Positions 1 to 64,000 of a stretch of DNA of 64,000 bases are shown in pieces. Under the pieces are notes generated by a model. The model saw only the letters and a program-made list of their open reading frames with translations. It had not been told where the DNA came from and made no database searches. The translations under genes and the position numbers were made by a program. How positions within the stretch are numbered: the stretch's first letter is position 1; each line of letters begins with the position of its first letter. Source of the DNA: Acidobacteria bacterium 13_1_20CM_3_53_8 (GTDB lineage: Bacteria > Acidobacteriota > Blastocatellia > Pyrinomonadales > Pyrinomonadaceae); the NCBI GenBank assembly GCA_001920415.1, contig MNJR01000026.1, positions 62,001 to 126,000 on the forward strand. The letters are read 5' to 3'.

Positions 1-1056
1 ATCGTGCACCCAAGAGCGGAGGCCACGCCTTCACCTTCGCCTTCGCCTGACAATGGTGAAGAGGTTGACCCTGATGCCATCGTTCGCGTCAACACAGACC
101 TGGTGACTTTGAACGTGCGCGTCGTTGACAGGAATAATCGCCCCATCAACGACGCTCGCCAGAACCAGTTTCACGTATTTGAGAACGGCGTAGAACAACC
201 CATTGAATTTTTCTCGACCGAAGAAGTTCCTATCACTTACGGCCTTGTCGTAGATAACTCAGGCTCAATGCGGTCGCAGATTGATACCGTTATCGAAGCT
301 GCCAAGACCATCATCAACAGCAATCGCCCCGGCGACGAAACCTTCATAGAGCGCTTCGTTGACAGAGAGAAGATAGAGGTCGTGCGCGACTTCACTGCGA
401 ACAGGCAGGACTTGATGGACGGCCTGGACGACATGATTATAGAAGGCGGGCAGACGGCTGTGATTGATGCTGTTTACCTTGGCGCGGATCACGTAGCGAA
501 CTACAAGAAGAGCAACGATCAGGACGACCGCCGCCGCCGCGCTCTCATACTCGTCACAGACGGAGAAGACCGCGAAAGCTTCTACAATCAGGACAGGCTC
601 TTTCAGGCGTTGCGCGAAGAGGACGTGCAGATTTTCGTTATTGGATTCGTAAATGAGCTTGACCGCGAAGGCGGCCTCATCCGAAAGAGTCCGCGCGACC
701 GCTCCGTCGCTCTCATCAACCGCCTTGCGAGCGAGACAGGCGGACGCGCATTCTTCCCCAACTCGCTCTCGGATTTGCCTGACATCGCGCGCCAGATAAC
801 GCATGACCTGCGCACGCAGTACGTAGTGAGCTACAATCCAACGAACAAGCTGCGCGACGGTAGCTTCCGCCCGATTCGCGTCGCTGTTGACGATGCGCAG
901 GGACAGCACCGCGTCGCAATCACGCGCACTGGACGATACGCAACACCTTCAAGCAGACCCACGACGAACGCGCCAGCCACGCGCGGCGGCAGCACAGCAC
1001 GACCCACGCCGACTCCGACAACGAACACCAGGCCGCAGACTCGCCGTTCGCCTTAA
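1..1056 (+). CDS. VWFA-domain secreted protein, 5' partial
   Basis: The reading frame is open to the window edge, so the real start and the expected signal peptide lie upstream. The visible part begins with a Pro/Ser/Thr-rich linker, then a conserved N-terminal segment (VNTDLVTLNVRVVD), then a von Willebrand A domain with an intact MIDAS motif, DNSGSM, near residue 80 of the visible part. The last ~40 residues are a low-complexity Thr/Pro/Arg tail. The architecture matches the VWFA-related domain family abundant in Acidobacteria; two more copies lie at 34853 and 44030. The role is probably extracytoplasmic adhesion or protein-protein interaction, but no substrate can be inferred. It converges on mgtE with only 26 bp between the stops. 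Confidence 0.85.
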   Translation: MVHPRAEATPSPSPSPDNGEEVDPDAIVRVNTDLVTLNVRVVDRNNRPINDARQNQFHVFENGVEQPIEFFSTEEVPITYGLVVDNSGSMRSQIDTVIEAAKTIINSNRPGDETFIERFVDREKIEVVRDFTANRQDLMDGLDDMIIEGGQTAVIDAVYLGADHVANYKKSNDQDDRRRRALILVTDGEDRESFYNQDRLFQALREEDVQIFVIGFVNELDREGGLIRKSPRDRSVALINRLASETGGRAFFPNSLSDLPDIARQITHDLRTQYVVSYNPTNKLRDGSFRPIRVAVDDAQGQHRVAITRTGRYATPSSRPTTNAPATRGGSTARPTPTPTTNTRPQTRRSP

Positions 1057-1082
1057 AGTTTGATTTGATTAGTCTGGCTCTA

Positions 1083-2456
1083 TCAAAGTAGCGTTCCGCG
1101 TAAAAGCAGCATCCCGACGCTGAAGTAGATAACTAAGCCGGTCACATCAACCAGAGTGGCGACGAATGGCGCAGAGGAGGTGGCCGGGTCAAAGCCTAGC
1201 TTGCGCAGGATGAACGGCAGCATAGAACCCGAAAGCGTTCCCCATAAGACTATGCCTATGAGCGACAGGCCGACCGTGAGCGCAACGAGCAGCCAGTGCG
1301 CCCCGTAGATGTTCGAAAACATTGACCAGAGCGTGATGCGCAGGAATCCTATGCTGCCGAGGATTGCGCCAAGCGCCAGACCTGACATGACCTCTCGTCT
1401 CATCACACGCCACCACTCGCGCAAACTAATTTCGCCTAGCGCAAGCGCGCGAATCACAAGCGTTGAAGCCTGCGATCCAGAATTGCCTCCAGATGAGATA
1501 ATCAGCGGCACGAAGAGCGCGAGCACTACTGCGCGCTCTATCTCTTTCTCGAAAAATCCCATAGCCGTTGCTGTCAGCAGTTCACCCAGAAAAAGTATTA
1601 CGAGCCATCCGGCGCGCTTTTTCACCATGCGCGCGAAGGAAATCTGCATGTACGGCTCGTCCAGCGCTTCCGAGCCGCCGATTCTCTGAATCTCCCTGGT
1701 CGCTTCTCGTTCGGCCACGTCGAGCACATCATCGCTCGTCACTATGCCTATCAGCATTCCGTCCGTGTCCGTCACAGGCAGCGCCGGTAAATCCGCCTGA
1801 CGAAAAACTCTCACCGCAGCATCCTGTAGATCAGTCGCCTTTAACGCAACAAACCGATTGTCCATCAAATCCGAGACGGTGTCGGTCAAGGGCGCGAGCA
1901 AGAAACTTCTCATGCGTATATCGTCAATCAGCACGCCCTTGTCATCAACAACATAGACCATCGTCAGCGTCTCGCTGTCGTGGCCGTGTTCACGAACGTA
2001 GTCTAGCACCTGCTCGACAGACCAGTTCGGATGAACGGCTATGTAATGAGGAGTCATCAAGCGGCCAACACTGCGCTCCGGGTAGCCCAACAGTTTGACT
2101 GCTCTTGCGCGTTCATCTTCTGAGAGCAATTCCAAAAGCTGTTTAGTCGCCGCGCCGGGCAGTTCTTCGAGCAGCATAGTGCGGTCGTCGTCCGCCATCT
2201 GGTTAAGGATTTCCGCGACCTCATCCTTTGCCATAGCTTTCAACAAACTGCGCTGCTCGTTGCGCGGCAGGTATTCAAAAGTGGTCGCGGCCAGTTGGCG
2301 TGGCAAACAGCGAAACAGCAGTGCCTGATCTTCTATAGCTGAATCGCTGATTAAATTGGCTATCTCAGAAGGTCGCAAATTCGCCAACTTATCCCGCACA
2401 CTTACGAAGTCGCGCTCGCGCACAGCCCTTTTCAGTTCCGGTTGTAGTTGCTGCAT
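1083..2456 (-). CDS. mgtE: Magnesium transporter MgtE
   Basis: 457 residues, the usual MgtE length. An N-terminal helical MgtE_N domain (about 15-125) is followed by two CBS domains (about 130-255, with VYVVDDKGVLIDDI and ALPVTDTDGMLIGIVTSDDV) and a C-terminal membrane domain of about five helices (about 280-457). In the family, MgtE is a homodimeric Mg2+ channel gated by cytosolic Mg2+ binding to the N and CBS domains. The pore-region segment with SSGGNSGSQ is present. An AGGAGAG ribosome-binding site lies about 12 nt before the ATG. It is transcribed away from a long inverted repeat at 2491-2598. Confidence 0.95.
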   Translation of the reverse strand: MQQLQPELKRAVRERDFVSVRDKLANLRPSEIANLISDSAIEDQALLFRCLPRQLAATTFEYLPRNEQRSLLKAMAKDEVAEILNQMADDDRTMLLEELPGAATKQLLELLSEDERARAVKLLGYPERSVGRLMTPHYIAVHPNWSVEQVLDYVREHGHDSETLTMVYVVDDKGVLIDDIRMRSFLLAPLTDTVSDLMDNRFVALKATDLQDAAVRVFRQADLPALPVTDTDGMLIGIVTSDDVLDVAEREATREIQRIGGSEALDEPYMQISFARMVKKRAGWLVILFLGELLTATAMGFFEKEIERAVVLALFVPLIISSGGNSGSQASTLVIRALALGEISLREWWRVMRREVMSGLALGAILGSIGFLRITLWSMFSNIYGAHWLLVALTVGLSLIGIVLWGTLSGSMLPFILRKLGFDPATSSAPFVATLVDVTGLVIYFSVGMLLLRGTLL

Positions 2457-2490
2457 CTAGATTGAAAGCTCTCCTTAATTAAATTAACGG

Positions 2491-2598
2491 AGCCGAGTCA
2501 GTACCGCCTGCGGTAGCGGGCGGGTAGTATTTTAGATGGCAAGCAAGTAACGCAGCCACTATTACCCGCCCGCTACCGCAGGCGGTACTGACTCGGCT
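2491..2598. repeat. Inverted repeat, family A copy 1
   Basis: The two 36-bp arms, 2491-2526 and 2563-2598, are exact reverse complements around a 36-bp centre. The arms contain GTACCGCCTGCGGTAGCGGG, which is itself partly palindromic. Near-identical arms recur at 49729-49836, and related arms flank another repeat at 58369-58569. Confidence 0.85.
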
Positions 2599-2605
2599 TA
2601 AATCG

Positions 2606-2645
2606 AAACGCCGCTTCGGTTCAATTTAAGACTGAAGCGGCGTTT
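2606..2645. terminator. Strong hairpin, probable terminator
   Basis: A perfect 12-bp stem, AAACGCCGCTTC with GAAGCGGCGTTT, and a 16-nt loop. It lies 42 bp beyond the stop codon of the cNMP/DUF1003 gene (minus strand, stop at 2687). The stem ends in AAA/TTT but the following T-tract is short. Termination of the 2687 gene is the likely role. Confidence 0.55.
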
Positions 2646-2686
2646 CCATTATTGGTGAACGTTCAGGCGTATAACTCGGCAACGCT

Positions 2687-3598
2687 TCACGAAGTCGGCG
2701 CGCCCTGGCCGTCGCCGGAACCGCTTGCGCGCAACGATTCCACTAGCGATGTGAGGTGCGCTATCTGAGCGTCGCGCGCAGTGTTCTTGCGTATCAATTC
2801 TTCCAGCATCAGTTCGCTCTTGAGATTCACCTTGAAATCGTTCTCAGCCGCCAGACGATCTTTCTCGCCCGCGCGATTCTGCGACATCATGATGATAGGC
2901 GCTTGCAGCGCAGCCGTCATAGAGAGCATCAGGTTCAGCAGGATGTAAGGATATGGGTCGAACTGCGCGCCCTCCTCGCCTCTGCCCAGATGTACTAGAA
3001 GAAACGTGTTCACCAATATCCATATGAGCAGAAAGGTGCAGTAGATGAAGATGAAAGTCCACGAGCCGCCGAAGGATGCGACCCTGTCCGCGACCTTCTG
3101 CCCCAGAGTCATCTTCTCTTCCATCTCTTTGTTGATGTTGCGCGACGCGCGCTGCGAGACTATCTGGTTGGTGCGGCGCAATCGTGCGCCCACCTCGCAG
3201 ATAACATCAATAGCTATGTCCGGGTGCTGCATCAAAAATGTCTGGAAATCTTCGCTGCTCAGGCGATGCACCGTGCTGTCAACGATTGCCGTCGCGCTCG
3301 TCGAGCGTTCGCCCCTGTCCAACACAGCCATCTCCCCAAAAAAGTCGCCCGGCTTCAGTTCGGCCAGCGTCACGGGCTGCACGTCCTCGTCTACCACCCA
3401 CAGCCGTATTGAGCCATCCTCAACGACATAGAGCGCGTCACCCTGATCGCGTTCATGAAAGATAATCTCGTCGGCTTTGAATGCAACTTGATCTACGTGC
3501 TCGGCCAACTGTTCAAGCTCCGAAGGTTCAAGACGTTTGAAGATGGGGATACTAGCAAGGTGTTGCGCCTCGTCGCTTAAGGTCAATTCTGTTGACAT
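2687..3598 (-). CDS. Cyclic-nucleotide-binding domain plus DUF1003 membrane protein
   Basis: 303 residues. Residues ~15-135 form a cNMP_binding/Crp-type beta-roll (IPIFKRLEPSELEQLAEHV, then PGDFFGEMAVLDRGERS, which is the phosphate-binding cassette). Residues ~160-280 match DUF1003: two membrane helices, then LMLSMTAALQAPIIMMSQNR and an ERDR-like acidic/basic stretch. No HTH is present, so this is not a transcription factor; it is probably an inner-membrane protein whose activity responds to a nucleotide or other small ligand. The function of DUF1003 is unknown. The start ATG at 3598 has a GGAGC ribosome-binding site. Confidence 0.88.
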   Translation of the reverse strand: MSTELTLSDEAQHLASIPIFKRLEPSELEQLAEHVDQVAFKADEIIFHERDQGDALYVVEDGSIRLWVVDEDVQPVTLAELKPGDFFGEMAVLDRGERSTSATAIVDSTVHRLSSEDFQTFLMQHPDIAIDVICEVGARLRRTNQIVSQRASRNINKEMEEKMTLGQKVADRVASFGGSWTFIFIYCTFLLIWILVNTFLLVHLGRGEEGAQFDPYPYILLNLMLSMTAALQAPIIMMSQNRAGEKDRLAAENDFKVNLKSELMLEELIRKNTARDAQIAHLTSLVESLRASGSGDGQGAPTS

Positions 3599-3619
3599 AG
3601 CAATCTGCTCCTTAAAAAT

Positions 3620-3695
3620 TAACAGTTTTCAGTTTTCAGTTTACAGCAAGAGGCGAAATGCTTTTTCTGAAAACTGAAAACTAAAAACTGTTTCT
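3620..3695. repeat. Heptamer-armed inverted repeat, family B copy 1
   Basis: The left arm is made of 7-bp units of the type AGTTTTC and the right arm of the complementary GAAAACT units, with a short unrelated centre. Other copies are at 11449, 12379, 45266 and 48597. Confidence 0.85.
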
Positions 3696-3697
3696 TG

Positions 3698-4090
3698 TTA
3701 TGTTCCCAGACGATCTAGCAATTCGTCCGTTATTGCGAAAGGGTCTGTCGGCGGCTCGCTTGCACTCGCCTTCTCTACAACCTGCACTAGACCCATAAGC
3801 TCTTGGCCTAACTCTTCGTCGTTTGAGTTTATCTCTATGCAATCGGGCGAATCGAACGGAGTGATGAGCAGGTAACGCGGAAGATGCTTATCGCTCAAAG
3901 GCGTCGAAGGGCCTAAGATAAGAAGATTATTTTTCCAGCGCGCGTAGCGATGCGCCGAACCGACCTGCCGCTCCCAGTGCAGGCCGCCCCCTTCCGTCAA
4001 TCCTTTAATCTGCGCCAGAAGAGCTTTCAACCTCTCTACGGTCGCCGCATCACGCGCCATCCTCTTTTTCTCCTTCCAGGATTCGCTCAT
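3698..4090 (-). CDS. Hypothetical protein, 130 aa
   Basis: I do not recognise this protein. It has a basic N-terminus, a helix (about residues 12-33), then a segment rich in beta strands with aromatic residues (HRYARWKNNLLILGP, RYLLITPF) and an acidic C-terminus. There is no signal peptide or membrane helix, so it is probably cytoplasmic. It starts 292 bp from the divergent NRAMP gene and lies downstream of nothing on its strand. Codon use resembles its neighbours, so it is probably real. Confidence 0.6.
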   Translation of the reverse strand: MSESWKEKKRMARDAATVERLKALLAQIKGLTEGGGLHWERQVGSAHRYARWKNNLLILGPSTPLSDKHLPRYLLITPFDSPDCIEINSNDEELGQELMGLVQVVEKASASEPPTDPFAITDELLDRLGT

Positions 4091-4150
4091 CGAGTTTGAG
4101 GAGAGACGAAGATTAGCATTCTCGTCAAGATTTGGGAATAGCCTTTAGCA

Positions 4151-4279
4151 GAAAGGTAAAAGGTAAAAGTAAAAAGGCAAAAGTAAGGAGGAAACCAATT
4201 TTACAGATTTAAAGAGAAGAATTAATAGCTCTCTCTTCATCCAATCCCTTTTGCCTTTTTACTTTTACCTTTTGCCTTC
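4151..4279. repeat. Heptamer-armed inverted repeat, family C copy 1
   Basis: The left arm consists of GGTAAAA/GTAAAAA/GGCAAAA units and the right arm is the complement. The centre carries TAATAGCTCTCTCTTCATCC, which recurs in the copy at 35981-36239 and, inverted, in the copy at 43740. It fills much of the divergent gap between 4090 and 4383. Confidence 0.85.
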
Positions 4280-4382
4280 TTCAGCTTGCCTTCTTCAACT
4301 TGCTTCATATGGTACAGGATTTGACATAGCGTTTCGCGTAAGCGAATCTGTCTCGGAAAAATAGAACGCAAGGGGCTAAGAG

Positions 4383-5771
4383 ATGAAAACGGCTGGGGAA
4401 AAGGAAGAGGAAGAGGCTGAGAAGCGCGACGACTCCGGTGACCGCCGAATTCCGCACAAAGGGCCAGCCGGTGGAACAGGGCCTGAAGAAGAAGCTCTCG
4501 AACGCGAGCCGAATCCGATTAAGCGCTTCTTCAAACTGCTCGGTCCCGGTCTCATCACGGGAGCTTCGGACGACGACCCTTCCGGTATAGGAACATACTC
4601 TATGGCTGGCGCTTCTTTAGGCTTCGCCACACTCTGGACAGCAGTTGTAACCTTTCCGCTTATGGCCGTAGTGCAATTCATCTGCGCCAAAGTGGGATTG
4701 GTCAGCGGAAGGGGGCTGGCGGGCGTGTTAAGACGCTACTAGCCGCGTTGGCTGCTCTACCCTGCGGTAATCCTGCTAGTCGTCGCCAACACTATCAACG
4801 CAGGGACAGACATAGGAGCAATCTCCGCCGCCGTCAATCTGGTCGTCCCTGTCATCCCGATTGCTGCGATGATTATTCCCATAGCGGCCGTCATCGTTGT
4901 GCTGCAAGTCTGGGGTTCTTACCGAACGATTGCGAAAGTTTTCAAGTGGCTGACGCTGACTCTCTTCGCTTACGTCGCCGCTGCGTTCTTAGCCAGGCCG
5001 CACTGGGGCGAGGTCTTGCGGGCTACGCTCATCCCGCATCTCAGTTTTGACGGCAAGTACCTGCTGACGCTTATGGCAATTCTTGGAACGACCATCTCGC
5101 CTTATCTCTTCTTCTGGCAGGCCAGCCAGGAAGTTGAAGAGGAGGTCAACATGGGGCGCAAGACATTGAAAGAGCGCAAGGGCGCGACCGATAGAGAACT
5201 GCACAACGCTGCGTGGGACACGGGCGTAGGGATGATCTTCTGCAACATCATCTTCTACTTCGTCATCCTGGCCTCCGCAGCGACTCTGCATGCGGCAGGC
5301 AAGACAGAGATTCAATCCGCCACGGACGCAGCGCAAGCGCTGAAACCTTTGGCCGGAAGCGCAGCCACTTATCTCTTCGCGCTCGGGCTGATAGGCGCAG
5401 GATTTTTGGCCGTGCCCGTGCTGACAGGCTCAAGCGCTTACGCCGTAGCGGAGATGTTCGGCTGGGAGTACGGACTGGATAAGAAGCCGAAAGGGGCCTG
5501 GCAGTTTTACGCCGTGATAGCTGTTTCTACTGCGGTCGGGATGCTGATTAATTTTCTGGGAATCAATCCAATTGCTGCGCTCTTCTGGACAGCGGTCATC
5601 AACGGCCTGCTCTCACCGCCGCTCCTTGCGCTCATCATGCTCGTCGCTAACAACCGTAAGGTGATGGGCAAGCGAGTCAACGGACTTGGAACCAACATCG
5701 TCGGCTGGCTGGCTACAGCCGTCATGTTCGCAGCAGCAATAGGAATGGTTCTGACGTGGGGAAAAAGTTGA
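4383..5771 (+). pseudogene. NRAMP-family divalent metal transporter with in-frame amber stop
   Basis: Codons 1-119 and the same frame after a TAG at 4740-4742 together make a complete NRAMP protein of 462 codons. Before the stop: GPGLITGASDDDPSGIGTYS, the DPSG metal-binding helix 1, and a start-proximal acidic tail. After the stop, reading straight on: PRWLLYPAVILLVVANTINA, then the remaining membrane helices to 5771. No bases are missing, so a single substitution (for example TAC to TAG) would explain it. The family imports Mn2+/Fe2+ or, in some branches, Mg2+. Possible explanations are a recent nonsense mutation, a sequence error, or suppression. An ATG at 4869 could restart a fragment, but that fragment would lack helix 1 and could not be a transporter. 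Confidence 0.85.
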
Positions 5772-5773
5772 GG

Positions 5774-5883
5774 AAAGTCAAAAGTAAAAAGGTAAAAGGC
5801 AAAAGGAAGGCCGAAACCACTTTTAATTAAAAGATTGGCTTCCCCTCACTTTTACCTTTTACCTTTTTACTTTTGACTTTCTT
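5774..5883. repeat. Heptamer-armed inverted repeat, family C copy 2
   Basis: Arms of GTAAAAAGGTAAAAGGCAAA type and their complement around an AT-rich centre. The repeat lies between convergent genes, and its right arm runs into the end of the BMC shell gene: the TAA stop and the last codons (ESQK) of that gene are repeat sequence. Confidence 0.85.
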
Positions 5884-6202
5884 CTTTCGCTCTAACAGAA
5901 CCTGAAATTTTCTTGCGCGTGGTTTCACCTGTGTGAAGAACGGGCAGCGCTTGGTCAACGTCTGCGTGCAGGCGCGGGATGACGTGCGTGCCTACGACTT
6001 CGCCAACGCGACGCGCGGCTGCCGCTCCTGCGTCAACTGCGCTGCTAACGGCTGCGACATCGCCGCGCACTATGGCTGTCACTAATCCAGCGTCAATCTT
6101 CTCCCAGCCAACGAGCGTCACGTTCGCGGACTTCACCATAGCGTCAGCCGCCTCAATCATTGCGACCAAACCTCTGCACTCGACCATGCCCAACGCTTCC
6201 AT
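5867..6202 (-). CDS. Bacterial microcompartment shell protein, BMC-H type (1)
   Basis: 111 residues with a single BMC domain (residues ~3-85): [21 protein letters not shown], then [21 protein letters not shown] and [20 protein letters not shown]. Proteins of this family form flat cyclic hexamers that tile the microcompartment shell. The central-pore loop corresponds to the region around VRGDVAAV. The C-terminal extension (about 85-111) is basic and its last residues are encoded by an intergenic repeat. It stands about 3.2 kb from the next gene of the BMC cluster but on the same strand. GAAAGG precedes the ATG. Confidence 0.93.
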
Positions 6203-6340
6203 CTTTGTGCCTTTCGATTTAATGAGCTATTGAGAGCGAGCTTACTTTACCACGACCTCAAGCGAATTGAGACCTATTGGAAATTCAGGCAGTGGGACAT
6301 TTTCACTATAGAAGAAAATATCTATGAGCAAACACTCAAC

Positions 6341-6430
6341 TCTTTGCCTTCTTCCTTTGCGTCTTGGCGTCTTGGCGTGAGATAGGTTTTTCACGCAAAG
6401 ACGCAAGGACGCAAAGGAAGAAGGCAAAGA
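6341..6430. repeat. Inverted repeat, family D copy 1
   Basis: The left arm reads TCTTTGCCTTCTTCCTTTGC and continues with CGTCTTGGCGT units. The right arm is the complement, with reiterated ACGCAAAG/ACGCAAGG units of about 8 bp. A related element lies at 21783-21909. No gene is visible in 6203-6474 apart from this element. Confidence 0.75.
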
Positions 6431-6474
6431 GGTTTTCTATTGCTCTCTTGATGAAAATGTCTCTCTACCGAAAT

Positions 6475-7059
6475 TCACGAAACGCGATTATAGACCCTCT
6501 TTATCTCTCGCCTAGGCGTCGTAGAGTAAACCGTTCCTCCTGTGCTCGTGCGAGGGTTATAGATTGTATTCCCTGCTGCGCCGCGCGGGTAACGCAAGAT
6601 CGTCCTGAGCGTTAGCGTTCGCCCGTCGTCAGAAAGCTTCCACTCATCCGTCACGTCCATAGTGATGACCGAGCCGGGCAGCGTGCGACGTAGCGTGTAC
6701 CTCGTCACAACCTTCTTGCCTTCCCACTTCGTAGTGGATTTAATATCTTCCCGCCCCGGTATTAACCGATTCGCTTCGCCACGCCCGTCCGTGTAAAAGA
6801 GAGCCTGACCTACGATCTCAAAGCTACCCGAACGCCGTCGTCGCGTAACGCGAAACTCCGGGTCGTGCTGCAAGATAATTACAGCCACTTCAGAGACCGC
6901 CGACTCGCCGCCCACATCTTCTAAATCACTTTTGGCACGATTCAACTCCCACGTGCCGCTCAAGTCCGGTCGGGATTGCTGCGATGGCTTCTGATTACCT
7001 TGCGAGAAGCAGAGCGCAGCCGGCATTAGAATGAATAAACAGACAACCGCTCTCTTCAT
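6475..7059 (-). CDS. Secreted hypothetical protein (DLSGTWELN type)
   Basis: 194 residues from the ATG at 7059, chosen because AAGGAGGG lies 9 nt upstream and the protein then opens with a clean signal peptide (MKRAVVCLFILMPAALCFSQ). The mature part contains DLSGTWELNRAKSD followed by beta-strand-rich sequence. This resembles small lipocalin-like exported proteins common in Acidobacteria, for which no function is assigned. The C-terminus is Thr/Arg rich. There is no obvious operon partner; the next gene on this strand is 284 bp upstream. Confidence 0.75.
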   Translation of the reverse strand: MKRAVVCLFILMPAALCFSQGNQKPSQQSRPDLSGTWELNRAKSDLEDVGGESAVSEVAVIILQHDPEFRVTRRRRSGSFEIVGQALFYTDGRGEANRLIPGREDIKSTTKWEGKKVVTRYTLRRTLPGSVITMDVTDEWKLSDDGRTLTLRTILRYPRGAAGNTIYNPRTSTGGTVYSTTPRREIKRVYNRVS

Positions 7060-7208
7060 CACGAGCCGCCCTCCTTGAAATCTATTGCCTTGATTCACCG
7101 GGATTATAGCAACGCACGCGCGCGAAAGGGAACGCGCCAAGAATCGAAGATGATCGAATTTGAGAAAAGTTTAGAGCGGATTTCAGTTGAGCATAGGGAA
7201 CGGAGCGG

Positions 7209-7312
7209 TTCACCACCGAAGACACAGAGAACACGGAGGAAGCACCGAAGAAGAATAAAATATTTGAGATTAGAAATCCTCTGTGTAATCTCCGTGTTCT
7301 CTGTGGTGAGTT
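7209..7312. repeat. Imperfect inverted repeat, family E
   Basis: TTCACCACCGAAGACACAGA on the left matches, with mismatches, the complement of the right arm near 7290-7312 (CTCCGTGTTCTCTGTGGTGA). It is the only copy in the window. It lies between two minus-strand genes in a 284-bp gap that holds nothing else recognisable. Confidence 0.6.
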
Positions 7313-7343
7313 ATACTTTCCATACTCTCAATTGAGTATCACT

Positions 7344-7928
7344 CTAAGCGGAAGGTTTTTTAAGACGCACCTTTTTCTCAGAGGCAGTGCTGACCCTGAT
7401 TTTCGTACCCGAAGGGATGTGCGCGCTCTTGCCGTGATACATGGCTGGTCCCAGGATGCCAAGCATCACTGAGAGCGCGCCGACCGCCGCGGGATTCGCC
7501 TTGCCTCTCTTGCTATAACTTCCGTTCAATCGAACAGTCTGCCCGTCAACGGTCGTCGTTGACCCTACCTCTATGGTGAGTTTACCCGTGATGCCGAAGT
7601 TTCCGCCTAATTCTGCTTCGGCAACGACGCCCTCTACGTTTGTGCCCTTCGCAATCACGACTGCGCCGTCCACCACCACATCATCCGCGACTTTGAAATA
7701 GACAGCGTCGCCTTCCAACACAGTGCTGCTGAAAAGCTCGTTCATCGTCAAGACCTCGAACGTAGTCCCATTAGGAACGACAACTTCCCTGCCAGCGCTT
7801 TGTTCACTTCCTGTTTGTGCGGCAAAGAGATTCGGAAGAGTTGAATGCGCAAGCGCGACGAGCAGAATCGTGCAAAGGAGCGCGCGTGCGGCGCGATTAA
7901 ATTGCAAGAAGACGAATGACGTCCGCAT
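7344..7928 (-). CDS. Secreted hypothetical protein, 194 aa
   Basis: The N-terminal hydrophobic segment (about residues 14-36, ending LFAAQ) is a probable signal peptide. The mature protein is beta-rich with repeated valine/glycine strands (VPNGTTFEVLTMNELFSSTV, then VVVDGAVVIAKGTNVEGVV), a second hydrophobic segment near residues 150-165 and a basic tail ending KKVRLKKPSA. The layout suggests an envelope protein whose strands resemble SH3-like or TrbI/TraB-type beta domains. No function is assigned. The gene follows the similarly sized exported protein at 7945 with a 16-bp gap, so the two are probably co-transcribed. Confidence 0.7.
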   Translation of the reverse strand: MRTSFVFLQFNRAARALLCTILLVALAHSTLPNLFAAQTGSEQSAGREVVVPNGTTFEVLTMNELFSSTVLEGDAVYFKVADDVVVDGAVVIAKGTNVEGVVAEAELGGNFGITGKLTIEVGSTTTVDGQTVRLNGSYSKRGKANPAAVGALSVMLGILGPAMYHGKSAHIPSGTKIRVSTASEKKVRLKKPSA

Positions 7929-7944
7929 AACAGTCTCCTGACGT

Positions 7945-8376
7945 TTAGCCGCCGCCTCCGACGATTACCGCCACAGCGAAGAGAAACCCAAGGACGCCCG
8001 CGCCTATGAGTAAGCTTGTACGCGGATTAGGTCTTCGCCCCGAAGCGCCTCTGTCGCCATAGACGCCGCGCACCTTCTTGACTTCTTCGTACCTGACGGT
8101 CACATGCTGTCTCTGGTCAACTTCAACTATCTCGAAACTCTCTTCGCCCACGTTTGAGATTGATCCGTGAAGGTCTTCGCCCTGTCGCCTGTCAACCGTT
8201 ATCTTATGCCCTAAGCCCATCCCCCTAACCTGTTCTCTAATCTTCGCAGCGTGAGTATAGAGTTGCGCGTGCGCCTCGGCAGCATTCGTGTTGCTCTGAG
8301 TCTGCCCCTCGGCTACGCCCGCCAGTAACAGTGCGAAAGCAAGCGAAAGGAACAGAGTTCGATTTTTTAATCTCAA
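7945..8376 (-). CDS. Exported hypothetical protein with C-terminal membrane helix
   Basis: 143 residues if translation starts at the TTG at 8376. I prefer that start because GGAGGG sits 7 nt upstream and it yields a signal peptide (LKNRTLFLSLAFALLLAGVAEG). An upstream TTG at 8415 in the same frame is possible but has no ribosome-binding site. The mature protein has a conserved-looking segment, GHKITVDRRQGEDLHGSISN, then a beta strand region, and ends in a glycine-rich hydrophobic helix (about the last 25 residues) with GGGG at the very end. Function is unknown. It is the first gene of a pair with 7344-7928. Confidence 0.68.
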   Translation of the reverse strand: MRLKNRTLFLSLAFALLLAGVAEGQTQSNTNAAEAHAQLYTHAAKIREQVRGMGLGHKITVDRRQGEDLHGSISNVGEESFEIVEVDQRQHVTVRYEEVKKVRGVYGDRGASGRRPNPRTSLLIGAGVLGFLFAVAVIVGGGG

Positions 8377-8629
8377 GAGAAAGCCCTCCAGCTTTTTTGG
8401 AATCTCAACCCACAAGTGAATCGAAGGCGAGTCTTGCGGACAGCGTTGCGGTCATGCGGAATGGCAACTGCGATGCCAGCGCGGTGGAAGATTTTCAGTC
8501 CAAAAATTCCCTGAAAAATTATTCTTTTGAGGAGAGTCAGAGGGCGAGCAAGTTAGAAGAGCGCAGCAAAAAGATGACAGGTGACGGGCTTTTGAAAAAT
8601 GGCGCAAGAATGCGGGATTAACCGCAGGA

Positions 8630-9046
8630 TTAGTATCCTGTTCTCGTCTGAAGCCTATATATGTATAAATCTACTAGCTGCCCCGCAACCAAGATGCGAT
8701 TGAGTCGAACCTCGGATAGCTCTTTCCTGCTTTTAACGGCTGATACAAGCTCTTTGTAAAAGCTGTAATTAGGCCCTTGGATATTGATAACACTAAAGTC
8801 CAGTCGAGACGAGAGTTTGGGTTCGGCATCAAGCAAGTTATCTATTTTGGCATAAAACCAGAGCGGGCCTTTACTCTTCACTAGCGGAGAAACAAACTCC
8901 AAGCGCCAGACACCCACCTCTGGATCAAAAATCCAGTAGGCTGCGATGACTTCCAGTTTGGCGGCATCCAAACGCCCCAAAAGTTCTTTGCCTGCCTCAA
9001 TCTCTTCTGACGAAAGCACCTCTTTTACCAATATTTCTTCAGCCAT
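8630..9046 (-). CDS. Hypothetical protein, partner of HEPN gene
   Basis: 138 residues, overlapping the end of the HEPN gene by 22 bp, which implies translational coupling. The sequence has an N-terminal helical part and then WRLEFVSPLVKSKGPLWFYA, a pattern I associate with small proteins that commonly travel next to HEPN genes. It has no signal peptide. A toxin-antitoxin or nucleotidyltransferase-like partnership is possible, but no catalytic motif (such as GSxxxG...DxD) is visible, so the role is left open. Confidence 0.65.
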   Translation of the reverse strand: MAEEILVKEVLSSEEIEAGKELLGRLDAAKLEVIAAYWIFDPEVGVWRLEFVSPLVKSKGPLWFYAKIDNLLDAEPKLSSRLDFSVINIQGPNYSFYKELVSAVKSRKELSEVRLNRILVAGQLVDLYIYRLQTRTGY

Positions 9047-9447
9047 GATAGGACTCCGTGTTTCTTATTTGTAATAGCGGAATAAAGGTCACGCGCCCGT
9101 TTCTCGTCAATCTCTGGTTCATATCTAGCCTGCTCTTTCCAGCTTTTGACAGCGGCCCAGTTCAACTTGAACTGACCATCTGCGTCCTCTTTAGCTTTCA
9201 ATTCCCCACCCAAATCTGCTCCCTTCACTAATTTCTCAAGCTCATGTGTATAGTAAAATTCACGAACAGCCTTTTCGTTTGGCGGAAAGTCATAGCGTTT
9301 TGTTTTCTTAGCAACACAGGCTTTCAAGGCGCACTCGACTGCATACCCCGCTAAATAATAAGCCCCCTCGTAGTGCTTTCTATCAAGCAGCACTTTGGCT
9401 TCTTTGATTCTCAACCCTGCCAGCTTTTGAAAATCAGCACGGTTCAT
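9025..9447 (-). CDS. HEPN-domain protein
   Basis: 140 residues. The N-terminal helical hairpin DFQKLAGLRIKEAKVLLDRK followed by YEGAYYLAGYAVECALKACV is the typical start of the HEPN fold. The canonical R-x4-6-H ribonuclease motif is not clearly present; the nearest is RARDLYSAITNKKH, with too wide a spacing. RNase activity is therefore uncertain. HEPN proteins are usually RNases in toxin-antitoxin, abortive-infection or nucleotidyltransferase-linked modules. The gene begins 7 bp after the DUF711 stop and overlaps the 8630 gene, so all three are likely on one transcript. Confidence 0.8.
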   Translation of the reverse strand: MNRADFQKLAGLRIKEAKVLLDRKHYEGAYYLAGYAVECALKACVAKKTKRYDFPPNEKAVREFYYTHELEKLVKGADLGGELKAKEDADGQFKLNWAAVKSWKEQARYEPEIDEKRARDLYSAITNKKHGVLSWLKKYW

Positions 9448-9454
9448 TCTCTCA

Positions 9455-10822
9455 TCAATTCCGCAACGAATGAATCGGCGCGGGGATTCTTCCGCCGCGT
9501 CGTATGAAGTCTGCGCTGCCGAAACGATTTACTGCCATGATGGGCGCGCTTCCCAATAGTCCGCCGTACTCTACCATCTCGCCAACTTCACGACCCGGCA
9601 CGGGGATGATTCGCACGGCTGTAGTCTTCTGGTTCATAACGCCTACGGCCATCTCGTCCGCGATGATTGCAGCAATGGTTTCGGCGGAAGTCGAGCCGGG
9701 CACGGCGACCATGTCAATGCCTACGGAGCAGACGCTCGTCCATGCCTCAAGCTTATCCAGACTGAGAGCGCCGAGTTGCGCTGCCTCTATCATCCCTGCG
9801 TCTTCCGACACGGGAATGAACGCGCCGCTCATCCCGCCAACTGAACCCGAAGCCATCGCACCGCCCTTCTTCACAGCGTCGGTCAAAAGAGCAAGCGCAG
9901 CCGTTGTGCCGTGCGTGCCCGCGCGCTCAAAGCCCATAGCTTCTATGATGTTCGCTACGGAATCGCCTATGACGGGAGTCGGAGCGAGCGATAGATCAAT
10001 GATGCCGAAAGGCAAACCCAGACGTCGTGCTGCCTCGCGCCCAATGAGTTCGCCCGCGCGCGAGAGTTTGAAAGAAAGCTTTTTGATTATCTCCGCAATC
10101 TCGTCTAGCGGAGCGTCGCGCGGGGCTTGCTCGACAGCGTGGCGAACTACGCCTGGGCCAGAGACGCCAACGTTGATGACGGCTTCGGGTTCGCCTATGC
10201 CGTGAAATGCGCCTGCCATGAACGGATTGTCTTCTACGGCGTTGGCGAAGCAGACGAACCTTGCGCAAGCAACACCGCCGCGCTCGCTGGTGCGTTCAGC
10301 AGCCTCTTTTATCATCTCGCCGGTTCGACGCACAGCGTCCATGTTTATTCCTGCGCGCGTTGTTGCGACGTTCAGAGAGGAACAGAGACGTTCGGTGGAA
10401 GCAAGCGCTTCGGGGATGGAATCAACGAAGATGTTTTCAACGCTGGTGAAGCCTTTGTGAACGAGCGCGGAGTAGCCGCCAATAAAATCCACTCCAACGT
10501 TTCGCGCAGCCTCGTCAATCGCGCGCGCGAGCGTTAGGCAATCCGTCACGCTTTGTGCGCCGCCAGCGATCAAAGCAGCAGGCGTGATGGAGATTCTCTT
10601 GTTAGCGATGCTGATGCCCACTTCGTCGCCTATCTCGTTGACGGTCGAGACAAGACGACCAGCCACGCGCTCAATCTTCTCACGCGCGCGCTCGGCGGTT
10701 CTCTCAATGGAATCGCTCGCGCAATCACGCAGGCTCAACCCCAGCGTCACCGTGCGTATGTCCAGATGCTCCATCTCCGTCATGCGCACGGTCTGTAAAA
10801 TTTCGGCTTGCGAATATTCCAT
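9455..10822 (-). CDS. DUF711/UPF0210 (PFL-family) protein
   Basis: 455 residues from the ATG at 10822. That start matches the family N-terminus (a short helix, then [16 protein letters not shown]). Diagnostic family segments follow: [36 protein letters not shown], and near the C-terminus [20 protein letters not shown]. Despite the database name there is no glycyl-radical motif, and the biochemical function is unknown. In many bacteria this family is encoded beside a small ACT protein, as it is here (11542-11997). The start codon abuts a repeat (10826-10903) and has no visible ribosome-binding site. It lies at the downstream end of the BMC cluster. Confidence 0.9.
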
Positions 10823-10825
10823 AAG

Positions 10826-10903
10826 AAGGTGAATGGTAAATGGTAAATGGTGAATGGGAGAAACGCTCTTTCTATTTACCATTTACCATTTACTATTTAC
10901 CCT
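10826..10903. repeat. Heptamer-armed inverted repeat, family F copy 1
   Basis: The left arm is GGTGAAT/GGTAAAT units and the right arm the complementary ATTTACC units. It ends 3 nt before the start codon of the DUF711 gene and occupies the place where its ribosome-binding site would be. The second copy is at 16724-16800. Confidence 0.85.
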
Positions 10904-10909
10904 CTTTTC

Positions 10910-11446
10910 TCATCTTACTAAGCTTAGCAACAGAAGTATGAGCGAGAGAATGACGAGCAGGGCTGCGACTAAAACGAAGCGTAGGCCTGGGTCTTCGGCG
11001 GCTTCGTCTAGCACGACTGCGGAAGTCTGTTTCAGCTTCTCTACACGAGGGCGCAGATTCTCCTGAACACGCTCGCGCGCCGCAGCCGCCACGCGCTGCC
11101 GCTTCTTTTCTGTCCCGGCTTCTGAACCGGATTTGACCGGCGTGGCCTCTTCTATCTTCCCCTGGCTAATCTCTGTTTGCGGCGCGGCGGCAGGTACAAC
11201 TTCCGCAGCAGGCTCGACCACATTCGTCCCGGAAACCTGTTCGACGGCGGTTGGCGGCGTCATGATGCTTTTCGTCTTCAACTTGTCGTCCCGATCTTCC
11301 ATCTTCAATTCAGGAACTCCAATTCCGCCGCTACTGCTCTTCTGCTCTTCACGCTTGAGCGGCACGCCGCACTGCGGGCAGAAGATCGCATGCACGCGAA
11401 TCGCCGCGCCACACGACTCACACCGACGTGCTATCTCAGGCAGCAT
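10910..11446 (-). CDS. Zinc-ribbon protein with C-terminal membrane anchor
   Basis: 178 residues. The N-terminus has two CxxC knuckles (CESCGA and CPQCGV, residues 9-12 and 24-27), a classical zinc ribbon. A low-complexity charged and Pro/Ala-rich linker follows (about 40-150), then a single hydrophobic helix at the very C-terminus (FVLVAALLVILSLILLLLSL). This is a tail-anchored topology with the zinc ribbon in the cytoplasm. It sits between the ACT and DUF711 genes, which are usually neighbours, so it may be a lineage-specific member of that module. The function is unknown. Confidence 0.75.
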   Translation of the reverse strand: MLPEIARRCESCGAAIRVHAIFCPQCGVPLKREEQKSSSGGIGVPELKMEDRDDKLKTKSIMTPPTAVEQVSGTNVVEPAAEVVPAAAPQTEISQGKIEEATPVKSGSEAGTEKKRQRVAAAARERVQENLRPRVEKLKQTSAVVLDEAAEDPGLRFVLVAALLVILSLILLLLSLVR

Positions 11447-11448
11447 AA

Positions 11449-11529
11449 AAACAGTTTACAGTTTTCAGTTTTTAGTTTTCAGAAAAAGCTTTCGGCTTAA
11501 AACTGAAAACTGTAAACTGAAAACTGCTC
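11449..11529. repeat. Heptamer-armed inverted repeat, family B copy 2
   Basis: AGTTTTC/AGTTTTT units on the left and complementary units on the right, around a centre with AAAGCTTTCGGC. It lies between two minus-strand genes of the BMC cluster. Confidence 0.85.
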
Positions 11530-11541
11530 TTCTCACTGCTC

Positions 11542-11997
11542 TTAAATTCTATGCATCGCGTTAAAAAGGTCTTCGCGCTGGGCGTAGATGCGCACGCCTA
11601 GGCGTTCGCCCTCAGTGCGGAAACGTTCTTTGAGGGCGGAAGCAGACTCTCTGGCGCGCGTCATGTCCGCGATGATGACCATTGCGAACTTTCCCTGTAC
11701 CACCGTTTGATTGATGTCAATGATGCTGCACCCTGCGTCAGCTAGAATTTGCGAGACTCCGGCGACTATGCCCGGATGGTCAACGCCGAAGACCGATACG
11801 ATAAGACGACTTGCCGAGCCTGCATCGCGCGCCTCACGCTCTCGCGCGCTCGCGGGGCTACGCTCACCACCCGCGCCGCCGTTCTCCACTACAGGCTCAA
11901 TCGCGCGGTAAACGTCCGTCACCAATTGCTCGACCGTGCGCTCGTCCGCTTCAGCGCCCAGCCGACCGTAAACAGCCCGCGTGATCCTGTAAATCAA
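11542..11997 (-). CDS. ACT-domain protein with N-terminal amphipathic helix
   Basis: 151 residues. The C-terminal ~85 residues are an ACT domain of the GcvR/UPF0237 type: VSVFGVDHPGIVAGVSQILA, then GCSIIDINQTVVQGKFAMVI. ACT domains bind amino acids or other small effectors. The first ~40 residues contain an amphipathic helix (VEQLVTDVYRAIEPVV) joined to the ACT domain by a Gly/Ser/Ala-rich linker. That layout resembles the encapsulation peptides of BMC cargo proteins, so it may target the protein to the microcompartment; this is inference. It lies between the vertex protein and the zinc-ribbon gene. Confidence 0.85.
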   Translation of the reverse strand: MIYRITRAVYGRLGAEADERTVEQLVTDVYRAIEPVVENGGAGGERSPASAREREARDAGSASRLIVSVFGVDHPGIVAGVSQILADAGCSIIDINQTVVQGKFAMVIIADMTRARESASALKERFRTEGERLGVRIYAQREDLFNAMHRI

Positions 11998-12010
11998 TTC
12001 CCGAAAGGCT

Positions 12011-12042
12011 TAATCCAAAATCCAAAATCTAAAATCCAAAAT
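12011..12042. repeat. Heptamer run, family G (single arm)
   Basis: TCCAAAA/TCTAAAA units in tandem without a recognisable opposite arm. The full inverted form is at 15000-15096. It lies between the ACT and vertex-protein genes. Confidence 0.7.
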
Positions 12043-12044
12043 GG

Positions 12045-12377
12045 TCATGGTTTTCCGTTGTCGCCAGCGCGCAGTTCGCGTGCAGACTCGCGCAGTTCTT
12101 CCGAGACGGCGTCCTGTATATCCACGCGGTCAACTATGCCTACGACCGCAGCCTCGATTGACATATCCTGATTGCCTATGGCCGAGCGTGCGGCCTTGCC
12201 GTAGGCGCACATCACTGTCTCGCCTACGCCCGCGCCCAGACGGTCGGCGACGACGACTATGTTCTTCGTAGGCTCTTTGTCCAGATCGTAAGGGTGGACA
12301 ATCAAAAAACGGACGCCCTCAAGATCGGGCGTCTTCTTCGTTGACCAGACTGTGCCTACGACTTTTCCTAGAAACAT
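12045..12377 (-). CDS. Microcompartment vertex protein, BMC-P (EutN/CcmL family)
   Basis: 110 residues with the full EutN_CcmL barrel: MFLGKVVGTVWSTKKTPDLE at the N-terminus, then FLIVHPYD, VVADRLGAGVGETVMCAYGK and the final VVGIVDRVDI. Family members form pentamers that cap the vertices of the icosahedral shell, so its presence implies that a closed shell can be built. Residues ~88-110 are a charged tail. It follows the two-gene insert in the BMC operon and precedes the ACT gene on the same strand. Confidence 0.95.
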   Translation of the reverse strand: MFLGKVVGTVWSTKKTPDLEGVRFLIVHPYDLDKEPTKNIVVVADRLGAGVGETVMCAYGKAARSAIGNQDMSIEAAVVGIVDRVDIQDAVSEELRESARELRAGDNGKP

Positions 12378-12378
12378 A

Positions 12379-12447
12379 AGTTTTCAGTTTTTAGTTTTCA
12401 GTTTTCAGCCTTCAGCTTTTAACTGAAAACTAAAAACTGTAAACTAG
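12379..12447. repeat. Heptamer-armed inverted repeat, family B copy 3
   Basis: Left arm of AGTTTTC units and right arm of complementary units with a very short centre. It lies between the vertex-protein gene and the 12463 gene. Confidence 0.85.
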
Positions 12448-12462
12448 CTTTTAGCGAACATT

Positions 12463-12801
12463 TCATGCGACGGTCAAACGTTGATTCGCAAGGCGCGTGA
12501 AAGCTTCATTCAACTGTTGCGCGAGTTCGTCATCACTCGATTGTTCCAGGATAATTCTCACAAGACTATCATCCGAGTAACGACGCGGATCGTTGCGTAA
12601 TAAACGGAACAAGAAAATAGTTATGCGATGCTGAACTTCGTTGATGCGGCGCACTCGCTGCGGATTGGTCAAATCCTCGCTGCCCACTTCATAGCTATCG
12701 CGCGCTATGATAGTCAATTCGTGCATTAGAAGCGTTAAGAACTCCTCTTTCTCTTTAGTAGAAAAAGAGGAGAAAACAGCGCTTGCTTCGTCAACGTCCA
12801 T
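12463..12801 (-). CDS. Hypothetical protein, helical, in BMC operon
   Basis: 112 residues from the ATG at 12801; a TTG at 12822 overlapping the upstream stop would add seven residues. The protein is all-helical by appearance (EKEEFLTLLMHELTIIARDS, RRINEVQHRITIFLFRLLRN) with no signal peptide. I do not recognise the family. It overlaps or nearly overlaps the 12819 gene, and the two look like a co-translated pair inserted between the aldehyde dehydrogenase and vertex-protein genes. It could be half of a toxin-antitoxin-like module, which is unproven. Confidence 0.65.
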   Translation of the reverse strand: MDVDEASAVFSSFSTKEKEEFLTLLMHELTIIARDSYEVGSEDLTNPQRVRRINEVQHRITIFLFRLLRNDPRRYSDDSLVRIILEQSSDDELAQQLNEAFTRLANQRLTVA

Positions 12802-12818
12802 CAACTTTATTATTCCGC

Positions 12819-13112
12819 TCAAGTGATTTCGCGCTCCAGGCTATTAATGTCAATGTCACGCTCTTCAAGAACCTTGATGCGAACGTTGCCGTTAAGTATT
12901 CGCCCATCCGGCTTGACCTTTAATGATTCGAGCCTTCCGGGACGTAGCGACTCGATGATCTCTTCAGTGCTACGCTGCCGCCAATATTCCAGCGAGAAGC
13001 GGCTGATGCTTGTTTCCAGAGTTTCATCCGCGTGGATGCGCTGAAGCAATGGTCGGTTCTCTTCCACGTCAACCGATTCATGCTTTAGCGAACACTTCCG
13101 CCGGGTCGCCAA
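12819..13112 (-). CDS. Small ParB-like/DUF protein in BMC operon
   Basis: 97 residues at most. Translation may begin further in, because the first 11 codons overlap the aldehyde dehydrogenase gene by 35 bp and no ribosome-binding site decides the start. The C-terminal half, [20 protein letters not shown] then [20 protein letters not shown], resembles small ParB-like proteins that read 'give a rate, get a name back', often found in pairs with a second small gene. It has no nuclease motif that I can identify. It is probably unrelated to microcompartment chemistry. Confidence 0.6.
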
Positions 13113-14982
13113 GGTCGCGTGCGGACGGCGTTATTATCGTGCGCGCGTTGACGTAAATCTTTTCGCCCTTTTGAATGGCGCGGCGCACGTCGTCCTCGCT
13201 GACGAAATCAACCGTCTGCCGCTTGTTGCCGTTTGCCTGTTGCTGAGGCGCGCTTGACTGCGTTGCAGTAGGCGCGCTCGGCTGCTCCTGCTTCGCAACC
13301 GAACTCGCTTGTGAAGACGAAGCGCCGTTGCCGCCGTTTGTTTCGACTGCGACGGGAGCGGCTGATGCTTGCGGCGCTGCGTCGGAGCGGTCGTAACGGC
13401 TGCCAGCTTCTATGTCAACAACGGGCTGGTATCGCGCTGGCGTGGGCGAAGCCGGAAGCGGCGAGCGCTCGTGCTGAACCTCGCCGCGACCAGCGAGGAA
13501 GCGATCCACGATTGCAGCGATCTCTTCGCGGTTGATGCTGCCCGCTCTGGCCGAAGCGGCAGGTTGCTGCTCTCGCGCGGGCGTGGGCGCAGGCGCGCTC
13601 GACTGCTGCACCGAAACTGCTGGACGCGCGCTCTTCACTGGTCTTGTTTCCCACGCGACGCGCTTGATGTCCATCAAGTGAAGCGGCGAGACGTTGTCGG
13701 ATGTGACGTTGCCGCCCCACGAGCCGCAGCCCAGTGTCATTGATGGAGGCAATGCTGTAGAGAATCCTATTGCGCCGTGCGTCGTAGGCGTGTTGACGGT
13801 GACGCGCGAGGCTGGCATCTCGCGTCCATATCGAATCGCAGCGTCGCGCGAGCGAGTGTGAATCCCTGCGGTGTGACCCATGCCGCCGTAGCTCAATACT
13901 TCAAAGCACCTGGCCGCGCCGCGCTCAACTCCGTCTTCAACGTAGAAAGCCAGAATAGGCGAAAGCTTCTCCATAGAAAGCGGATGCTCGCGCCCAACGC
14001 CCGAAACGTCTACCATCAAGCAGCGCGTCCCTTGCGGAACATTCAGGCCAGCCATCTTCGCAATCACTTCTACGGACTTTCCTACTATCGCAGGATTCAA
14101 AGAGCGTTGCGGCGTTGCTACGACTTTCGCCAATTGCTCTGATTCCGATTGCGACAGGAAATGCGCGCCCTGCGCTTTGAACTGCTCGCGCACGGCCTTT
14201 TCAATCGGCGCATCGCAAACAACAGACTGCTCTGATGCGCAGATAGTACCGTTGTCGAAAGTCTTTCCTGTGAGAATGTCCTGCACGGCTTTCGGAACAT
14301 CAGCGCTTCTTTCGATGAAGACCGGAACGTTCCCTGGGCCAACACCGAACGCAGGCTTGCCGGATGAATAGGCTGCGCGCACAAGTCCGATTCCGCCCGT
14401 TGCAAGGATGACAGCCGTCATCTTGTGCTTCATCAAAGCCTCTGTGCCTTCAATCGTAGCGGTCGTCATACAGCCGATTGCGTCCGCTGGCAGCCCTTCT
14501 TTGATTGCGGCCTCGCGCATGACGCGCATAGTCTCGTTGATGCATTTGGCGGCTGATGGATGCGGCGAGAGAACAATCGCGTTGCGTGATTTGATGGCTA
14601 TGAGGATTTTGAAGATGGCGGTCGAGGTCGGATTCGTAGAAGGAATGATTCCGGCGACGACTCCGCGAGGACTTACAATCTCTACAACGTCTTTTGAATC
14701 GCTAACGACTCCGACCGTGCGAAGACCTTTGAAATAGTTCCAAACGTCTTCCGACGCAAAACGATTCTTCTCGCGCTTATCATCAGGGATGCCGTAACCC
14801 GTCTCTTCTACAGCCATAGCGCCAAGGCGCGCGGCCTCGCGCAGCGCAGCCCGCGCCATAGCTTCGCAGATGCGATCAATCTTCGCCTGATCGAAGCGCG
14901 CTATCTCGACTTGCGCGCGATGCGCAGCATCAACAAGGTCGCGCGCCTGCTGCACCGACACGAGGTCTTTATCAACGGACAT
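13078..14982 (-). CDS. CoA-acylating aldehyde dehydrogenase, microcompartment-associated
   Basis: 634 residues from the ATG at 14982, chosen because GGAGGT lies 6 nt upstream. Residues ~1-455 are an acetaldehyde dehydrogenase domain of the EutE/PduP/AdhE type, with the catalytic cysteine in GTICASEQS (about residue 248) and [14 protein letters not shown] in the cofactor region. These enzymes turn an aldehyde, NAD+ and CoA into acyl-CoA and NADH. Residues ~455-634 are an unusual extension: a Pro/Ala linker, an amphipathic helix ([15 protein letters not shown], ~484), another linker, and a conserved-looking tail with [11 protein letters not shown]. The helix and tail look like encapsulation peptides. 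The gene follows the BMC-H gene at 15096. Confidence 0.93.
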
Positions 14983-14999
14983 GGCAACACCTCCGGCCA

Positions 15000-15096
15000 T
15001 TTTGGATTTGCGATTTTGGATTTTGGATTGAAAGACAAGCTGTTGTCTTCATTCAACCGTTCGCTAATCCAAAATCTAAAATCTAAAATCCAAAAT
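15000..15096. repeat. Heptamer-armed inverted repeat, family G copy 2
   Basis: Left arm of ATTTTGG/ATTTGCG units and right arm of TCCAAAA/TCTAAAA units, with a centre containing AAGACAAGCTGTTGTCTT, itself a small hairpin. It fills the gap between the BMC-H stop and the aldehyde dehydrogenase gene. Confidence 0.85.
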
Positions 15097-15494
15097 CACT
15101 TGGCTCTTTCCTTATTATTCTCGCGCGCGCCCGCAGGGAGATTGCGCCCTTCGCCTTCGCCGAGTTGGCCGCGTGCGCCGCCTTGAATTGCGCGCTCGTC
15201 TGGGCTAAAGCCCGTGCGACCGTTTGTTGGCAGCACGCGCTCGACCTCAGTGTGCGGGCGCGGGATCACATGCACGCTGATGAGTTCGCCTACGCGACGA
15301 GCGGCGGCAGCGCCTGCGTCCGTAGCGGCCTTGACCGCGCCGACGTCGCCGCGCACGAATATCGTGACGTAACCAGCGCCTATGTATTCCTTGCCTAAAA
15401 GTTGTACGTTGGCCGCTTTGACCATTGCGTCTGCGGCTTCAACAGCGCCGACGAACCCTTTGGTCTCGACCATTCCTAGTGCTTCGAGAGGCAT
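15096..15494 (-). CDS. Bacterial microcompartment shell protein, BMC-H type (2)
   Basis: 132 residues from the ATG at 15494, where a GAGGAG ribosome-binding site lies 9 nt upstream; the frame stays open further upstream but that stretch is not coding-like. The BMC domain covers about residues 3-90 ([53 protein letters not shown]). It is clearly related to the shell protein at 5867, with a longer, charged, Gly/Arg-rich C-terminal tail of ~40 residues. It is the first gene of the minus-strand BMC cluster, so it is probably the most highly expressed. Confidence 0.95.
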
Positions 15495-15623
15495 CACGTT
15501 TTGCTCCTCACTAAATGGATTGTAAAAGTTAAAAGCGAGCTTATTGTGTTCCTTGAACGCTCCATCGTAGTCCCAACTGCCTAGAGAATCAAGAGACGCG
15601 CCAAGCTTTTGCAGCACAAATGT

Positions 15624-15653
15624 TTGACAAGCTTTCGCAGGGCACGTTATATT
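15624..15653 (+). promoter_or_regulatory. Sigma70-type promoter for the RodZ-like gene
   Basis: TTGACA at 15624-15629 and TATATT at 15648-15653 with an 18-bp spacer. It points to the RodZ-like gene and would give a leader of about 170 nt. The 334-bp divergent gap contains no other recognisable element. Confidence 0.55.
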
Positions 15654-15828
15654 CCGCGCCAAGAAGAGTTTGCCGAGAGCGGCTCGCATGCCGTGAGGTT
15701 TACGATTGGGCGGGTGAGGGGAACGCTGCCGGACGTGACCGAGCGAGCTTCGGAAGTTAACGATAATTGACGAGCCAAGGCTCAGGCCACCGACCCACCG
15801 ACCCACGAGGACTGGACGCGAATTGGTG

Positions 15829-16599
15829 ATGGCAGCATCTTTGGGAGAACAGTTGCGACTCGCACGCGAGGCGCGTGGCATTTCCCTCCGTGAAATCTCC
15901 GAGCAGACACGCATCTCAATACGCTATCTTGAAGCTATAGAGACAGACGATTATAAGCGTCTGCCCGGCGGCATCTTCAACCGAAGTTTCGTTAAAGCCT
16001 ACGCGCGCTATGTAGGCTTTGACGAGAAGGAAGCCGTAGAGGGTTACATGCGCACTGCGCGCGAGCAGGGCGAATCGCCGGACGACGTTTCTACGACTCC
16101 ATATCGGTCGCACGTTTACACGAACGGGGGCGGGACTCGCTCGCCGCTGGTCACGCTGCTTCTGACTATATTGATTTTGGGCATACTTGTTCTAGGCGTC
16201 TACGCTGGTCGTCACTGGTGGCAGCGCAGACAATCAGAGCGCGCTCAAACGCCCGCGACGCCCGTCGCACCCGCTCAAGCGCCGAATCAGAACGTCGCGC
16301 AACGCGGGCAAGCGCCAATGAACGCGGCCACATTCAACATTCAGATCAAGGCTAAGAGCAAAGTATGGGTCAGGATTAAAGCGGACGACGGAGACTCTAC
16401 GGAGAAGATTCTAGACGCTGAGGAGACAAGGGATTTCACGCCCGCGCAGCGCCTCAGCATACAGCTTTCCAAAGCGAACGTTGACTCGCTGGAGATAATC
16501 ATCAACGGTCGGATGGCGAAGATACCGGCAGAAACCAGAAGCAATAACCTCGCTGAAATAGTGATCACGAGGAACGACTACGAAAGGTATTTGCAGTAA
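15829..16599 (+). CDS. RodZ-like HTH membrane protein
   Basis: 256 residues from the ATG at 15829 (GTG and TTG codons directly upstream are alternatives). Residues ~3-75 form a cytoplasmic HTH_25 domain ([20 protein letters not shown], then [20 protein letters not shown]). A single membrane helix follows at ~105-128, then a Pro/Ala/Gln linker and a periplasmic DUF4115-type beta domain (~160-256, [11 protein letters not shown]). In the family, RodZ links MreB to cell-wall synthesis and maintains rod shape. It is divergent from the BMC cluster, and guaB follows downstream on the same strand after a repeat. Confidence 0.88.
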
Positions 16600-16723
16600 C
16601 AGAAAAAGGTTGAGAGAACGCCGAGAGCGCGCCGCGCACGATGGCAACGAGGTCTGCGCGCGATCCAAAAATTCAACAGAAGAGAGAGGCTGCCCGTGCG
16701 AATTTCGGCGGGCAAATTTATTT

Positions 16724-16800
16724 GGGTAAATAGTAAATGGTGAATGGTGAATGGTAAGAGCGCCTCTTCCATTTACCATTTCCCATTTTCCATTTACCAT
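16724..16800. repeat. Heptamer-armed inverted repeat, family F copy 2
   Basis: GGTGAAT/AGTAAAT units on the left and complementary ATTTACC/ATTTCCC units on the right. It lies between the RodZ-like gene and guaB and leaves the guaB ribosome-binding site (16807-16812) intact. Confidence 0.85.
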
Positions 16801-16802
16801 AA

Positions 16803-19646
<2,844 letters not shown>

Positions 19647-19747
19647 AAGGGGTCGGTAATTGAATTTTTTCTATGAGCGAGGCTTAAACGCGTACTTAGA
19701 TATTAGGCCATGCCTTATTCACGCACTGGGATTGCTTCTTCGAGATG

Positions 19748-20395
19748 TCAGAACGGCACTCTCTTTGAATGCTGATACGCGCCCATCTGCCTATCATGCT
19801 TCTTCATGAAAATCGCCAGCGTCAGAATCGCGCCGACCAGTGCGAGGAACATGTCCCAATGTGTATCCCAGATGTCGCCCTGTGTTCCCAGAAATGCGTC
19901 GCCGAGTTGAGGTGTGACCAGAACGGCGACCCACCATTCTATGAACTCGTAGAATGCGCCTATGGCTAGAACGATTGCGGCGGTGAGGAAGGCTATCCAC
20001 TTGCGCGACGCTATGATGTAGCGCAGCAAGATTTCTCTTATAGGAATCCCCAGAAGAAAGCCTAGCATGAAGTGCGCTATGCGGTCGTAGTCGTTGCGCG
20101 CTAGATGAAAATGGTCGCGTATCCAGTTGAACGGCGCGGCTTCAGCGTAGGTGTAGTGCCCGCCCCAGGATTGTACGAAGAGGTAGAAGAAGATCATGTA
20201 GTAGGAGAGGCGCGTGAATTTGAAGTAAGGGTAAACGATGATGACTGCGACGAGTTGAGAGATGGGGAAGAGGTTTTCTAGCACCCAGTCGGCGCGGTCG
20301 TAAGGATTGATTGCGAGCGCAGCCCAGCCTATGAGGTAGATAATCAAGAGAGCCAGTAACGCGCGTCTAGATGCAATCTGCTTTTCGTGTTCCAA
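19748..20395 (-). CDS. DUF2238 (YjdF-like) membrane protein
   Basis: 215 residues with about six hydrophobic helices. Family hallmarks are present: YLFVQSWGGHYTYAEAAPFN, NDYDRIAHFMLGFLLGI, FYEFIEWWVAVL and QGDIWDTHWDM. The conserved His, Asp and Glu in these segments resemble VanZ-type membrane proteins. The function is unknown. The gene is convergent with guaB across a 100-bp gap that contains no clear terminator hairpin. Confidence 0.9.
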   Translation of the reverse strand: MEHEKQIASRRALLALLIIYLIGWAALAINPYDRADWVLENLFPISQLVAVIIVYPYFKFTRLSYYMIFFYLFVQSWGGHYTYAEAAPFNWIRDHFHLARNDYDRIAHFMLGFLLGIPIREILLRYIIASRKWIAFLTAAIVLAIGAFYEFIEWWVAVLVTPQLGDAFLGTQGDIWDTHWDMFLALVGAILTLAIFMKKHDRQMGAYQHSKRVPF

Positions 20396-20495
20396 ATTCT
20401 CACACGCTCCCGTCGTCGCTATAATTTTCCGACACCTGTCCGCTTCTAGCGTCGCTCTTCGCGCAGCATTGTGGAATAAAAGAAGGGCAACTACA

Positions 20496-20567
20496 ATCCA
20501 CTAAATCACACGAAACTTCACGAAGAGAACAAATCATTTCGTGAAGTTTCGTGTGATTTAGTGGATT
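20496..20567. repeat. Inverted repeat, family H copy 1
   Basis: Arms of the type ATCCACTAAATCACACGAAA and its complement, with a ~12-bp centre. Other copies are at 25436, 33225, 34131 and 36069. It lies in the divergent gap between 20395 and 20688, which holds nothing else. Confidence 0.85.
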
Positions 20568-20687
20568 ATTTCCTTTCTCAGAATAAATCAGCAATTCGCA
20601 TTATAAATCGCCAACTCCACTTTAGGCTCAACTTATTTCATCAAAGCTCGCGCGCGGCACTCGTCTTGCTCAATCACGGGCGCGCAT

Positions 20688-21584
20688 ATGAAGAAGCGAA
20701 AAGCAGTCTTAATCTTGAATCCCAGAGCCGGGCGCGGCCACGCTGAAAGGCGAGCGAGCGAGCTTTCCGTATTTTGTGCGCGGCTGAACGCGGCAGGAGT
20801 TTCGGTTGAAGTCACAGAGACTGCTGCGCCGAAAATGGCCGCACGACTGGCGCACGAGGCGGCGAGTTCGGGAGTCTGTGATGTAATCGTTGCAGGCGGC
20901 GACGGAACTATTAACGAAGCGTTGCAAGGATTGGTCGGAAGCCGTGCGCGTCTTGGAATCTGGCCGCGCGGCACCGCCAACGTTCTGGCCCGAGAATTAG
21001 CGATTCCCTCTTCTCTCGAAAAAGTTGTGGAGATTATTGCTCATGGCCGCGTGCGGCGTGTTCACGTGGGTCGCGCCGTAGCGGAAACGACGGGCGAGCA
21101 TCGCTACTTTTTTCTGATGGCGGGCGTCGGCCTTGATGCTTCAATCGTGCGCGGTGTGCGCCCCGGTTTGAAGAGACGATTGGGCGAAGGAGCGTTCTGG
21201 TGCTCAGGCATAGAGCATCTGCTTCGCTGGCAACCTTTGTCATTTAACGCAGAGGTTGACGGCGAAAATTTCGGCGCGACGTTCGCAGTCATTGGCAACG
21301 GCGCGAGCTACGGCGGCAAGCTCTCGATCACGCCGCGCGCGCGTCTCGATAGGCGCGAATTTGAGATATGTCTTGTTGATTCTCGTAGCCGCTTTCGTTA
21401 CCTGCATCTGCTGGGCAAGTCAATGCGCGGCGGTGTCGGCACGAAAGCTGGCGGCGTGCGTTATCTCAACGCCACGCAATTGCGAGCAACCGGTGATGCG
21501 CTTGTTCAAGTTGACGGCGAGTTGATAGGCACGCTCCCCATGACGTTCGAGGTCGCGCCTGAAACGATTGACGTGCTGGCTTAA
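20688..21584 (+). CDS. YegS/diacylglycerol kinase-family lipid kinase
   Basis: 298 residues. The catalytic domain is clear: AVLILNPRAGRGHAERRASE at the N-terminus, GGDGTINEAL (the nucleotide-binding GGDGT motif, about residue 70) and GIWPRGTANVLARELAIP. The C-terminal beta domain has NGASYGGKLSITP and ends with a hydrophobic strand. Family members phosphorylate diacylglycerol or related lipids using ATP. No adjacent phospholipid gene gives a specific substrate. The ATG has no obvious ribosome-binding site, but the conserved start favours it. Confidence 0.9.
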   Translation: MKKRKAVLILNPRAGRGHAERRASELSVFCARLNAAGVSVEVTETAAPKMAARLAHEAASSGVCDVIVAGGDGTINEALQGLVGSRARLGIWPRGTANVLARELAIPSSLEKVVEIIAHGRVRRVHVGRAVAETTGEHRYFFLMAGVGLDASIVRGVRPGLKRRLGEGAFWCSGIEHLLRWQPLSFNAEVDGENFGATFAVIGNGASYGGKLSITPRARLDRREFEICLVDSRSRFRYLHLLGKSMRGGVGTKAGGVRYLNATQLRATGDALVQVDGELIGTLPMTFEVAPETIDVLA

Positions 21585-21589
21585 TAGTT

Positions 21590-21768
21590 AATACCAGATT
21601 GCAAAACAAAATAAGGAAGAGCGTGGGCAAGCCCGCCTTCCCAACCTATGAGGTTATGGAAGTTGAGCGCTTTAAATTCCAAAGCTCAAGATTATTAATC
21701 TCACTGGTATGGAAGGCGGGCTTGCCCCCGCTCTTCCTTCCTTATTTTATTGTGCAATTCGGTATTAG
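21590..21768. repeat. Long inverted repeat, family I copy 1
   Basis: Outer arms of the type ATACCAGATTGCAAAACAAA followed by AAGGAAGAGCGTGGGCAAGC, with the complementary arm ending near 21768. The ~80-bp centre is not recognised. A second copy at 33191-33337 has the same outer arms but a family H element as its centre. Confidence 0.8.
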
Positions 21769-21782
21769 AGAGCTTTTCAAAA

Positions 21783-21909
21783 CCCCTTAGCGAGCTTATC
21801 TCTTATCTTTGCGCCTTTGCGAGAAACTGCAATTCACATGAATCTTAAGAGTGAAGAGAATTGCATGTTCACGCAAAGGCGCAAAGAGAAATGCTTAAGC
21901 TCGCTAAGG
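21783..21909. repeat. Inverted repeat, family D copy 2
   Basis: Outer arms CCCTTAGCGAGCTTA (left) and TAAGCTCGCTAAGGG (right). Inner arms are TCTTTGCGCCTTTGCG (left) and CGCAAAGGCGCAAAG (right). Together with family I it fills the 352-bp gap 21585-21936. Confidence 0.8.
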
Positions 21910-21936
21910 GTTGAACTATTGCCAAAGGTTTTGAAT

Positions 21937-23610
21937 TTAAGGCTGTGAAGGCGAGCCGTTGAGCCATGCGCGACGCTGTGTCAGCGCGGGATGCGAAAGA
22001 ACCTGCGTATCTTCTATGTGATATTCGGCGCGATTTTGTCCGGGACGGTTTTGCCGAACCAGCCGCAAGCCTACAAAAGCAAGCGCATCGTCGTAAGGCG
22101 GCGTCTCTGTGCCGCGAACGTAACGCTCGAAGAAATCGTGCAGATTAATCCCTGCCACTTCAGAAGCCACGCGCTCGAAGTCTTCGCCCGTGTAGCCGTG
22201 ACCGTGCAGGTAATAAGTTGTCTTCTGACCATTGACGTAAAACTCTTCGTACATGCGCCGCATCACGTCGTCAAGGGATGCGCGCCCCTGCGTCTTTCCG
22301 CGAATCATTAAATCCAGAACTAGGCCCAGCACTTCGCCTTTTATGTAGTAGCTAACGGATGTGTTCGCAAGGTTGGTGCGCTGCGCGTGAACTGCGCGAT
22401 CCAGAAACGGCGCGGAGAGCGATGCCTCTTCTGCGCTCATCAGGCGGCTGCCCGGCGAATTTTCCACTCTGTCAATAGTCTCCGAATAAGAACGTATGAG
22501 TTGCTCATCCGTTGTGATTCCTGCGCGTCTGAGCATCAATGTGCCGTAGTAGTTTGTGAGACCTTCCGCTATCCATAGATTTCGCGTCGCCAGCGGTCGC
22601 GTGAAATCCCATGGGCCAAGCTCTGCGGGTCTCAATCTTTTCACGTTCCAGACGTGAAAGAATTCGTGCGCGATAGTGGCGAGCGCATGATTGAGCCAAC
22701 CGGCATCGGCCAGAGCGCCCGCCTGTATAATCTGCGTAGAGTTCAAGTGCTCCATGCCGTCGCCGCCCGTTATGCCCGGCGCGAAATGAATCAGGAAAGT
22801 GTAAGAATCGAATTCAGGCGCGCCCCACATTGCCGTCTCGGCGCGTACGATTCTCTCTATGCCGCGCACTAACTCCGGTCTTTTCCCTCCTTCGCTGCCG
22901 AATGAGTGCACTACGACGCGATAAGTTTTTCCTCCGACCTCGAATTGATCCATAGTCCAGTCAGGCCCAATCTCAGTAGGCGTATCAATCATTATGTCGT
23001 AATTGGGAAACTGCCATTCATGTTCTCCTATAGTTTTCGTTCGTCCGTTGATGACGCGCCAGTTCTGAGGCGGCGTGATGCTCAAGCTCACAGGGTCTTG
23101 CTTATGGTCAACCACGTACATGAAAACCGAGCCGCCATTGAAATCTGCGTGCCGCTCGTCCAACTGCGAGAACGTGCCCGACAGATCATCTGCGAAAACT
23201 TTATAAATAATATTCACAGCCTGATTGCCCATCGTCTCGACTCGCCATGTTTGATCGTCAACGCGCACGACTGGCAGGCGCGTTGAGACGAATTGAACTT
23301 CTTCATTCCCATTCAAGTGTCTGAGAGCGGAGAAGGCTTTAAACTCCTGCACGTTCTTTGCGAAATCGAAAACGGCGTAGCGTCCAGGCGACCATCTTGG
23401 CATCTGAAAATCAACGTGATCGAGCGAAGCATTAAGCTCAACGTGAATACTCACCTCAAACAGGTGCGAAGCCGGATGCGACATCTCAAGGTGGTAGGCG
23501 ATGCTTCTGAACGGAGACTCTTGCTGTGCCAACGCTCCCGTACAAGCCAGCAATAGTAACGCGCAAAGAAGCGTGGCGCGGCGAAATTGTTGATTGATGT
23601 TTGAAGACAT
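21937..23610 (-). CDS. M61-family metallopeptidase, exported, no PDZ domain
   Basis: 557 residues from the ATG at 23610, where CAGGAG lies 5 nt upstream and a signal peptide follows (ATLLCALLLLACTGALAQ). An N-terminal beta domain (HVDFQMPRWSPGRYAVFDFA) precedes the catalytic domain with the zinc motif HEFFH and downstream GLTNYYGTL. M61 members are glycyl aminopeptidases or related enzymes. The usual C-terminal PDZ domain is missing; the protein ends ~45 residues after the catalytic domain with an atypical Asn/Arg/Ser-rich tail, which suggests a truncated or lineage-specific end. It has no operon partner. Confidence 0.88.
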   Translation of the reverse strand: MSSNINQQFRRATLLCALLLLACTGALAQQESPFRSIAYHLEMSHPASHLFEVSIHVELNASLDHVDFQMPRWSPGRYAVFDFAKNVQEFKAFSALRHLNGNEEVQFVSTRLPVVRVDDQTWRVETMGNQAVNIIYKVFADDLSGTFSQLDERHADFNGGSVFMYVVDHKQDPVSLSITPPQNWRVINGRTKTIGEHEWQFPNYDIMIDTPTEIGPDWTMDQFEVGGKTYRVVVHSFGSEGGKRPELVRGIERIVRAETAMWGAPEFDSYTFLIHFAPGITGGDGMEHLNSTQIIQAGALADAGWLNHALATIAHEFFHVWNVKRLRPAELGPWDFTRPLATRNLWIAEGLTNYYGTLMLRRAGITTDEQLIRSYSETIDRVENSPGSRLMSAEEASLSAPFLDRAVHAQRTNLANTSVSYYIKGEVLGLVLDLMIRGKTQGRASLDDVMRRMYEEFYVNGQKTTYYLHGHGYTGEDFERVASEVAGINLHDFFERYVRGTETPPYDDALAFVGLRLVRQNRPGQNRAEYHIEDTQVLSHPALTQRRAWLNGSPSQP

Positions 23611-23691
23611 AAGACTCCTGATAAAGAGACGGCGAGCAGATGAGTAGTGAACAGTTGCGCGATTATCTGTTTTTCCCAGCACACTGTCAAA

Positions 23692-24024
23692 GCAAATAAG
23701 TTTCAGGTTTCAGGTTGGAAAACACAGCCTTGCCAATCTTGGATTTTAGCCCGCGAATGCGGGCGACAGAGTAAAGCGAGAGTGCGTGAGCGCTGGGGTA
23801 AAAGTAGAGAATGAAGAGCTAGCTATCGAAGATAGCGACAGCCCTTATCAATCAAACGGCTGTCGCCCGCTCTCGCGGGCTTCTGTAGTCTTTAACTGCT
23901 ACCTTCTCCCAGCGCTTACGCACTCTCGCTTTACTCTGTCGCCGTCTAAAGACGGCTGAAAAGTTTTGGCTGTGTAATATGAATTATAAGCTTTCCTAAC
24001 TTGAAACCTGAAACTTGAAACCTT
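23692..24024. repeat. Nested inverted repeats, family J
   Basis: Outer arms are GTTTCAG/GTTTCAG heptamer units (23697-23717) and complementary units at ~24002-24024. Inside, CGACAGAGTAAAGCGAGAGT...AGCGCTGGG at 23765-23798 pairs with 23908-23941. A third pair, around 23748-23769 and 23863-23884 (GCCCGCGAATGCGGG-type), overlaps the second, so the two inner pairings exclude one another. It fills the 500-bp gap 23611-24110. Confidence 0.75.
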
Positions 24025-24110
24025 TTCTTAGCCTTGACGCGCGCCGCCCCTGTCCGTTACGTTTGAACATCTTTTCGGAAAGCCCAGTTCATCCGCATTG
24101 TTGCCTGACC

Positions 24111-25322
24111 ATGAGCACCACCGAGCGTCTTTATTACAATGATTCACATCTGACGGAGTTTGAGGCGCGCGTCACGTCGGTCTCTGAGCGCGTGAGCGGA
24201 TGGGGCGCTGTCACGCTTGACCGCACAGCCTTCTATCCAACGGGCGGCGGCCAGCCTAGCGACACGGGGACTCTGGGCACATCGCACGTAGTCGAATGCA
24301 TTGACGACGAAAAGGCTGGAATACTTCACATCATACATGGCAGGCTGCCGCAGGTAGGCTCAATCGTGAAAGGCCACGTTGACTGGCCGCGCCGTCTGGA
24401 TCACATGCAGCAGCACACAGGACAGCACATACTCTCGCAAGCCTTCTTCAAACTCTTCAATGCTGAGACACGCAGCTTTCGCATGATGGAGCAATACTCA
24501 GAGATTGACATAGAGCTTGCTAACGCTAGCGACGGGCGCATCAACGAGGCCGTAGAGCTTGCCAACAAAATCATCTGGGAAGACCGCGCCGTTCTCGTTC
24601 GGCAGGTCACGCCAGAAGAGGCAGAGCAGCTTCCGCTCAGAAAAGATTCCGCGCGCGAAGGCGAGTTGCGAATTATAGAGATTGAAGACTTCGACCTTAG
24701 CCCATGCGGCGGCACACACGCCACTCGCACTGGCGAAGTCGGCATAGTCGCTGTGCGCTCTTGGGAGCGCGCAAAGGGTTTGACGCGTATAGAATTTCTG
24801 GCGGGCACACGAGTCGCCGCAGATTATCGCCGCGCCAATAGAACCGCGCGCAGCGTCGCCGCACTCTTCAGTGTCGCGCGCGATGAATCGGTCGCATCAG
24901 TCGAGCGATTGATGGAAGAGAACAAGCAGCTAATGCGCCGCGTGCGTGTTCTGGAAGAACTAGCCGCGCGCGTCGAAGCTGAGGAATTATACGGAAGCGC
25001 AAGGCCGCAGGATGATGGAACAAGAATCATCGCGCGTGTCTTTGAAGAGCGCGACGCCGAATCGCTCAAACGTCTTGCTCAACAGCTAGCCTCTCATCCA
25101 AAAACGGTCGCCCTGCTAGGCTCAAGTGATAAAGGCTCGGCGCGACTTGTCTTCGCGCGCTCTACGGACGCAGCAGGCGACATGAATCTATTGATGCGCG
25201 AGGCTTGCGCGCTCGTCGGAGGGCGTGGAGGCGGCAAGCCGGACATGGCACAGGGCGGCGGGCAGAACATTGAGAGATTGAGCGATGCGCTTCAAGCGGC
25301 ACGGAGCGCGCTCGCGTCGTAG
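24111..25322 (+). CDS. Alanyl-tRNA editing protein, AlaX-L type
   Basis: 403 residues from the ATG at 24111, which starts the conserved N-terminus (TERLYYNDSHLTEFEARV). FYPTGGGQPSDTGTL is followed by the editing-site zinc ligands HxxxH (HTGQH) and CGGTH, typical of the AlaRS second additional domain. A coiled-coil spacer precedes a C-terminal DHHA1 domain with GGRGGGKPDMAQGG. The protein lacks the aminoacylation domain, so it hydrolyses mischarged tRNA-Ala (Ser or Gly) in trans. There is no partner gene adjacent and no clear ribosome-binding site. Confidence 0.92.
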   Translation: MSTTERLYYNDSHLTEFEARVTSVSERVSGWGAVTLDRTAFYPTGGGQPSDTGTLGTSHVVECIDDEKAGILHIIHGRLPQVGSIVKGHVDWPRRLDHMQQHTGQHILSQAFFKLFNAETRSFRMMEQYSEIDIELANASDGRINEAVELANKIIWEDRAVLVRQVTPEEAEQLPLRKDSAREGELRIIEIEDFDLSPCGGTHATRTGEVGIVAVRSWERAKGLTRIEFLAGTRVAADYRRANRTARSVAALFSVARDESVASVERLMEENKQLMRRVRVLEELAARVEAEELYGSARPQDDGTRIIARVFEERDAESLKRLAQQLASHPKTVALLGSSDKGSARLVFARSTDAAGDMNLLMREACALVGGRGGGKPDMAQGGGQNIERLSDALQAARSALAS

Positions 25323-25435
25323 ATTGAATTCTTGAGAAGAATTAGGATGGCCTATAGCTATTGGATACGACTAAAAAACTTCGGCTCATGTAAAGGATAG
25401 GCGCTGGTGAAAGAGCAAGATAATGATGAGAGAAA

Positions 25436-25512
25436 GAGCTATCCACGAATACACACGAAACAACACGAATAAGAACAGATTCATCTTTCGTGTCTATTCG
25501 TGGATAGCTCTT
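25436..25512. repeat. Inverted repeat, family H copy 2
   Basis: Arms CTATCCACGAATACACACGA and complement. The rest of the 700-bp gap 25323-26029 contains no gene I can support; a short minus-strand open frame at 25549-25797 lacks homology and a convincing start. Confidence 0.8.
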
Positions 25513-26029
25513 CGTTTGCACCGATTCTTGACATGAGCCAAAACTTCATCACAGAGAGCGCCGCAGTTCTACGCGGAGTATGCAGAGATGTTGAGCAGTT
25601 TCAACCTTCCGGGTCTCCACTGCAAATACCTCTGCGGTGAATATTTTTTTCACCACACTCAACCCAAACTGAACCCCTACCTTTGTCGTAATTGAATTTG
25701 ACATGAACTCATGGTCGGTGATAATGTCCGTTCTCGTCCCTGACAAAAAAGCGAGTTCGACGTTAGAGGAAGCTCTGTTCCCCGACTCTTGCGCCACCTT
25801 CCCGACTCGAAGTGCGACAAGACCTTCCCCCTAAGTTATCTGAAATTTGAACCCCGACTGCTTCTCGCCACGAGGCATGCTTGCTTTGTGAGAGCCGTGC
25901 TGTTTTCTGTTCAAACGGTGGGTGGATTTGTCTCTTCCTGGCTTCGACCCCGATCTCACAAGAGCAGCGATAGATGCCCCTGATTAAGCGGCTGCCCTGT
26001 CTTATCTACTTTGATAAAGGAAGTGCACC

Positions 26030-29000
26030 ATGAAAAAATCAAATGCGGCGCGCAAGCAGATGTATGTGCGTATGAGTTGGCTCAGGATTCTCTTACCTGC
26101 GCTCTTTATTGCCATTTGCCTAATCACTCCTCTCTTCTTCCACACGCCTCATACACGCGCCTTCAATGCGACGGTGCTGCACTTTCATGGCAACCCGTCG
26201 GATGATGCTGGCTCCACTGGCTCTGGTGATGGCGACGTTGCTGGTACAACAACCCTTCCGGCGTTGAAAACTACTGCGACGCTGGGGACGGGCGCGCCCG
26301 GTCACTGGGATGTTCCCAACCCTGCGCTCGACGGGACTGGGGATCGCAACATCTATGACCCGAACTGGGTTTGGACGCTCTCTGGCCCAACGATAATCGG
26401 TGGCCCTATGGAGATTCGTTGGTGGGCATCGTGTGGCGCTTGCGGCTCTGCCACTGGCAACGCCGATTGGAACATACGGATTTGGGCGGACGGGAACTTA
26501 AAATTTTTGCAGCGTGTGAGGGTCACGCCATCTCTACCCAATGTTGCGCAACTGCTCACAATCACAGTCTTCGTGAAAGAGAACCAACCGGCTGACACAT
26601 CCAACCCCATTACTGCGAGCAGCAAAATCGTTCTCCAAATTGATCCGGTTTTTATTGATACACAGCAGAACACACACATCTACTACGACTCGCAGTCGGC
26701 CTGCACCAACGCCGCGCCCGGCACGACCGACGCTTGCGACTCGCAGGTGACGATGCCTGTGCTTGCACCCGGCGAACCCTTGCCGACCCCGAATCAGAAT
26801 ACTGGCCGCACTGCCAACTACATTTCAGGCGGCATGACGTTCAGTCCGAACGTGACTGTGAAAGCGCCTGTCGCGGCAGCCGATGGAGAGCCGAGCAGTA
26901 GAACTGATACGGAAGGCAACTTTTATATCTCCGGCATTCGCGGCTTCCCCGCAGGTATTGATCTTTGGTACGACGATTTGCGGCCTATAGTTGGTGGCAA
27001 CCCGAATCCTAGCTACGACCCTTACATGCGAAACTGGACATATAAGGGGCAGCCAGACGCATTCAATCCGTGCAGCGGTGGGACGCCTCCGCCTGAATGC
27101 AGCGATACGGAGCTTGGGGGCGACGGCGGCGGCGACGTTGACCTGGCAGTCAGCCGTCCTGACCCTGTTTCGGGGACGAAGAACAACCCGCCGACGCTCT
27201 CTTACACGAGCCTTATCGCCGCTAATATGTCCACAGGGAATTCAACCGACCGTGCAAACACCTACAATAGAAACCCTCTGGGCAATGTTACGGGAGGCGT
27301 GCCTGGAGACGACCGGCAGTGGGAGGAGTTTCTGGGCCAGAACGTTGTCTATCTCTTCTACCGCACGCTCGCGCCAGCCGTCAGCCAGATTCAACGCTCG
27401 ACTGATGGCGGATTCACCTTCGGGCCTGCGCAGACAGCATCAACCATTGGTCAGGCCGGATACATTGACGTACACCAGGCAACAGGCACGGTTTACATTA
27501 GCGGAAGCAGCGGCCAGGTCTGCCACAGCACCACGACTCTTCCAACGGGAGAGGCTGCCGTTTACGATTGCCATCTGGCGGCGAGCGACGGCAATGGCGT
27601 TGCTCACCTCTTCTTCGTAGTGAAGGTGGCGGATGACGGGACGGCTAACGGAACGGTCTATGTCGCATACTCAAACGACCACGACATCTTCCTGCTGCAT
27701 TCGACGGACAGTGGAGTGACTTGGAGCCAGCCTGTGCGTGTGAGCAATGGCCCAGAGACGGCAACTAGTGTCTTCCCTTGGTTGGAGACGGGGCCAACGC
27801 CCGGCTCTGTTGGTGTCGTCTGGTATGGCACGACACAAGCGTCGAATAATGACAACGCAGATTGGAACGTCTTCTATGCGCAGAGCTTTGATGCTACGGC
27901 CAACATGCCGACCTTCCGACAAGCTCAGGTGAGCGATCATTTCATTCACGGCAGCAACATCTCCGAAGGCGGACTTCTTGGCAATGCCAATCGCAACCTG
28001 CTCGACTATTTCCAGGTTTCGTTTGATCCGCAGGGAGCCGCTGTTGTCGGCTGGACTGATGACCACAACGACTTCACTGGTCACACCTACATTGCGCACC
28101 AGATCAGTGGGCCAAACATCATCAACGGCAGCGCGCTTCCAGACCCTGGGCCAGCGCCAGCGCCAGACCCTGCGGGACCATATCCGCACGCAACTGATGT
28201 CTGTAATACAGCCCTCACACGTTGCGGTCTGCCCGGCTCTCAAGTGACAGACTTTCCGCGCGACGTAAGGCTCGGAGGTAATCCTGAGACAGGAGGACTT
28301 TTTGCTCTTGCAGTTGACGATCCTGTTGACGTTCTCTCGATAAAATATTCGACTGAGCCTACTTCTGCGGTTGATAACTCGCCCGTGCTCGTCGCCGCGA
28401 TGAGAGTCTCCGGGTCACTCTCTCCGACTCCACCGCCGGATTCCTACTGGCGTATGAATTTTACGGCCAACGCGCCTAATTCAACATTGAGTCCCACAGG
28501 GGATTATACCTTCGGCCTCTCCGACCGAGGAGATCAGTTCTATGTTAAAGCCATCACGGATCCTTCTTCCGGCAACATTCAGTCGTTCGTGTATGGCAAG
28601 GCAGTGAGAGCCTCGACTGGCGGGATCACTTACACAGACTTAGGCGCAGCCGACTGCGGCTTCTTTGACACAGCGAATAACCTGATTACTGTCAAAGTCG
28701 CTCTCAGCAAACTCAACGCGGCTCTCACCGCAGGCCATACGGCTCTTGGCGTGGGAACAGTTCTGACAGGTTTGCGCGGAAGCACATTTACCAGCGCATG
28801 CGGCGCAGGCAATTGCAGCGGCAACAACAAGCAGGACATCACACGCGGCGGGACGCAGTACACAACCGCGCTCGGCGCGCTAACGCCTTGCACTGCTGCG
28901 CCGACGGCAGCGCCAGCCATTATCAGCGGACAAGTGTTGACGAGCGATGGCACGCCTCTGGGCGGCGTTGTTATTTCACTCGACGGCTTACAATCGCGCG

Positions 29001-29902
29001 AAGCTATCACAGACAATCAGGGCTACTACAGCTTCGCAGATGTTGCAGCCGGAGGCTTCTACGTCGTTACTCCTTCAATGGCTAACTACCAGTTTAGTCC
29101 ATCGAGCCGAAGCTTCTCTGTCACGAACAATGTGAATGCTCTTTTCACAGCCGAGGCAATCGCAGAGATGGCGAATCCGCTTGACACGCCTGAGTATTTC
29201 GTCCGAGAGCACTACCTTGATTTTCTGGGACGCGAACCGGATCAAGGCGGATTCAACTACTGGAGCGCGAAGATCAAGGCTTGCGGCAATGACGCTGACT
29301 GCATACGCAGAGAGCGCATAAATGTCTCCGCAGCCTTCTTCATGGAGCGCGAGTTTCAAGAAACAGGCTCTTTCGTCTATCGCCTCTACAAAGGCTCTTT
29401 AGGGCGCAGACCAAACTTTGCGGAATTCAGTGCTGATCGCAGCCGCGTCATCGGTGGCAACACTCTTGAAGAGAGCAAGGTAGCGCTTGTGCGGGATTTT
29501 GTGCAGCGAGCAGATTTCAAAGCGCAATATCCCGAAAATTTGAGCAATGAGCAGTTCGTCCAAAAATTGTTCGATACTGCGGGCATCATGGACGAGCAGG
29601 AGAGAGCGGACTACATCACGGCGCTAAACAATGGGGCTTCCAGAATCTACGTGCTGAGCCATGCGATTGAAGACGCTTCCTTCAAGCAAAGGGAGTACAA
29701 TCCAACCTTCGTCCTCATGGAATACTTCTCTTATCTGAGACGTGACCCGGACGAGGGAGGCTATCAGTTCTGGCTGGACGTATTGAATAACCGCGAGCCT
29801 GGTAATTACAGAGGGATGGTCTGCTCATTCATCACGAGTAGTGAGTACCAGAGAAGGTTCTCTTCTGTCGTGACACGCAGCAACGCAGAGTGCGGGCAAT
29901 AA
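26030..29902 (+). CDS. Large secreted protein with BNR-like repeats, CarboxypepD-type domain and DUF4214
   Basis: 1290 residues. A signal-anchor segment lies at residues ~17-42 (LRILLPALFIAICLITPLFF). The central part (about 380-720) contains sialidase/BNR-like motifs such as STDGGFTFGPAQTA and STDSGVTWSQPVRVSNG, indicating a beta-propeller. Residues ~960-1045 form a carboxypeptidase-regulatory-like beta sandwich (ISGQVLTSDGTPLGGVVISL). The end has two DUF4214 segments (FLGREPDQGGFNYWSAKI and LRRDPDEGGYQFWLDVLNN), often linked to surface layers. No catalytic residues of a sialidase (RIP, Asp boxes plus Tyr/Glu) can be assigned. It is probably a cell-surface or secreted binding protein. Confidence 0.85.
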   Translation: MKKSNAARKQMYVRMSWLRILLPALFIAICLITPLFFHTPHTRAFNATVLHFHGNPSDDAGSTGSGDGDVAGTTTLPALKTTATLGTGAPGHWDVPNPALDGTGDRNIYDPNWVWTLSGPTIIGGPMEIRWWASCGACGSATGNADWNIRIWADGNLKFLQRVRVTPSLPNVAQLLTITVFVKENQPADTSNPITASSKIVLQIDPVFIDTQQNTHIYYDSQSACTNAAPGTTDACDSQVTMPVLAPGEPLPTPNQNTGRTANYISGGMTFSPNVTVKAPVAAADGEPSSRTDTEGNFYISGIRGFPAGIDLWYDDLRPIVGGNPNPSYDPYMRNWTYKGQPDAFNPCSGGTPPPECSDTELGGDGGGDVDLAVSRPDPVSGTKNNPPTLSYTSLIAANMSTGNSTDRANTYNRNPLGNVTGGVPGDDRQWEEFLGQNVVYLFYRTLAPAVSQIQRSTDGGFTFGPAQTASTIGQAGYIDVHQATGTVYISGSSGQVCHSTTTLPTGEAAVYDCHLAASDGNGVAHLFFVVKVADDGTANGTVYVAYSNDHDIFLLHSTDSGVTWSQPVRVSNGPETATSVFPWLETGPTPGSVGVVWYGTTQASNNDNADWNVFYAQSFDATANMPTFRQAQVSDHFIHGSNISEGGLLGNANRNLLDYFQVSFDPQGAAVVGWTDDHNDFTGHTYIAHQISGPNIINGSALPDPGPAPAPDPAGPYPHATDVCNTALTRCGLPGSQVTDFPRDVRLGGNPETGGLFALAVDDPVDVLSIKYSTEPTSAVDNSPVLVAAMRVSGSLSPTPPPDSYWRMNFTANAPNSTLSPTGDYTFGLSDRGDQFYVKAITDPSSGNIQSFVYGKAVRASTGGITYTDLGAADCGFFDTANNLITVKVALSKLNAALTAGHTALGVGTVLTGLRGSTFTSACGAGNCSGNNKQDITRGGTQYTTALGALTPCTAAPTAAPAIISGQVLTSDGTPLGGVVISLDGLQSREAITDNQGYYSFADVAAGGFYVVTPSMANYQFSPSSRSFSVTNNVNALFTAEAIAEMANPLDTPEYFVREHYLDFLGREPDQGGFNYWSAKIKACGNDADCIRRERINVSAAFFMEREFQETGSFVYRLYKGSLGRRPNFAEFSADRSRVIGGNTLEESKVALVRDFVQRADFKAQYPENLSNEQFVQKLFDTAGIMDEQERADYITALNNGASRIYVLSHAIEDASFKQREYNPTFVLMEYFSYLRRDPDEGGYQFWLDVLNNREPGNYRGMVCSFITSSEYQRRFSSVVTRSNAECGQ

Positions 29903-29930
29903 ATTCTCAGCCCGACTGAGACAGTTATTG

Positions 29931-29972
29931 GCTGCTTTGTTGAAGCTCAAGCTTGAGCTTCAACAAAGCAGC
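29931..29972. terminator. Perfect 42-bp palindrome, possible terminator
   Basis: The 21 bases at 29931-29951 are the exact reverse complement of 29952-29972, with no loop. The left half begins GCTGCTTTGTTGAAGCTCAA. It starts 28 bp after the stop of the secreted protein and lies just before the tRNA promoter. There is no T-run, so the terminator role is a guess; a protein-binding site or insertion scar is also possible. Confidence 0.45.
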
Positions 29973-29981
29973 GTTCGACGC

Positions 29982-30011
29982 TTGACACTCTGGCTGCTCG
30001 CTCTCTAATAT
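29982..30011 (+). promoter_or_regulatory. Promoter of tRNA-Ala
   Basis: TTGACA at 29982-29987 and TAATAT at 30006-30011 with an 18-bp spacer. The tRNA starts 17 nt after the -10 element. Confidence 0.7.
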
Positions 30012-30027
30012 CTTTTTCGTCACACGT

Positions 30028-30102
<75 letters not shown>

Positions 30103-30239
30103 TTTTAGTTTTAACAGTCTGCAGCCGTCCTTGTGGCGGCTGTAGCTATTTCGGAACGCTTTCATGGAACATTTTCGATTCAACAGCTGCACCAAAATAT
30201 CTGCCCAGCTAAAAGATATTAGAGTTAGCTCCTTAATAT

Positions 30240-32798
30240 TTACAGTGTATTATTTTGTCTAATTATTCCTATCAAATCATGAATTGCAGAATCAAATTGG
30301 TAAGACAGGATTTTGAAGAGAACTGAAGCAAAAATCACATTATCAGGCTCGTATTGTATCTGCTGTAGCTCTTTATACACTCCTTTCATCGAAGGATTAG
30401 CAAGATTTATCCAGACTTCATTACCTACCTTCCATGCTTTCTTACTAGGCAATCCAGTAACCTCAACAAATTTTATTACTGGACCCACCTCTTGCCTAAC
30501 AATATTAGGCACGGGTTTTGATCTTTGTTTTCCTTCAAGTATATTAGTTGTTGTAAGGTCAATTATTTCGTTGTTGAACGATGCTAAGTAAGCTTTTATA
30601 AGTGCCGCTTCTAAAATAGCTTGTTCAGCATCGTGTCGAGTAGCGGATATAACAATACTATCTTCTTGCGCTAGCATTGCAGCTTGAAGTTCCACGAAAT
30701 CATCTTCTTTGTGATATAGTTTTTTGCCGTCGAGATCCGTTAACTCACTTACCACCCTGCCTTGAGTGTATTGGATATAAACTTTTTCATAGTCTAACAA
30801 CTGTTTTAACGAGAGCCGCTCTTCGCGCTTATATCTGCGCGCTTTGTAATCGTCTAAACGCTTAAGTATACGCTCTCTCAAACTAGCTTCTGCATTACTG
30901 TACATATAAGTAAGTACAAGTGCTGCAAAATCACGCTCCTCTATTTCCTTGCGATGGGTTTGATTTACAAGTTTATCTATAAAGCCGAAGCTTTTATCCA
31001 TGATGAAACGTTTCTTTGCTCGAAATTTTTCATCTTTGATGACTCGGTCGCGGCCTGCGGGAAGACTTATAGAATTAGACGAGAAGTTGAAAACAGCCTC
31101 ACAAAAAGACATATGTTCAGGTAACCAATCTATTATAGGCTCATTTGTAACGAATATGCCCTCATTTAAAATATCTACAGATCCCTCGAAGTTAACAACG
31201 GATTGCATGTCGGATTTCGGCAGCCAAATAAAACCACTAAAATCATCACCATATAATTCAAATTCGACAACATGCTCGTATGGTTGATAGTAATCTTTAG
31301 GCTCTATATTCCAGCCTTCTGTTAAAGCTATCTTGGATATGTCGTCTCGACTTAGTTCTAGTAAATCAGGGTCCCATTCTAACCATAATTCTTTTAGCTC
31401 TACCTGCTCCACCTTCCGAAAGTAATATGCTATTGCCTCCTCGGATTTAAATTCTTCAATTTTATTCTCTGACAATTTAACAATAGCAGTAGTTCCAATT
31501 GTATCATCAGATGATTTCTCAAGTTTGATATTGTCCGTTACGCTAGTTAGTTCAAATTGAAGTGGCGTTTCATTCTCTTTATGGCTTCTGATGGTGATGC
31601 TGCCAGAGGATTTGAAGCAAGATAATAGACCAATCCCGAACGTCGCTATAAGATTTTTCCCTAAAGTTTGCTGAAGTAGAGTTACAATATCAGGCTTAGA
31701 AGAAATAGTATTCCCAATCCATACTACTGTGTCTTGTACGTCGGTGAGATCCATACCAATGCCATTATCATCAATTCTAAATGCTCTAGGTTTGTCCTGC
31801 TCGTAGTCATAGTAAACTGTTAATAATATTTGAGGATTATACGATGCGTTACGCTTCTGTTGTTTAGCGCGTCTAACCAAACATGAATCAAGACTATTTT
31901 GGACCAATTCACGTATGAACACATCTTCCCGATCATAAACCCCCTCTATTAATATCCTTAGAATCTCTGGCGTATTAGTTTTGAATTGGAGTGTTTGGTC
32001 TAGTGGAGACTCAAGCCTTCTCTGCTCTAATTCAACTCTCCTAATTGGTTTCAATATCGTATCAAAATAGGGGCGTACGATTTCCAATTGCCGTTCAATA
32101 ATCTCTTTATATTCCAAAACTGCTTGATCACCTTGTTCACTGAATGTTAAAGCACTCATTAAGATGCTATCTTCTTCCCTTGTTATACCTGAGATTTGAA
32201 AGTGTCTTCTCCAATGAAACGCACTGGTTTCATCCAATTCCAAATGTCGAAACACAATTTCAGGAGCACGAGACGCATCTGCGTGACAAATATCTGCAAG
32301 AGAAAGACAAGCCCCAAGTTTTCTTAAGTCCACAGCCTCATTTCCCAATACAGTACGATGAGGAATATCATTTAGGTCATAAACACCATGTCCGCGGATC
32401 ACTTGGGATATAGCATCACTTTCATGAATGCTTAATCCTAAAATATCTCGATATTTTAGGAGGAAATCATGTGCCCTTTGAATATGGTTATCTCTGGCAG
32501 CTTTCTCATCGTCCGGTCTACGAGGTATCATAAGAGCATCATGAAAGAAGGTTGCGCATATTAGACAGAATAACTCAGAGGCGTTAAATATTCGCTGCAA
32601 ATCTGAGTCAGGTATAAGCCAATCATAATTTCTCTCTACAGCTGAGATATGAGATAGTCCATGAGGCGTGAAGGAAATATGAGAGCCAGCTTGAGAATAT
32701 TCTAAGAACTGGTGCGCCTTCGTTTCAATTACTTGAACTCTTGGATAATATTCATTCGACAATTCTTGAAGTCTTTGGCGAACTTTTGAAGTAATCAT
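30240..32798 (-). CDS. HD-like plus HSP90/GHKL-type ATPase protein
   Basis: 852 residues, with AAAGGAG 7 nt before the ATG. The N-terminal ~260 residues look like a metal-dependent HD phosphohydrolase: H46/H50 in HGLSHI, H86-D87 in FFHD, H137 in RGHG, and D169 in LADICHAD. Residues ~280-430 are a GHKL/HSP90-type ATP-binding domain: RELVQNSLDS (N box), DDNGIGMD (G1) and TFGIGLLS (G2). A beta-rich middle and a helical C-terminus resemble an HSP90-like middle domain but are divergent. Fusion of nucleotide hydrolase and GHKL ATPase in a mobile islet suggests an anti-phage or stress system; this is inference. The gene is AT-rich with codon use unlike its neighbours. Confidence 0.8.
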   Translation of the reverse strand: MITSKVRQRLQELSNEYYPRVQVIETKAHQFLEYSQAGSHISFTPHGLSHISAVERNYDWLIPDSDLQRIFNASELFCLICATFFHDALMIPRRPDDEKAARDNHIQRAHDFLLKYRDILGLSIHESDAISQVIRGHGVYDLNDIPHRTVLGNEAVDLRKLGACLSLADICHADASRAPEIVFRHLELDETSAFHWRRHFQISGITREEDSILMSALTFSEQGDQAVLEYKEIIERQLEIVRPYFDTILKPIRRVELEQRRLESPLDQTLQFKTNTPEILRILIEGVYDREDVFIRELVQNSLDSCLVRRAKQQKRNASYNPQILLTVYYDYEQDKPRAFRIDDNGIGMDLTDVQDTVVWIGNTISSKPDIVTLLQQTLGKNLIATFGIGLLSCFKSSGSITIRSHKENETPLQFELTSVTDNIKLEKSSDDTIGTTAIVKLSENKIEEFKSEEAIAYYFRKVEQVELKELWLEWDPDLLELSRDDISKIALTEGWNIEPKDYYQPYEHVVEFELYGDDFSGFIWLPKSDMQSVVNFEGSVDILNEGIFVTNEPIIDWLPEHMSFCEAVFNFSSNSISLPAGRDRVIKDEKFRAKKRFIMDKSFGFIDKLVNQTHRKEIEERDFAALVLTYMYSNAEASLRERILKRLDDYKARRYKREERLSLKQLLDYEKVYIQYTQGRVVSELTDLDGKKLYHKEDDFVELQAAMLAQEDSIVISATRHDAEQAILEAALIKAYLASFNNEIIDLTTTNILEGKQRSKPVPNIVRQEVGPVIKFVEVTGLPSKKAWKVGNEVWINLANPSMKGVYKELQQIQYEPDNVIFASVLFKILSYQFDSAIHDLIGIIRQNNTL

Positions 32799-33080
32799 TT
32801 ATCGCTCCTTTTGTAATAAGGGCTTATGTAGAAGATGATTCATGAGAATTTTATCAAGCCATAAGCAATTTAACTTTGAGGGCATATAATGCCATAAATT
32901 CGGCAACGCTTATACCTGCACGAAGAGCGAATTCGATTGAATCTATAAAAGCCTATACAAAAGCATAATAGATTAATGCCCCGCTTTAGACAGGCATGAG
33001 TTTCTTATGGATGGGGCGTAGAATATACGCAAACAGGTGAAAGTGCATCTAGAGGCAGAAAGCTACTCAGGTGACGTTGA

Positions 33081-33119
33081 CAATGCGGAGGCCAAGGTTC
33101 GATCCCCCTCTGCTCCACC
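33081..33119 (+). repeat. Degenerate tRNA-Ala 3' end (attR-like)
   Basis: It matches the tRNA 3' half (CAATGCGGAGG then GGTTCGATCCCCCTCTGCTC and CAC) but has lost one base of the T-arm stem and has no 5' half, so it cannot be a tRNA. A GC-rich hairpin (GGCCAGCCGTGTGGTTGGCC region) and T-rich sequence follow at about 33137-33175. Confidence 0.8.
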
Positions 33120-33190
33120 AAAAGATTTAAGCAGTTGCGGCCAGCCGTGTGGTTGGCCGTTCTGCTTTCTCTATTCAAACAGTGAGAAAG

Positions 33191-33337
33191 TAATGCCGGA
33201 TTGCACAATAAAATAAGGTACAGCAAAAGACTATCCACGCGCATCACATGAAACGACACGAAGTCAGTCGCTAGGTTTCGTGTCGTTTCGTGTGTCTTCG
33301 TGGATAGTCTTTTGACCTTATTCTGTAATCCGGTATA
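33191..33337. repeat. Composite repeat: family H copy 3 inside family I copy 2
   Basis: Outer arms ATGCCGGATTGCACAATAAA and complement (ending GTAATCCGGTAT) are those of family I. The centre, 33225-33312, is a complete family H element (CTATCCACGCGCATCACATG arm). This indicates insertion of one repeat into the other or joint formation. Confidence 0.8.
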
Positions 33338-33418
33338 AAGACAGCGGCGGGTTGCAGTGAGAGCAGCCCGCCGCATCTACTTTTTGTGTTCCTGAATGGT
33401 GGATTGGATTGGCCTGCT

Positions 33419-33901
33419 TTATCGTGTTGGCGGCTCTCCGATATTGCTCACGTGATTCTGTATGAGTTGCCATTTATTTCCGCGCTTTATCCAAACGTGA
33501 GTGCTTCTGTATGTAGGCTTACCGTTTACAACCCCGCGATGAGTCATCACCGCAAGCCTTCCATTATCGTAGAAGCGAACCTGATACTCGTCGGCCACGT
33601 CCGTGTCGTCACTATGTTTTAGGCCAGCCATGTACTGCGTCTTGTTCGTGATTTGACCGGTGGGCGTAGTGTCCACGTAGTCGTCGGCCACTATACCGTT
33701 GATAGTCTGTCTGTCCGCATCGTTGAGCCTTAACTCGGCTGCCGTCCATTGTCTATCCAGGGCTATCAACTCTTGCTCGGCGCTGCTGTTATTGCTAGCC
33801 TTTCTATGAGCCGTCCTGTCGCCCGTCGTTTGCGCGAAGGCGATTGAAGAAGCCGCTAGTGTCAGAACCGCGATTACAAGAATATACCTCAGTTGTTTCA
33901 T
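33419..33901 (-). CDS. DUF4440 / SnoaL-like exported protein
   Basis: 160 residues. A signal peptide (about residues 1-23, ending SIAFA) precedes a linker and an NTF2-fold DUF4440 domain: ELIALDRQWTAAELRLNDAD, IVADDYVDTTPTGQI, VRFYDNGRLAVMTHRG, and RSTHVWIKRGNKWQLIQNHV at the end. Members of the fold bind small molecules or act as small enzymes, and the ligand here cannot be inferred. GGAAGG lies 5 nt before the ATG. It is flanked by repeats on both sides. Confidence 0.88.
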   Translation of the reverse strand: MKQLRYILVIAVLTLAASSIAFAQTTGDRTAHRKASNNSSAEQELIALDRQWTAAELRLNDADRQTINGIVADDYVDTTPTGQITNKTQYMAGLKHSDDTDVADEYQVRFYDNGRLAVMTHRGVVNGKPTYRSTHVWIKRGNKWQLIQNHVSNIGEPPTR

Positions 33902-34130
33902 AGTTTCCTTCCTATCTGATTATTGAAAGGCTTAACAGAAGAGATGCGAATTAATCTCGAACTGGGAAGCTTGGAAGCGAGGTGGCGAACCTTGCGAGAC
34001 TGCTTGAACAAGTCTCTGCTTGGAGTAGATGGACAGTATGCCTGTTATGGCGATAAGTCAATGGTCAGGGAACTATCACTCAGGTACTATTCATTCTCTA
34101 TGTCAACAACCGAATTTTCCCGCCAGAGCG

Positions 34131-34220
34131 AAAAAGCTATCCACGCGCATCACACGAAACAACACGAAACGAGCTAGATGAAATTCATGTTGTTTCGTGT
34201 GATTTAGTGAATAACTCTTT
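34131..34220. repeat. Inverted repeat, family H copy 4
   Basis: Arms CTATCCACGCGCATCACACG and complement ending GATTTAGTGAATAACTC. It lies in a 480-bp region (33902-34382) without any gene I can support; a plus-strand open frame at 33923-34177 runs into this repeat and is not coding-like. Confidence 0.8.
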
Positions 34221-34307
34221 TTCTTTCAAGAATGAATAGACCCTAACTATCACTAATGAATGCTCACTTATGAGTATAGTGATAAAGATATATCTAACAA
34301 AATGAGA

Positions 34308-34340
34308 AACCGGCGCGCATAGGTTTACGCACCGGCTTCA
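34308..34340 (-). terminator. Rho-independent terminator of the cupin gene
   Basis: On the minus strand a GC-rich stem (GCCGGTGCG with CGCGCCGG, one mismatch) and a short loop are followed by TTTCTCATTTTGTT. It starts 43 bp after the cupin stop codon. Confidence 0.65.
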
Positions 34341-34382
34341 ACACATTCTCACCTTGCTCTGCTCGCAGGTTCGACCTTCCAG

Positions 34383-34745
34383 TTAGCTTCCCTGCTTCGC
34401 GTAGTTAGCGCCGCCTTGAAAGTCTATGCCGACGAAAGGTTCGTCGCCGACTATCCAGGCATCATGTCCGGGAGGAATCGAGGTTACGTCGCCGGGGCCT
34501 ATCTCTAGCTCTGACCCGTCATCCATTCTAATCCCCATACGCCCGGAGATTGTGTAAACCATATGGGCAACCTGACAACTATCAGTTCCAGCAACGGGCT
34601 TGACGCACTCTGACCATTTCCAGCCGGGCTGAAAAGTCGCGCGCATTACTTGAGCGCCGCCCATGTCCAGAATCTCCACCTTTCCCTTATCAACATTGCG
34701 CGTTTCCTCTGGCGAATCAAAACTCTTGTTTACTGTCTCTGCCAT
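34383..34745 (-). CDS. Cupin-domain protein
   Basis: 120 residues: MAETVNKS start, then a single cupin barrel (about residues 35-110) with the two cupin motifs in degenerate form: MRATFQPGWKWSECVKPVAG and PGDVTSIPPGHDAWIVGDEP. The second motif keeps PGD and H, but the first lacks the usual HxH, so metal binding is uncertain. GGAGG lies 8 nt before the ATG. Similar proteins often bind small ligands or act in oxidative metabolism. It has its own terminator and no operon partner. Confidence 0.88.
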   Translation of the reverse strand: MAETVNKSFDSPEETRNVDKGKVEILDMGGAQVMRATFQPGWKWSECVKPVAGTDSCQVAHMVYTISGRMGIRMDDGSELEIGPGDVTSIPPGHDAWIVGDEPFVGIDFQGGANYAKQGS

Positions 34746-34852
34746 TCGTGTGCCTCCAGATATTAGAAATTATTAGAAGTTGAGCAAGGCTTTCTATAAC
34801 AGTTGAGGTGACAAGTCAATCTCATAGGAGCGTTGACGAATAAATAGCGGCT

Positions 34853-35842
34853 TCAGAAAGAGCCGTTGCCGGCGCTTGCGGTCGTCGCTTCGATTATGTA
34901 GCGCGTGCGTGAATTGATCTTGACGTTGCGTGGCTTGTTGCTATATTCGACGCGAATCGAATGCGCGCCTATTTCGCCGGTTGGAAATTCTGGATAGAAG
35001 CTAAGCTCAACGGAGAGCGTCATCATCTCTGCGACCCTTTGCGCGATTTGTGTGACATCGTCTTCAAGGCCGCGCGCGACGAAAGCTTCAGCGCCAATGG
35101 CCTCACTTAATCGAGCGGCTATGCGAGACGTTTCGCTTTCGGGAACATAAGCGCCGTCGGCATAAGCCGGAGTTGAGACGACGAAGGCGCAGGCGAACCC
35201 GCCGAAAGTATCAAGGCTATTGCCCATCTGCCTGTAATTCGCAAACGATGCGTTATCAACTCCATCCGTGATGATGATGAAAGCTAGCTTCCCTTGTCTA
35301 CGAGTCTCTACAACTTTTCTGAGAGCGTCGCGCGCAGAAGTATATAGAGCCGTGCCGCCTCCATACTTTTGATGTTCGAGCGCCGAAATCAGAGCTTTGC
35401 GCCCGGCTTGATCCCCTGCGTATTCGCCAACCCTCTTGAACCTGTTATTGAAGACGAAGAGCACGTAATTGTTGCGCGGATCGGCGGCCTTTACGAACGT
35501 GCTAACGATATGGCGCGTGCGCTGGGCAGCGACTCCGCGCATAGAGTCGGAGATGTCAACCAGAAATGCTACGGTCGTGGGCGCTTCATGTTGCTGTATG
35601 AAAGCTATCTGCTGCTCGCGGTCGTCTGCAAAGAGTTTTAATGTTGAGGCGTCCAATGCAATAGCCCTGTGACGCCTGGTATCGGTCGCAGACACGGAGA
35701 CGCGCACCAGCCTTGTGTTCACAGAGATAGTATCTTCCGGTCCAAGCCCGGCATCCTGCGCGCTAGCCTTCTCGCCGCATATTAGAATGAGGGCGAAAAG
35801 CGCTATGGCGATTGACTGATGCTTTATCCCCAGACTCATCAT
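34853..35842 (-). CDS. VWFA-domain exported protein
   Basis: 329 residues from the ATG at 35842, chosen because a signal peptide follows directly (IAIALFALILICGEKASAQ); a GTG at 35893 would extend it by 17 residues. The mature part starts with the acidobacterial-type segment (ISVNTRLVRVSVSATDTRRH) and has a VWA domain with MIDAS DISDSM (about residue 95). It is divergent in sequence from the copies at 1 and 44030, so the family has expanded, not duplicated recently. The role is unknown; the fold is an adhesion/interaction module. Confidence 0.86.
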   Translation of the reverse strand: MMSLGIKHQSIAIALFALILICGEKASAQDAGLGPEDTISVNTRLVRVSVSATDTRRHRAIALDASTLKLFADDREQQIAFIQQHEAPTTVAFLVDISDSMRGVAAQRTRHIVSTFVKAADPRNNYVLFVFNNRFKRVGEYAGDQAGRKALISALEHQKYGGGTALYTSARDALRKVVETRRQGKLAFIIITDGVDNASFANYRQMGNSLDTFGGFACAFVVSTPAYADGAYVPESETSRIAARLSEAIGAEAFVARGLEDDVTQIAQRVAEMMTLSVELSFYPEFPTGEIGAHSIRVEYSNKPRNVKINSRTRYIIEATTASAGNGSF

Positions 35843-35980
35843 CGCCAAAAAAGGAAGAACGGTTTTATGACTTTTATATTCTATGCGCCGCACATTCTAT
35901 CACTTAAGAACAAAGTGTAAAGCAGTTTGTAAGCGGTAAAGATATATTTATAGCTATTTGCAGATGAACGCGCGAATAAT

Positions 35981-36239
35981 AAAAGGCAAAAGGTAAAAGT
36001 AAGACGGAAATCAAATTTAAGATTAACGTGAGTTCGATATAAGACAAAAGAGAAGTACGAGCAAGTGAATTATCCACTAAATCACACTAAACAACACGAA
36101 GAGAAGAATTCGTTTAGTGTAGTTTCGTGTGATGCGCGTGGATAGTTCTCTCTTACGTTGAATCCACGTTAAGATTAAGAGAGAAAGAGTAATAGCTCTC
36201 TCTTCATCCTAATCCTTTTACCTTTTTACTTTTGACTTT
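35981..36239. repeat. Composite repeat: family H copy 5 inside family C copy 3
   Basis: Outer arms are AAAAGGCAAAAGGTAAAAGT (35981-36000) and the complement ending near 36239. The centre contains a family H element, 36069-36148 (TTATCCACTAAATCACACTA arm), and the TAATAGCTCTCTCTTCATCC tract shared with the copy at 4151. It fills most of the 416-bp gap. Confidence 0.8.
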
Positions 36240-36258
36240 GCGAAGCACGCGGCACGGC

Positions 36259-36588
36259 CTAATGTCTATTGGCGTTTGAAGCGGGCGCGGTGACGCCGCC
36301 GCTCTGGTGAACGTTGCCCGGCTGAGTTCCCGGCACATCGCTGGACGCATTGCTGTTTGTTCCGCCAATTCCTGCGTTGTGAGGACCAACGCCTTCGCTC
36401 TGAGGCGCATTCGTGCTGCCTGTCTGTGTGACGCCGGATGTACCGCTCCTGCCGCTCGTCCCTGTAATATTGCTGGTAGCCCCTGCGGCGTTTGCGTTCG
36501 CAGGCGCGCTTGGACTTGTAGTGGTTGTGCCGCAAGCACAACAAAGCGAAGCGGTGAATAAGATTGAAAGAGCTACTGTCGGTCGCAT
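36259..36588 (-). CDS. Small putative lipoprotein, low complexity
   Basis: 109 residues from the ATG at 36588, with AGGGGGA upstream. The N-terminus is a lipoprotein-like signal (VALSILFTASLCCACG) with a cysteine after Ala. The rest is Gly/Ser/Thr/Asn/Pro-rich low complexity without recognisable domain (for example SNITGTSGRSGTSGVTQTGS). It is probably an intrinsically disordered surface lipoprotein. The function is unknown. Confidence 0.65.
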   Translation of the reverse strand: MRPTVALSILFTASLCCACGTTTTSPSAPANANAAGATSNITGTSGRSGTSGVTQTGSTNAPQSEGVGPHNAGIGGTNSNASSDVPGTQPGNVHQSGGVTAPASNANRH

Positions 36589-36632
36589 CTTGAATCCCCC
36601 TGAGTGAATGAAGATGAGATTAAACTGTAGGA

Positions 36633-36662
36633 AGAAGGGGCGGACATTTAGAGCCGCCCCTT
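36633..36662 (-). terminator. Terminator of the LysM gene
   Basis: Stem AAGGGGCGG with CCGCCCCTT separated by a short loop (about 36635-36643 and 36654-36662), located ~31 bp after the stop codon at 36694 on the minus strand. On that strand CTTCTTCC follows, so the T-tract is weak. Confidence 0.55.
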
Positions 36663-36693
36663 TATCGTGTCTGTTTCCTGTACGTCCAACCAT

Positions 36694-36906
36694 CTAACTC
36701 GCGGTCGGGATGGTCAACTCTTGCCCAACCTGTATGTTGTTAGGGTCTTCTATCTTGTCCCGGTTGGCGTAATAGATGTCCATGTATTTGCTCGCGTCGC
36801 CATAGAAGTGTTGGCTGATTTTCGAGAGCGTGTCACCGGGCTTCACCGTATAAGTCTGCTCTGCGCTTTGCCCGGCCTGTCCTTGACTGTCCTTTTCGTC
36901 TGCCAT
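36694..36906 (-). CDS. Small LysM protein
   Basis: 70 residues from the ATG at 36906, with GGGAGAG 10 nt upstream. A single LysM domain covers residues ~20-68: YTVKPGDTLSKISQHFYGDA, YANRDKI and VGQELTIPTAS. It has no signal peptide, so either it is a cytoplasmic or cell-associated LysM of the YgaU type or it leaves the cell by another route. LysM binds peptidoglycan or chitin-like GlcNAc polymers. An N-terminal Asp/Gln-rich stretch precedes the domain. Confidence 0.88.
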   Translation of the reverse strand: MADEKDSQGQAGQSAEQTYTVKPGDTLSKISQHFYGDASKYMDIYYANRDKIEDPNNIQVGQELTIPTAS

Positions 36907-37032
36907 AGCGTCTACTCTCCCTTTTGAAGTTGTGAACTCGCTGAAAAGTTTCCGAAGTATGCTGAATCTACCACCGAGCGCGCTCTTGAGTAAACCGAGC
37001 GAGAAGGGCTGCGGCCTTGGTTGATGAAAAAG

Positions 37033-37061
37033 AAGCAGCAGGCTATGAATGCCTGCTGCTT
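37033..37061 (-). terminator. Terminator of the eight-repeat protein
   Basis: Perfect 11-bp stem AAGCAGCAGGC with GCCTGCTGCTT and a 7-nt loop. On the minus strand it is followed by CTTTTTCATC, a T-run. It lies 105 bp beyond the stop codon at 37167. Confidence 0.7.
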
Positions 37062-37166
37062 GCGGAAGTTCAGATTGATCGCGGGCTTCAATGCCAACTG
37101 CTCTAGCGTCTGCACGCGACTTCAGTGTTTTGCCCACACGATTAAGTCGGGCGGTTCTGAGATTAG

Positions 37167-39815
37167 TTAAAACCTTGTAGCGCTCCAGGTGAATGGCCGA
37201 CCCTGAACCACTCCAGTGCCCTCTATGTGATTGCCTTGTATCGTGCCCTCCCGCGTGTAGTTGTTTATGTCTATGTGTATGCGGTTGCCGCTCTGCGTCC
37301 ATGTGCCGTGATAGACCGTTCCGTCCTGGCCTATCATGGTCAGGCTACCGCGAGGCAGAAACCTGTATGTGCGCACAAGGTTGTCATCGTAGTCTGGGCC
37401 GCGCCAACGGGTTCCGACGAGCCTTGGGGCTGAGACGACCCTTTCGGCGCTCCATGTGAATGGCCGACCCTGCACCACGCCTGTGCCGTCCAAGTGATTG
37501 CCCTGGATTGTGGCATCGCGTGTGTAGTCGTTGATGTCTATGTGTATACGATTGCCTCTCTGCCACCACGTTCCGTGATAGACGGTGCCGTCCTGTCCGG
37601 TCATGCGTAGGTTACCGCCCGATAGGAATGTGCCAACGATTCTGCCAGCCTGCGCTGCCATGTACAGGTTACCGACCGATAGTAACTCGGACGTTCCAGT
37701 CGAGTTGCCGTCGCTATCCGGGACGCGCCAGACTGCATCAATGATGCTGCCAGTTTGCTCGTTGCGAGCCTGCCCGCCTCCGCCTCCGCCGCCGATTCTG
37801 GTAGCGCGCCAAGTGAAGGGACGACCCTGAACCAATCCAGTGCCGTCAATCACATCACCGTTGATTACGCCTTCACGAGTGTAGCCGTTTATGTCTATGT
37901 GCAGAGTATTACCATTCTGCGACCAGGTTCCGTTGTAGACAGTTCCATCCTGGCCTATCATGCGCAAGGCTCCGCCGGAATGGAATTCGTATGTGCGCAC
38001 AAGATTGTCGTCGAAGTCTGGGCCGCGCCAACGGGTTCCGACGAGGCTGGAAGCCGAGGTAGACCCTGTGCCGCTTCCCGATCCGATTCTTTCGGCGCTC
38101 CAGGTGAATGGCCGACCCTGCACCACACCTGTGCCGTCTAGGTGATTACCCTGTATCGTAGCCTCGCGCGTGTAGCCGTTGATGTCTATGTGTATGCGGT
38201 TGCCGCTCTGCGACCACGTTCCGTTGTAGACGGTGCCGTCCTGCCCCGTCATGCGAAGGTTACCGCCGGAATGGAACTCGAATGTGCGCACAAGGTTGTC
38301 ATCATAGTCTGGGCCGCGCCATGTAGTGCCGACTACGCTGCCAGCCTGACTGACGCCACCACCCCCGCCACTTCCGATTCTGGTAACACGCCATGTGAAT
38401 GGACGACCTTGAACGACTCCAGTGCCATCAATCACATCGCCGTTGATTACACCGTCACGAGTGTAACCGTTTATGTCTATGTGAAAGCGGTTGCCTGTTT
38501 GCGTCCACGTGCCGTGATAAACGGTTCCGTCCTGGCCTGTCATCTGAAGATCGCCGCCAGGGTTGAAGTCGTAGGTTCTCGTAAGATTGTCGTCAAAATC
38601 AGGCCCGCGCCACTTCGTGCCCAGAAGGCTGCCGTACTGGCCTGAGCCTGTGCCAGTACCAATGCCGCCGCCAACGCCAACGCCGCTTGCTCTGCCCACA
38701 TAGTCAGCATCCCACGAGAAGGGGCGGCCACTAACAAATCCGCTCCCCTTGATGTGACGACCTACGATCATCCCTTCCCGCGTGTAGTCATTAATATCTA
38801 TGTGGAAGAGATTCCCGCTCTGTCGCCACCGACCGTGATAGACTGTCCCGTCCTGACCAGTCATCTTCAGGTCTCCGCCTGATAGAAACTCAAACGTTCT
38901 GGTCAGATTGTCGTCATGATCAGGCCCTCGCCACGATGTGCCTTCCAGATTCTCCGCCGTGCTGCGATTCACCGAATCCGTGATCTTATTGGCTGTCCAT
39001 GTGTATTGATCGCTTCCAGCGCCACTCTGTCCCGTGCCTCCCATCTGCGAGCCTGAGACTGCGCCTTGCTCACGAGCGCCTGCATCAAACATCATGGTTA
39101 CGGTCGCGCCCTGCTGAGACCAACGGGAGTTTGTTATCACCTGCCCGCTCCTGGTATCCGTTGCTCTGAGTTGTCCTCCGGGCAAGAATTCATAGACGTA
39201 GCCATGATCGTTGGAATCACGCCAGTCCCAGGTCGTGCCCTCTACGCTTGCGGCGACCGCTCCACCTGTACCTCCTCCAGGGCTTGATATTCTGGTAGCA
39301 CGCCATGTGAACGGCCTACCCTGCACCACGCCTGTGCCGTTAATGACATTGCCTACTACTGTGCCTTCGCGCGTGTAGTCGTTGATGTCAATGTGGAAGC
39401 GGTTCGCTCCCGTCATTGACCATGTGCCGTAATAGACTGTTCCGTCCTGGCCTGTCATCTTCAAATTCCCGCCGGGCAGGAATTCAAATGTTCTAGTCAG
39501 ATTGTCATCGAAATCAGGCCCGCGCCATGCTGTCCCTATCAGGTTCACTGAACCCGCACTTGGCGTCACCACTATTGGCGGCGGTCGCCGTATGCGCACA
39601 TGGTTTCCGGTTGTGATAGTTGGCTTCTGGCCGCTCTCTCGATTTGGCTTGGCCTCCGGGCCTGTCTGAGTGGCCGCCCTAACCGCCGCGCCGGATTTCC
39701 CAGACGAGGAGGCAAAAGAGGGTAGGGAGAATGCGAGCACGGCTGCCAATACCAGCAGCAGGCCTAGAGCCGTGCGTAGCGCTGCGTTTGTTTGTTGGGA
39801 ACTGTTCTGATTCAT
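37167..39815 (-). CDS. Secreted protein with eight ~85-residue repeats
   Basis: 882 residues from the ATG at 39815 (GGAGAGG 5 nt upstream). A signal peptide (about 12-45, LGLLLVLAAVLAFSLPSFAS) and a linker precede eight repeats of ~85 residues. The consensus is W-R-G-P-D-x-D-D-N-L-x-R-T, then MTGQDGTVY, HIDIN, YTRE and GTGVVQGRPFTW. Repeat 2 is strongly diverged and repeat 7 is a partial, shuffled copy. The DNA of repeats 4-6 and 8 is nearly identical in places. Each repeat looks like an all-beta small domain, but no known family is evident. It is probably an exported, perhaps surface, protein; repeat number may vary between strains. Confidence 0.82.
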   Translation of the reverse strand: MNQNSSQQTNAALRTALGLLLVLAAVLAFSLPSFASSSGKSGAAVRAATQTGPEAKPNRESGQKPTITTGNHVRIRRPPPIVVTPSAGSVNLIGTAWRGPDFDDNLTRTFEFLPGGNLKMTGQDGTVYYGTWSMTGANRFHIDINDYTREGTVVGNVINGTGVVQGRPFTWRATRISSPGGGTGGAVAASVEGTTWDWRDSNDHGYVYEFLPGGQLRATDTRSGQVITNSRWSQQGATVTMMFDAGAREQGAVSGSQMGGTGQSGAGSDQYTWTANKITDSVNRSTAENLEGTSWRGPDHDDNLTRTFEFLSGGDLKMTGQDGTVYHGRWRQSGNLFHIDINDYTREGMIVGRHIKGSGFVSGRPFSWDADYVGRASGVGVGGGIGTGTGSGQYGSLLGTKWRGPDFDDNLTRTYDFNPGGDLQMTGQDGTVYHGTWTQTGNRFHIDINGYTRDGVINGDVIDGTGVVQGRPFTWRVTRIGSGGGGGVSQAGSVVGTTWRGPDYDDNLVRTFEFHSGGNLRMTGQDGTVYNGTWSQSGNRIHIDINGYTREATIQGNHLDGTGVVQGRPFTWSAERIGSGSGTGSTSASSLVGTRWRGPDFDDNLVRTYEFHSGGALRMIGQDGTVYNGTWSQNGNTLHIDINGYTREGVINGDVIDGTGLVQGRPFTWRATRIGGGGGGGQARNEQTGSIIDAVWRVPDSDGNSTGTSELLSVGNLYMAAQAGRIVGTFLSGGNLRMTGQDGTVYHGTWWQRGNRIHIDINDYTRDATIQGNHLDGTGVVQGRPFTWSAERVVSAPRLVGTRWRGPDYDDNLVRTYRFLPRGSLTMIGQDGTVYHGTWTQSGNRIHIDINNYTREGTIQGNHIEGTGVVQGRPFTWSATRF
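37175..39554 (-). repeat. Tandem coding repeats within the secreted protein
   Basis: Eight units of roughly 250-310 bp, varying in spacers (Gly-rich). Blocks such as GGCCGACCCTGCACCAC recur almost unchanged. This makes the locus prone to unequal recombination and to assembly collapse. Confidence 0.8.
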
Positions 39816-39904
39816 TGAAACCTCTCCAAAGTGCCGCTCATCAAGCGGCAAGTTAATTGAGTCTGTAGTGTAATTTACTTAGGTGAATCATATGGACGAT
39901 GGCG

Positions 39905-42520
39905 TCATCCGGCTAACTGCCACAGACGTATCGTTCTATCATCGCTTGCCGAGGCGAAGACCTGTTTGTTGTCGCTGAATGCGACGCTCCAAATAGTTTT
40001 ACCGCGCTGGTGATCGTCAAACTTCTTCACAACGCTTCCGTCACTTGCCTTTAATAGATAGACGGTTCCGTCCACGTAACCGACGGCTATGAGTTGCCCG
40101 TCCGGCGAGTAGGCCACGTCGCCTACGCGAGCGCTCCCGCCATTCAAAGTTTTGACTGACTGACCGTTGCTAACGCTCCAGATGCGCACGGGGCCGTCGT
40201 AGCTGCCGAGCGCAAGATTCTGGTTATCAGGACTAAAATCGCCGTTGCTCACCTTGTTGTTATGGCCTTCGAGCGAGCGTATGAGACGGCTGTCCTGTAT
40301 TGACCATAGCTCTACATTATTCGAGGCGGGGTTAAAAAGCGCTGCGGTCTTCAAATCGTGGCTGACCGTGATGACAAGATCATTCGGCGGCAGCGTCATG
40401 CTTGCCTGCTGCGAGCCGTCCGGTGTGCGCCAGACTTTTACGGTCTTATCGTAGCCTGCGGAAAAGAGCGTCGCGCCGTCCGTGCTGAAGCCTATCTTCC
40501 AGACCGAGTCGGAATGTCCCTTCCAGCTTTTAATCAAGCGTCCGTCGCTTAGATTCCATAGCCTTATCTCGCCGTCCTGACTGCCCGAAGCGACCGTCTG
40601 GCCGTTCGGGGTAATTGCTACGGCCATGACAGTGCCCGTGTGTCCTCTCAGTTCTCTAAGAAGACTGCCGTTGCTTGTCTGCCACAGGCGAACCACATTG
40701 TCGTTGCTTGCAGAGGCAGCCGTCTTTCCATCCTGACTGAGCGCAACTCTATGCACGCCGTCCGGCGCGTTCACAACGCCAAGCGCTTTGATGGAAGACG
40801 CCGTGATGTTATTGGTCGTAGATGTTGTTGAAGTTGTCGTGCCGGTCGTTGTCGTGCCGCCCGTCGCTTTCGTGCCGGTAGGATTGCTGCTGCTTGCCGT
40901 TGTTCCTTCTCTGGTCGTCATCCAGTAGGCTATGCCCGCGACCGATGCTAGAAGTATGACGAGAATCACAACGCCCAGAGCAATCAGGAGCTTTGCGCCA
41001 CCGCCACGACCTGTTTGCGACAATGGCTGAGAGGTAAGCGATGGCGGCGGCTGGTACTGATACGGATACTGCTGGTTGCCGTAGCTTTGTGGATTACCGT
41101 AAGCAGGTTGATTACCGTAACCCGGCTGCGAAGGCACAGAGCCGCCCGGCCACTGTTGACCCGAAGGAGGCTGCCCGTAACCACCCGACTGTGGCGTTCC
41201 ATATCCGACTACGCTCTGCTGCGGCGGGCCACCGCTTTGCGGGTTTCCGTAGCCTCCGCTCTGTGGAGTAGGCGGATAGCCTCCGCTGACAGGCGGAGGG
41301 CCGCCAGGGTTAAGCATGGTCGGAGCCGGTGGCGTGCTCTGGTTTACTTGCGGCGGCGTACTCTGATGAGATTGCGGCGGAGCGCTTTGATGAATTTGTG
41401 GAGGAGTGCTCTGATGAACCTGCCCTCCTGAACTTGGATGCTGCCAGGTGGGTGCTTCTGATCGCTCAGGAGCAGCGGCGCGGCGCTCGGCTTCACGTCT
41501 GCGACTCGCTTCCGCTTCGCGCACTTCAGCCGCTCTGGCTTCCCCTTCGCGCCGCATCTGCTCTTCCCGTTGACGGCGAGCTTCCGAATCGTCGAAAGCC
41601 TGACCGCTCATGCGCCGAAGCTCTTCCTCGCTGATTGCCATAGTCTCCTGAAGCTGGTCTGGCCTTGTTTCGACCGCTGGAGCATGTATGGCCTTTTGCA
41701 GCGCATCGCGCATCTCTTTCGCGCCAGCGAAACGATCTGCGCGGTTAATCGCCATAGCCTTGTGAAAGACCATGCTCACTGCGACGGGGACTTCAGGGTT
41801 CAGTTCGTGTGCTGGCTTCAGAGGGTCTGCGTTGCCGTCCACGGCGCTGTCGGAAAGTCTGGCTAGAGCATCGGGCGGAATCTGCGCCGTCAGCAGTGTC
41901 CACATGGTCGCAGCCAGACTATAAAGATCGCTGCGCGGGTCTGTGCCAGAGCCACGAATCTGCTCAATCGGCGCGTAGTATCTTGTGTAGCCGTAGATGC
42001 TCTTGCCGCTATCGGGATCGTCTTGCGACATCCCGCCCGCAGCGCCTTTCGCAAGTCCGAAATCGAGCAGTATGATCTTGCCGCGCGGCGTGAGCTTCAG
42101 GTTCGCAGGTTTGATGTCGCGGTGAACAATCGGCGGGTGGTGCGAGTGCAACTCTTCTAGCGCGTCCAGCAGCGTGTCCGCCCACTCCAACACCTTGCCT
42201 ACTGCGAAAGGTCTCTCGCGCAAGCCAAGCAATTCGGAAAGATCGTTGCCGGGCACATACTGCATTATAAGGAACTGCCCCTCGCCTTCTGCGAAGTGAT
42301 GAGTTACTTTCGGCAGCGCCTGATGCGATAGATTCGCCAGTAGCTCCGCCTCGCGCTTGAAAGCTCTGCGATGCTCGTCCGTCGCCGCGAAAGTCTCTTT
42401 GACGGCGACCATGCAGTTGACGCTCTCGTCCATAGCCTGATAGACGGCGCCCATGCCGCCGTGACCTAGCTGCTGAACGATTCGATAACGACCTTGTAAG
42501 ATTGAATTAGGGGATAGCAT
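39905..42520 (-). CDS. Ser/Thr protein kinase with C-terminal WD40 propeller
   Basis: 871 residues. The N-terminal Pkinase domain (about 10-270) is intact: Gly loop LGHGGMGAVY, catalytic lysine in VAVKET, HRDIKPANL and LDFGLAKG. A disordered Gln/Pro/Gly linker (about 330-510, with GYGNPQSGG-like repeats) is followed by one membrane helix (~520-545) and a periplasmic C-terminus of about seven WD40 repeats (590-871; HTGTVMAVAITPNGQTVASG, SQDGEIRLW). It is a transmembrane kinase whose outer propeller probably senses a ligand or protein. The start ATG has no clear ribosome-binding site. Genes upstream are divergent. Confidence 0.93.
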   Translation of the reverse strand: MLSPNSILQGRYRIVQQLGHGGMGAVYQAMDESVNCMVAVKETFAATDEHRRAFKREAELLANLSHQALPKVTHHFAEGEGQFLIMQYVPGNDLSELLGLRERPFAVGKVLEWADTLLDALEELHSHHPPIVHRDIKPANLKLTPRGKIILLDFGLAKGAAGGMSQDDPDSGKSIYGYTRYYAPIEQIRGSGTDPRSDLYSLAATMWTLLTAQIPPDALARLSDSAVDGNADPLKPAHELNPEVPVAVSMVFHKAMAINRADRFAGAKEMRDALQKAIHAPAVETRPDQLQETMAISEEELRRMSGQAFDDSEARRQREEQMRREGEARAAEVREAEASRRREAERRAAAPERSEAPTWQHPSSGGQVHQSTPPQIHQSAPPQSHQSTPPQVNQSTPPAPTMLNPGGPPPVSGGYPPTPQSGGYGNPQSGGPPQQSVVGYGTPQSGGYGQPPSGQQWPGGSVPSQPGYGNQPAYGNPQSYGNQQYPYQYQPPPSLTSQPLSQTGRGGGAKLLIALGVVILVILLASVAGIAYWMTTREGTTASSSNPTGTKATGGTTTTGTTTSTTSTTNNITASSIKALGVVNAPDGVHRVALSQDGKTAASASNDNVVRLWQTSNGSLLRELRGHTGTVMAVAITPNGQTVASGSQDGEIRLWNLSDGRLIKSWKGHSDSVWKIGFSTDGATLFSAGYDKTVKVWRTPDGSQQASMTLPPNDLVITVSHDLKTAALFNPASNNVELWSIQDSRLIRSLEGHNNKVSNGDFSPDNQNLALGSYDGPVRIWSVSNGQSVKTLNGGSARVGDVAYSPDGQLIAVGYVDGTVYLLKASDGSVVKKFDDHQRGKTIWSVAFSDNKQVFASASDDRTIRLWQLAG

Positions 42521-42944
42521 GTTTCTTTATTCGCGAAAGGCGTGCCTTTGCGGCGCGTTCAGGGAGAATCGCGGCAAGGGCTGTCGGTTAGCAAGCGAAA
42601 ATGGCCCCCGCAAGCGTTGACGCCTGCGGTGTCTGGAATCAAATATTCAATGGCGACAGCGCTTATATTAGCCCACTTTGCGCCCACACGCTAGAGTAAA
42701 TTATCAATCACAGCACGTGCGCGGCTAAATTTTTGGCCGCAGCAACTAGAACGACCAATCGTATGCGCGCTTGCGCTTCCGTTGCGCAAGCAACCTGCGC
42801 GCCTGCGTTGCGCGTCTCAGTTGCCGTTAGGATAACCAACCTCTCCCGCTTGCCAAAGCAGCCCGGTCTTTGCTAAACCCTCTTTGGCTTCAAATGCGCA
42901 CCGTTTCAAATTATCAAAAGAAGCTCTGACCGTTGGAGGAGACG
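42521..42944. other. Gene-free divergent region
   Basis: 424 bp between the kinase and the PA-IL-like gene with no coding-like frame. It contains a small hairpin GCGGC-TAAATTTTTG-GCCGC (42721-42740) and purine/pyrimidine-rich stretches, and probably both promoters. No -10/-35 pair is convincing enough to assign. Confidence 0.5.
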
Positions 42945-43742
42945 ATGAAGAAGAAAATATTTGCTCCGCTCGTCGCAATCATATTGCTGCTCTCGCTCGC
43001 CGCTGCCGGACTTGCCGATACCATTCACTTGAAAGACGGAAGCGTCATTCACGGCCAGGTGATAGGTTTCAACAACCAGCAGTTCATAGTGCTCATAGGG
43101 ACAGGCGCGCGCGGTCGTCGCAGCCGCATCATTATCTACATGGAAGACGTGGAATCCATTGAGTTCGATTCGGCCACGGGCGCGGCTGCCGCTGCGCTCG
43201 GTGGCGAAGAGATCAACTCTGTGAGCAACACGCCTGCGCCCATTTCTCAACCCTCGCGCCCCGCGCCGCAGCCGTCACCTTCGTCTCGCGTCACTCCTCC
43301 GCCGGAGGAAACTTCCAGCGTCACTCCATCGAATCCTGCGCCGCAGACTTCACAGGGCACAGCGCCAACCTTCTTCCAGATAAACACGCGCGTTCGTGGC
43401 GATAACACATCGAACGGATGGACGAACACAGGATTGGTCGTCAGGCGCGGCCAGCGCATACGCGTCTCAGCATCAGGCCGCGTCTCTTTAGGCGCGAATC
43501 GCATCTCAACGCCCGCAGGCATTCCCAATCTTCCAGACACGAACAAGCTTATGCGCAACGAGCCTACGGGCGGACTCATTGCCGTCATAGGCGACGACAA
43601 CGACGACTTCATCTTCATAGGCGCACGCCGCGAGTTCGTAGCCCAGCGCGACGGTGTTCTCTTCCTAGGCGTCAACGAAGGCAACCTCAACGACAACACA
43701 GGCGCTTACGACGCTGTGATTGAAGCGGAAGCGATAAGATAA
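42945..43742 (+). CDS. Exported protein with PA-IL (LecA)-like C-terminal domain
   Basis: 265 residues from the ATG at 42945, with GGAGGAG 4 nt upstream. A signal peptide (IFAPLVAIILLLSLAAAGLA) and a short N-terminal beta segment (DTIHLKDGSVIHGQVIGFNN) are followed by a Pro/Ser linker and a C-terminal domain (~145-265). That domain has WTNTGLVVRRGQRIRVSASG, GGLIAVIGDDNDDFIFIGAR and FLGVNEGNLNDNTGAYDAVI. It matches the PA-IL/LecA-like galactose-binding lectin fold, and the Asp/Asn residues NDNTG correspond to the calcium site. Sugar binding is plausible but untested. Confidence 0.82.
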   Translation: MKKKIFAPLVAIILLLSLAAAGLADTIHLKDGSVIHGQVIGFNNQQFIVLIGTGARGRRSRIIIYMEDVESIEFDSATGAAAAALGGEEINSVSNTPAPISQPSRPAPQPSPSSRVTPPPEETSSVTPSNPAPQTSQGTAPTFFQINTRVRGDNTSNGWTNTGLVVRRGQRIRVSASGRVSLGANRISTPAGIPNLPDTNKLMRNEPTGGLIAVIGDDNDDFIFIGARREFVAQRDGVLFLGVNEGNLNDNTGAYDAVIEAEAIR

Positions 43743-43881
43743 GGTAAAAGTAAAAAGGTAAAAGGCAAAAGGGATAAGGATGAAGAGAGTGTTATTACTA
43801 ATGCTCTCTAAATCTGTAAAAGTGGCTTCCGCCACACTTTTGACTTTTTACTTTTACCTTTTGCCTTCCTTTTGCCTTTCC
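43740..43881. repeat. Heptamer-armed inverted repeat, family C copy 4
   Basis: GGTAAAA/GTAAAAA/GGCAAAA units and complement. The centre has GGATGAAGAGAG, the inverse of the tract in copies 1 and 3. It lies between two plus-strand genes and overlaps the stop of the PA-IL-like gene. Confidence 0.85.
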
Positions 43882-44029
43882 TTTTCATCGGCAAACTCTG
43901 TCCATTGCGCTCGCATCAAAACCGCGTCACTCGGAAAGCACTGGCTTGACCCTGCGCGGCAGGCGCGCCTATAGTTCGGGTTGAGCCTGAAATTTCCCTG
44001 CCTCTCTTTACCGTCAAAGGATTTTTATT

Positions 44030-45262
44030 ATGAGAAGCCCAAATCTAGCGCTCCGCGTCTTTGCCCTCGCAATCATGCTAACTTTTCTGCTCGGAGCGTC
44101 GGGTAATTTACCTAACGTTCTGGCGCAATCGCGCCGACAGCCGCCGCAGACCAACCAGCAGCAGAAGAAGAACAAGCGCCCCGGCGAAGGCGAACAGCAG
44201 CAGGAGCAAGTTCCGCCAGACATCATTAACCGTCCGCAGGAAGCCGAGACCATCACGGTCAACTCAGCGCTCGTCAACGTTGACGCGGTCGTCTATCACA
44301 AGAAGTCTCATCAAATCATAGCGAATCTGAAGAAGGCGAACTTCGCCATCTTCGAGGACGGCGTTCAGAAGCCAATCACCTACTTCTCAACGCCCGAAGC
44401 GCCCATAACGGTCGCGCTCGTCGTAGAATTCAGCAAGCTTTCGGAGACTTACGGCTATTACGGCAGTAATGGCATGGAGCCTGGAACGTGGGAAGTCGTG
44501 CGGCCTGCTGCCCTGTTCCTGACAAAGTTCATACGACCGCCTGATGACTACGCTTCCGTCATAGCCTACGACATGCGCCCCACGCCGCTTACAGATTTCA
44601 CCAATGACCCTGCGCGCCTTCAGGCTGTCATCAACATCTTGCTCCGCAGCTATCCTGCGTTCCGCGAGACCAATCTTTACGACGCGCTGAAGTTCACGCT
44701 CGTGGGCGGGCGCGGCGACGCAGTTGTTCTTGAGGAGTCAAACCAGCGGCATGCAGATTACGCTGGCTTGGCAAGCCTGCGAGGGCGTCGCAAGGCGCTA
44801 CTGCTGATAGCATCCGGGATAGATACTTTCAGCAAGATTAATTACGGGCAGGCGCGCAAGATTGCGCAGGATTCCGGCGTGCCCATCTACATCATAGGCA
44901 CTGCGAACCTCTTCCTTAAGAGATACGATCAGGATTTGTCAGCGAATGACGATCTTATGGGCAATCCCGGTCGCATGACATTCCAGCAGGCGCAGAACGC
45001 CCTTAACACTTTCGCGCGAGAGACGGGCGGCATGTATTTTCCCGTCACATTCCCCGGCGAGATTCCCAAAGCGCTCGATTCAATCAACTCGCTCCTTAGA
45101 AGCCAGTACAGTCTAGGCTACAATCCCGGCGACGTACGCGACGGTCGGCAGCACAAGATCGTCGTCAAGGTTGACGTTGACGGCGACGGGACTTACGACG
45201 ACCACGACTACGTGGTGCAGAGCCGACAATACTACAACGCGCCCAAGCCTCAACAACAGTGA
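44030..45262 (+). CDS. VWFA-related exported protein with atypical MIDAS
   Basis: 410 residues, AAGGA upstream of the ATG. A signal peptide (VFALAIMLTFLLGASGNL) is followed by a Gln-rich linker and the conserved segment (VNSALVNVDAVVYHKKSHQI). In the VWA domain the DxSxS MIDAS motif is replaced by EFSKL (about residue 136), so metal-dependent ligand binding is probably lost. LYDALKF and the C-terminal YSLGYNPGDVRDGRQHKI are typical of the family. A related intact copy is at 34853. It sits between a family C and a family B repeat. Confidence 0.87.
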   Translation: MRSPNLALRVFALAIMLTFLLGASGNLPNVLAQSRRQPPQTNQQQKKNKRPGEGEQQQEQVPPDIINRPQEAETITVNSALVNVDAVVYHKKSHQIIANLKKANFAIFEDGVQKPITYFSTPEAPITVALVVEFSKLSETYGYYGSNGMEPGTWEVVRPAALFLTKFIRPPDDYASVIAYDMRPTPLTDFTNDPARLQAVINILLRSYPAFRETNLYDALKFTLVGGRGDAVVLEESNQRHADYAGLASLRGRRKALLLIASGIDTFSKINYGQARKIAQDSGVPIYIIGTANLFLKRYDQDLSANDDLMGNPGRMTFQQAQNALNTFARETGGMYFPVTFPGEIPKALDSINSLLRSQYSLGYNPGDVRDGRQHKIVVKVDVDGDGTYDDHDYVVQSRQYYNAPKPQQQ

Positions 45263-45265
45263 GAA

Positions 45266-45347
45266 GAGCAGTTTTCAGTTTTTAGTTTTTAGTTTTCAGA
45301 AAGGAGCGAAAGGCTTTTACTGTAAACTGAAAACTGAAAACTGCTCT
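45266..45347. repeat. Heptamer-armed inverted repeat, family B copy 4
   Basis: AGTTTTC/AGTTTTT units and complement. It lies between convergent genes and ends 2 bp before the AlbA_2 gene stop. Confidence 0.85.
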
Positions 45348-45348
45348 T

Positions 45349-46662
45349 TCATCTTCCATAAAATCTAATTCGAAATTCGTCGTTGAAGGCGTGGATTTCT
45401 GCGCGGCGATTTGAGAAAGTGCGCGCAAAGCGTAGAAGCGTGGGCAGTCCGCCTTGTGGAAGTTTCAGCCCGTAAGCTGGATTTGAAAAGATGGCTGCTA
45501 GCTGCGGGTTGAGTCGCTGCGGGATGCCGTAGCGAATGGCTTTCAGGCCAGAGGGTGCGAAGCCTGCTGTGCGACGCGGATTGATAATCTCAATCGAGCG
45601 GTCGAAGATTAATATTCGCGTCGGCTGCTCGCGCAGAGCAAGGTCGCGGTGAACGAGCGCGTTGGCTGCCGCTTCGCTAATCGCGCCGCGATGATAATTG
45701 GCACGCGCCATAACGGGCGCGTCCACACCGTCCTCGCCCGGAAATTTTCTTGGTCGCTCGTCCCAGAGATCGCAATAGCGAGCCACGAATTTTAGGGCAG
45801 ATTCATAGAGCGTGTGCAGGTTTCCAGTGAGTTGCGCTCGCTCTATAACAGGCGACTGTGCGTTCTCGCCTGCAAAGCGCGTCGCCACTATGTTAGAACG
45901 TGGCAGAAGTTCCGTGACTCGCTCGTCGCGCCCGAAGAGCAGAAGCCCCGCGACAGTAGGAACGACATCAATGCTGCTCTTGAAGGCTAGCAGCAGGTGG
46001 TTCTCCATCACGTCTGCGGTCGGATAACCTTTGCCAGTCAAACTCGCTTCATCAAAAGCATCGCCCTCGAATTCTCTGACAAAACTCCACAGGTGCGCTT
46101 CGTCCACGTCCGACATCTCGGAGCCTATGACGGGCACGTTCTCGTAACCGAGCGGGCGCGATTCGTCCAGAAGCGCCGAAAGCTCTGAGCGCGTAGCCTC
46201 TCTCTTTTCAGAGCCTATGCGTATGTAGAAGCGACCGTCGCGCGTGCGATATGGTCTGCGCTTGCCTTCAATGTCCAGAGCAACGACGCGGCGACCGTTA
46301 TCGAAAGCTATGCGATCAATCAACGGCACCATCTGTGGCGTAATCTCTTCGCGGCATATTCGCACAAGCTCATCCTGCACGCTCTCTGCATCGTCAACGC
46401 CCTCTACGCGAAGCTGGTCATTGACGCCGAAGACAATCACGCCGCCGCCAGTGTTTGCGAGCGCTACTATCTCCTGCGCAATCTTCTCGGAGTTGGAAAG
46501 CTTGACTTTAAGTTCAAGGAAAGTATCTTCGCCGCCGCGCACCATGCGCATCAGCTCTGTGCGCGAAGTCTGCGGCGCAGGAATAGTTGAGAGGAATTCA
46601 TGGAAAGATCGCTCCGTGGTGGGTTCGTGCCGCTGGTTGCTGCGAAATTTTCTGCGAGCCAT
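45349..46662 (-). CDS. AlbA_2/Schlafen-type ATP-binding protein
   Basis: 437 residues from the ATG at 46662. The N-terminal domain (about 45-150) is AlbA_2: FLELKVKLSNSEKIAQEIVA, then ALANTGGGVIVFGVNDQ, the glycine-rich segment of the Schlafen AAA-like fold. The C-terminal half has YHRGAISEAAANALVHRDLA and IEIINPRR, as in HATPase_c_4 proteins, which are often annotated as helicase-related or transcriptional regulators. Members are common in mobile or defence regions, but a housekeeping role is equally possible. No DNA-binding motif can be assigned with confidence. Confidence 0.82.
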   Translation of the reverse strand: MARRKFRSNQRHEPTTERSFHEFLSTIPAPQTSRTELMRMVRGGEDTFLELKVKLSNSEKIAQEIVALANTGGGVIVFGVNDQLRVEGVDDAESVQDELVRICREEITPQMVPLIDRIAFDNGRRVVALDIEGKRRPYRTRDGRFYIRIGSEKREATRSELSALLDESRPLGYENVPVIGSEMSDVDEAHLWSFVREFEGDAFDEASLTGKGYPTADVMENHLLLAFKSSIDVVPTVAGLLLFGRDERVTELLPRSNIVATRFAGENAQSPVIERAQLTGNLHTLYESALKFVARYCDLWDERPRKFPGEDGVDAPVMARANYHRGAISEAAANALVHRDLALREQPTRILIFDRSIEIINPRRTAGFAPSGLKAIRYGIPQRLNPQLAAIFSNPAYGLKLPQGGLPTLLRFARTFSNRRAEIHAFNDEFRIRFYGR

Positions 46663-46881
46663 TTCTGTAGTGACGGGGCTACGACGAACCCGCCCGGGCG
46701 CTTTCACTCGAAATCAAACGAAGAGTTCAAACCTCGGCGCGCCTCTGGAATTAAGAACAGATATTAGATGTCAGATGCTGGATGCCGGATGTTAGTCGAA
46801 AGCATTTCTTCGGACATCTGCGATTTCCGCGCGAACACTTTGAGTGTATCATACTCCACTATTAAATTCCGTACGCACGAA

Positions 46882-47010
46882 AGAAGGCAAAAGTAAAAAG
46901 GCAAAGGAAGGTAAAAAGGTAAAAGTTAAGAGACGCCTTACAGGCGTGAATTATAAATTAAAAATGGTTTGCGGCCTTACTTTTGCCTTTTACCTTTTTA
47001 CTTTTGCCTT
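46882..47010. repeat. Heptamer-armed inverted repeat, family C copy 5
   Basis: AAGGCAAAAGTAAAAAGGCA units and complement. The centre contains GACGCCTTACAGGCGTGAAT, also found (with small changes) in copies 6 and 7. It ends 3 nt before the folK start codon. Confidence 0.85.
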
Positions 47011-47013
47011 ACT

Positions 47014-47529
47014 ATGAACTCAGACTCCAGACTGTTAATTTCAGATCGCGCATTTGTCGGACTAGGCTCTAACTTGGGCGACCGTGCGGGACATCTGCTG
47101 TTGGCTGTTCGTGGGATGATTGATGCTGGATTGGTCGTCTCTCGTCTTTCGTCCGTTTACGAGACCGAGCCTGTTGAGGTAACAGACCAGCCAGCGTTTC
47201 TGAATATGGTTGCTGAACTTCGCCGCCCACTGCCCGCGCCTGAACAACTGCTCGCGCGGCTGCTTCGTATTGAACACGCGCTCGGTCGAAAGAGAGAGGC
47301 GCGCAAGGGGGCGCGAACTGTTGACCTTGACCTTCTGCTCTATGGCGATGAAACAAGAGAGACGGAATTCCTGCGGCTTCCTCACCCGCGTCTGCACTTG
47401 CGCCGCTTCGTCCTTGTGCCGCTCGCAGAGCTTGAGCCACAACTTATTCATCCTATGTGGGGACGAACCATCTCTGATCTTCTGGCTGAATCTGAAGACG
47501 ATTCATCTGTCAAACGCTGGCGGCCTTGA
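47014..47529 (+). CDS. folK: 2-amino-4-hydroxy-6-hydroxymethyldihydropteridine pyrophosphokinase
   Basis: 171 residues from the ATG at 47014, which follows the repeat and gives the usual HPPK length. AFVGLGSNLGDR, SSVYETEPVEVTDQPAFLNM, then the ATP/pterin-binding RTVDLDLLLYG and LPHPRLHLRRFVLVPLAEL are all present. The enzyme transfers pyrophosphate from ATP to the pterin alcohol in folate synthesis. There is no visible ribosome-binding site, because a heptamer repeat ends 3 nt upstream. panB and panC follow on the same strand. Confidence 0.95.
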   Translation: MNSDSRLLISDRAFVGLGSNLGDRAGHLLLAVRGMIDAGLVVSRLSSVYETEPVEVTDQPAFLNMVAELRRPLPAPEQLLARLLRIEHALGRKREARKGARTVDLDLLLYGDETRETEFLRLPHPRLHLRRFVLVPLAELEPQLIHPMWGRTISDLLAESEDDSSVKRWRP

Positions 47530-47564
47530 AGAGCATGAGGAGCGTGCTGGGCTTTACTTTCAAG

Positions 47565-47594
47565 TTGCGGGCTTTCGCGGCGCGCGCGTATAAT
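47565..47594 (+). promoter_or_regulatory. Sigma70-type promoter for panB
   Basis: TTGCGG at 47565-47570 and TATAAT at 47589-47594 with an 18-bp spacer. It would give panB its own ~110-nt leader separate from folK. Confidence 0.5.
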
Positions 47595-47707
47595 CTGACC
47601 TTTGCGAACCCTCGTACAAAATTGTGGCTGGGAGTTGAGCGCCCGCGCGTAAGCGACAAAGGTTACGCGGCAGCGCGTTTTTTCGCTCAGGCGAAGAAAG
47701 AGTTCAA

Positions 47708-48598
47708 ATGGCTTACCTTAAACCGGAGCGTCCTGAGAAAGTGACCGCTCCTTCTCTGCGTGCGAGCAAAGAGCGCGGCGAGCGCCTGGTTTGTTTGACG
47801 GCTTACGATTACCCTACGGCGCGCGTGGTTGACGAAGCGGGCATTGACATAATTCTTGTGGGAGACAGCCTCGGCAATGTAGTCCTTGGCTATGGCAACA
47901 CCGTGCCCGTCACTTTGGACGAGATGGTGATGCACACGCGCGCTGTTCGTCGCGGCGTGCAGCGAGCGCTCTTGGTGGCAGACATGCCCTACGGCACTTT
48001 TCACACGGGCGCGGACGACACGGTTCGCGCTGCGCTTAGACTTGTGAAAGAGGCTGGCGCGGAAGCTGTGAAGCTGGAGGGCGGGCGCGCTAGAGCGCAT
48101 TTAGTGAAGCGACTCGTTGACGAAGAGATTGCTGTAATGGGGCATATAGGTTTGACGCCGCAATCCGTCAACAAGCTCGGTGGCTTCCGTGTTCAGGGCA
48201 AGACGGCTCAAGCTGCGCGAAAGCTTTTAGACGACGCACGGGCGTTGGAAGACGCTGGCGCTTTCTCAATCGTTCTTGAACTTGTCCCGCGCGAGATAGC
48301 AGAGTTGATAACTGATAGCGTTAAGATTCCGACCATAGGAATCGGCGCTGGCCTGCACTGCGACATACAAGTTCTGGTCTTTCATGACCTCGTCGGTCTC
48401 TCTTTCGGAAAACTGCCGCGCTTCGTGCGCCAGTACACGAACCTGCGCGAGACCATCACGGACGCCATCAGCCGTTGGGCCGAAGATGTACGCACAGGCG
48501 CTTACCCAGCCGACGCGGAATCCTACGGCCTGCCCGCCGAAGCCGCTCAAGAATTGAACATCAAAACGCATGAAAAAGATGCGAAGGTCGAAAAATAG
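47708..48598 (+). CDS. panB: Ketopantoate hydroxymethyltransferase
   Basis: 296 residues. The family signatures are complete: LTAYDYPTARVVDEAGIDII, VGDSLGNVVLGY with the Mg2+-binding Asp, VADMPYGTF, KLEGG, GHIGLTPQSVNKLGGF and the C-terminal GIGAGLHCDIQVLVFHDLVG. The enzyme adds a hydroxymethyl group from methylene-THF to 2-ketoisovalerate, the first step of pantothenate synthesis. Because the cofactor is a folate, folK next door is a sensible neighbour. panC follows after a family B repeat, forming a split operon. Confidence 0.97.
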   Translation: MAYLKPERPEKVTAPSLRASKERGERLVCLTAYDYPTARVVDEAGIDIILVGDSLGNVVLGYGNTVPVTLDEMVMHTRAVRRGVQRALLVADMPYGTFHTGADDTVRAALRLVKEAGAEAVKLEGGRARAHLVKRLVDEEIAVMGHIGLTPQSVNKLGGFRVQGKTAQAARKLLDDARALEDAGAFSIVLELVPREIAELITDSVKIPTIGIGAGLHCDIQVLVFHDLVGLSFGKLPRFVRQYTNLRETITDAISRWAEDVRTGAYPADAESYGLPAEAAQELNIKTHEKDAKVEK

Positions 48599-48696
48599 TT
48601 TTCAGTTTTTAGTTTTCAGTTTTCAGCAAGAGCCGATGGCTCAGGCTGATTAACGACTAACTGAAAACTAAAAACTGAAAACTGAAAACTGTCTTT
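48597..48696. repeat. Heptamer-armed inverted repeat, family B copy 5
   Basis: AGTTTTC/AGTTTTT units and complement, with a centre containing GAGCCGATGGCTC. It separates panB from panC and ends directly at the panC start codon, which has no ribosome-binding site. Confidence 0.85.
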
Positions 48697-48697
48697 T

Positions 48698-49582
48698 ATG
48701 GAGATTATTAATCGCCGCCAACGCATGAGCAGTGTTGCGCGAAAGGTGCGCCGCGAGCAGGATCAGACCATAGGGCTTGTGCCTACTATGGGCGCGCTGC
48801 ATGAAGGGCATCTGAGTCTTGTGCGCGAGGCTCGTCGCATGTGCGACATAGTAGTTGTCTCTGTCTTCGTCAACCCCACGCAGTTTGGGCCAAGCGAGGA
48901 TTTCAGCAACTACCCGCGCGATTTGACGAAAGACACTGCGCTTCTCACAGACTACAATGTTGACTTCATCTTCGCGCCGACGGTCGAGGAGATTTACCCG
49001 AAAAACTTTTCGACTTACGTGACGGTCGAGGGATTGTCGGAGCAGTTGGAAGGTGTCGCGCGCCCCGGCCACTTTCGCGGCGTCGCAACGGTCGTCGCCA
49101 TACTTTTTAACCTTATACGCCCGGACTTCGCCTTCTTTGGACAGAAGGACGCGCAGCAGGCCGTGATAGTTCGTCGCATGGTGCGCGATCTGGCTTTCGA
49201 CGCAGAGATAGTCGTCATGCCGACCGTGCGCGAAGAGTCCGGCCTTGCTCTCTCGTCGCGCAACGCTTATCTGAACGACGAAGAGCGCCACGCCGCCTCA
49301 GTAATCTACAGAGCATTGAAGCGAGCGAAAGAGGCCCACAAAGGGGGCGAACGAAGCGGCTCGCGAATAGCCGGAATAGTGCGCGCCACCATTGAGACAG
49401 AACCGCGCGCTCGCATTGACTACATCAGCGTAGCGGACGCAGACACGCTCGAACGTCTTGAGAAAATGGACGACCGCGCCATTCTAGTCTCCATCGCCGT
49501 GACGATAGGCGACACACGCCTCATTGACAACACCATACTCAACCGCGCGAAGCAGAAGGAAGCTGTGACTACTCAAGTGTAG
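48698..49582 (+). CDS. panC: Pantothenate synthetase
   Basis: 294 residues. PTMGALHEGHLSLVREARR carries the HxGH motif of the nucleotidyltransferase fold. VFVNPTQFGPSEDF, GVATVVAILFNLIRPDFAFF, FGQKDAQQAVIVRRM and ESGLALSSRNAYL (the KMSKS-like region) are typical. The enzyme joins pantoate and beta-alanine using ATP. The start abuts the family B repeat. panD is not in the window. Confidence 0.97.
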   Translation: MEIINRRQRMSSVARKVRREQDQTIGLVPTMGALHEGHLSLVREARRMCDIVVVSVFVNPTQFGPSEDFSNYPRDLTKDTALLTDYNVDFIFAPTVEEIYPKNFSTYVTVEGLSEQLEGVARPGHFRGVATVVAILFNLIRPDFAFFGQKDAQQAVIVRRMVRDLAFDAEIVVMPTVREESGLALSSRNAYLNDEERHAASVIYRALKRAKEAHKGGERSGSRIAGIVRATIETEPRARIDYISVADADTLERLEKMDDRAILVSIAVTIGDTRLIDNTILNRAKQKEAVTTQV

Positions 49583-49616
49583 TTTGAAGAAATAGTAAAT
49601 CGGTAAAATTCTTCTT

Positions 49617-49675
49617 CCCGTAGGGACGATTGAAGATTTCAGATTTGAGATTCTTCGGTCGTCGCTACGGGTTTT
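49617..49675 (+). terminator. Hairpin after panC, probable terminator
   Basis: CCCGTAGGGACGA pairs with TCGTCGCTACGGG (one mismatch) across a ~28-nt loop and is followed by TTTTGATTG. It lies 35 bp beyond the panC stop. Confidence 0.6.
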
Positions 49676-49728
49676 GATTGAAATTCTGTATCATCTTAAT
49701 TTGGTTGAATAACACCTGCGCTATTCAG

Positions 49729-49836
49729 GTTCAGGTCAGTACCGCCTGCTTAAGCTGGGCGGGTGTCGTGCATGCGACTCATCTGATTGTTGAAAACATT
49801 ACCCGCCCGCTACCGCAGGCGGTACTGACCTGAACT
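49729..49836. repeat. Inverted repeat, family A copy 2
   Basis: Arms TTCAGGTCAGTACCGCCTGC and complement, with a loop of unrelated sequence. Very similar to 2491-2598. It lies just before the molybdenum hydroxylase operon. Confidence 0.85.
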
Positions 49837-49859
49837 TTGATTTAGCTGCTTTTTATCCC

Positions 49860-50390
49860 ATGTCTCGAAAACCTAAACAGAAAGCTCACATCGAATTCAC
49901 ATTGAACGGCGAAACTGCGGAAGTCGCCTTCGCGCCTCATAAAACTCTTCTGGAAGTTTTAAGAGAAGATTTGAATCTCACGGGCACAAAGCACGGCTGC
50001 GAGTTGGGCGAGTGCGGCACGTGCACTGTGCTTGTTGACCGAAAACCTATTCTCTCTTGCCTGATGCTTGGCCTTGATGTAGAGGGGCGCGAGGTCACAA
50101 CCGTTGAAGGCATGAATGAGGGCGCGCAGCTTCACCCGCTGCAAGAGACTTTCGCAGACACTGGCGCTGCTCAGTGTGGCTACTGCACGCCCGGCTTTCT
50201 ATTGGTTGCGAAAGAGCTCCTCACAAAAAATCCAAACCCTACGCGCGAAGAGATTAAAGAAGCGTTGAGCGGAAATTTGTGCCGATGCACGGGCTACATA
50301 AAGATTTACGAGGCGGTCGAGTTGGCTGCGGCGAAGATGCGCGGCGAAAGTGTGGAACTGCCGAAAGAAAGCGTTTATGGATATGAGTAA
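49860..50390 (+). CDS. 2Fe-2S subunit of a molybdenum hydroxylase
   Basis: 176 residues. An N-terminal plant-type ferredoxin domain carries GCELGECGTCTVLVD and the following Cys in LSCLM. A C-terminal [2Fe-2S]-binding helical domain carries QCGYCTPGFLL and GNLCRCTGY. This is the small subunit of the xanthine oxidase family, which passes electrons from the Mo centre to FAD. Together with the subunits at 50474 and 54920 it forms a 4-hydroxybenzoyl-CoA reductase-like enzyme. It lacks a ribosome-binding site. Confidence 0.95.
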   Translation: MSRKPKQKAHIEFTLNGETAEVAFAPHKTLLEVLREDLNLTGTKHGCELGECGTCTVLVDRKPILSCLMLGLDVEGREVTTVEGMNEGAQLHPLQETFADTGAAQCGYCTPGFLLVAKELLTKNPNPTREEIKEALSGNLCRCTGYIKIYEAVELAAAKMRGESVELPKESVYGYE

Positions 50391-50466
50391 GGGTGTCGGG
50401 TATCGGGTGCCGGGTGCCAGTCAAAAGCTTTTCACCGTCACCTGACACCTGATACCCGGCACCCCT
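50391..50466. repeat. Heptamer-armed inverted repeat, family L copy 1
   Basis: GGTGTCG/GGTATCG/GGTGCCG units and complement around CAAAAGCTTTT. It lies between the small and large subunit genes and ends 8 nt before the start codon of the large one. The second copy is at 55903. Confidence 0.85.
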
Positions 50467-50473
50467 TAACAAT

Positions 50474-52933
50474 ATGAGCAAGAACGAAAAAGATAAGAAT
50501 GAACAGCCTTTGAAAGTCGTAGGCAAACCGTTTCGCAAAGTTGATGCTCGCGCGAAATGCACAGGGCAGACGAAGTTTGCAGACGACATCGCTTTGCCTC
50601 GTATGCTTTACTGCAAAATCCTGCGCTCGCCCGAACCGCACGCGCTCATCAAAACGATTGACGTTTCAAGAGCATTAAAACTTCCGGGCGTTCACGCAAT
50701 CATCACTGGCCGTGACCTGCCCATCCCTTACGGCATTCTTCCTGTGAGCCAGGACGAGCACGCCATCTGCATTGACAAGGTTCGATTCATAGGCGACCCC
50801 GTCGCAGCCGTCGCAGCCGTTGATGAAGACACGGCTTTCGACGCGATGAACTTGATTGAAGTCGAATACGAAAAATTGCAGACCGTCACATCAATCGAGG
50901 AAGGCTTGATGGTGGACGAGCCGCGCATACACGATTATGGCGAGCGCGGCAACATTCACAAGTTGGTCTCGCTCGAATTCGGCGACATGGACGAAGGGTT
51001 TGCCGAAGCGGATTTGATACGCGAAGACATTCTGTTCTACGAAGGCAACACGCACCTGCCTATGGAGCAGCACGCGGCTCTAGCTTATTTCGATACCGAT
51101 AACAAATTGACTCTATGGAGTTCCACGCAGACGCCGCACTATGTTCATCGCGCACTCACTAAAACGTTAGAAATTCCCGCAGCGCACATTCGCGTCATAG
51201 CCACTCCGAACGGCGGCGGTTTTGGGGGAAAGAGCGATCCTTTCAACCACGAGATTATTGTCAGCAAGCTCTCTATGATTACGGGACGCCCCGTAAAAGC
51301 AACGCTCACGCGCGAAGAAGTTTTTTACTGCCATCGCGGTCGTCATCCGGTTTTGATGAAAGTCAGAACGGGCGTGAAACGAGACGGCGCGATAACGGCT
51401 ATGGATTTTCAGTCGTTTCTGGACGGCGGCGCTTATGGTTCATACGGCGTCGCTTCGACCTTCTACACGGGCGCGCTACAAACCGTGACGTATGAAGTCC
51501 CGCGCTACAAGTTTCGCGGCGCTCGCGTTTTCACGAACAAGCCGCCGTGCGGGCCAAAGCGCGGTCACGGCACGCCGCAGCCTCGCTATGCTCTGGAAGT
51601 TCATCTGGATAAAATTGCTGAAGAGCTAAAACTTGATCCTGCCGAGATTCGTCTGAACCACCTTGTCAAACCTTTTTCCGTGACAGCCAACTACCTGCGC
51701 ATAGGCAGCATGGGTTTAGGCCGTTGCATTGAAAAAGTTGTAGAAGGCTCTGACTGGAAAGATAAATTTTCAGGTTGGGACAAAGAAAATAGAAAACTTC
51801 CTTTCGGCAAGGGCGTTGGGCTGGCGTGTAGCTCTTACATTTGCGGCGCAGGTCTTCCCATCTACTGGAACAACATGCCGCACAGTGGCGTTCAGCTTCG
51901 TCTTGATCGTCAGGGCGGCGTCTGCGTCCAGTGCGGCTCAATAGACATAGGTCAGGGTTCAGATTCCGTACTCGCCTACATCGTTGCTGAAGTTCTAGGC
52001 ATTGACCCGTTCGACATTCGCGTTCTAACAGCCGACACCGACTTGACGCCCGTTGATCTCGGCAGCTATTCGAGCCGCGTCACTTTGATGACAGGAAACG
52101 CAGCACTGCAAGCAGCCGAACGCGCGCGTGAACTGCTGACCATAGCCGTCGCTGAAAAACTGAGCGTGCCCGCCGAGAATCTTTCTTTCGCGGAGCGTCG
52201 CGTTTTCGACGTTGAGAATCCAGAGGTCGGTCTTTCATTCGCTGAAGCTGTCGTGCTCGCAGAATCCAAATTCGGCACAATCGGCACGGTCGGCTCATAC
52301 ACTCCGCCGCGCTCGCCCGGCCATTTCAAGGGCGCAGGCGTTGGCCCATCGCCCGCCTACAGCTATTCGGCTGCGGTCGCGGAAGTTGACGTTGATCCGA
52401 TGACAGGCATAGTCACGGTCGAGCGCGTCTGGATAGCGCACGACATAGGACGCAGTATCAATCCCATGCTAGTCATGGGACAGGTCGAAGGCTCAGTTTA
52501 CATGGGCTTGGGCGAAGCCTTAATGGAAGAGATGGCCTACCGCGCCAATCGAAACGTCGTACACAAATTCCCTTCTCTACTCGAATACAAGAGTCCAACG
52601 ACGCTTGAGATGTGCGACGTTAAGACCTACTTAATCGAAGACGCAGACCCCAACGGCCCGTTCGGCGCTAAGGAAGTCGGTCAGGGGCCGCTCCTTCCCG
52701 TCCCTCCAACCGTAGCCAACGCCGTTTACGACGCCGTAGGCGTCCGCATAGACGAAGTGCCCATCACGCCCGAAAAAGTTCTCTACGCGCTGCGCGAAAA
52801 ATCTAAAGGGCGCGAAGGCCGCTTCGGGCCAAAGTCCATTCCCGAAGTTGATTGGCCGCAGCCGTTGAAAGTTCTTACACCCGAAGAAGGCGGAGACGGC
52901 AGAGAGATGCCGCACGTAGCTGTGCATTCGTGA
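50474..52933 (+). CDS. Molybdopterin subunit of a xanthine oxidase-family enzyme
   Basis: 819 residues. N-terminal aldehyde-oxidase a/b hammerhead region (about 15-125, DIALPRMLYCKILRSPEPHA) and then the Mo-binding domain (about 140-790) with GGGFGGKSDPFNHEI, FLDGGAYGSYG, CGPKRGHGTPQPRYALE and near the C-terminus FGAKEVGQGPLLPVPPTV, whose glutamate is the catalytic base of the family. The cofactor is probably MCD (see the MocA-like gene at 55985). The sequence is closer to 4-hydroxybenzoyl-CoA reductase than to xanthine dehydrogenase, in line with the FAD subunit. The substrate is unknown. The FAD subunit gene is separated by a 2-kb insert. Confidence 0.93.
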   Translation: MSKNEKDKNEQPLKVVGKPFRKVDARAKCTGQTKFADDIALPRMLYCKILRSPEPHALIKTIDVSRALKLPGVHAIITGRDLPIPYGILPVSQDEHAICIDKVRFIGDPVAAVAAVDEDTAFDAMNLIEVEYEKLQTVTSIEEGLMVDEPRIHDYGERGNIHKLVSLEFGDMDEGFAEADLIREDILFYEGNTHLPMEQHAALAYFDTDNKLTLWSSTQTPHYVHRALTKTLEIPAAHIRVIATPNGGGFGGKSDPFNHEIIVSKLSMITGRPVKATLTREEVFYCHRGRHPVLMKVRTGVKRDGAITAMDFQSFLDGGAYGSYGVASTFYTGALQTVTYEVPRYKFRGARVFTNKPPCGPKRGHGTPQPRYALEVHLDKIAEELKLDPAEIRLNHLVKPFSVTANYLRIGSMGLGRCIEKVVEGSDWKDKFSGWDKENRKLPFGKGVGLACSSYICGAGLPIYWNNMPHSGVQLRLDRQGGVCVQCGSIDIGQGSDSVLAYIVAEVLGIDPFDIRVLTADTDLTPVDLGSYSSRVTLMTGNAALQAAERARELLTIAVAEKLSVPAENLSFAERRVFDVENPEVGLSFAEAVVLAESKFGTIGTVGSYTPPRSPGHFKGAGVGPSPAYSYSAAVAEVDVDPMTGIVTVERVWIAHDIGRSINPMLVMGQVEGSVYMGLGEALMEEMAYRANRNVVHKFPSLLEYKSPTTLEMCDVKTYLIEDADPNGPFGAKEVGQGPLLPVPPTVANAVYDAVGVRIDEVPITPEKVLYALREKSKGREGRFGPKSIPEVDWPQPLKVLTPEEGGDGREMPHVAVHS

Positions 52934-52945
52934 AAGGTAAAGAAA

Positions 52946-53272
52946 ATGAGCGAGGATAAAACGACAGAGACACCCGATGCGCGATCTTTTGAAGAGCGGG
53001 TATTTGCTAGATTCGATGCTCTGGATACTCGTCTTGATAGCGTTGAAACGCGGCTTGAGAAACTTGAAGCCAAACAGTATGACACAAAGCCGATTTGGGA
53101 ACGTGCCCTGACAGAGATAGCGGAAATGCGTCAAGAGATGCGTCAACGTTACGAAGATTTCGATGTGCGAATGGATCGCGTTGAAAGCGTAGTCAATGCC
53201 ACACACCCTGAGATGCTGACGCTCCGCGCCGACTTCAAAGAGTTTCGCGGTAATTTCAAAGAGCCTGCGTAA
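52946..53272 (+). CDS. Small coiled-coil protein
   Basis: 108 residues, AAAGGTAAAG before the ATG. It is almost entirely helical and highly charged with a heptad pattern (FARFDALDTRLDSVETRLEK, IAEMRQEMRQRYEDFDVRMD). Similar short coiled-coil proteins are often found in toxin-antitoxin neighbourhoods, but no known family is assigned. It opens a 1.9-kb set of short genes that splits the molybdenum hydroxylase operon. Confidence 0.65.
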   Translation: MSEDKTTETPDARSFEERVFARFDALDTRLDSVETRLEKLEAKQYDTKPIWERALTEIAEMRQEMRQRYEDFDVRMDRVESVVNATHPEMLTLRADFKEFRGNFKEPA

Positions 53273-53326
53273 AACCTATGAGATGCAAGCGACCATAGAG
53301 ACGGTGATAAGGGAGAATCGCCGAAG

Positions 53327-53542
53327 ATGGACACAATCGAACTTCTTGACGTGGTAGCACTGACGGAGAATCTACAGTCAGAAGGATTGCGACGTGGCGA
53401 GGTCGGAACAGTCGTTGAGAAATGGAACGATGGTGTCTTTGAGATCGAGTTCAGCGACGACACGGGAAAGGCTTATGCCTTTGCCGCCGTGCCCGCCGAA
53501 AAGCTGATGAAGCTCTATTTTCGCAAAGATGAAGCTGCATAA
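53327..53542 (+). CDS. DUF4926 protein
   Basis: 71 residues matching DUF4926: DVVALTENLQSEGLRRGEVG, then TVVEKWNDGVFEIEFSDDTG and the end AAVPAEKLMKLY. The family is widely associated with toxin-antitoxin-like and mobile modules, and its function is unknown. The gene is followed by the BrnT-like gene. Confidence 0.85.
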   Translation: MDTIELLDVVALTENLQSEGLRRGEVGTVVEKWNDGVFEIEFSDDTGKAYAFAAVPAEKLMKLYFRKDEAA

Positions 53543-53606
53543 CTGACTGGCGTGAGATGCCGTGTGGCTGTTTATTCATGAGATAGAAGCATAAAGAAGG
53601 TCGCCA

Positions 53607-53816
53607 GTGATATTCGAGTGGGATGATGAGAAGGCCATTAGCAATCTTGAGAAGCATAGTGTCAGCTTCGGAGAGGGTTTTTTCATTATTGGATATTCAT
53701 TCAAACGTATATTGTTCGTCGTCTTTGTTGGGCGGCGCGGCGACGTAATTCGGATCATCTCGGCGCGCCCGCCGACGCCGACGGAAAGGAAGTTATATGA
53801 AGAACAAGAAAGATGA
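53607..53816 (+). CDS. BrnT-like toxin with an internal deletion
   Basis: 69 residues from a GTG at 53607, with AGAAGG 6 nt upstream. The N-terminal FEWDDEKAISNLEKHSVSFG and the C-terminal RGDVIRIISARPPTPTERKL are typical BrnT. The family normally has ~90 residues; about 20-25 residues between SFGEG and FFIIGYS are missing, in frame. BrnT is an RNase toxin, so the missing central strands probably inactivate it. The antitoxin-like gene overlaps its end. Confidence 0.78.
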   Translation: MIFEWDDEKAISNLEKHSVSFGEGFFIIGYSFKRILFVVFVGRRGDVIRIISARPPTPTERKLYEEQER

Positions 53817-53997
53817 GAAATCAGAGTGTACGCCGGAAGAGGTCGAACTTGTAGTCACGCAGGAGGACTATGAGGCAGGCTTAAAGCGTGGCTGGAATGA
53901 CGATGATATGCTCAAGCCGGGCCGTTACAAACTAAAGCGTGGCGGCTTCCTTGAGCGACATCCAGAATTGAAGATCAAGGACAGGAAGCGAGCTTGA
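53797..53997 (+). CDS. Small putative antitoxin partner of BrnT-like gene
   Basis: 66 residues, overlapping the BrnT-like gene by 20 bp, with AAAGGAAG before the ATG. The segment TQEDYEAGLKRGWNDDDMLK and PGRYKLKRGGFLERHP resembles small antitoxin-like partners of BrnT rather than the classical BrnA. It is very charged and likely DNA-binding only at the N-terminus, if at all. Confidence 0.65.
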   Translation: MKNKKDEKSECTPEEVELVVTQEDYEAGLKRGWNDDDMLKPGRYKLKRGGFLERHPELKIKDRKRA

Positions 53998-54000
53998 TGA

Positions 54001-54888
54001 ATGGGCGGAGCATTGCATCTAATTTCGTGGAATATACGTGGTGGCAGCAATCTACAAGACAAAGTAGAAAATATTTTGTCTTGTAATCCAGACTTAATTG
54101 CACTTCAGGAGGTTACACAGGATTCTGCGACTTACATCAAAGAAAATCTAAAGGACTATTTTATTGCAGACACTCTTAACAAAGATTTCTCTGAACTTTC
54201 TTCCTTACAGAAAGGGAAGCTAGGTATTTTGGTTGCTAGTCGCTGGCCGTTTTCTGTGTTACCCCGGTTGGAAAGACCTAACCTCCATAATATCTGGCCT
54301 GATACTCTACTTAAGATTCTTCAAGATATGTTCCGCCCCGAGAGATTTCTTTCGGTAAATATCAAAAGCCCTTGGGGAAATATTGAACTCTACACTGTTC
54401 ATATTCCACCTGCTCGCTCTCACAAGCCATCAAGCAACCCTGGAGGCTGGATTAAGGTTTACATGATTGAGGCTATATACCAAAGATTAGCCAGTAAAGG
54501 CTCGTTTCCAAGAATTCTTTGTGGTGACTTCAACATGCCAAAAGAAGAATTTTCAGATAGACAGTATCTAACTTGGGCCACGTTAACCAAGAATGGTTCT
54601 TTCACTAAGCAACGTGGCTTCGATTCACGGCTTTGGGATAAAGCTGAACGAAAGATTCTCTCTAGGTTATTAGATTTCGATTTGCCTGATATTTACCGCT
54701 TGGTGAATGGTTACGATAGAGTCACCGACTTTAGTTACTATGCAGGTGGGAATGGGCGGCGTTACGACCATATTTTTGCATCTCGTTCACTTCATGCTAC
54801 CAAGTGCGGTTATCTGCATTCATTTCGAGAATCTAAGTTAAGCGATCACTCTCCGATTGAAGTTGTGTTTGAGCCTGATACTTTTTGA
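54001..54888 (+). CDS. Endonuclease/exonuclease/phosphatase-family protein
   Basis: 295 residues with the EEP fold: ISWNIRGGSNLQD (Asn), LIALQEVTQDS (Glu), ILCGDFNMPKEEF (the GDFN motif) and the final RRYDHIFASRS, with SDHSPIEVVF (the SDH motif). All catalytic residues of the family are in place. It may be a DNase, a phosphodiesterase or an inositol-phosphatase. The gene is visibly AT-rich compared with its neighbours and probably acquired. It has no signal peptide, so it is intracellular. It is the last gene of the insert before the FAD subunit. Confidence 0.85.
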   Translation: MGGALHLISWNIRGGSNLQDKVENILSCNPDLIALQEVTQDSATYIKENLKDYFIADTLNKDFSELSSLQKGKLGILVASRWPFSVLPRLERPNLHNIWPDTLLKILQDMFRPERFLSVNIKSPWGNIELYTVHIPPARSHKPSSNPGGWIKVYMIEAIYQRLASKGSFPRILCGDFNMPKEEFSDRQYLTWATLTKNGSFTKQRGFDSRLWDKAERKILSRLLDFDLPDIYRLVNGYDRVTDFSYYAGGNGRRYDHIFASRSLHATKCGYLHSFRESKLSDHSPIEVVFEPDTF

Positions 54889-54919
54889 ATCTCTTTTTGA
54901 AAGAAGCTATTGAAAGCCT

Positions 54920-55903
54920 ATGATGAGACTTCCTAAATTCAGCTATCTTGTGCCGCGAGAGATCGCGGACGCGGTACGGATGATGGCTGACGCCGGCCCA
55001 GTGGGGCAGTTTGTCGCGGGCGGCACAGACCTTTATCCGAATATGAAGCGGCGGCAGCAGACGCCTAAGACTGTTATCTCCGTGACGCGGTTGAAGGAGT
55101 TGAATCAAATCGAGGGTGACGGGAAGACGGGTTTGAGAATAGGCGCGTCTGTTTGGTTGACGGATGTTTGCGAGCATCCGGTTATTAATCGTGATTACGC
55201 GTTTGTGGCTCGCGCGGCGCGGCTTATCTCTACGCCTATCTTGCGCAACATGAGCACGATTGGCGGCAACCTTCTGCTTGATACGCGATGCAACTATTAC
55301 GACCAGAATTACGAGTGGCGGCGCGGGATAAATTTCTGTTTGAAGAAGGACGGCGATGTTTGCTGGGTTGCGCCGGGAAGCAAGAAGTGCTGGGCTGTGC
55401 AGTCGTCAGACCTTGTGCCGTTGATGGTTGCAATCGGCGCGCGCGTGAAGTTGGTTTCGACGCTTGGCGAAAGAATGGTTGATGCTGCGAAGCTCTACAA
55501 CGATGACGGCATTGATTATTTGCACAAGAGGCCGGATGAGCTTTTGACAGAAATTCATCTTCCGCCTGTTATGGGCTGGCGCGCTACTTATAAGAAACTT
55601 CGGCGGCGCGGCGCGTTCGATTTTCCTGTGCTGGGCGTGGCGGCGCGTGTGGATTTGGATGAGAGCGGCGCTGTTAAAGATGCGAAGTTGATTCTTGGCG
55701 GCATTGCGCCTGCTCCGGTTGAAGTGAAAGAGGCTGAGAAGGTTTTAGTTGGAAATCCCTTGAATCAAGAGACAATCGAAGCGGCTGCTGAAGCAAGTTA
55801 TATAAAAGCGCGACCGCTCGACAACACGGATTTCGTGATGAACTGGCGAAAGCAGATGGCTAGGCCGTTTGTGGTTCGCGCTCTGGAAGAGTTGAGAGGA
55901 TAG
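54920..55903 (+). CDS. FAD subunit with 4-hydroxybenzoyl-CoA reductase-type 4Fe-4S insert
   Basis: 327 residues. A FAD-binding PCMH-like domain opens with PKFSYLVPREIADAVRMMAD, then FVAGGTDLYPNM and STIGGNLLLDTRC. C124, C140, C148 and C157 have spacings of 16, 8 and 9; from memory these match exactly the four cysteines (122, 138, 146, 155) that hold the extra [4Fe-4S] cluster in the beta subunit of 4-hydroxybenzoyl-CoA reductase. Xanthine dehydrogenase lacks this insert. The enzyme therefore probably works as a reductive dehydroxylase or related aryl-CoA hydroxylase. A CO_deh_flav_C-type C-terminus follows. Confidence 0.92.
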   Translation: MMRLPKFSYLVPREIADAVRMMADAGPVGQFVAGGTDLYPNMKRRQQTPKTVISVTRLKELNQIEGDGKTGLRIGASVWLTDVCEHPVINRDYAFVARAARLISTPILRNMSTIGGNLLLDTRCNYYDQNYEWRRGINFCLKKDGDVCWVAPGSKKCWAVQSSDLVPLMVAIGARVKLVSTLGERMVDAAKLYNDDGIDYLHKRPDELLTEIHLPPVMGWRATYKKLRRRGAFDFPVLGVAARVDLDESGAVKDAKLILGGIAPAPVEVKEAEKVLVGNPLNQETIEAAAEASYIKARPLDNTDFVMNWRKQMARPFVVRALEELRG

Positions 55904-55983
55904 GTGTCAGGTGTCGGGTGTCAGGTGCCGGTAAAAGCTTTTTACTAAAATCTGACACCCGGCACCTGATACCCAATACCCAT
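55903..55983. repeat. Heptamer-armed inverted repeat, family L copy 2
   Basis: GGTGTCA/GGTGTCG/GGTGCCG units and complement around AAAAGCTTTTTA. It begins at the FAD-subunit stop codon and ends just before the MocA-like start. Confidence 0.85.
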
Positions 55984-55984
55984 T

Positions 55985-56587
55985 GTGATTGCCGCTATTC
56001 TGCTATCCGCCGGGCGCTCCAGTCGCATGGGCGCGTTCAAGCCGTTGCTTCCTTTCGGTGACAAGACCGTAATCGAAACCTGTATTGATAATCTTCTGAG
56101 AGGCGGAGTCGAAACGATTGTAGTTGTCGTGGGGCATCGAGCCGAAGAGATTCATGAAAGGCTAGCTCACCTTCCTGTACGCTTCGCCATCAACGAGGAC
56201 GCGGAGAGCGAGATGGGAGTTTCGATTTCGCGCGGTGCGGAGCAACTGCCAAAAAAAATTGAAAGCATCTTCATAGCGCTTGTAGATCAACCTGCGGTCG
56301 GAGCGGAAGTGATAAAGAAGCTTCTGGAAGAGAAAGAGCTAGGAAGCGCGCGGCTCTTTGTGCCTGTGTACGAGGGGCGCGGCGGCCATCCTGTTCTGCT
56401 CGACGCGAGTCTCCGTGAAGAGTTAAAAAACTTAGACCCGGAGCGCGGCCTGCGCTCGCTCTTTGACGCTCACAGCGAAGAGGTCTTGCGCGTCCCAGTC
56501 TCTTCGCCTTACGTCGCGCGCGACATGGACGAGTGGGAAGATTATCGCGCGCTGCACCGCGAAATTTTCGGAACAGAAGGAAAGTAG
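55985..56587 (+). CDS. MocA-like molybdenum cofactor cytidylyltransferase
   Basis: 200 residues from a GTG at 55985. The N-terminus AAILLSAGRSSRMGAFKPLL is the NTP-transferase signature (LxxGxxxRMGxxK). IVVVVGHRAEEI and the AlDQP-like ALVDQPAVG segment follow, with the C-terminal GRGGHPVLLD. MocA makes the MCD form of the cofactor used by xanthine oxidase-family enzymes, which matches the operon. The start is very close to the family L repeat and lacks a ribosome-binding site. Confidence 0.9.
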   Translation: MIAAILLSAGRSSRMGAFKPLLPFGDKTVIETCIDNLLRGGVETIVVVVGHRAEEIHERLAHLPVRFAINEDAESEMGVSISRGAEQLPKKIESIFIALVDQPAVGAEVIKKLLEEKELGSARLFVPVYEGRGGHPVLLDASLREELKNLDPERGLRSLFDAHSEEVLRVPVSSPYVARDMDEWEDYRALHREIFGTEGK

Positions 56588-56666
56588 TGATGAGTGCAGA
56601 GTGATGAGTGATGAATAAGAAGAGAAGAGCTTTTGATTTATTTCATCACTCTGCACTCTGCACTGC
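56585..56666. repeat. Heptamer-armed inverted repeat, family N
   Basis: AGTGATG/AGTGCAG units and complementary arm (TCATCACTCTGCACTCTGCA) around a GAAGAGAAGAGCTTTTGATT centre. It lies between the MocA-like and MBL-fold genes. Confidence 0.8.
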
Positions 56667-56794
56667 TTTTCATTCGTCCTGCGTTTGCGCCCGCTCATCA
56701 AAAAATAGCTGCGGTTCGTCAAAACCTCATTCAATTGGATAGATGTTTCGATTTAAGGTTATGCGGTCGAGTTCGTCTATCAGGAGCCGAGAGA

Positions 56795-58348
56795 ATGAGA
56801 AGCATAATCTGGCGAGCATCTGTCGCAACCATCACTTTAATCTCTGTGCTCTGCGCGCAAAGTGGCGGGCAGCAGCGGAAAAGTTTCAGCCTGCAATCCT
56901 ATGAACGCGCGCGCGGGGTTGTGGACGCTGCGATTCAAGCTATGGGCGACATGAAGGGCGTGCAGGCGCTGGGTGATCTGTCAATGCAGTACAGCGCGCA
57001 AGCTGTGGAAATAGGTCAGAGCGCCAATCCTGAAGCGCCCTTTTATGTGACCGAAGCCTCTGGCACAAGGGTCATAGATTTTCGCGGTAAGCGTGTTTAT
57101 CAGGAACTGCGCACACACTTTCTGGGCGATTTGCCGCTACAGATTAAAGAGGTCATCACGGAGAGAGGCGCGTTTACGGTCGAGATGACTTCCAATACCG
57201 TGTACCCTGTCGCACAGTCTGCCGTAGCTGCTAATTACAACGCAGTCGAGCGTTGGTTTCCTCAAGCTGTGCTGAAGGCTGCGCTCAATTTTGCGAGCAG
57301 TTTGCGCGCGCTGGGCGAAACCGATTTCGAGGGACGAAAACAACTGGTCATCAGTTTCGACTCCGGCGGCACGGTCACACTTTTTTTCGACGCGCGGACT
57401 CATCTGCTGACCAAGATTGAAACGATTGGAGATGGCCCTGCCTTCGGTCTCTCAACCGCAGAGACAATTTTTTCTGACTACCGCACGGTCGGGAGTGTGA
57501 AGCTACCGTTCAGGGTGATTAATAAGATAGCAGGCCAGTTGACGACAGACTTGCGCTACGGCCAGATAAATTTCGACACTCATCCGAGCGACGCTCTTTT
57601 TGAAAGACCAGAAGGTGCAGAAGTCGGCCCCGAAACAGGAGGCCCAAACGCCCCAGCCGTCAAACAACTCGCGCCCGATGTCTATTTCGTCACACACTCG
57701 TCGCGTGGCCGCCCGAATTTCAGCATCAACAGCATCTTCTTCTATAGCTCTATGTTCGTAGTCTTCAACGATTACGTCCTAGTCGTAGAAGCGCCTTTGA
57801 ACGACGGAATAACGCAGGCGATGATTGGAAAGATTAAAGAGATAGCGCCCGGCAAGCCTATAAAATATGTCGCCGCGACGCACTATCATTTCGATCATCT
57901 GGGAGGAGTGCGCGGCTTCATAGCAGAAGGCGCGACCGTTTTGACTACGCCCGGCAACCGTAGTTTGATTGAAAGAATGGCTGCAACGCCATTGCCCTTT
58001 AACCCCGACACGCTAGCGCGCAACCCGCGCCCGCCCGTGATTGAGACTTTTACAAACAAGAGAGTGATAACGGACGGCGCGCACACAGTTGAACTCTACA
58101 ACATAGGCAGCCCGCACGCAGACGAGATGGTCATAGCCTACCTTCCGAAAGAAAGGATAGTCTTCGCCAGCGACGTGGCGGGAATCTTTGCAGGGGGCAC
58201 AGGCGAGCACATTTCTGCGGCGAATCCTGCGAACTTGGATTTCTTGAAGAAGATAGAGGCGCTAGGGTTGCAGGTCGAGACCATAGCAAGCGGCCACGGT
58301 CGCATTCTTACGATTGGTGAGTTCAGAAAAATGGTCGGGCGAACGTAG
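56795..58348 (+). CDS. Exported MBL-fold metallohydrolase
   Basis: 517 residues from the ATG at 56795 (AGGAG upstream). A signal peptide (ASVATITLISVLCAQS) leads into an N-terminal domain of ~280 residues without clear homology, probably beta-rich and lipoprotein-carrier-like. The C-terminal metallo-beta-lactamase domain (about 300-515) has ATHYHFDHLGG (HxHxDH), GSPHADEMVIAYLP and a late SGHGRI. It belongs to the exported MBL proteins common in Acidobacteria. The substrate is unknown. The FAD-type operon genes end upstream, so this gene is separate. Confidence 0.85.
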   Translation: MRSIIWRASVATITLISVLCAQSGGQQRKSFSLQSYERARGVVDAAIQAMGDMKGVQALGDLSMQYSAQAVEIGQSANPEAPFYVTEASGTRVIDFRGKRVYQELRTHFLGDLPLQIKEVITERGAFTVEMTSNTVYPVAQSAVAANYNAVERWFPQAVLKAALNFASSLRALGETDFEGRKQLVISFDSGGTVTLFFDARTHLLTKIETIGDGPAFGLSTAETIFSDYRTVGSVKLPFRVINKIAGQLTTDLRYGQINFDTHPSDALFERPEGAEVGPETGGPNAPAVKQLAPDVYFVTHSSRGRPNFSINSIFFYSSMFVVFNDYVLVVEAPLNDGITQAMIGKIKEIAPGKPIKYVAATHYHFDHLGGVRGFIAEGATVLTTPGNRSLIERMAATPLPFNPDTLARNPRPPVIETFTNKRVITDGAHTVELYNIGSPHADEMVIAYLPKERIVFASDVAGIFAGGTGEHISAANPANLDFLKKIEALGLQVETIASGHGRILTIGEFRKMVGRT

Positions 58349-58368
58349 ACCGAGCAAGGCGAAGCAGC

Positions 58369-58569
58369 AAGTCAGTAGCGGCCTGCGGTAGCTTCGCAAA
58401 GGCAAAAGTAAAAGGGCAAAAGGCAAAAGTTAAGACGAAAGCTTTCATCTCTAATTTTTAATCTCTAATTCACGCCTGCAAGGCGTGTCCACACTTTTGC
58501 CTTTTTACTTCTACCTTTTGCCTTTCCTTTGCCTTTGCGAAGCTACAGCAGGCTGCTACTGACTCGGCT
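58369..58569. repeat. Composite repeat: family C copy 6 inside family A-like arms
   Basis: Outer arms CAGTAGCGGCCTGCGGTAGC and a complementary arm at 58537-58569 (AGCTACAGCAGGCTGCTACT) enclose a family C element, 58397-58539. The centre holds ATTCACGCCTGCAAGGCGTG. It is a case of one repeat inside another. Confidence 0.8.
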
Positions 58570-58627
58570 TCCGTTAGCTCAACCTAAAGTTTTTGTTGCC
58601 GAAGCGTTTTAGGCTAATCTTGAATTG

Positions 58628-59746
58628 ATGATGAAAGAGAAGCTTGCCCGGCGACGCTGTATGAAATGGCTGCTGATCTTCGGTTGCTGGACGCTGTTCG
58701 GCCTATTCTTCCTCAGCCAGTCCTACATACAGCAGGCATACGCTGGAAGACCTTTCGAGTGGAAACGTCTGCTTGCGGTCTGGATGTGCAGCGCGTACCT
58801 CTGGGCGCTGCTCACACCGATGGTTCTCTATCTTGCAAGACGCTTTCCCATCGAGTTGAAAAACTGGCGGAGAGGTTTTCTGTTTCATCTACCGGCCAGC
58901 GTCCTCTTCTCGCTCGTTGAACTTCTGGGCTTCGTGCTGGTCACTCCGCTCGTAGGCTTGCCCTGGATGAGACAGACTTTCACTTCTACCTACGTGGCCG
59001 TCTTCGTAATAGATTTTCACTGGGACTTGCTTACCTACTGGGCAATCTTGAGCATCACTCAGGTATTAGACTATTACCGGAAATATCAGGAGCGAAAACT
59101 CCTGGCATCTCGCCTTGAGACGCAGCTTGCTCAGGCGCAACTCGGCGCGCTCAAAATGCAGCTTCATCCCCATTTTCTCTTCAATACTCTGAACGCCATA
59201 GTCGTCCTAGTGCGCAAAGAGAGCAACCGCGAAGCAGCAGAGATGCTGACGGGGTTGAGCGAATTGTTGCGCCATGTTCTGGAAGACACTGGTAAGCAGG
59301 AGGTCACGCTCAAGCAGGAGATAGAATTTCTTGAGCGCTATCTTGAGATCGAACAGGTGCGATTTCGTGATCGCCTGCGCGTGCGCCTTGCAGTTCACGA
59401 AGAGACGTTGGACGCGCTCGTGCCGAACCTGATCTTACAGCCGCTCGTAGAGAACGCCATACGACATGGCATAGGTAAGAGCGCGACCGCAGGTTTTATA
59501 GAGATAGGAGCGCGGCACGATGGACGCGAGACGCTCACTATAGAGATTAGAGACGACGGACAGGGATTTGCTCCCGACGCTCTGGATTCAAAGAATCTTG
59601 GGATAGGGATCGCCAACACGCGCGCTCGACTGCGCGGGCTTTACGGCGATGATCAGAAGTTGGAATTTCGCACGGGAGAAATGGGCGGCGCAGTGGCTAG
59701 CCTGACTATCCCTTTTCGCTTGCGGCGCAACGCGAGCGAGGGCTGA
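58628..59746 (+). CDS. LytS/YehU-type sensor histidine kinase
   Basis: 372 residues. Four to five membrane helices (residues ~12-140) are followed by a His_kinase domain with QLHPHFLFNTLNAIVVLVRK (phospho-His) and LQPLVENAIRHGI (N box), then DGQGFAPD and GIGIANTRARL. The kinase pairs with the LytTR regulator downstream (9 bp away). Such systems sense membrane or cell-wall state, or metabolites such as pyruvate. There are no periplasmic sensor domains, so the signal is probably within the membrane. Confidence 0.92.
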   Translation: MMKEKLARRRCMKWLLIFGCWTLFGLFFLSQSYIQQAYAGRPFEWKRLLAVWMCSAYLWALLTPMVLYLARRFPIELKNWRRGFLFHLPASVLFSLVELLGFVLVTPLVGLPWMRQTFTSTYVAVFVIDFHWDLLTYWAILSITQVLDYYRKYQERKLLASRLETQLAQAQLGALKMQLHPHFLFNTLNAIVVLVRKESNREAAEMLTGLSELLRHVLEDTGKQEVTLKQEIEFLERYLEIEQVRFRDRLRVRLAVHEETLDALVPNLILQPLVENAIRHGIGKSATAGFIEIGARHDGRETLTIEIRDDGQGFAPDALDSKNLGIGIANTRARLRGLYGDDQKLEFRTGEMGGAVASLTIPFRLRRNASEG

Positions 59747-59755
59747 GGCGCTCGA

Positions 59756-60526
59756 ATGACTAAGAAGATTCGCACGCTCATAGTTGATGACGAGCCGCTG
59801 GCGCGCGAGGGCATACGCATGCTGCTGGACACGGACGAGGAGATAGAGTTAATAGGCGAGTGCGCAGACGGGCGCGAGGCCGTCCACGTTATCTCTGAAC
59901 AAAAACCTGACCTAATCTTTCTGGACGTTCAGATGCCTGAGATGAACGGCTTTGATGTGCTGGCTGAGGTCTGCGACGCTCCCTTGTCTGCGATTATCTT
60001 CGTTACAGCTTACGACAAATACGCGCTTCAAGCCTTTGATGTGCACGCCCTTGATTATCTTCTCAAGCCGTTCACAAAAAAGCGTTTTTACGAAGCGCTC
60101 GAAAGAGCCAAAGCGCAGATTCGGCGTCCGCGCGACCGAGAGCTTGATAGTAAGCTTCTGGGTTGGCTTGAAGAGATAAAGAGAGAAGAAAAATATCTTG
60201 AGCGGCTGGTTATCAAGTCAGCCGGGCGCATCTTCTTCCTGAGCACAGAAGAGGTAGATTGGATAGAGGCTGCGGAAAATTATGTGCGTCTTCACGTAGG
60301 GCGCGAATCGCATCTGCTGCACGGAACAATGAACAGGTTGGAAGCCAGACTCGATCCAGAAAAATTCCTGCGCGTGCATCGCTCCGTTATAGTCAACATA
60401 GAGCGCATCAAAGAACTCCGCCCGCTCTTTCACGGCGAATACATGATTCTGCTACGTGACGGCACTCGATTGACTTCAGGACGAAGCTACAGAGACAAAT
60501 TGCAGCGCCTGCTGGAAAATTTCTGA
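59756..60526 (+). CDS. LytTR-family response regulator
   Basis: 256 residues. The receiver domain (about 5-125) has the acidic pair DDE, the phospho-Asp in [18 protein letters not shown] and LKPF. The LytTR DNA-binding domain (about 150-250) has [20 protein letters not shown] and [18 protein letters not shown]. It is the partner of the LytS-type kinase. Targets are not evident, but LytTR proteins often regulate neighbouring exported-protein genes. Confidence 0.95.
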
Positions 60527-60541
60527 GCAGGCAACATCGGC

Positions 60542-62431
60542 TCACTCGATACTACTGCTCAGAGTGTAAGCGAGCATACGATTGCCTTTCGAGATGTAGA
60601 GCAACTCCGCCGCCTCGTCGCTGATGAAACGCCCGTCCACGTCGTTCAATCGTATTGCACGCTCATCCTCTCCCGTGTTGACGTTCACGCCCGCGAGTCC
60701 GTGCCCGCCGCTTCTCAACTCCGTGTAAAAGTACATCCACTGACCGCGAAGCTCAGCGAGCCTGCGTCGCCGCCAGAGGAAATGTGAAAGACGCTCCAAC
60801 TGTCTGGCAGGATCAAGACGATCTAGCAAACGGTCTTCAACATCAACCGATGGGCGCGGGATGGCTGATGAGACGCGTGGCGTATAGTTTTGCCGTGCGC
60901 GAGAAAGTATGCCGTAGGTTGCGAAGCGCTCGCTTGCGTACTCGCGCGCGCGATTGGCTGCGAGGCTGGTCAGGTCCGGGAGCGTAGCGTGCGCCACCAA
61001 TCCAGACCAGCGCAGAGAGCTTGCCGCGCTCAACATTTGCGCGCCGCGAAAGATGGTCGTGGCCGTGCCTCCGTAGCGAAAATAGAGCGACGCTGCGCGC
61101 GCAGCTATTGCAGCGACGGTGCGAAGAAGCCCGCGTCCAGGCGGGTTGTGCCGCTCGCGCCAGGTGTTCTGTCCGCTTCTGGTGTCGAATGCTGCGACCT
61201 CGTTTTGCCCGCCCACTACGGCCTCGCCGCGTTCGTTCAGTAGCAAGAAAGCCGCTCGCTCAACATTGTGCGAGACCTTCTTTCTAACCTTGCCCGTTGC
61301 CGTATTGATGAAGATGAGATCGTCACGATCCGCTACGATAATCGTAGAAGAGTCCGAGAGCACTATGTTCGTGATGCCTCTGTCTGCTCCCTTGTAACGC
61401 CAGAGAGTTTTTCCGTTCGTTGGATTCAGAGCGCTCACACCGTAAGGGCCGCGCTCCACAGTTTCACCGTCGCGCAGGCGAGTGAACTGCCCGCCCGTCC
61501 TGACGTAGATCACGCCGTTTGCCAGAATCATCTCCGGCGTTAAGCCCAGATCGTTCGACTCCCATGCGACATCGCCACTGGAGCGCGAGATTGCGCGCAC
61601 ATGACCTCGACCAGAAAGATAAAGTAATTGCTCGTCCGCAATAGGGTCGGCTTCAGTCAGAGCAAGCCCTTCTTCGTTGACGCGAAACTTCTCGCGGCGG
61701 CGCTCCTGCCCCGTGCGCGCGTCTAGCGACGTGACGCCTTCGTAAAATAGATAAAGCCGACCATCCATGAATGCAGGCGGACGGTAGTTGTCCAGCGTGT
61801 AATCAACCTCTGCGTTCTCATCGCTCCCCGCCAGTACAGGCATCATCTCGACTTCGCTTTCTAGTTCCCGCTTCCAAAGCTCTCGCCCCGTTGCTATGTC
61901 GAAGACGTGCACGACAGGCTTTCGCTTGAAATCATCTCGCGCGTGTCCGCGAGCGTCGCGGGCGAAAACGGATGCGAGCAGACCTGAGTTCGGCTCGAAA
62001 GCCATCTGCATTACCGCGCCGCGTGTTCTGTCCGTGCGCCAGACTGCATCGCCCGTCAAAAGGTCTGCGGCCTCAAGGCGCGTCTTTCCGCCGCGTTCCA
62101 GATTGAGAAGAACTAAATCCGTGCCGGGAATCGCGGCAACGTCCGTCTCGTCCAATAGTGTGTCCTTGCGCCGCCAGAGCACATCGCCGGTCTCTGCGTC
62201 CAAGCCGTAGAGCGACTTCTCCGTGCCGACCAGAAGCACACCCACTTCCGTTGACTGGTAGAACCTGACCTCGCCATCAAGCCGTGTTGACCAGGGCGTG
62301 GAGGCGCGCGTCTCTGATGCGCTTGCGCCGCAGACGAGCAGGAGCAAGGCGAAGGCAGGCAGGTAAATCGTTGAAGCGTTTCGCGCTCGACTAATCAATG
62401 AGAGAATCACAACGTTCAAAACCCTTTGCAT
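60542..62431 (-). CDS. Exported PQQ-type beta-propeller protein
   Basis: 629 residues from the ATG at 62431. A signal-anchor segment (about 1-45, YLPAFALLLLVCGASA) is followed by a large propeller of PQQ/BamB-type blades: GLDAETGDVLWRRKD, IATGRELWKRELESE, AISRSSGDVAWESNDL and LNPTNGKTLWRYKG. The last ~180 residues are helical/basic without repeats. It is convergent with the LytTR gene (15-bp gap between their stops). No enzyme activity is implied. Confidence 0.85.
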   Translation of the reverse strand: MQRVLNVVILSLISRARNASTIYLPAFALLLLVCGASASETRASTPWSTRLDGEVRFYQSTEVGVLLVGTEKSLYGLDAETGDVLWRRKDTLLDETDVAAIPGTDLVLLNLERGGKTRLEAADLLTGDAVWRTDRTRGAVMQMAFEPNSGLLASVFARDARGHARDDFKRKPVVHVFDIATGRELWKRELESEVEMMPVLAGSDENAEVDYTLDNYRPPAFMDGRLYLFYEGVTSLDARTGQERRREKFRVNEEGLALTEADPIADEQLLYLSGRGHVRAISRSSGDVAWESNDLGLTPEMILANGVIYVRTGGQFTRLRDGETVERGPYGVSALNPTNGKTLWRYKGADRGITNIVLSDSSTIIVADRDDLIFINTATGKVRKKVSHNVERAAFLLLNERGEAVVGGQNEVAAFDTRSGQNTWRERHNPPGRGLLRTVAAIAARAASLYFRYGGTATTIFRGAQMLSAASSLRWSGLVAHATLPDLTSLAANRAREYASERFATYGILSRARQNYTPRVSSAIPRPSVDVEDRLLDRLDPARQLERLSHFLWRRRRLAELRGQWMYFYTELRSGGHGLAGVNVNTGEDERAIRLNDVDGRFISDEAAELLYISKGNRMLAYTLSSSIE

Positions 62432-62473
62432 AACAATTATGTAGACGATCATCTCGCTCAATGAATTATAGGG

Positions 62474-62608
62474 CAAAGGAAAGTCAAAAGGTAAAAGTAA
62501 AAAGGCAAAAGGGTGGACACGCCTTGCAGGCGTGAATTAAAGATTAAAAATAAGGGATGAAAGCTTTCGTCTTACCTTTTGCCTTTTACCTTTTTACTTT
62601 TGCCTTCT
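62474..62608. repeat. Heptamer-armed inverted repeat, family C copy 7
   Basis: CAAAAGGTAAAAGTAAAAAG units and complement, with GACACGCCTTGCAGGCGTGA near the centre, as in copies 5 and 6. It lies in the divergent gap between 62431 and 62775. Confidence 0.85.
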
Positions 62609-62774
62609 TCTGGGCTACTCTCCTCACGTGCGGCCACAAAGCTTCTTTACAGCGTTAGCAGCATCCAACTGCGCGGGCGTCAGGCTCATCTAAGTTATCG
62701 CCTGAGACGCCTTATGTTTCAGGTTCGTCAGGCAAATAGGCCGGACGTTTTCGGGGAAGTTAGAAGGAGAAAAG

Positions 62775-63320
62775 ATGACCCCTAAATTTCGCAGGTCGGC
62801 TGTGGCTTCGGCCCTGGCCCTCCTGCTCGTTTTTTCAACAGTCCTGTTCGCGCAGAGAAGCAACACACCAGTCCAATTCTCTTTCCACTCGATTGACGGC
62901 GCGACCGTGACAAACGATGACGTGCACGGCCAGGTAGTTGTGCTAGCCTTCGGCGCGTCGTGGCTGCCGCTCTCAAAGAAGCTGGCCCAAGGGATACGCA
63001 AGATCGCCAACGATTACAGCGCGCACGGCGTGATAGTTTACTGGGTAAGCACCGATTCAGATTCGCCGCATTCCAGGAACTACGCATCGGACGCGCAGCT
63101 TCGGGATTTTGCAAAAAAATATGATTTGAACCTGACCGTCCTGCGTGACCCTGACGGAAGGATTTCCAAGCAGTTCGGCGTAGACCAGATTCCGGCGATT
63201 GTTATCTTAGACAAGCAAGGGCGCGTTTACGGCGAGCCTATGAACGGGCTTGACCCGGACATTGATCTAAACAACGAACTCGCCAAGCCTCTGAACAGAG
63301 TTCTTGGACTGGAGCAGTAA
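62775..63320 (+). CDS. Exported thioredoxin-fold protein without active-site cysteines
   Basis: 181 residues, GAAGGAG before the ATG. A signal peptide (VASALALLLVFSTVLFA) is followed by a TlpA/AhpC-like thioredoxin fold: VVVLAFGASWLPLSKKLAQG, HGVIVYWVSTDSD, and FGVDQIPAIVILDKQGRVYG (with the cis-proline of the fold). The WCxxC active site is replaced by WLPLS, so it cannot be a thiol-disulfide oxidoreductase. A chaperone, binding or inactive role is possible. The fold assignment is firm; the function is open. Confidence 0.88.
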   Translation: MTPKFRRSAVASALALLLVFSTVLFAQRSNTPVQFSFHSIDGATVTNDDVHGQVVVLAFGASWLPLSKKLAQGIRKIANDYSAHGVIVYWVSTDSDSPHSRNYASDAQLRDFAKKYDLNLTVLRDPDGRISKQFGVDQIPAIVILDKQGRVYGEPMNGLDPDIDLNNELAKPLNRVLGLEQ

Positions 63321-63356
63321 GCTTCAACGTTTCATCACGAACCGAAGATAAGATAA

Positions 63357-63442
63357 GTCAAAAGTAAAAAGGCAAAAGGCAAAAGTGAAGAAGGTTAAAT
63401 TCCTTCCTTACTTTTGCCTTTTGCCTTTTACCTTTTGCCTTC
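63357..63442. repeat. Heptamer-armed inverted repeat, family C copy 8
   Basis: GTAAAAAGGCAAAAGGCAAAAG arm, shortened, and the complementary CTTTTGCCTTTTGCC arm. It overlaps the end of maf: the stop codon and last codons (EGKR) are repeat sequence. Confidence 0.85.
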
Positions 63443-64000
63443 TTCCCTCATCTCCCGCGCCATTTTATAGACTAGCTGAACCGGAAGGCCTACGACGTTC
63501 CAGTAATCGCCTTGAATCTCTTCTATGAAGAGCGCAGCCGCTCCCTGAACGGCGTATGCCCCTGCCTTATCTAGAGTGTTGCCGACCGAGACATGCCAGC
63601 GTATCTCTTCGTCAGTCATTGGCCCGAAACGCACGCGCGTGGATTCAAACGCGACCAGCTTTTGAAATCTGTCTTCATCTCTTCGCACGAGCGCCACACC
63701 CGTCAACACTTCATGCCAACGACCGCTCAAACGCTTGAGCATCCACACGGCCTCTTCCTCGTCGCCGGGCTTCCCTAAAATCCCGTCGTCAACTACTACG
63801 GTCGTGTCCGCTCCAAGCACCAGGCGAGACGTATGACGCGCGGCTGCCGTCTCGGCTTTAGCAAGAGCCAGCCGAGTGACGTAAGCCTCCGGCGGTTCGG
63901 AATCGAAGAGCGATTCGTCAACGTCAACCGCAGAAATCTCGAAAGGCCATCCGACCGCGCGCAAGATTTCAGCGCGTCGCGGACTTGCCGACGCCAGCAC
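63428..64000 (-). CDS. maf: Maf-family nucleotide pyrophosphatase, 5' partial
   Basis: 190 residues visible; the first few are cut by the window edge, because Maf normally begins with two or three residues before LASASPRR. LASASPRRAEIL, VLGADTTVVVDDGILGKPGD, SGRWHEVLTGVAL and the final GDYWNVVGLPVQLVYKM are typical. Family members hydrolyse non-canonical or canonical NTPs (dTTP/UTP or m7GTP) and have been linked to septum formation. The C-terminal EEGKR is encoded by the heptamer repeat at 63357. Confidence 0.93.
   Translation of the reverse strand: MLASASPRRAEILRAVGWPFEISAVDVDESLFDSEPPEAYVTRLALAKAETAAARHTSRLVLGADTTVVVDDGILGKPGDEEEAVWMLKRLSGRWHEVLTGVALVRRDEDRFQKLVAFESTRVRFGPMTDEEIRWHVSVGNTLDKAGAYAVQGAAALFIEEIQGDYWNVVGLPVQLVYKMAREMREEGKR

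Follow-up and report, generated by a model that had tools for sequence, protein, structure and literature searches.

A glutamine-bearing branch of the 4-hydroxybenzoyl-CoA reductase lineage in a soil acidobacterium and its association with oxygen-dependent aryl-CoA pathways

Introduction

Does a three-subunit molybdenum enzyme encoded by a soil acidobacterium act on aromatic CoA thioesters in the reductive direction, as 4-hydroxybenzoyl-CoA reductase (HCR) does, and if so, which aromatic pathways would it serve? The question is raised by a 64,000-nucleotide stretch of contig MNJR01000026.1 from Acidobacteria bacterium 13_1_20CM_3_53_8 (family Pyrinomonadaceae), referred to here as the window. 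A reading made from the window's sequence alone had noted that the FAD subunit carries cysteines with the spacing of the extra 4Fe-4S cluster of HCR, and had proposed a reductive role in aromatic metabolism. We have examined this enzyme together with the remainder of its genome (G000; 6.1 Mb, 95.9% complete) and with related loci in other genomes, which are given L-numbers, contigs being given C-numbers.

Organization of the locus

The genes and sites of interest in the window are as follows.

49860..50390, + strand: small subunit (S), 176 aa, two 2Fe-2S clusters (Fer2 PF00111, Fer2_2 PF01799); TIGR03193 176.4 bits, cut-off 257.8
50474..52933, + strand: large molybdopterin subunit (L), 819 aa; TIGR03194 843.1 bits, cut-off 994.55; 1rm6_A 611 bits
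52682..52684, + strand: codon of Gln737, at the position of the xanthine oxidase family catalytic Glu (computed from the ORF start)
52946..53272, + strand: small ORF predicted as coiled coil, lying between the L and M genes, no assigned function
54001..54888, + strand: endonuclease/exonuclease/phosphatase-family gene, which parts M from L and is not an enzyme component
54920..55903, + strand: FAD subunit (M) with 4Fe-4S insert, 327 aa, FAD_binding_5 and CO_deh_flav_C matches; TIGR03195 248.2 bits, cut-off 404.55; 1rm6_B 169 bits
55289..55390, + strand: the four insert cysteines Cys124, Cys140, Cys148 and Cys157 (C-x15-C-x7-C-x8-C)
55985..56587, + strand: MocA-like NTP transferase; TIGR03310 150.8 bits, cut-off 186.45

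The S, L and M genes are usually contiguous in relatives; in locus L111 the order is S-L-M-MocA, and no more than about 20 bases lie between successive genes. The split of L from M in the window thus probably arose secondarily. The coiled-coil ORF is probably not part of the enzyme, because L111 has no such gene and M follows directly after L there. At the position of the 54001-54888 gene, some related genomes (L061, L104, L107) have a BrnT-like toxin gene instead. The MocA-like protein probably makes the molybdopterin cytosine dinucleotide cofactor, and its gene also lies directly 3′ of M in L111 and further Pyrinomonadaceae loci. No aromatic-metabolism genes are present among the enzyme's neighbours in the window itself. 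Elsewhere in the window, an 894-aa protein (37167-39851, − strand) contains many degenerate repeats of the type WRGPDxDDNLxRTFEFxxGGxLxMTGQDGTVYxGTW.

The 4Fe-4S insert of the FAD subunit

The spacing noted from the sequence alone is real. Alignment of the FAD subunit with HcrB of Thauera aromatica (1rm6_B) is free of gaps through the insert, all four cysteines coincide and their spacing is identical. The corresponding codon pattern (TGY-N45-TGY-N21-TGY-N24-TGY) matches only once in the entire window, at 55289-55390, where shuffled sequences give an expectation of 0.19; the pattern is not due to chance. PaoB, the one other relative of known structure in this comparison to carry such an insert, has a different spacing, and the genome's own PaoB-like paralog has C-x9-C-x8-C-x18-C.

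The exact spacing is found in 98 of 104 FAD subunits that adjoin large subunits of the window's branch (called Q-type below). Of the six exceptions, two (L090, L091) are spaced differently; the other four are ORFs that are short, truncated or misassigned. Members of the HcrA clade and the L094 protein also have the exact spacing, and the insert is absent from the next outgroup (L098-L100, L188-L192, L195); its distribution thus follows the clade made up of HcrA, the Q-type branch and L094.

Placement of the large subunit

The nearest solved structure to the large subunit is HcrA (611 bits), with CoxL second (308 bits). Trees were built with PaoC, CoxL, Qor and HcrA, together with Acidobacteriota homologs and the paralogs encoded by the genome itself, and one of them also included bovine xanthine oxidase (XO) and KDH. 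The window's large subunit falls in a Q-type clade (bootstrap/SH-aLRT 100/100) to which L094 is sister (99/96). HcrA and the Q-type branch are joined in one insert-bearing clade (100/99) that lies outside xanthine dehydrogenase (XDH), PaoC, CoxL and Qor. Grouping with xanthine dehydrogenases that carry such an insert, the outcome that would have counted against the sequence-only reading, is not seen, and the placement in the HCR lineage stands. XDH, PaoC and CoxL identities were rejected on the tree and the cysteine spacing.

All three subunits nonetheless score below the NCBIfam equivalog cut-offs for HCR. L097 and L197 of the HcrA clade exceed the large-subunit cut-off of 994.55, whereas Q-type large subunits score 780-843 (780-818 apart from the window's own). 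Membership of the standard HCR family was rejected on these cut-offs and on the catalytic residue discussed below, and HCR is kept as a functional analogy. A plasmid search gave members that were all below 60% identity, the best being about 37%.

Sequence comparison thus indicates that the window encodes a three-subunit Mo/2Fe-2S/FAD enzyme of the HCR lineage with its extra 4Fe-4S site intact. The Q-type branch to which it belongs is large and widespread, and is without a characterised member; no description of it was found in the open-licence full-text literature, which is weak evidence of absence.

A glutamine replaces the catalytic glutamate

Gln737 aligns with Glu726 of HcrA and Glu1261 of bovine XO. 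All 113 readable Q-type rows (the window and 112 relatives), each at least 62% identical, have Gln at this position. The seven rows of that set that are less closely related have Glu, as do all other homologs and references that could be read here. The tyrosine characteristic of the HCR lineage (Tyr331 in the window, Tyr326 in HcrA) is present in 121 of 121 rows. Roughly 50 other positions have a residue that is constant throughout the Q-type branch and differs in members that retain the glutamate (E-type). At one position, 681, the branch has a fixed Glu where HcrA-type members have Gln, and L094 has Glu both there and at the catalytic site.

The equivalent substitution in mouse AOX1 (E1265Q) yields an enzyme inactive in hydroxylation on every substrate assayed (PMC2671166). 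The change from Glu to Gln is expected to cripple base-catalysed hydroxylation; it could hamper the reverse reaction too, because the acid/base role proposed for this residue in the family is closed to Gln.

Aromatic pathways encoded in the genome

The sequence-only reading had looked to benzoyl-CoA pathway and aryl-CoA ligase genes for support. The ligases are present, as benzoate-CoA-ligase-family genes on contigs C62 (above cut-off) and C110, but the benzoyl-CoA pathway bears the expectation out only in part: BoxC and BoxB are both encoded above cut-off on C62, a contig other than the window's, while the anaerobic marker Oah is absent (no TIGR03200 match above cut-off in G000) and the context is oxygen-dependent. 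An anaerobic benzoyl-CoA pathway in this genome was rejected as judged on the Oah marker.

On C62 BoxC and BoxB are followed by enoyl-CoA hydratases (ECH), an SDR, RidA, an acyl-CoA dehydrogenase (ACAD) and a stand-alone flavin monooxygenase (FMO) whose match to the salicylyl-CoA 5-hydroxylase model covers the N-terminal half of that model; FMOs of this type also occur in 2-aminobenzoyl-CoA monooxygenase/reductase. About 4-13 kb further along lie the benzoate-CoA-ligase-family gene and genes for an OYE-type reductase, a kynureninase-like protein (identified by eye, with no NCBIfam match at the threshold used) and a tryptophan 2,3-dioxygenase-like (TDO) protein, the last at 259 bits and under its 390.7 cut-off. 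The genome thus encodes aryl-CoA ligation and oxygen-dependent aryl-CoA metabolism of the box and 2-aminobenzoyl-CoA types.

Two side observations concern these contigs. The FMO and OYE-type reductase, two halves of one fusion in the salicylyl-CoA 5-hydroxylase/oxidoreductase model, are encoded separately on C62 (L181:17625-18749 and L014:3428-4906), close to the genes for RidA, kynureninase and tryptophan dioxygenase. Once the ring has been dearomatised, RidA could hydrolyse the resulting enamine. On C110 a gene that appears by eye to encode an XdhC/CoxI-like Mo-enzyme maturation protein (L015:16960-17775) lies about 6 kb from the second ligase gene.

Co-occurrence with aryl-CoA pathways across genomes

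Associations were computed over 297 Acidobacteriota genomes, 48 with a Q-type enzyme and 249 without, with P values that ignore relatedness. BoxB is present in 28 of the 48 and in 22 of the 249 (odds ratio 14, P 2e-13, relatedness ignored), and BoxB or FMO (the aminobenzoyl/salicylyl-CoA-type monooxygenase) in 37 of 48 against 27 of 249 (odds ratio 28), leaving 11 of the Q-type Acidobacteriota with neither. The association with Oah is far weaker than that with BoxB (9/48 versus 17/249). E-type members are associated with Oah (6/18, odds ratio 6.5) and not with BoxB. Within the window's family, the four Q-type genomes are exactly those with BoxB and FMO, and the 15 without a Q-type enzyme have neither. 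Outside the Acidobacteriota, BoxB is also found in two Eisenbacteria and one Myxococcota genome that carry the Q-type enzyme. It is present in none of the 23 Gemmatimonadota genomes that do so, thirteen of which have the FMO; the idea that the Q-type enzyme always feeds the box pathway was ruled out by these carriers. The Q-type branch thus tracks oxygen-dependent aryl-CoA pathways.

Physical linkage to aryl-CoA genes is seen at 14 of 106 distinct Q-type loci, and BoxB lies within reach at five of the 106 where 0.4 would be expected. Gp2 Acidobacteria provide the most extended arrangement, BoxD-BoxR-BoxC-BoxB-amidohydrolase-(PaaK-like)-TetR-S-L-M, in L167, L173 and L178 and in part in L166; among these four clusters BoxD is usual and the PaaK-like ligase is present in two. 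The order in L122 is BoxC-BoxB-S-L. In the Pyrinomonadaceae loci L101, L104, L107 and L111 the Q-type genes adjoin RidA-ECH-ACAD-FMO, with L111 reading S-L-M-MocA-RidA-ECH-ACAD-FMO and also containing OYE-kynureninase-TDO. L161 has a thiolase, ECH, an MIO-type ammonia-lyase, an acyl-CoA ligase, TetR and S-L-M. Neighbours of the Gemmatimonadota Q-type genes (an M19 peptidase and others) give no functional clue.

The E-type sister L094 adjoins a gene for cyclohexadienoyl-CoA hydratase (above cut-off), with Oah about 4 kb away. A different context is seen at L197:271-10127 (G084 C9; a related locus, L196, is in G121 C9), where a single gene run encodes an HCR accepted by NCBIfam (1041.9 bits) along with a short oxygenase resembling BoxB (37% identity), two enoyl-CoA hydratases, an aldehyde dehydrogenase and an amidohydrolase that shares 52% identity with its counterpart in the gp2 box cluster. 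This is possibly an oxygen-dependent pathway that uses a true HCR, and a simple division into aerobic Q-type and anaerobic E-type enzymes is accordingly only partly true.

Discussion

What, then, does the enzyme do? We tentatively favour, at somewhat less than an even chance, an aryl-CoA molybdoenzyme of the HCR lineage that is most likely reductive and serves aerobic pathways. Low-potential electrons would enter through the 4Fe-4S cluster and reach Mo via FAD and then both 2Fe-2S clusters; at Mo, a thioester-activated ring substituent (hydroxyl, possibly amino) would be removed; the product, benzoyl-CoA or a simpler aryl-CoA, would be handed to the oxygenases of the box and 2-aminobenzoyl-CoA pathways. 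A CoA thioester substrate is suggested by the lineage and by the repeated association with different aryl-CoA modules, and the direction, leaving group and electron donor are likewise predictions from sequence. Two points favour reduction: Unciuleac 2004 (cited in PMC12771579) links HCR's 4Fe-4S insert to inverted electron flow in its title, and the Glu-to-Gln change would be expected to cripple base-catalysed hydroxylation. A reductive enzyme in aerobes is awkward, since HCR is oxygen-sensitive (PMC12771579). The small share of loci with physical linkage to aryl-CoA genes, the carriers that lack BoxB or both markers, the non-aromatic neighbours in the window and the harm that Gln might do to the reverse reaction also weigh against this reading.

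It is unlikely, though it must be weighed, that this is an ordinary 4-hydroxybenzoyl-CoA reductase that has drifted, with Gln doing the job of Glu and the product entering the box pathway. HCR is the nearest structure by a wide margin, the insert and Tyr326 are shared, the genome has benzoate-CoA-ligase-family members and boxBC, and the accepted HCR of L197 also adjoins a BoxB-like gene. However, all three subunits score below the equivalog cut-offs, the large subunits of L097 and L197 pass a cut-off that Q-type large subunits fall short of, the Gln is fixed branch-wide along with the other branch-specific residues, and Oah is absent.

We consider it similarly improbable that the enzyme works oxidatively and hydroxylates an aryl-CoA or an N-heteroaromatic compound (for example in tryptophan/kynurenine breakdown), with another residue as the base. 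The superfamily is mostly oxidative, kynureninase and TDO genes lie nearby in L111, and the branch-fixed Glu681 might substitute; but Glu681 is also present in L094, whose catalytic Glu is kept, and the box clusters of L167, L173, L178 and L122 are without tryptophan genes. The loss of hydroxylation in the AOX1 mutant and the retention of an insert associated with inverted electron flow argue against it as well.

An inactive or repurposed relative, such as a protein for electron transfer or binding whose catalysis went with its Glu, would explain the missing residue but is highly improbable, given a mean column identity of 76% in the large subunit across 14 diverse members, invariant Moco-binding motifs, retained cofactor ligands and the MocA gene adjoining M in the window's relatives. 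The 4Fe-4S cluster of PaoB serves an oxidative enzyme, so the insert alone is no proof of a reductase, but an aldehyde or purine oxidoreductase of the PaoABC or XDH kind, with the insert as an electron-transfer accessory, is very hard to credit and largely refuted by the tree. The PaoB-type spacing, the grouping with PaoC or XDH (the clade differs with full support), neighbouring purine genes and the XDH catalytic Glu are all lacking, and the genome already has a separate XDH on C3 beside allantoinase as well as PaoABC-like loci.

Returning to the reductive aryl-CoA enzyme, comparison with known systems indicates what it may share with them. HcrABC of Thauera aromatica (1rm6/1sb3) has the same three-subunit plan, cysteine spacing and HCR-lineage tyrosine and sits in the same insert-bearing clade, but it has Glu726 where the window has Gln, the window's scores fall below the curated cut-offs, and the Q-type branch is linked to aerobic box/aminobenzoyl-CoA genes and not to the anaerobic benzoyl-CoA pathway. 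Urolithin C dehydroxylase (Ucdh) of Enterocloster bolteae, compared by description alone, is also a reductive phenol dehydroxylase in the xanthine oxidase family. Among characterised enzymes HCR is closest to it (32.7% identical), although its substrate is not a CoA thioester; the hydroxyl on which HCR and Ucdh act lies para to a carbonyl that withdraws electrons (PMC12771579). PaoABC of Escherichia coli (5g5g/5g5h) likewise has an FAD subunit with extra cysteines that bind a 4Fe-4S cluster, but it has its own spacing, belongs to a distant clade, is oxidative and has the catalytic Glu.

Anaerobic Azoarcus evansii has a 2-aminobenzoyl-CoA reductase activity, a reductive deamination (reviewed in PMC4539516), which, likened by activity alone, would link anthraniloyl-CoA to benzoyl-CoA and thus the two pathways with which the Q-type branch is associated. 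A more speculative version of the reductive reading, to which we attach a rather low probability, is that in aerobic soil bacteria the Q-type enzyme reduces aryl-CoA compounds by taking an amino group off the ring (2-aminobenzoyl-CoA to benzoyl-CoA and ammonia) or a hydroxyl group, with the Gln site tuned for a different leaving group. If amino-group removal is true, it would connect the breakdown of tryptophan and anthranilate with the box pathway, and the enzyme would be a xanthine oxidase family member able to function without a catalytic Glu that is conserved elsewhere.

In soil metagenomes, Q-type genes would be apt to be annotated as anaerobic 4-hydroxybenzoyl-CoA reductase, yet the branch tracks oxygen-dependent pathways. 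The fixed loss of a superfamily residue held to be essential offers a natural test of what distinguishes reductive from oxidative members, and the Q-type branch adds a widespread candidate to the very few reductive enzymes of the xanthine oxidase family.
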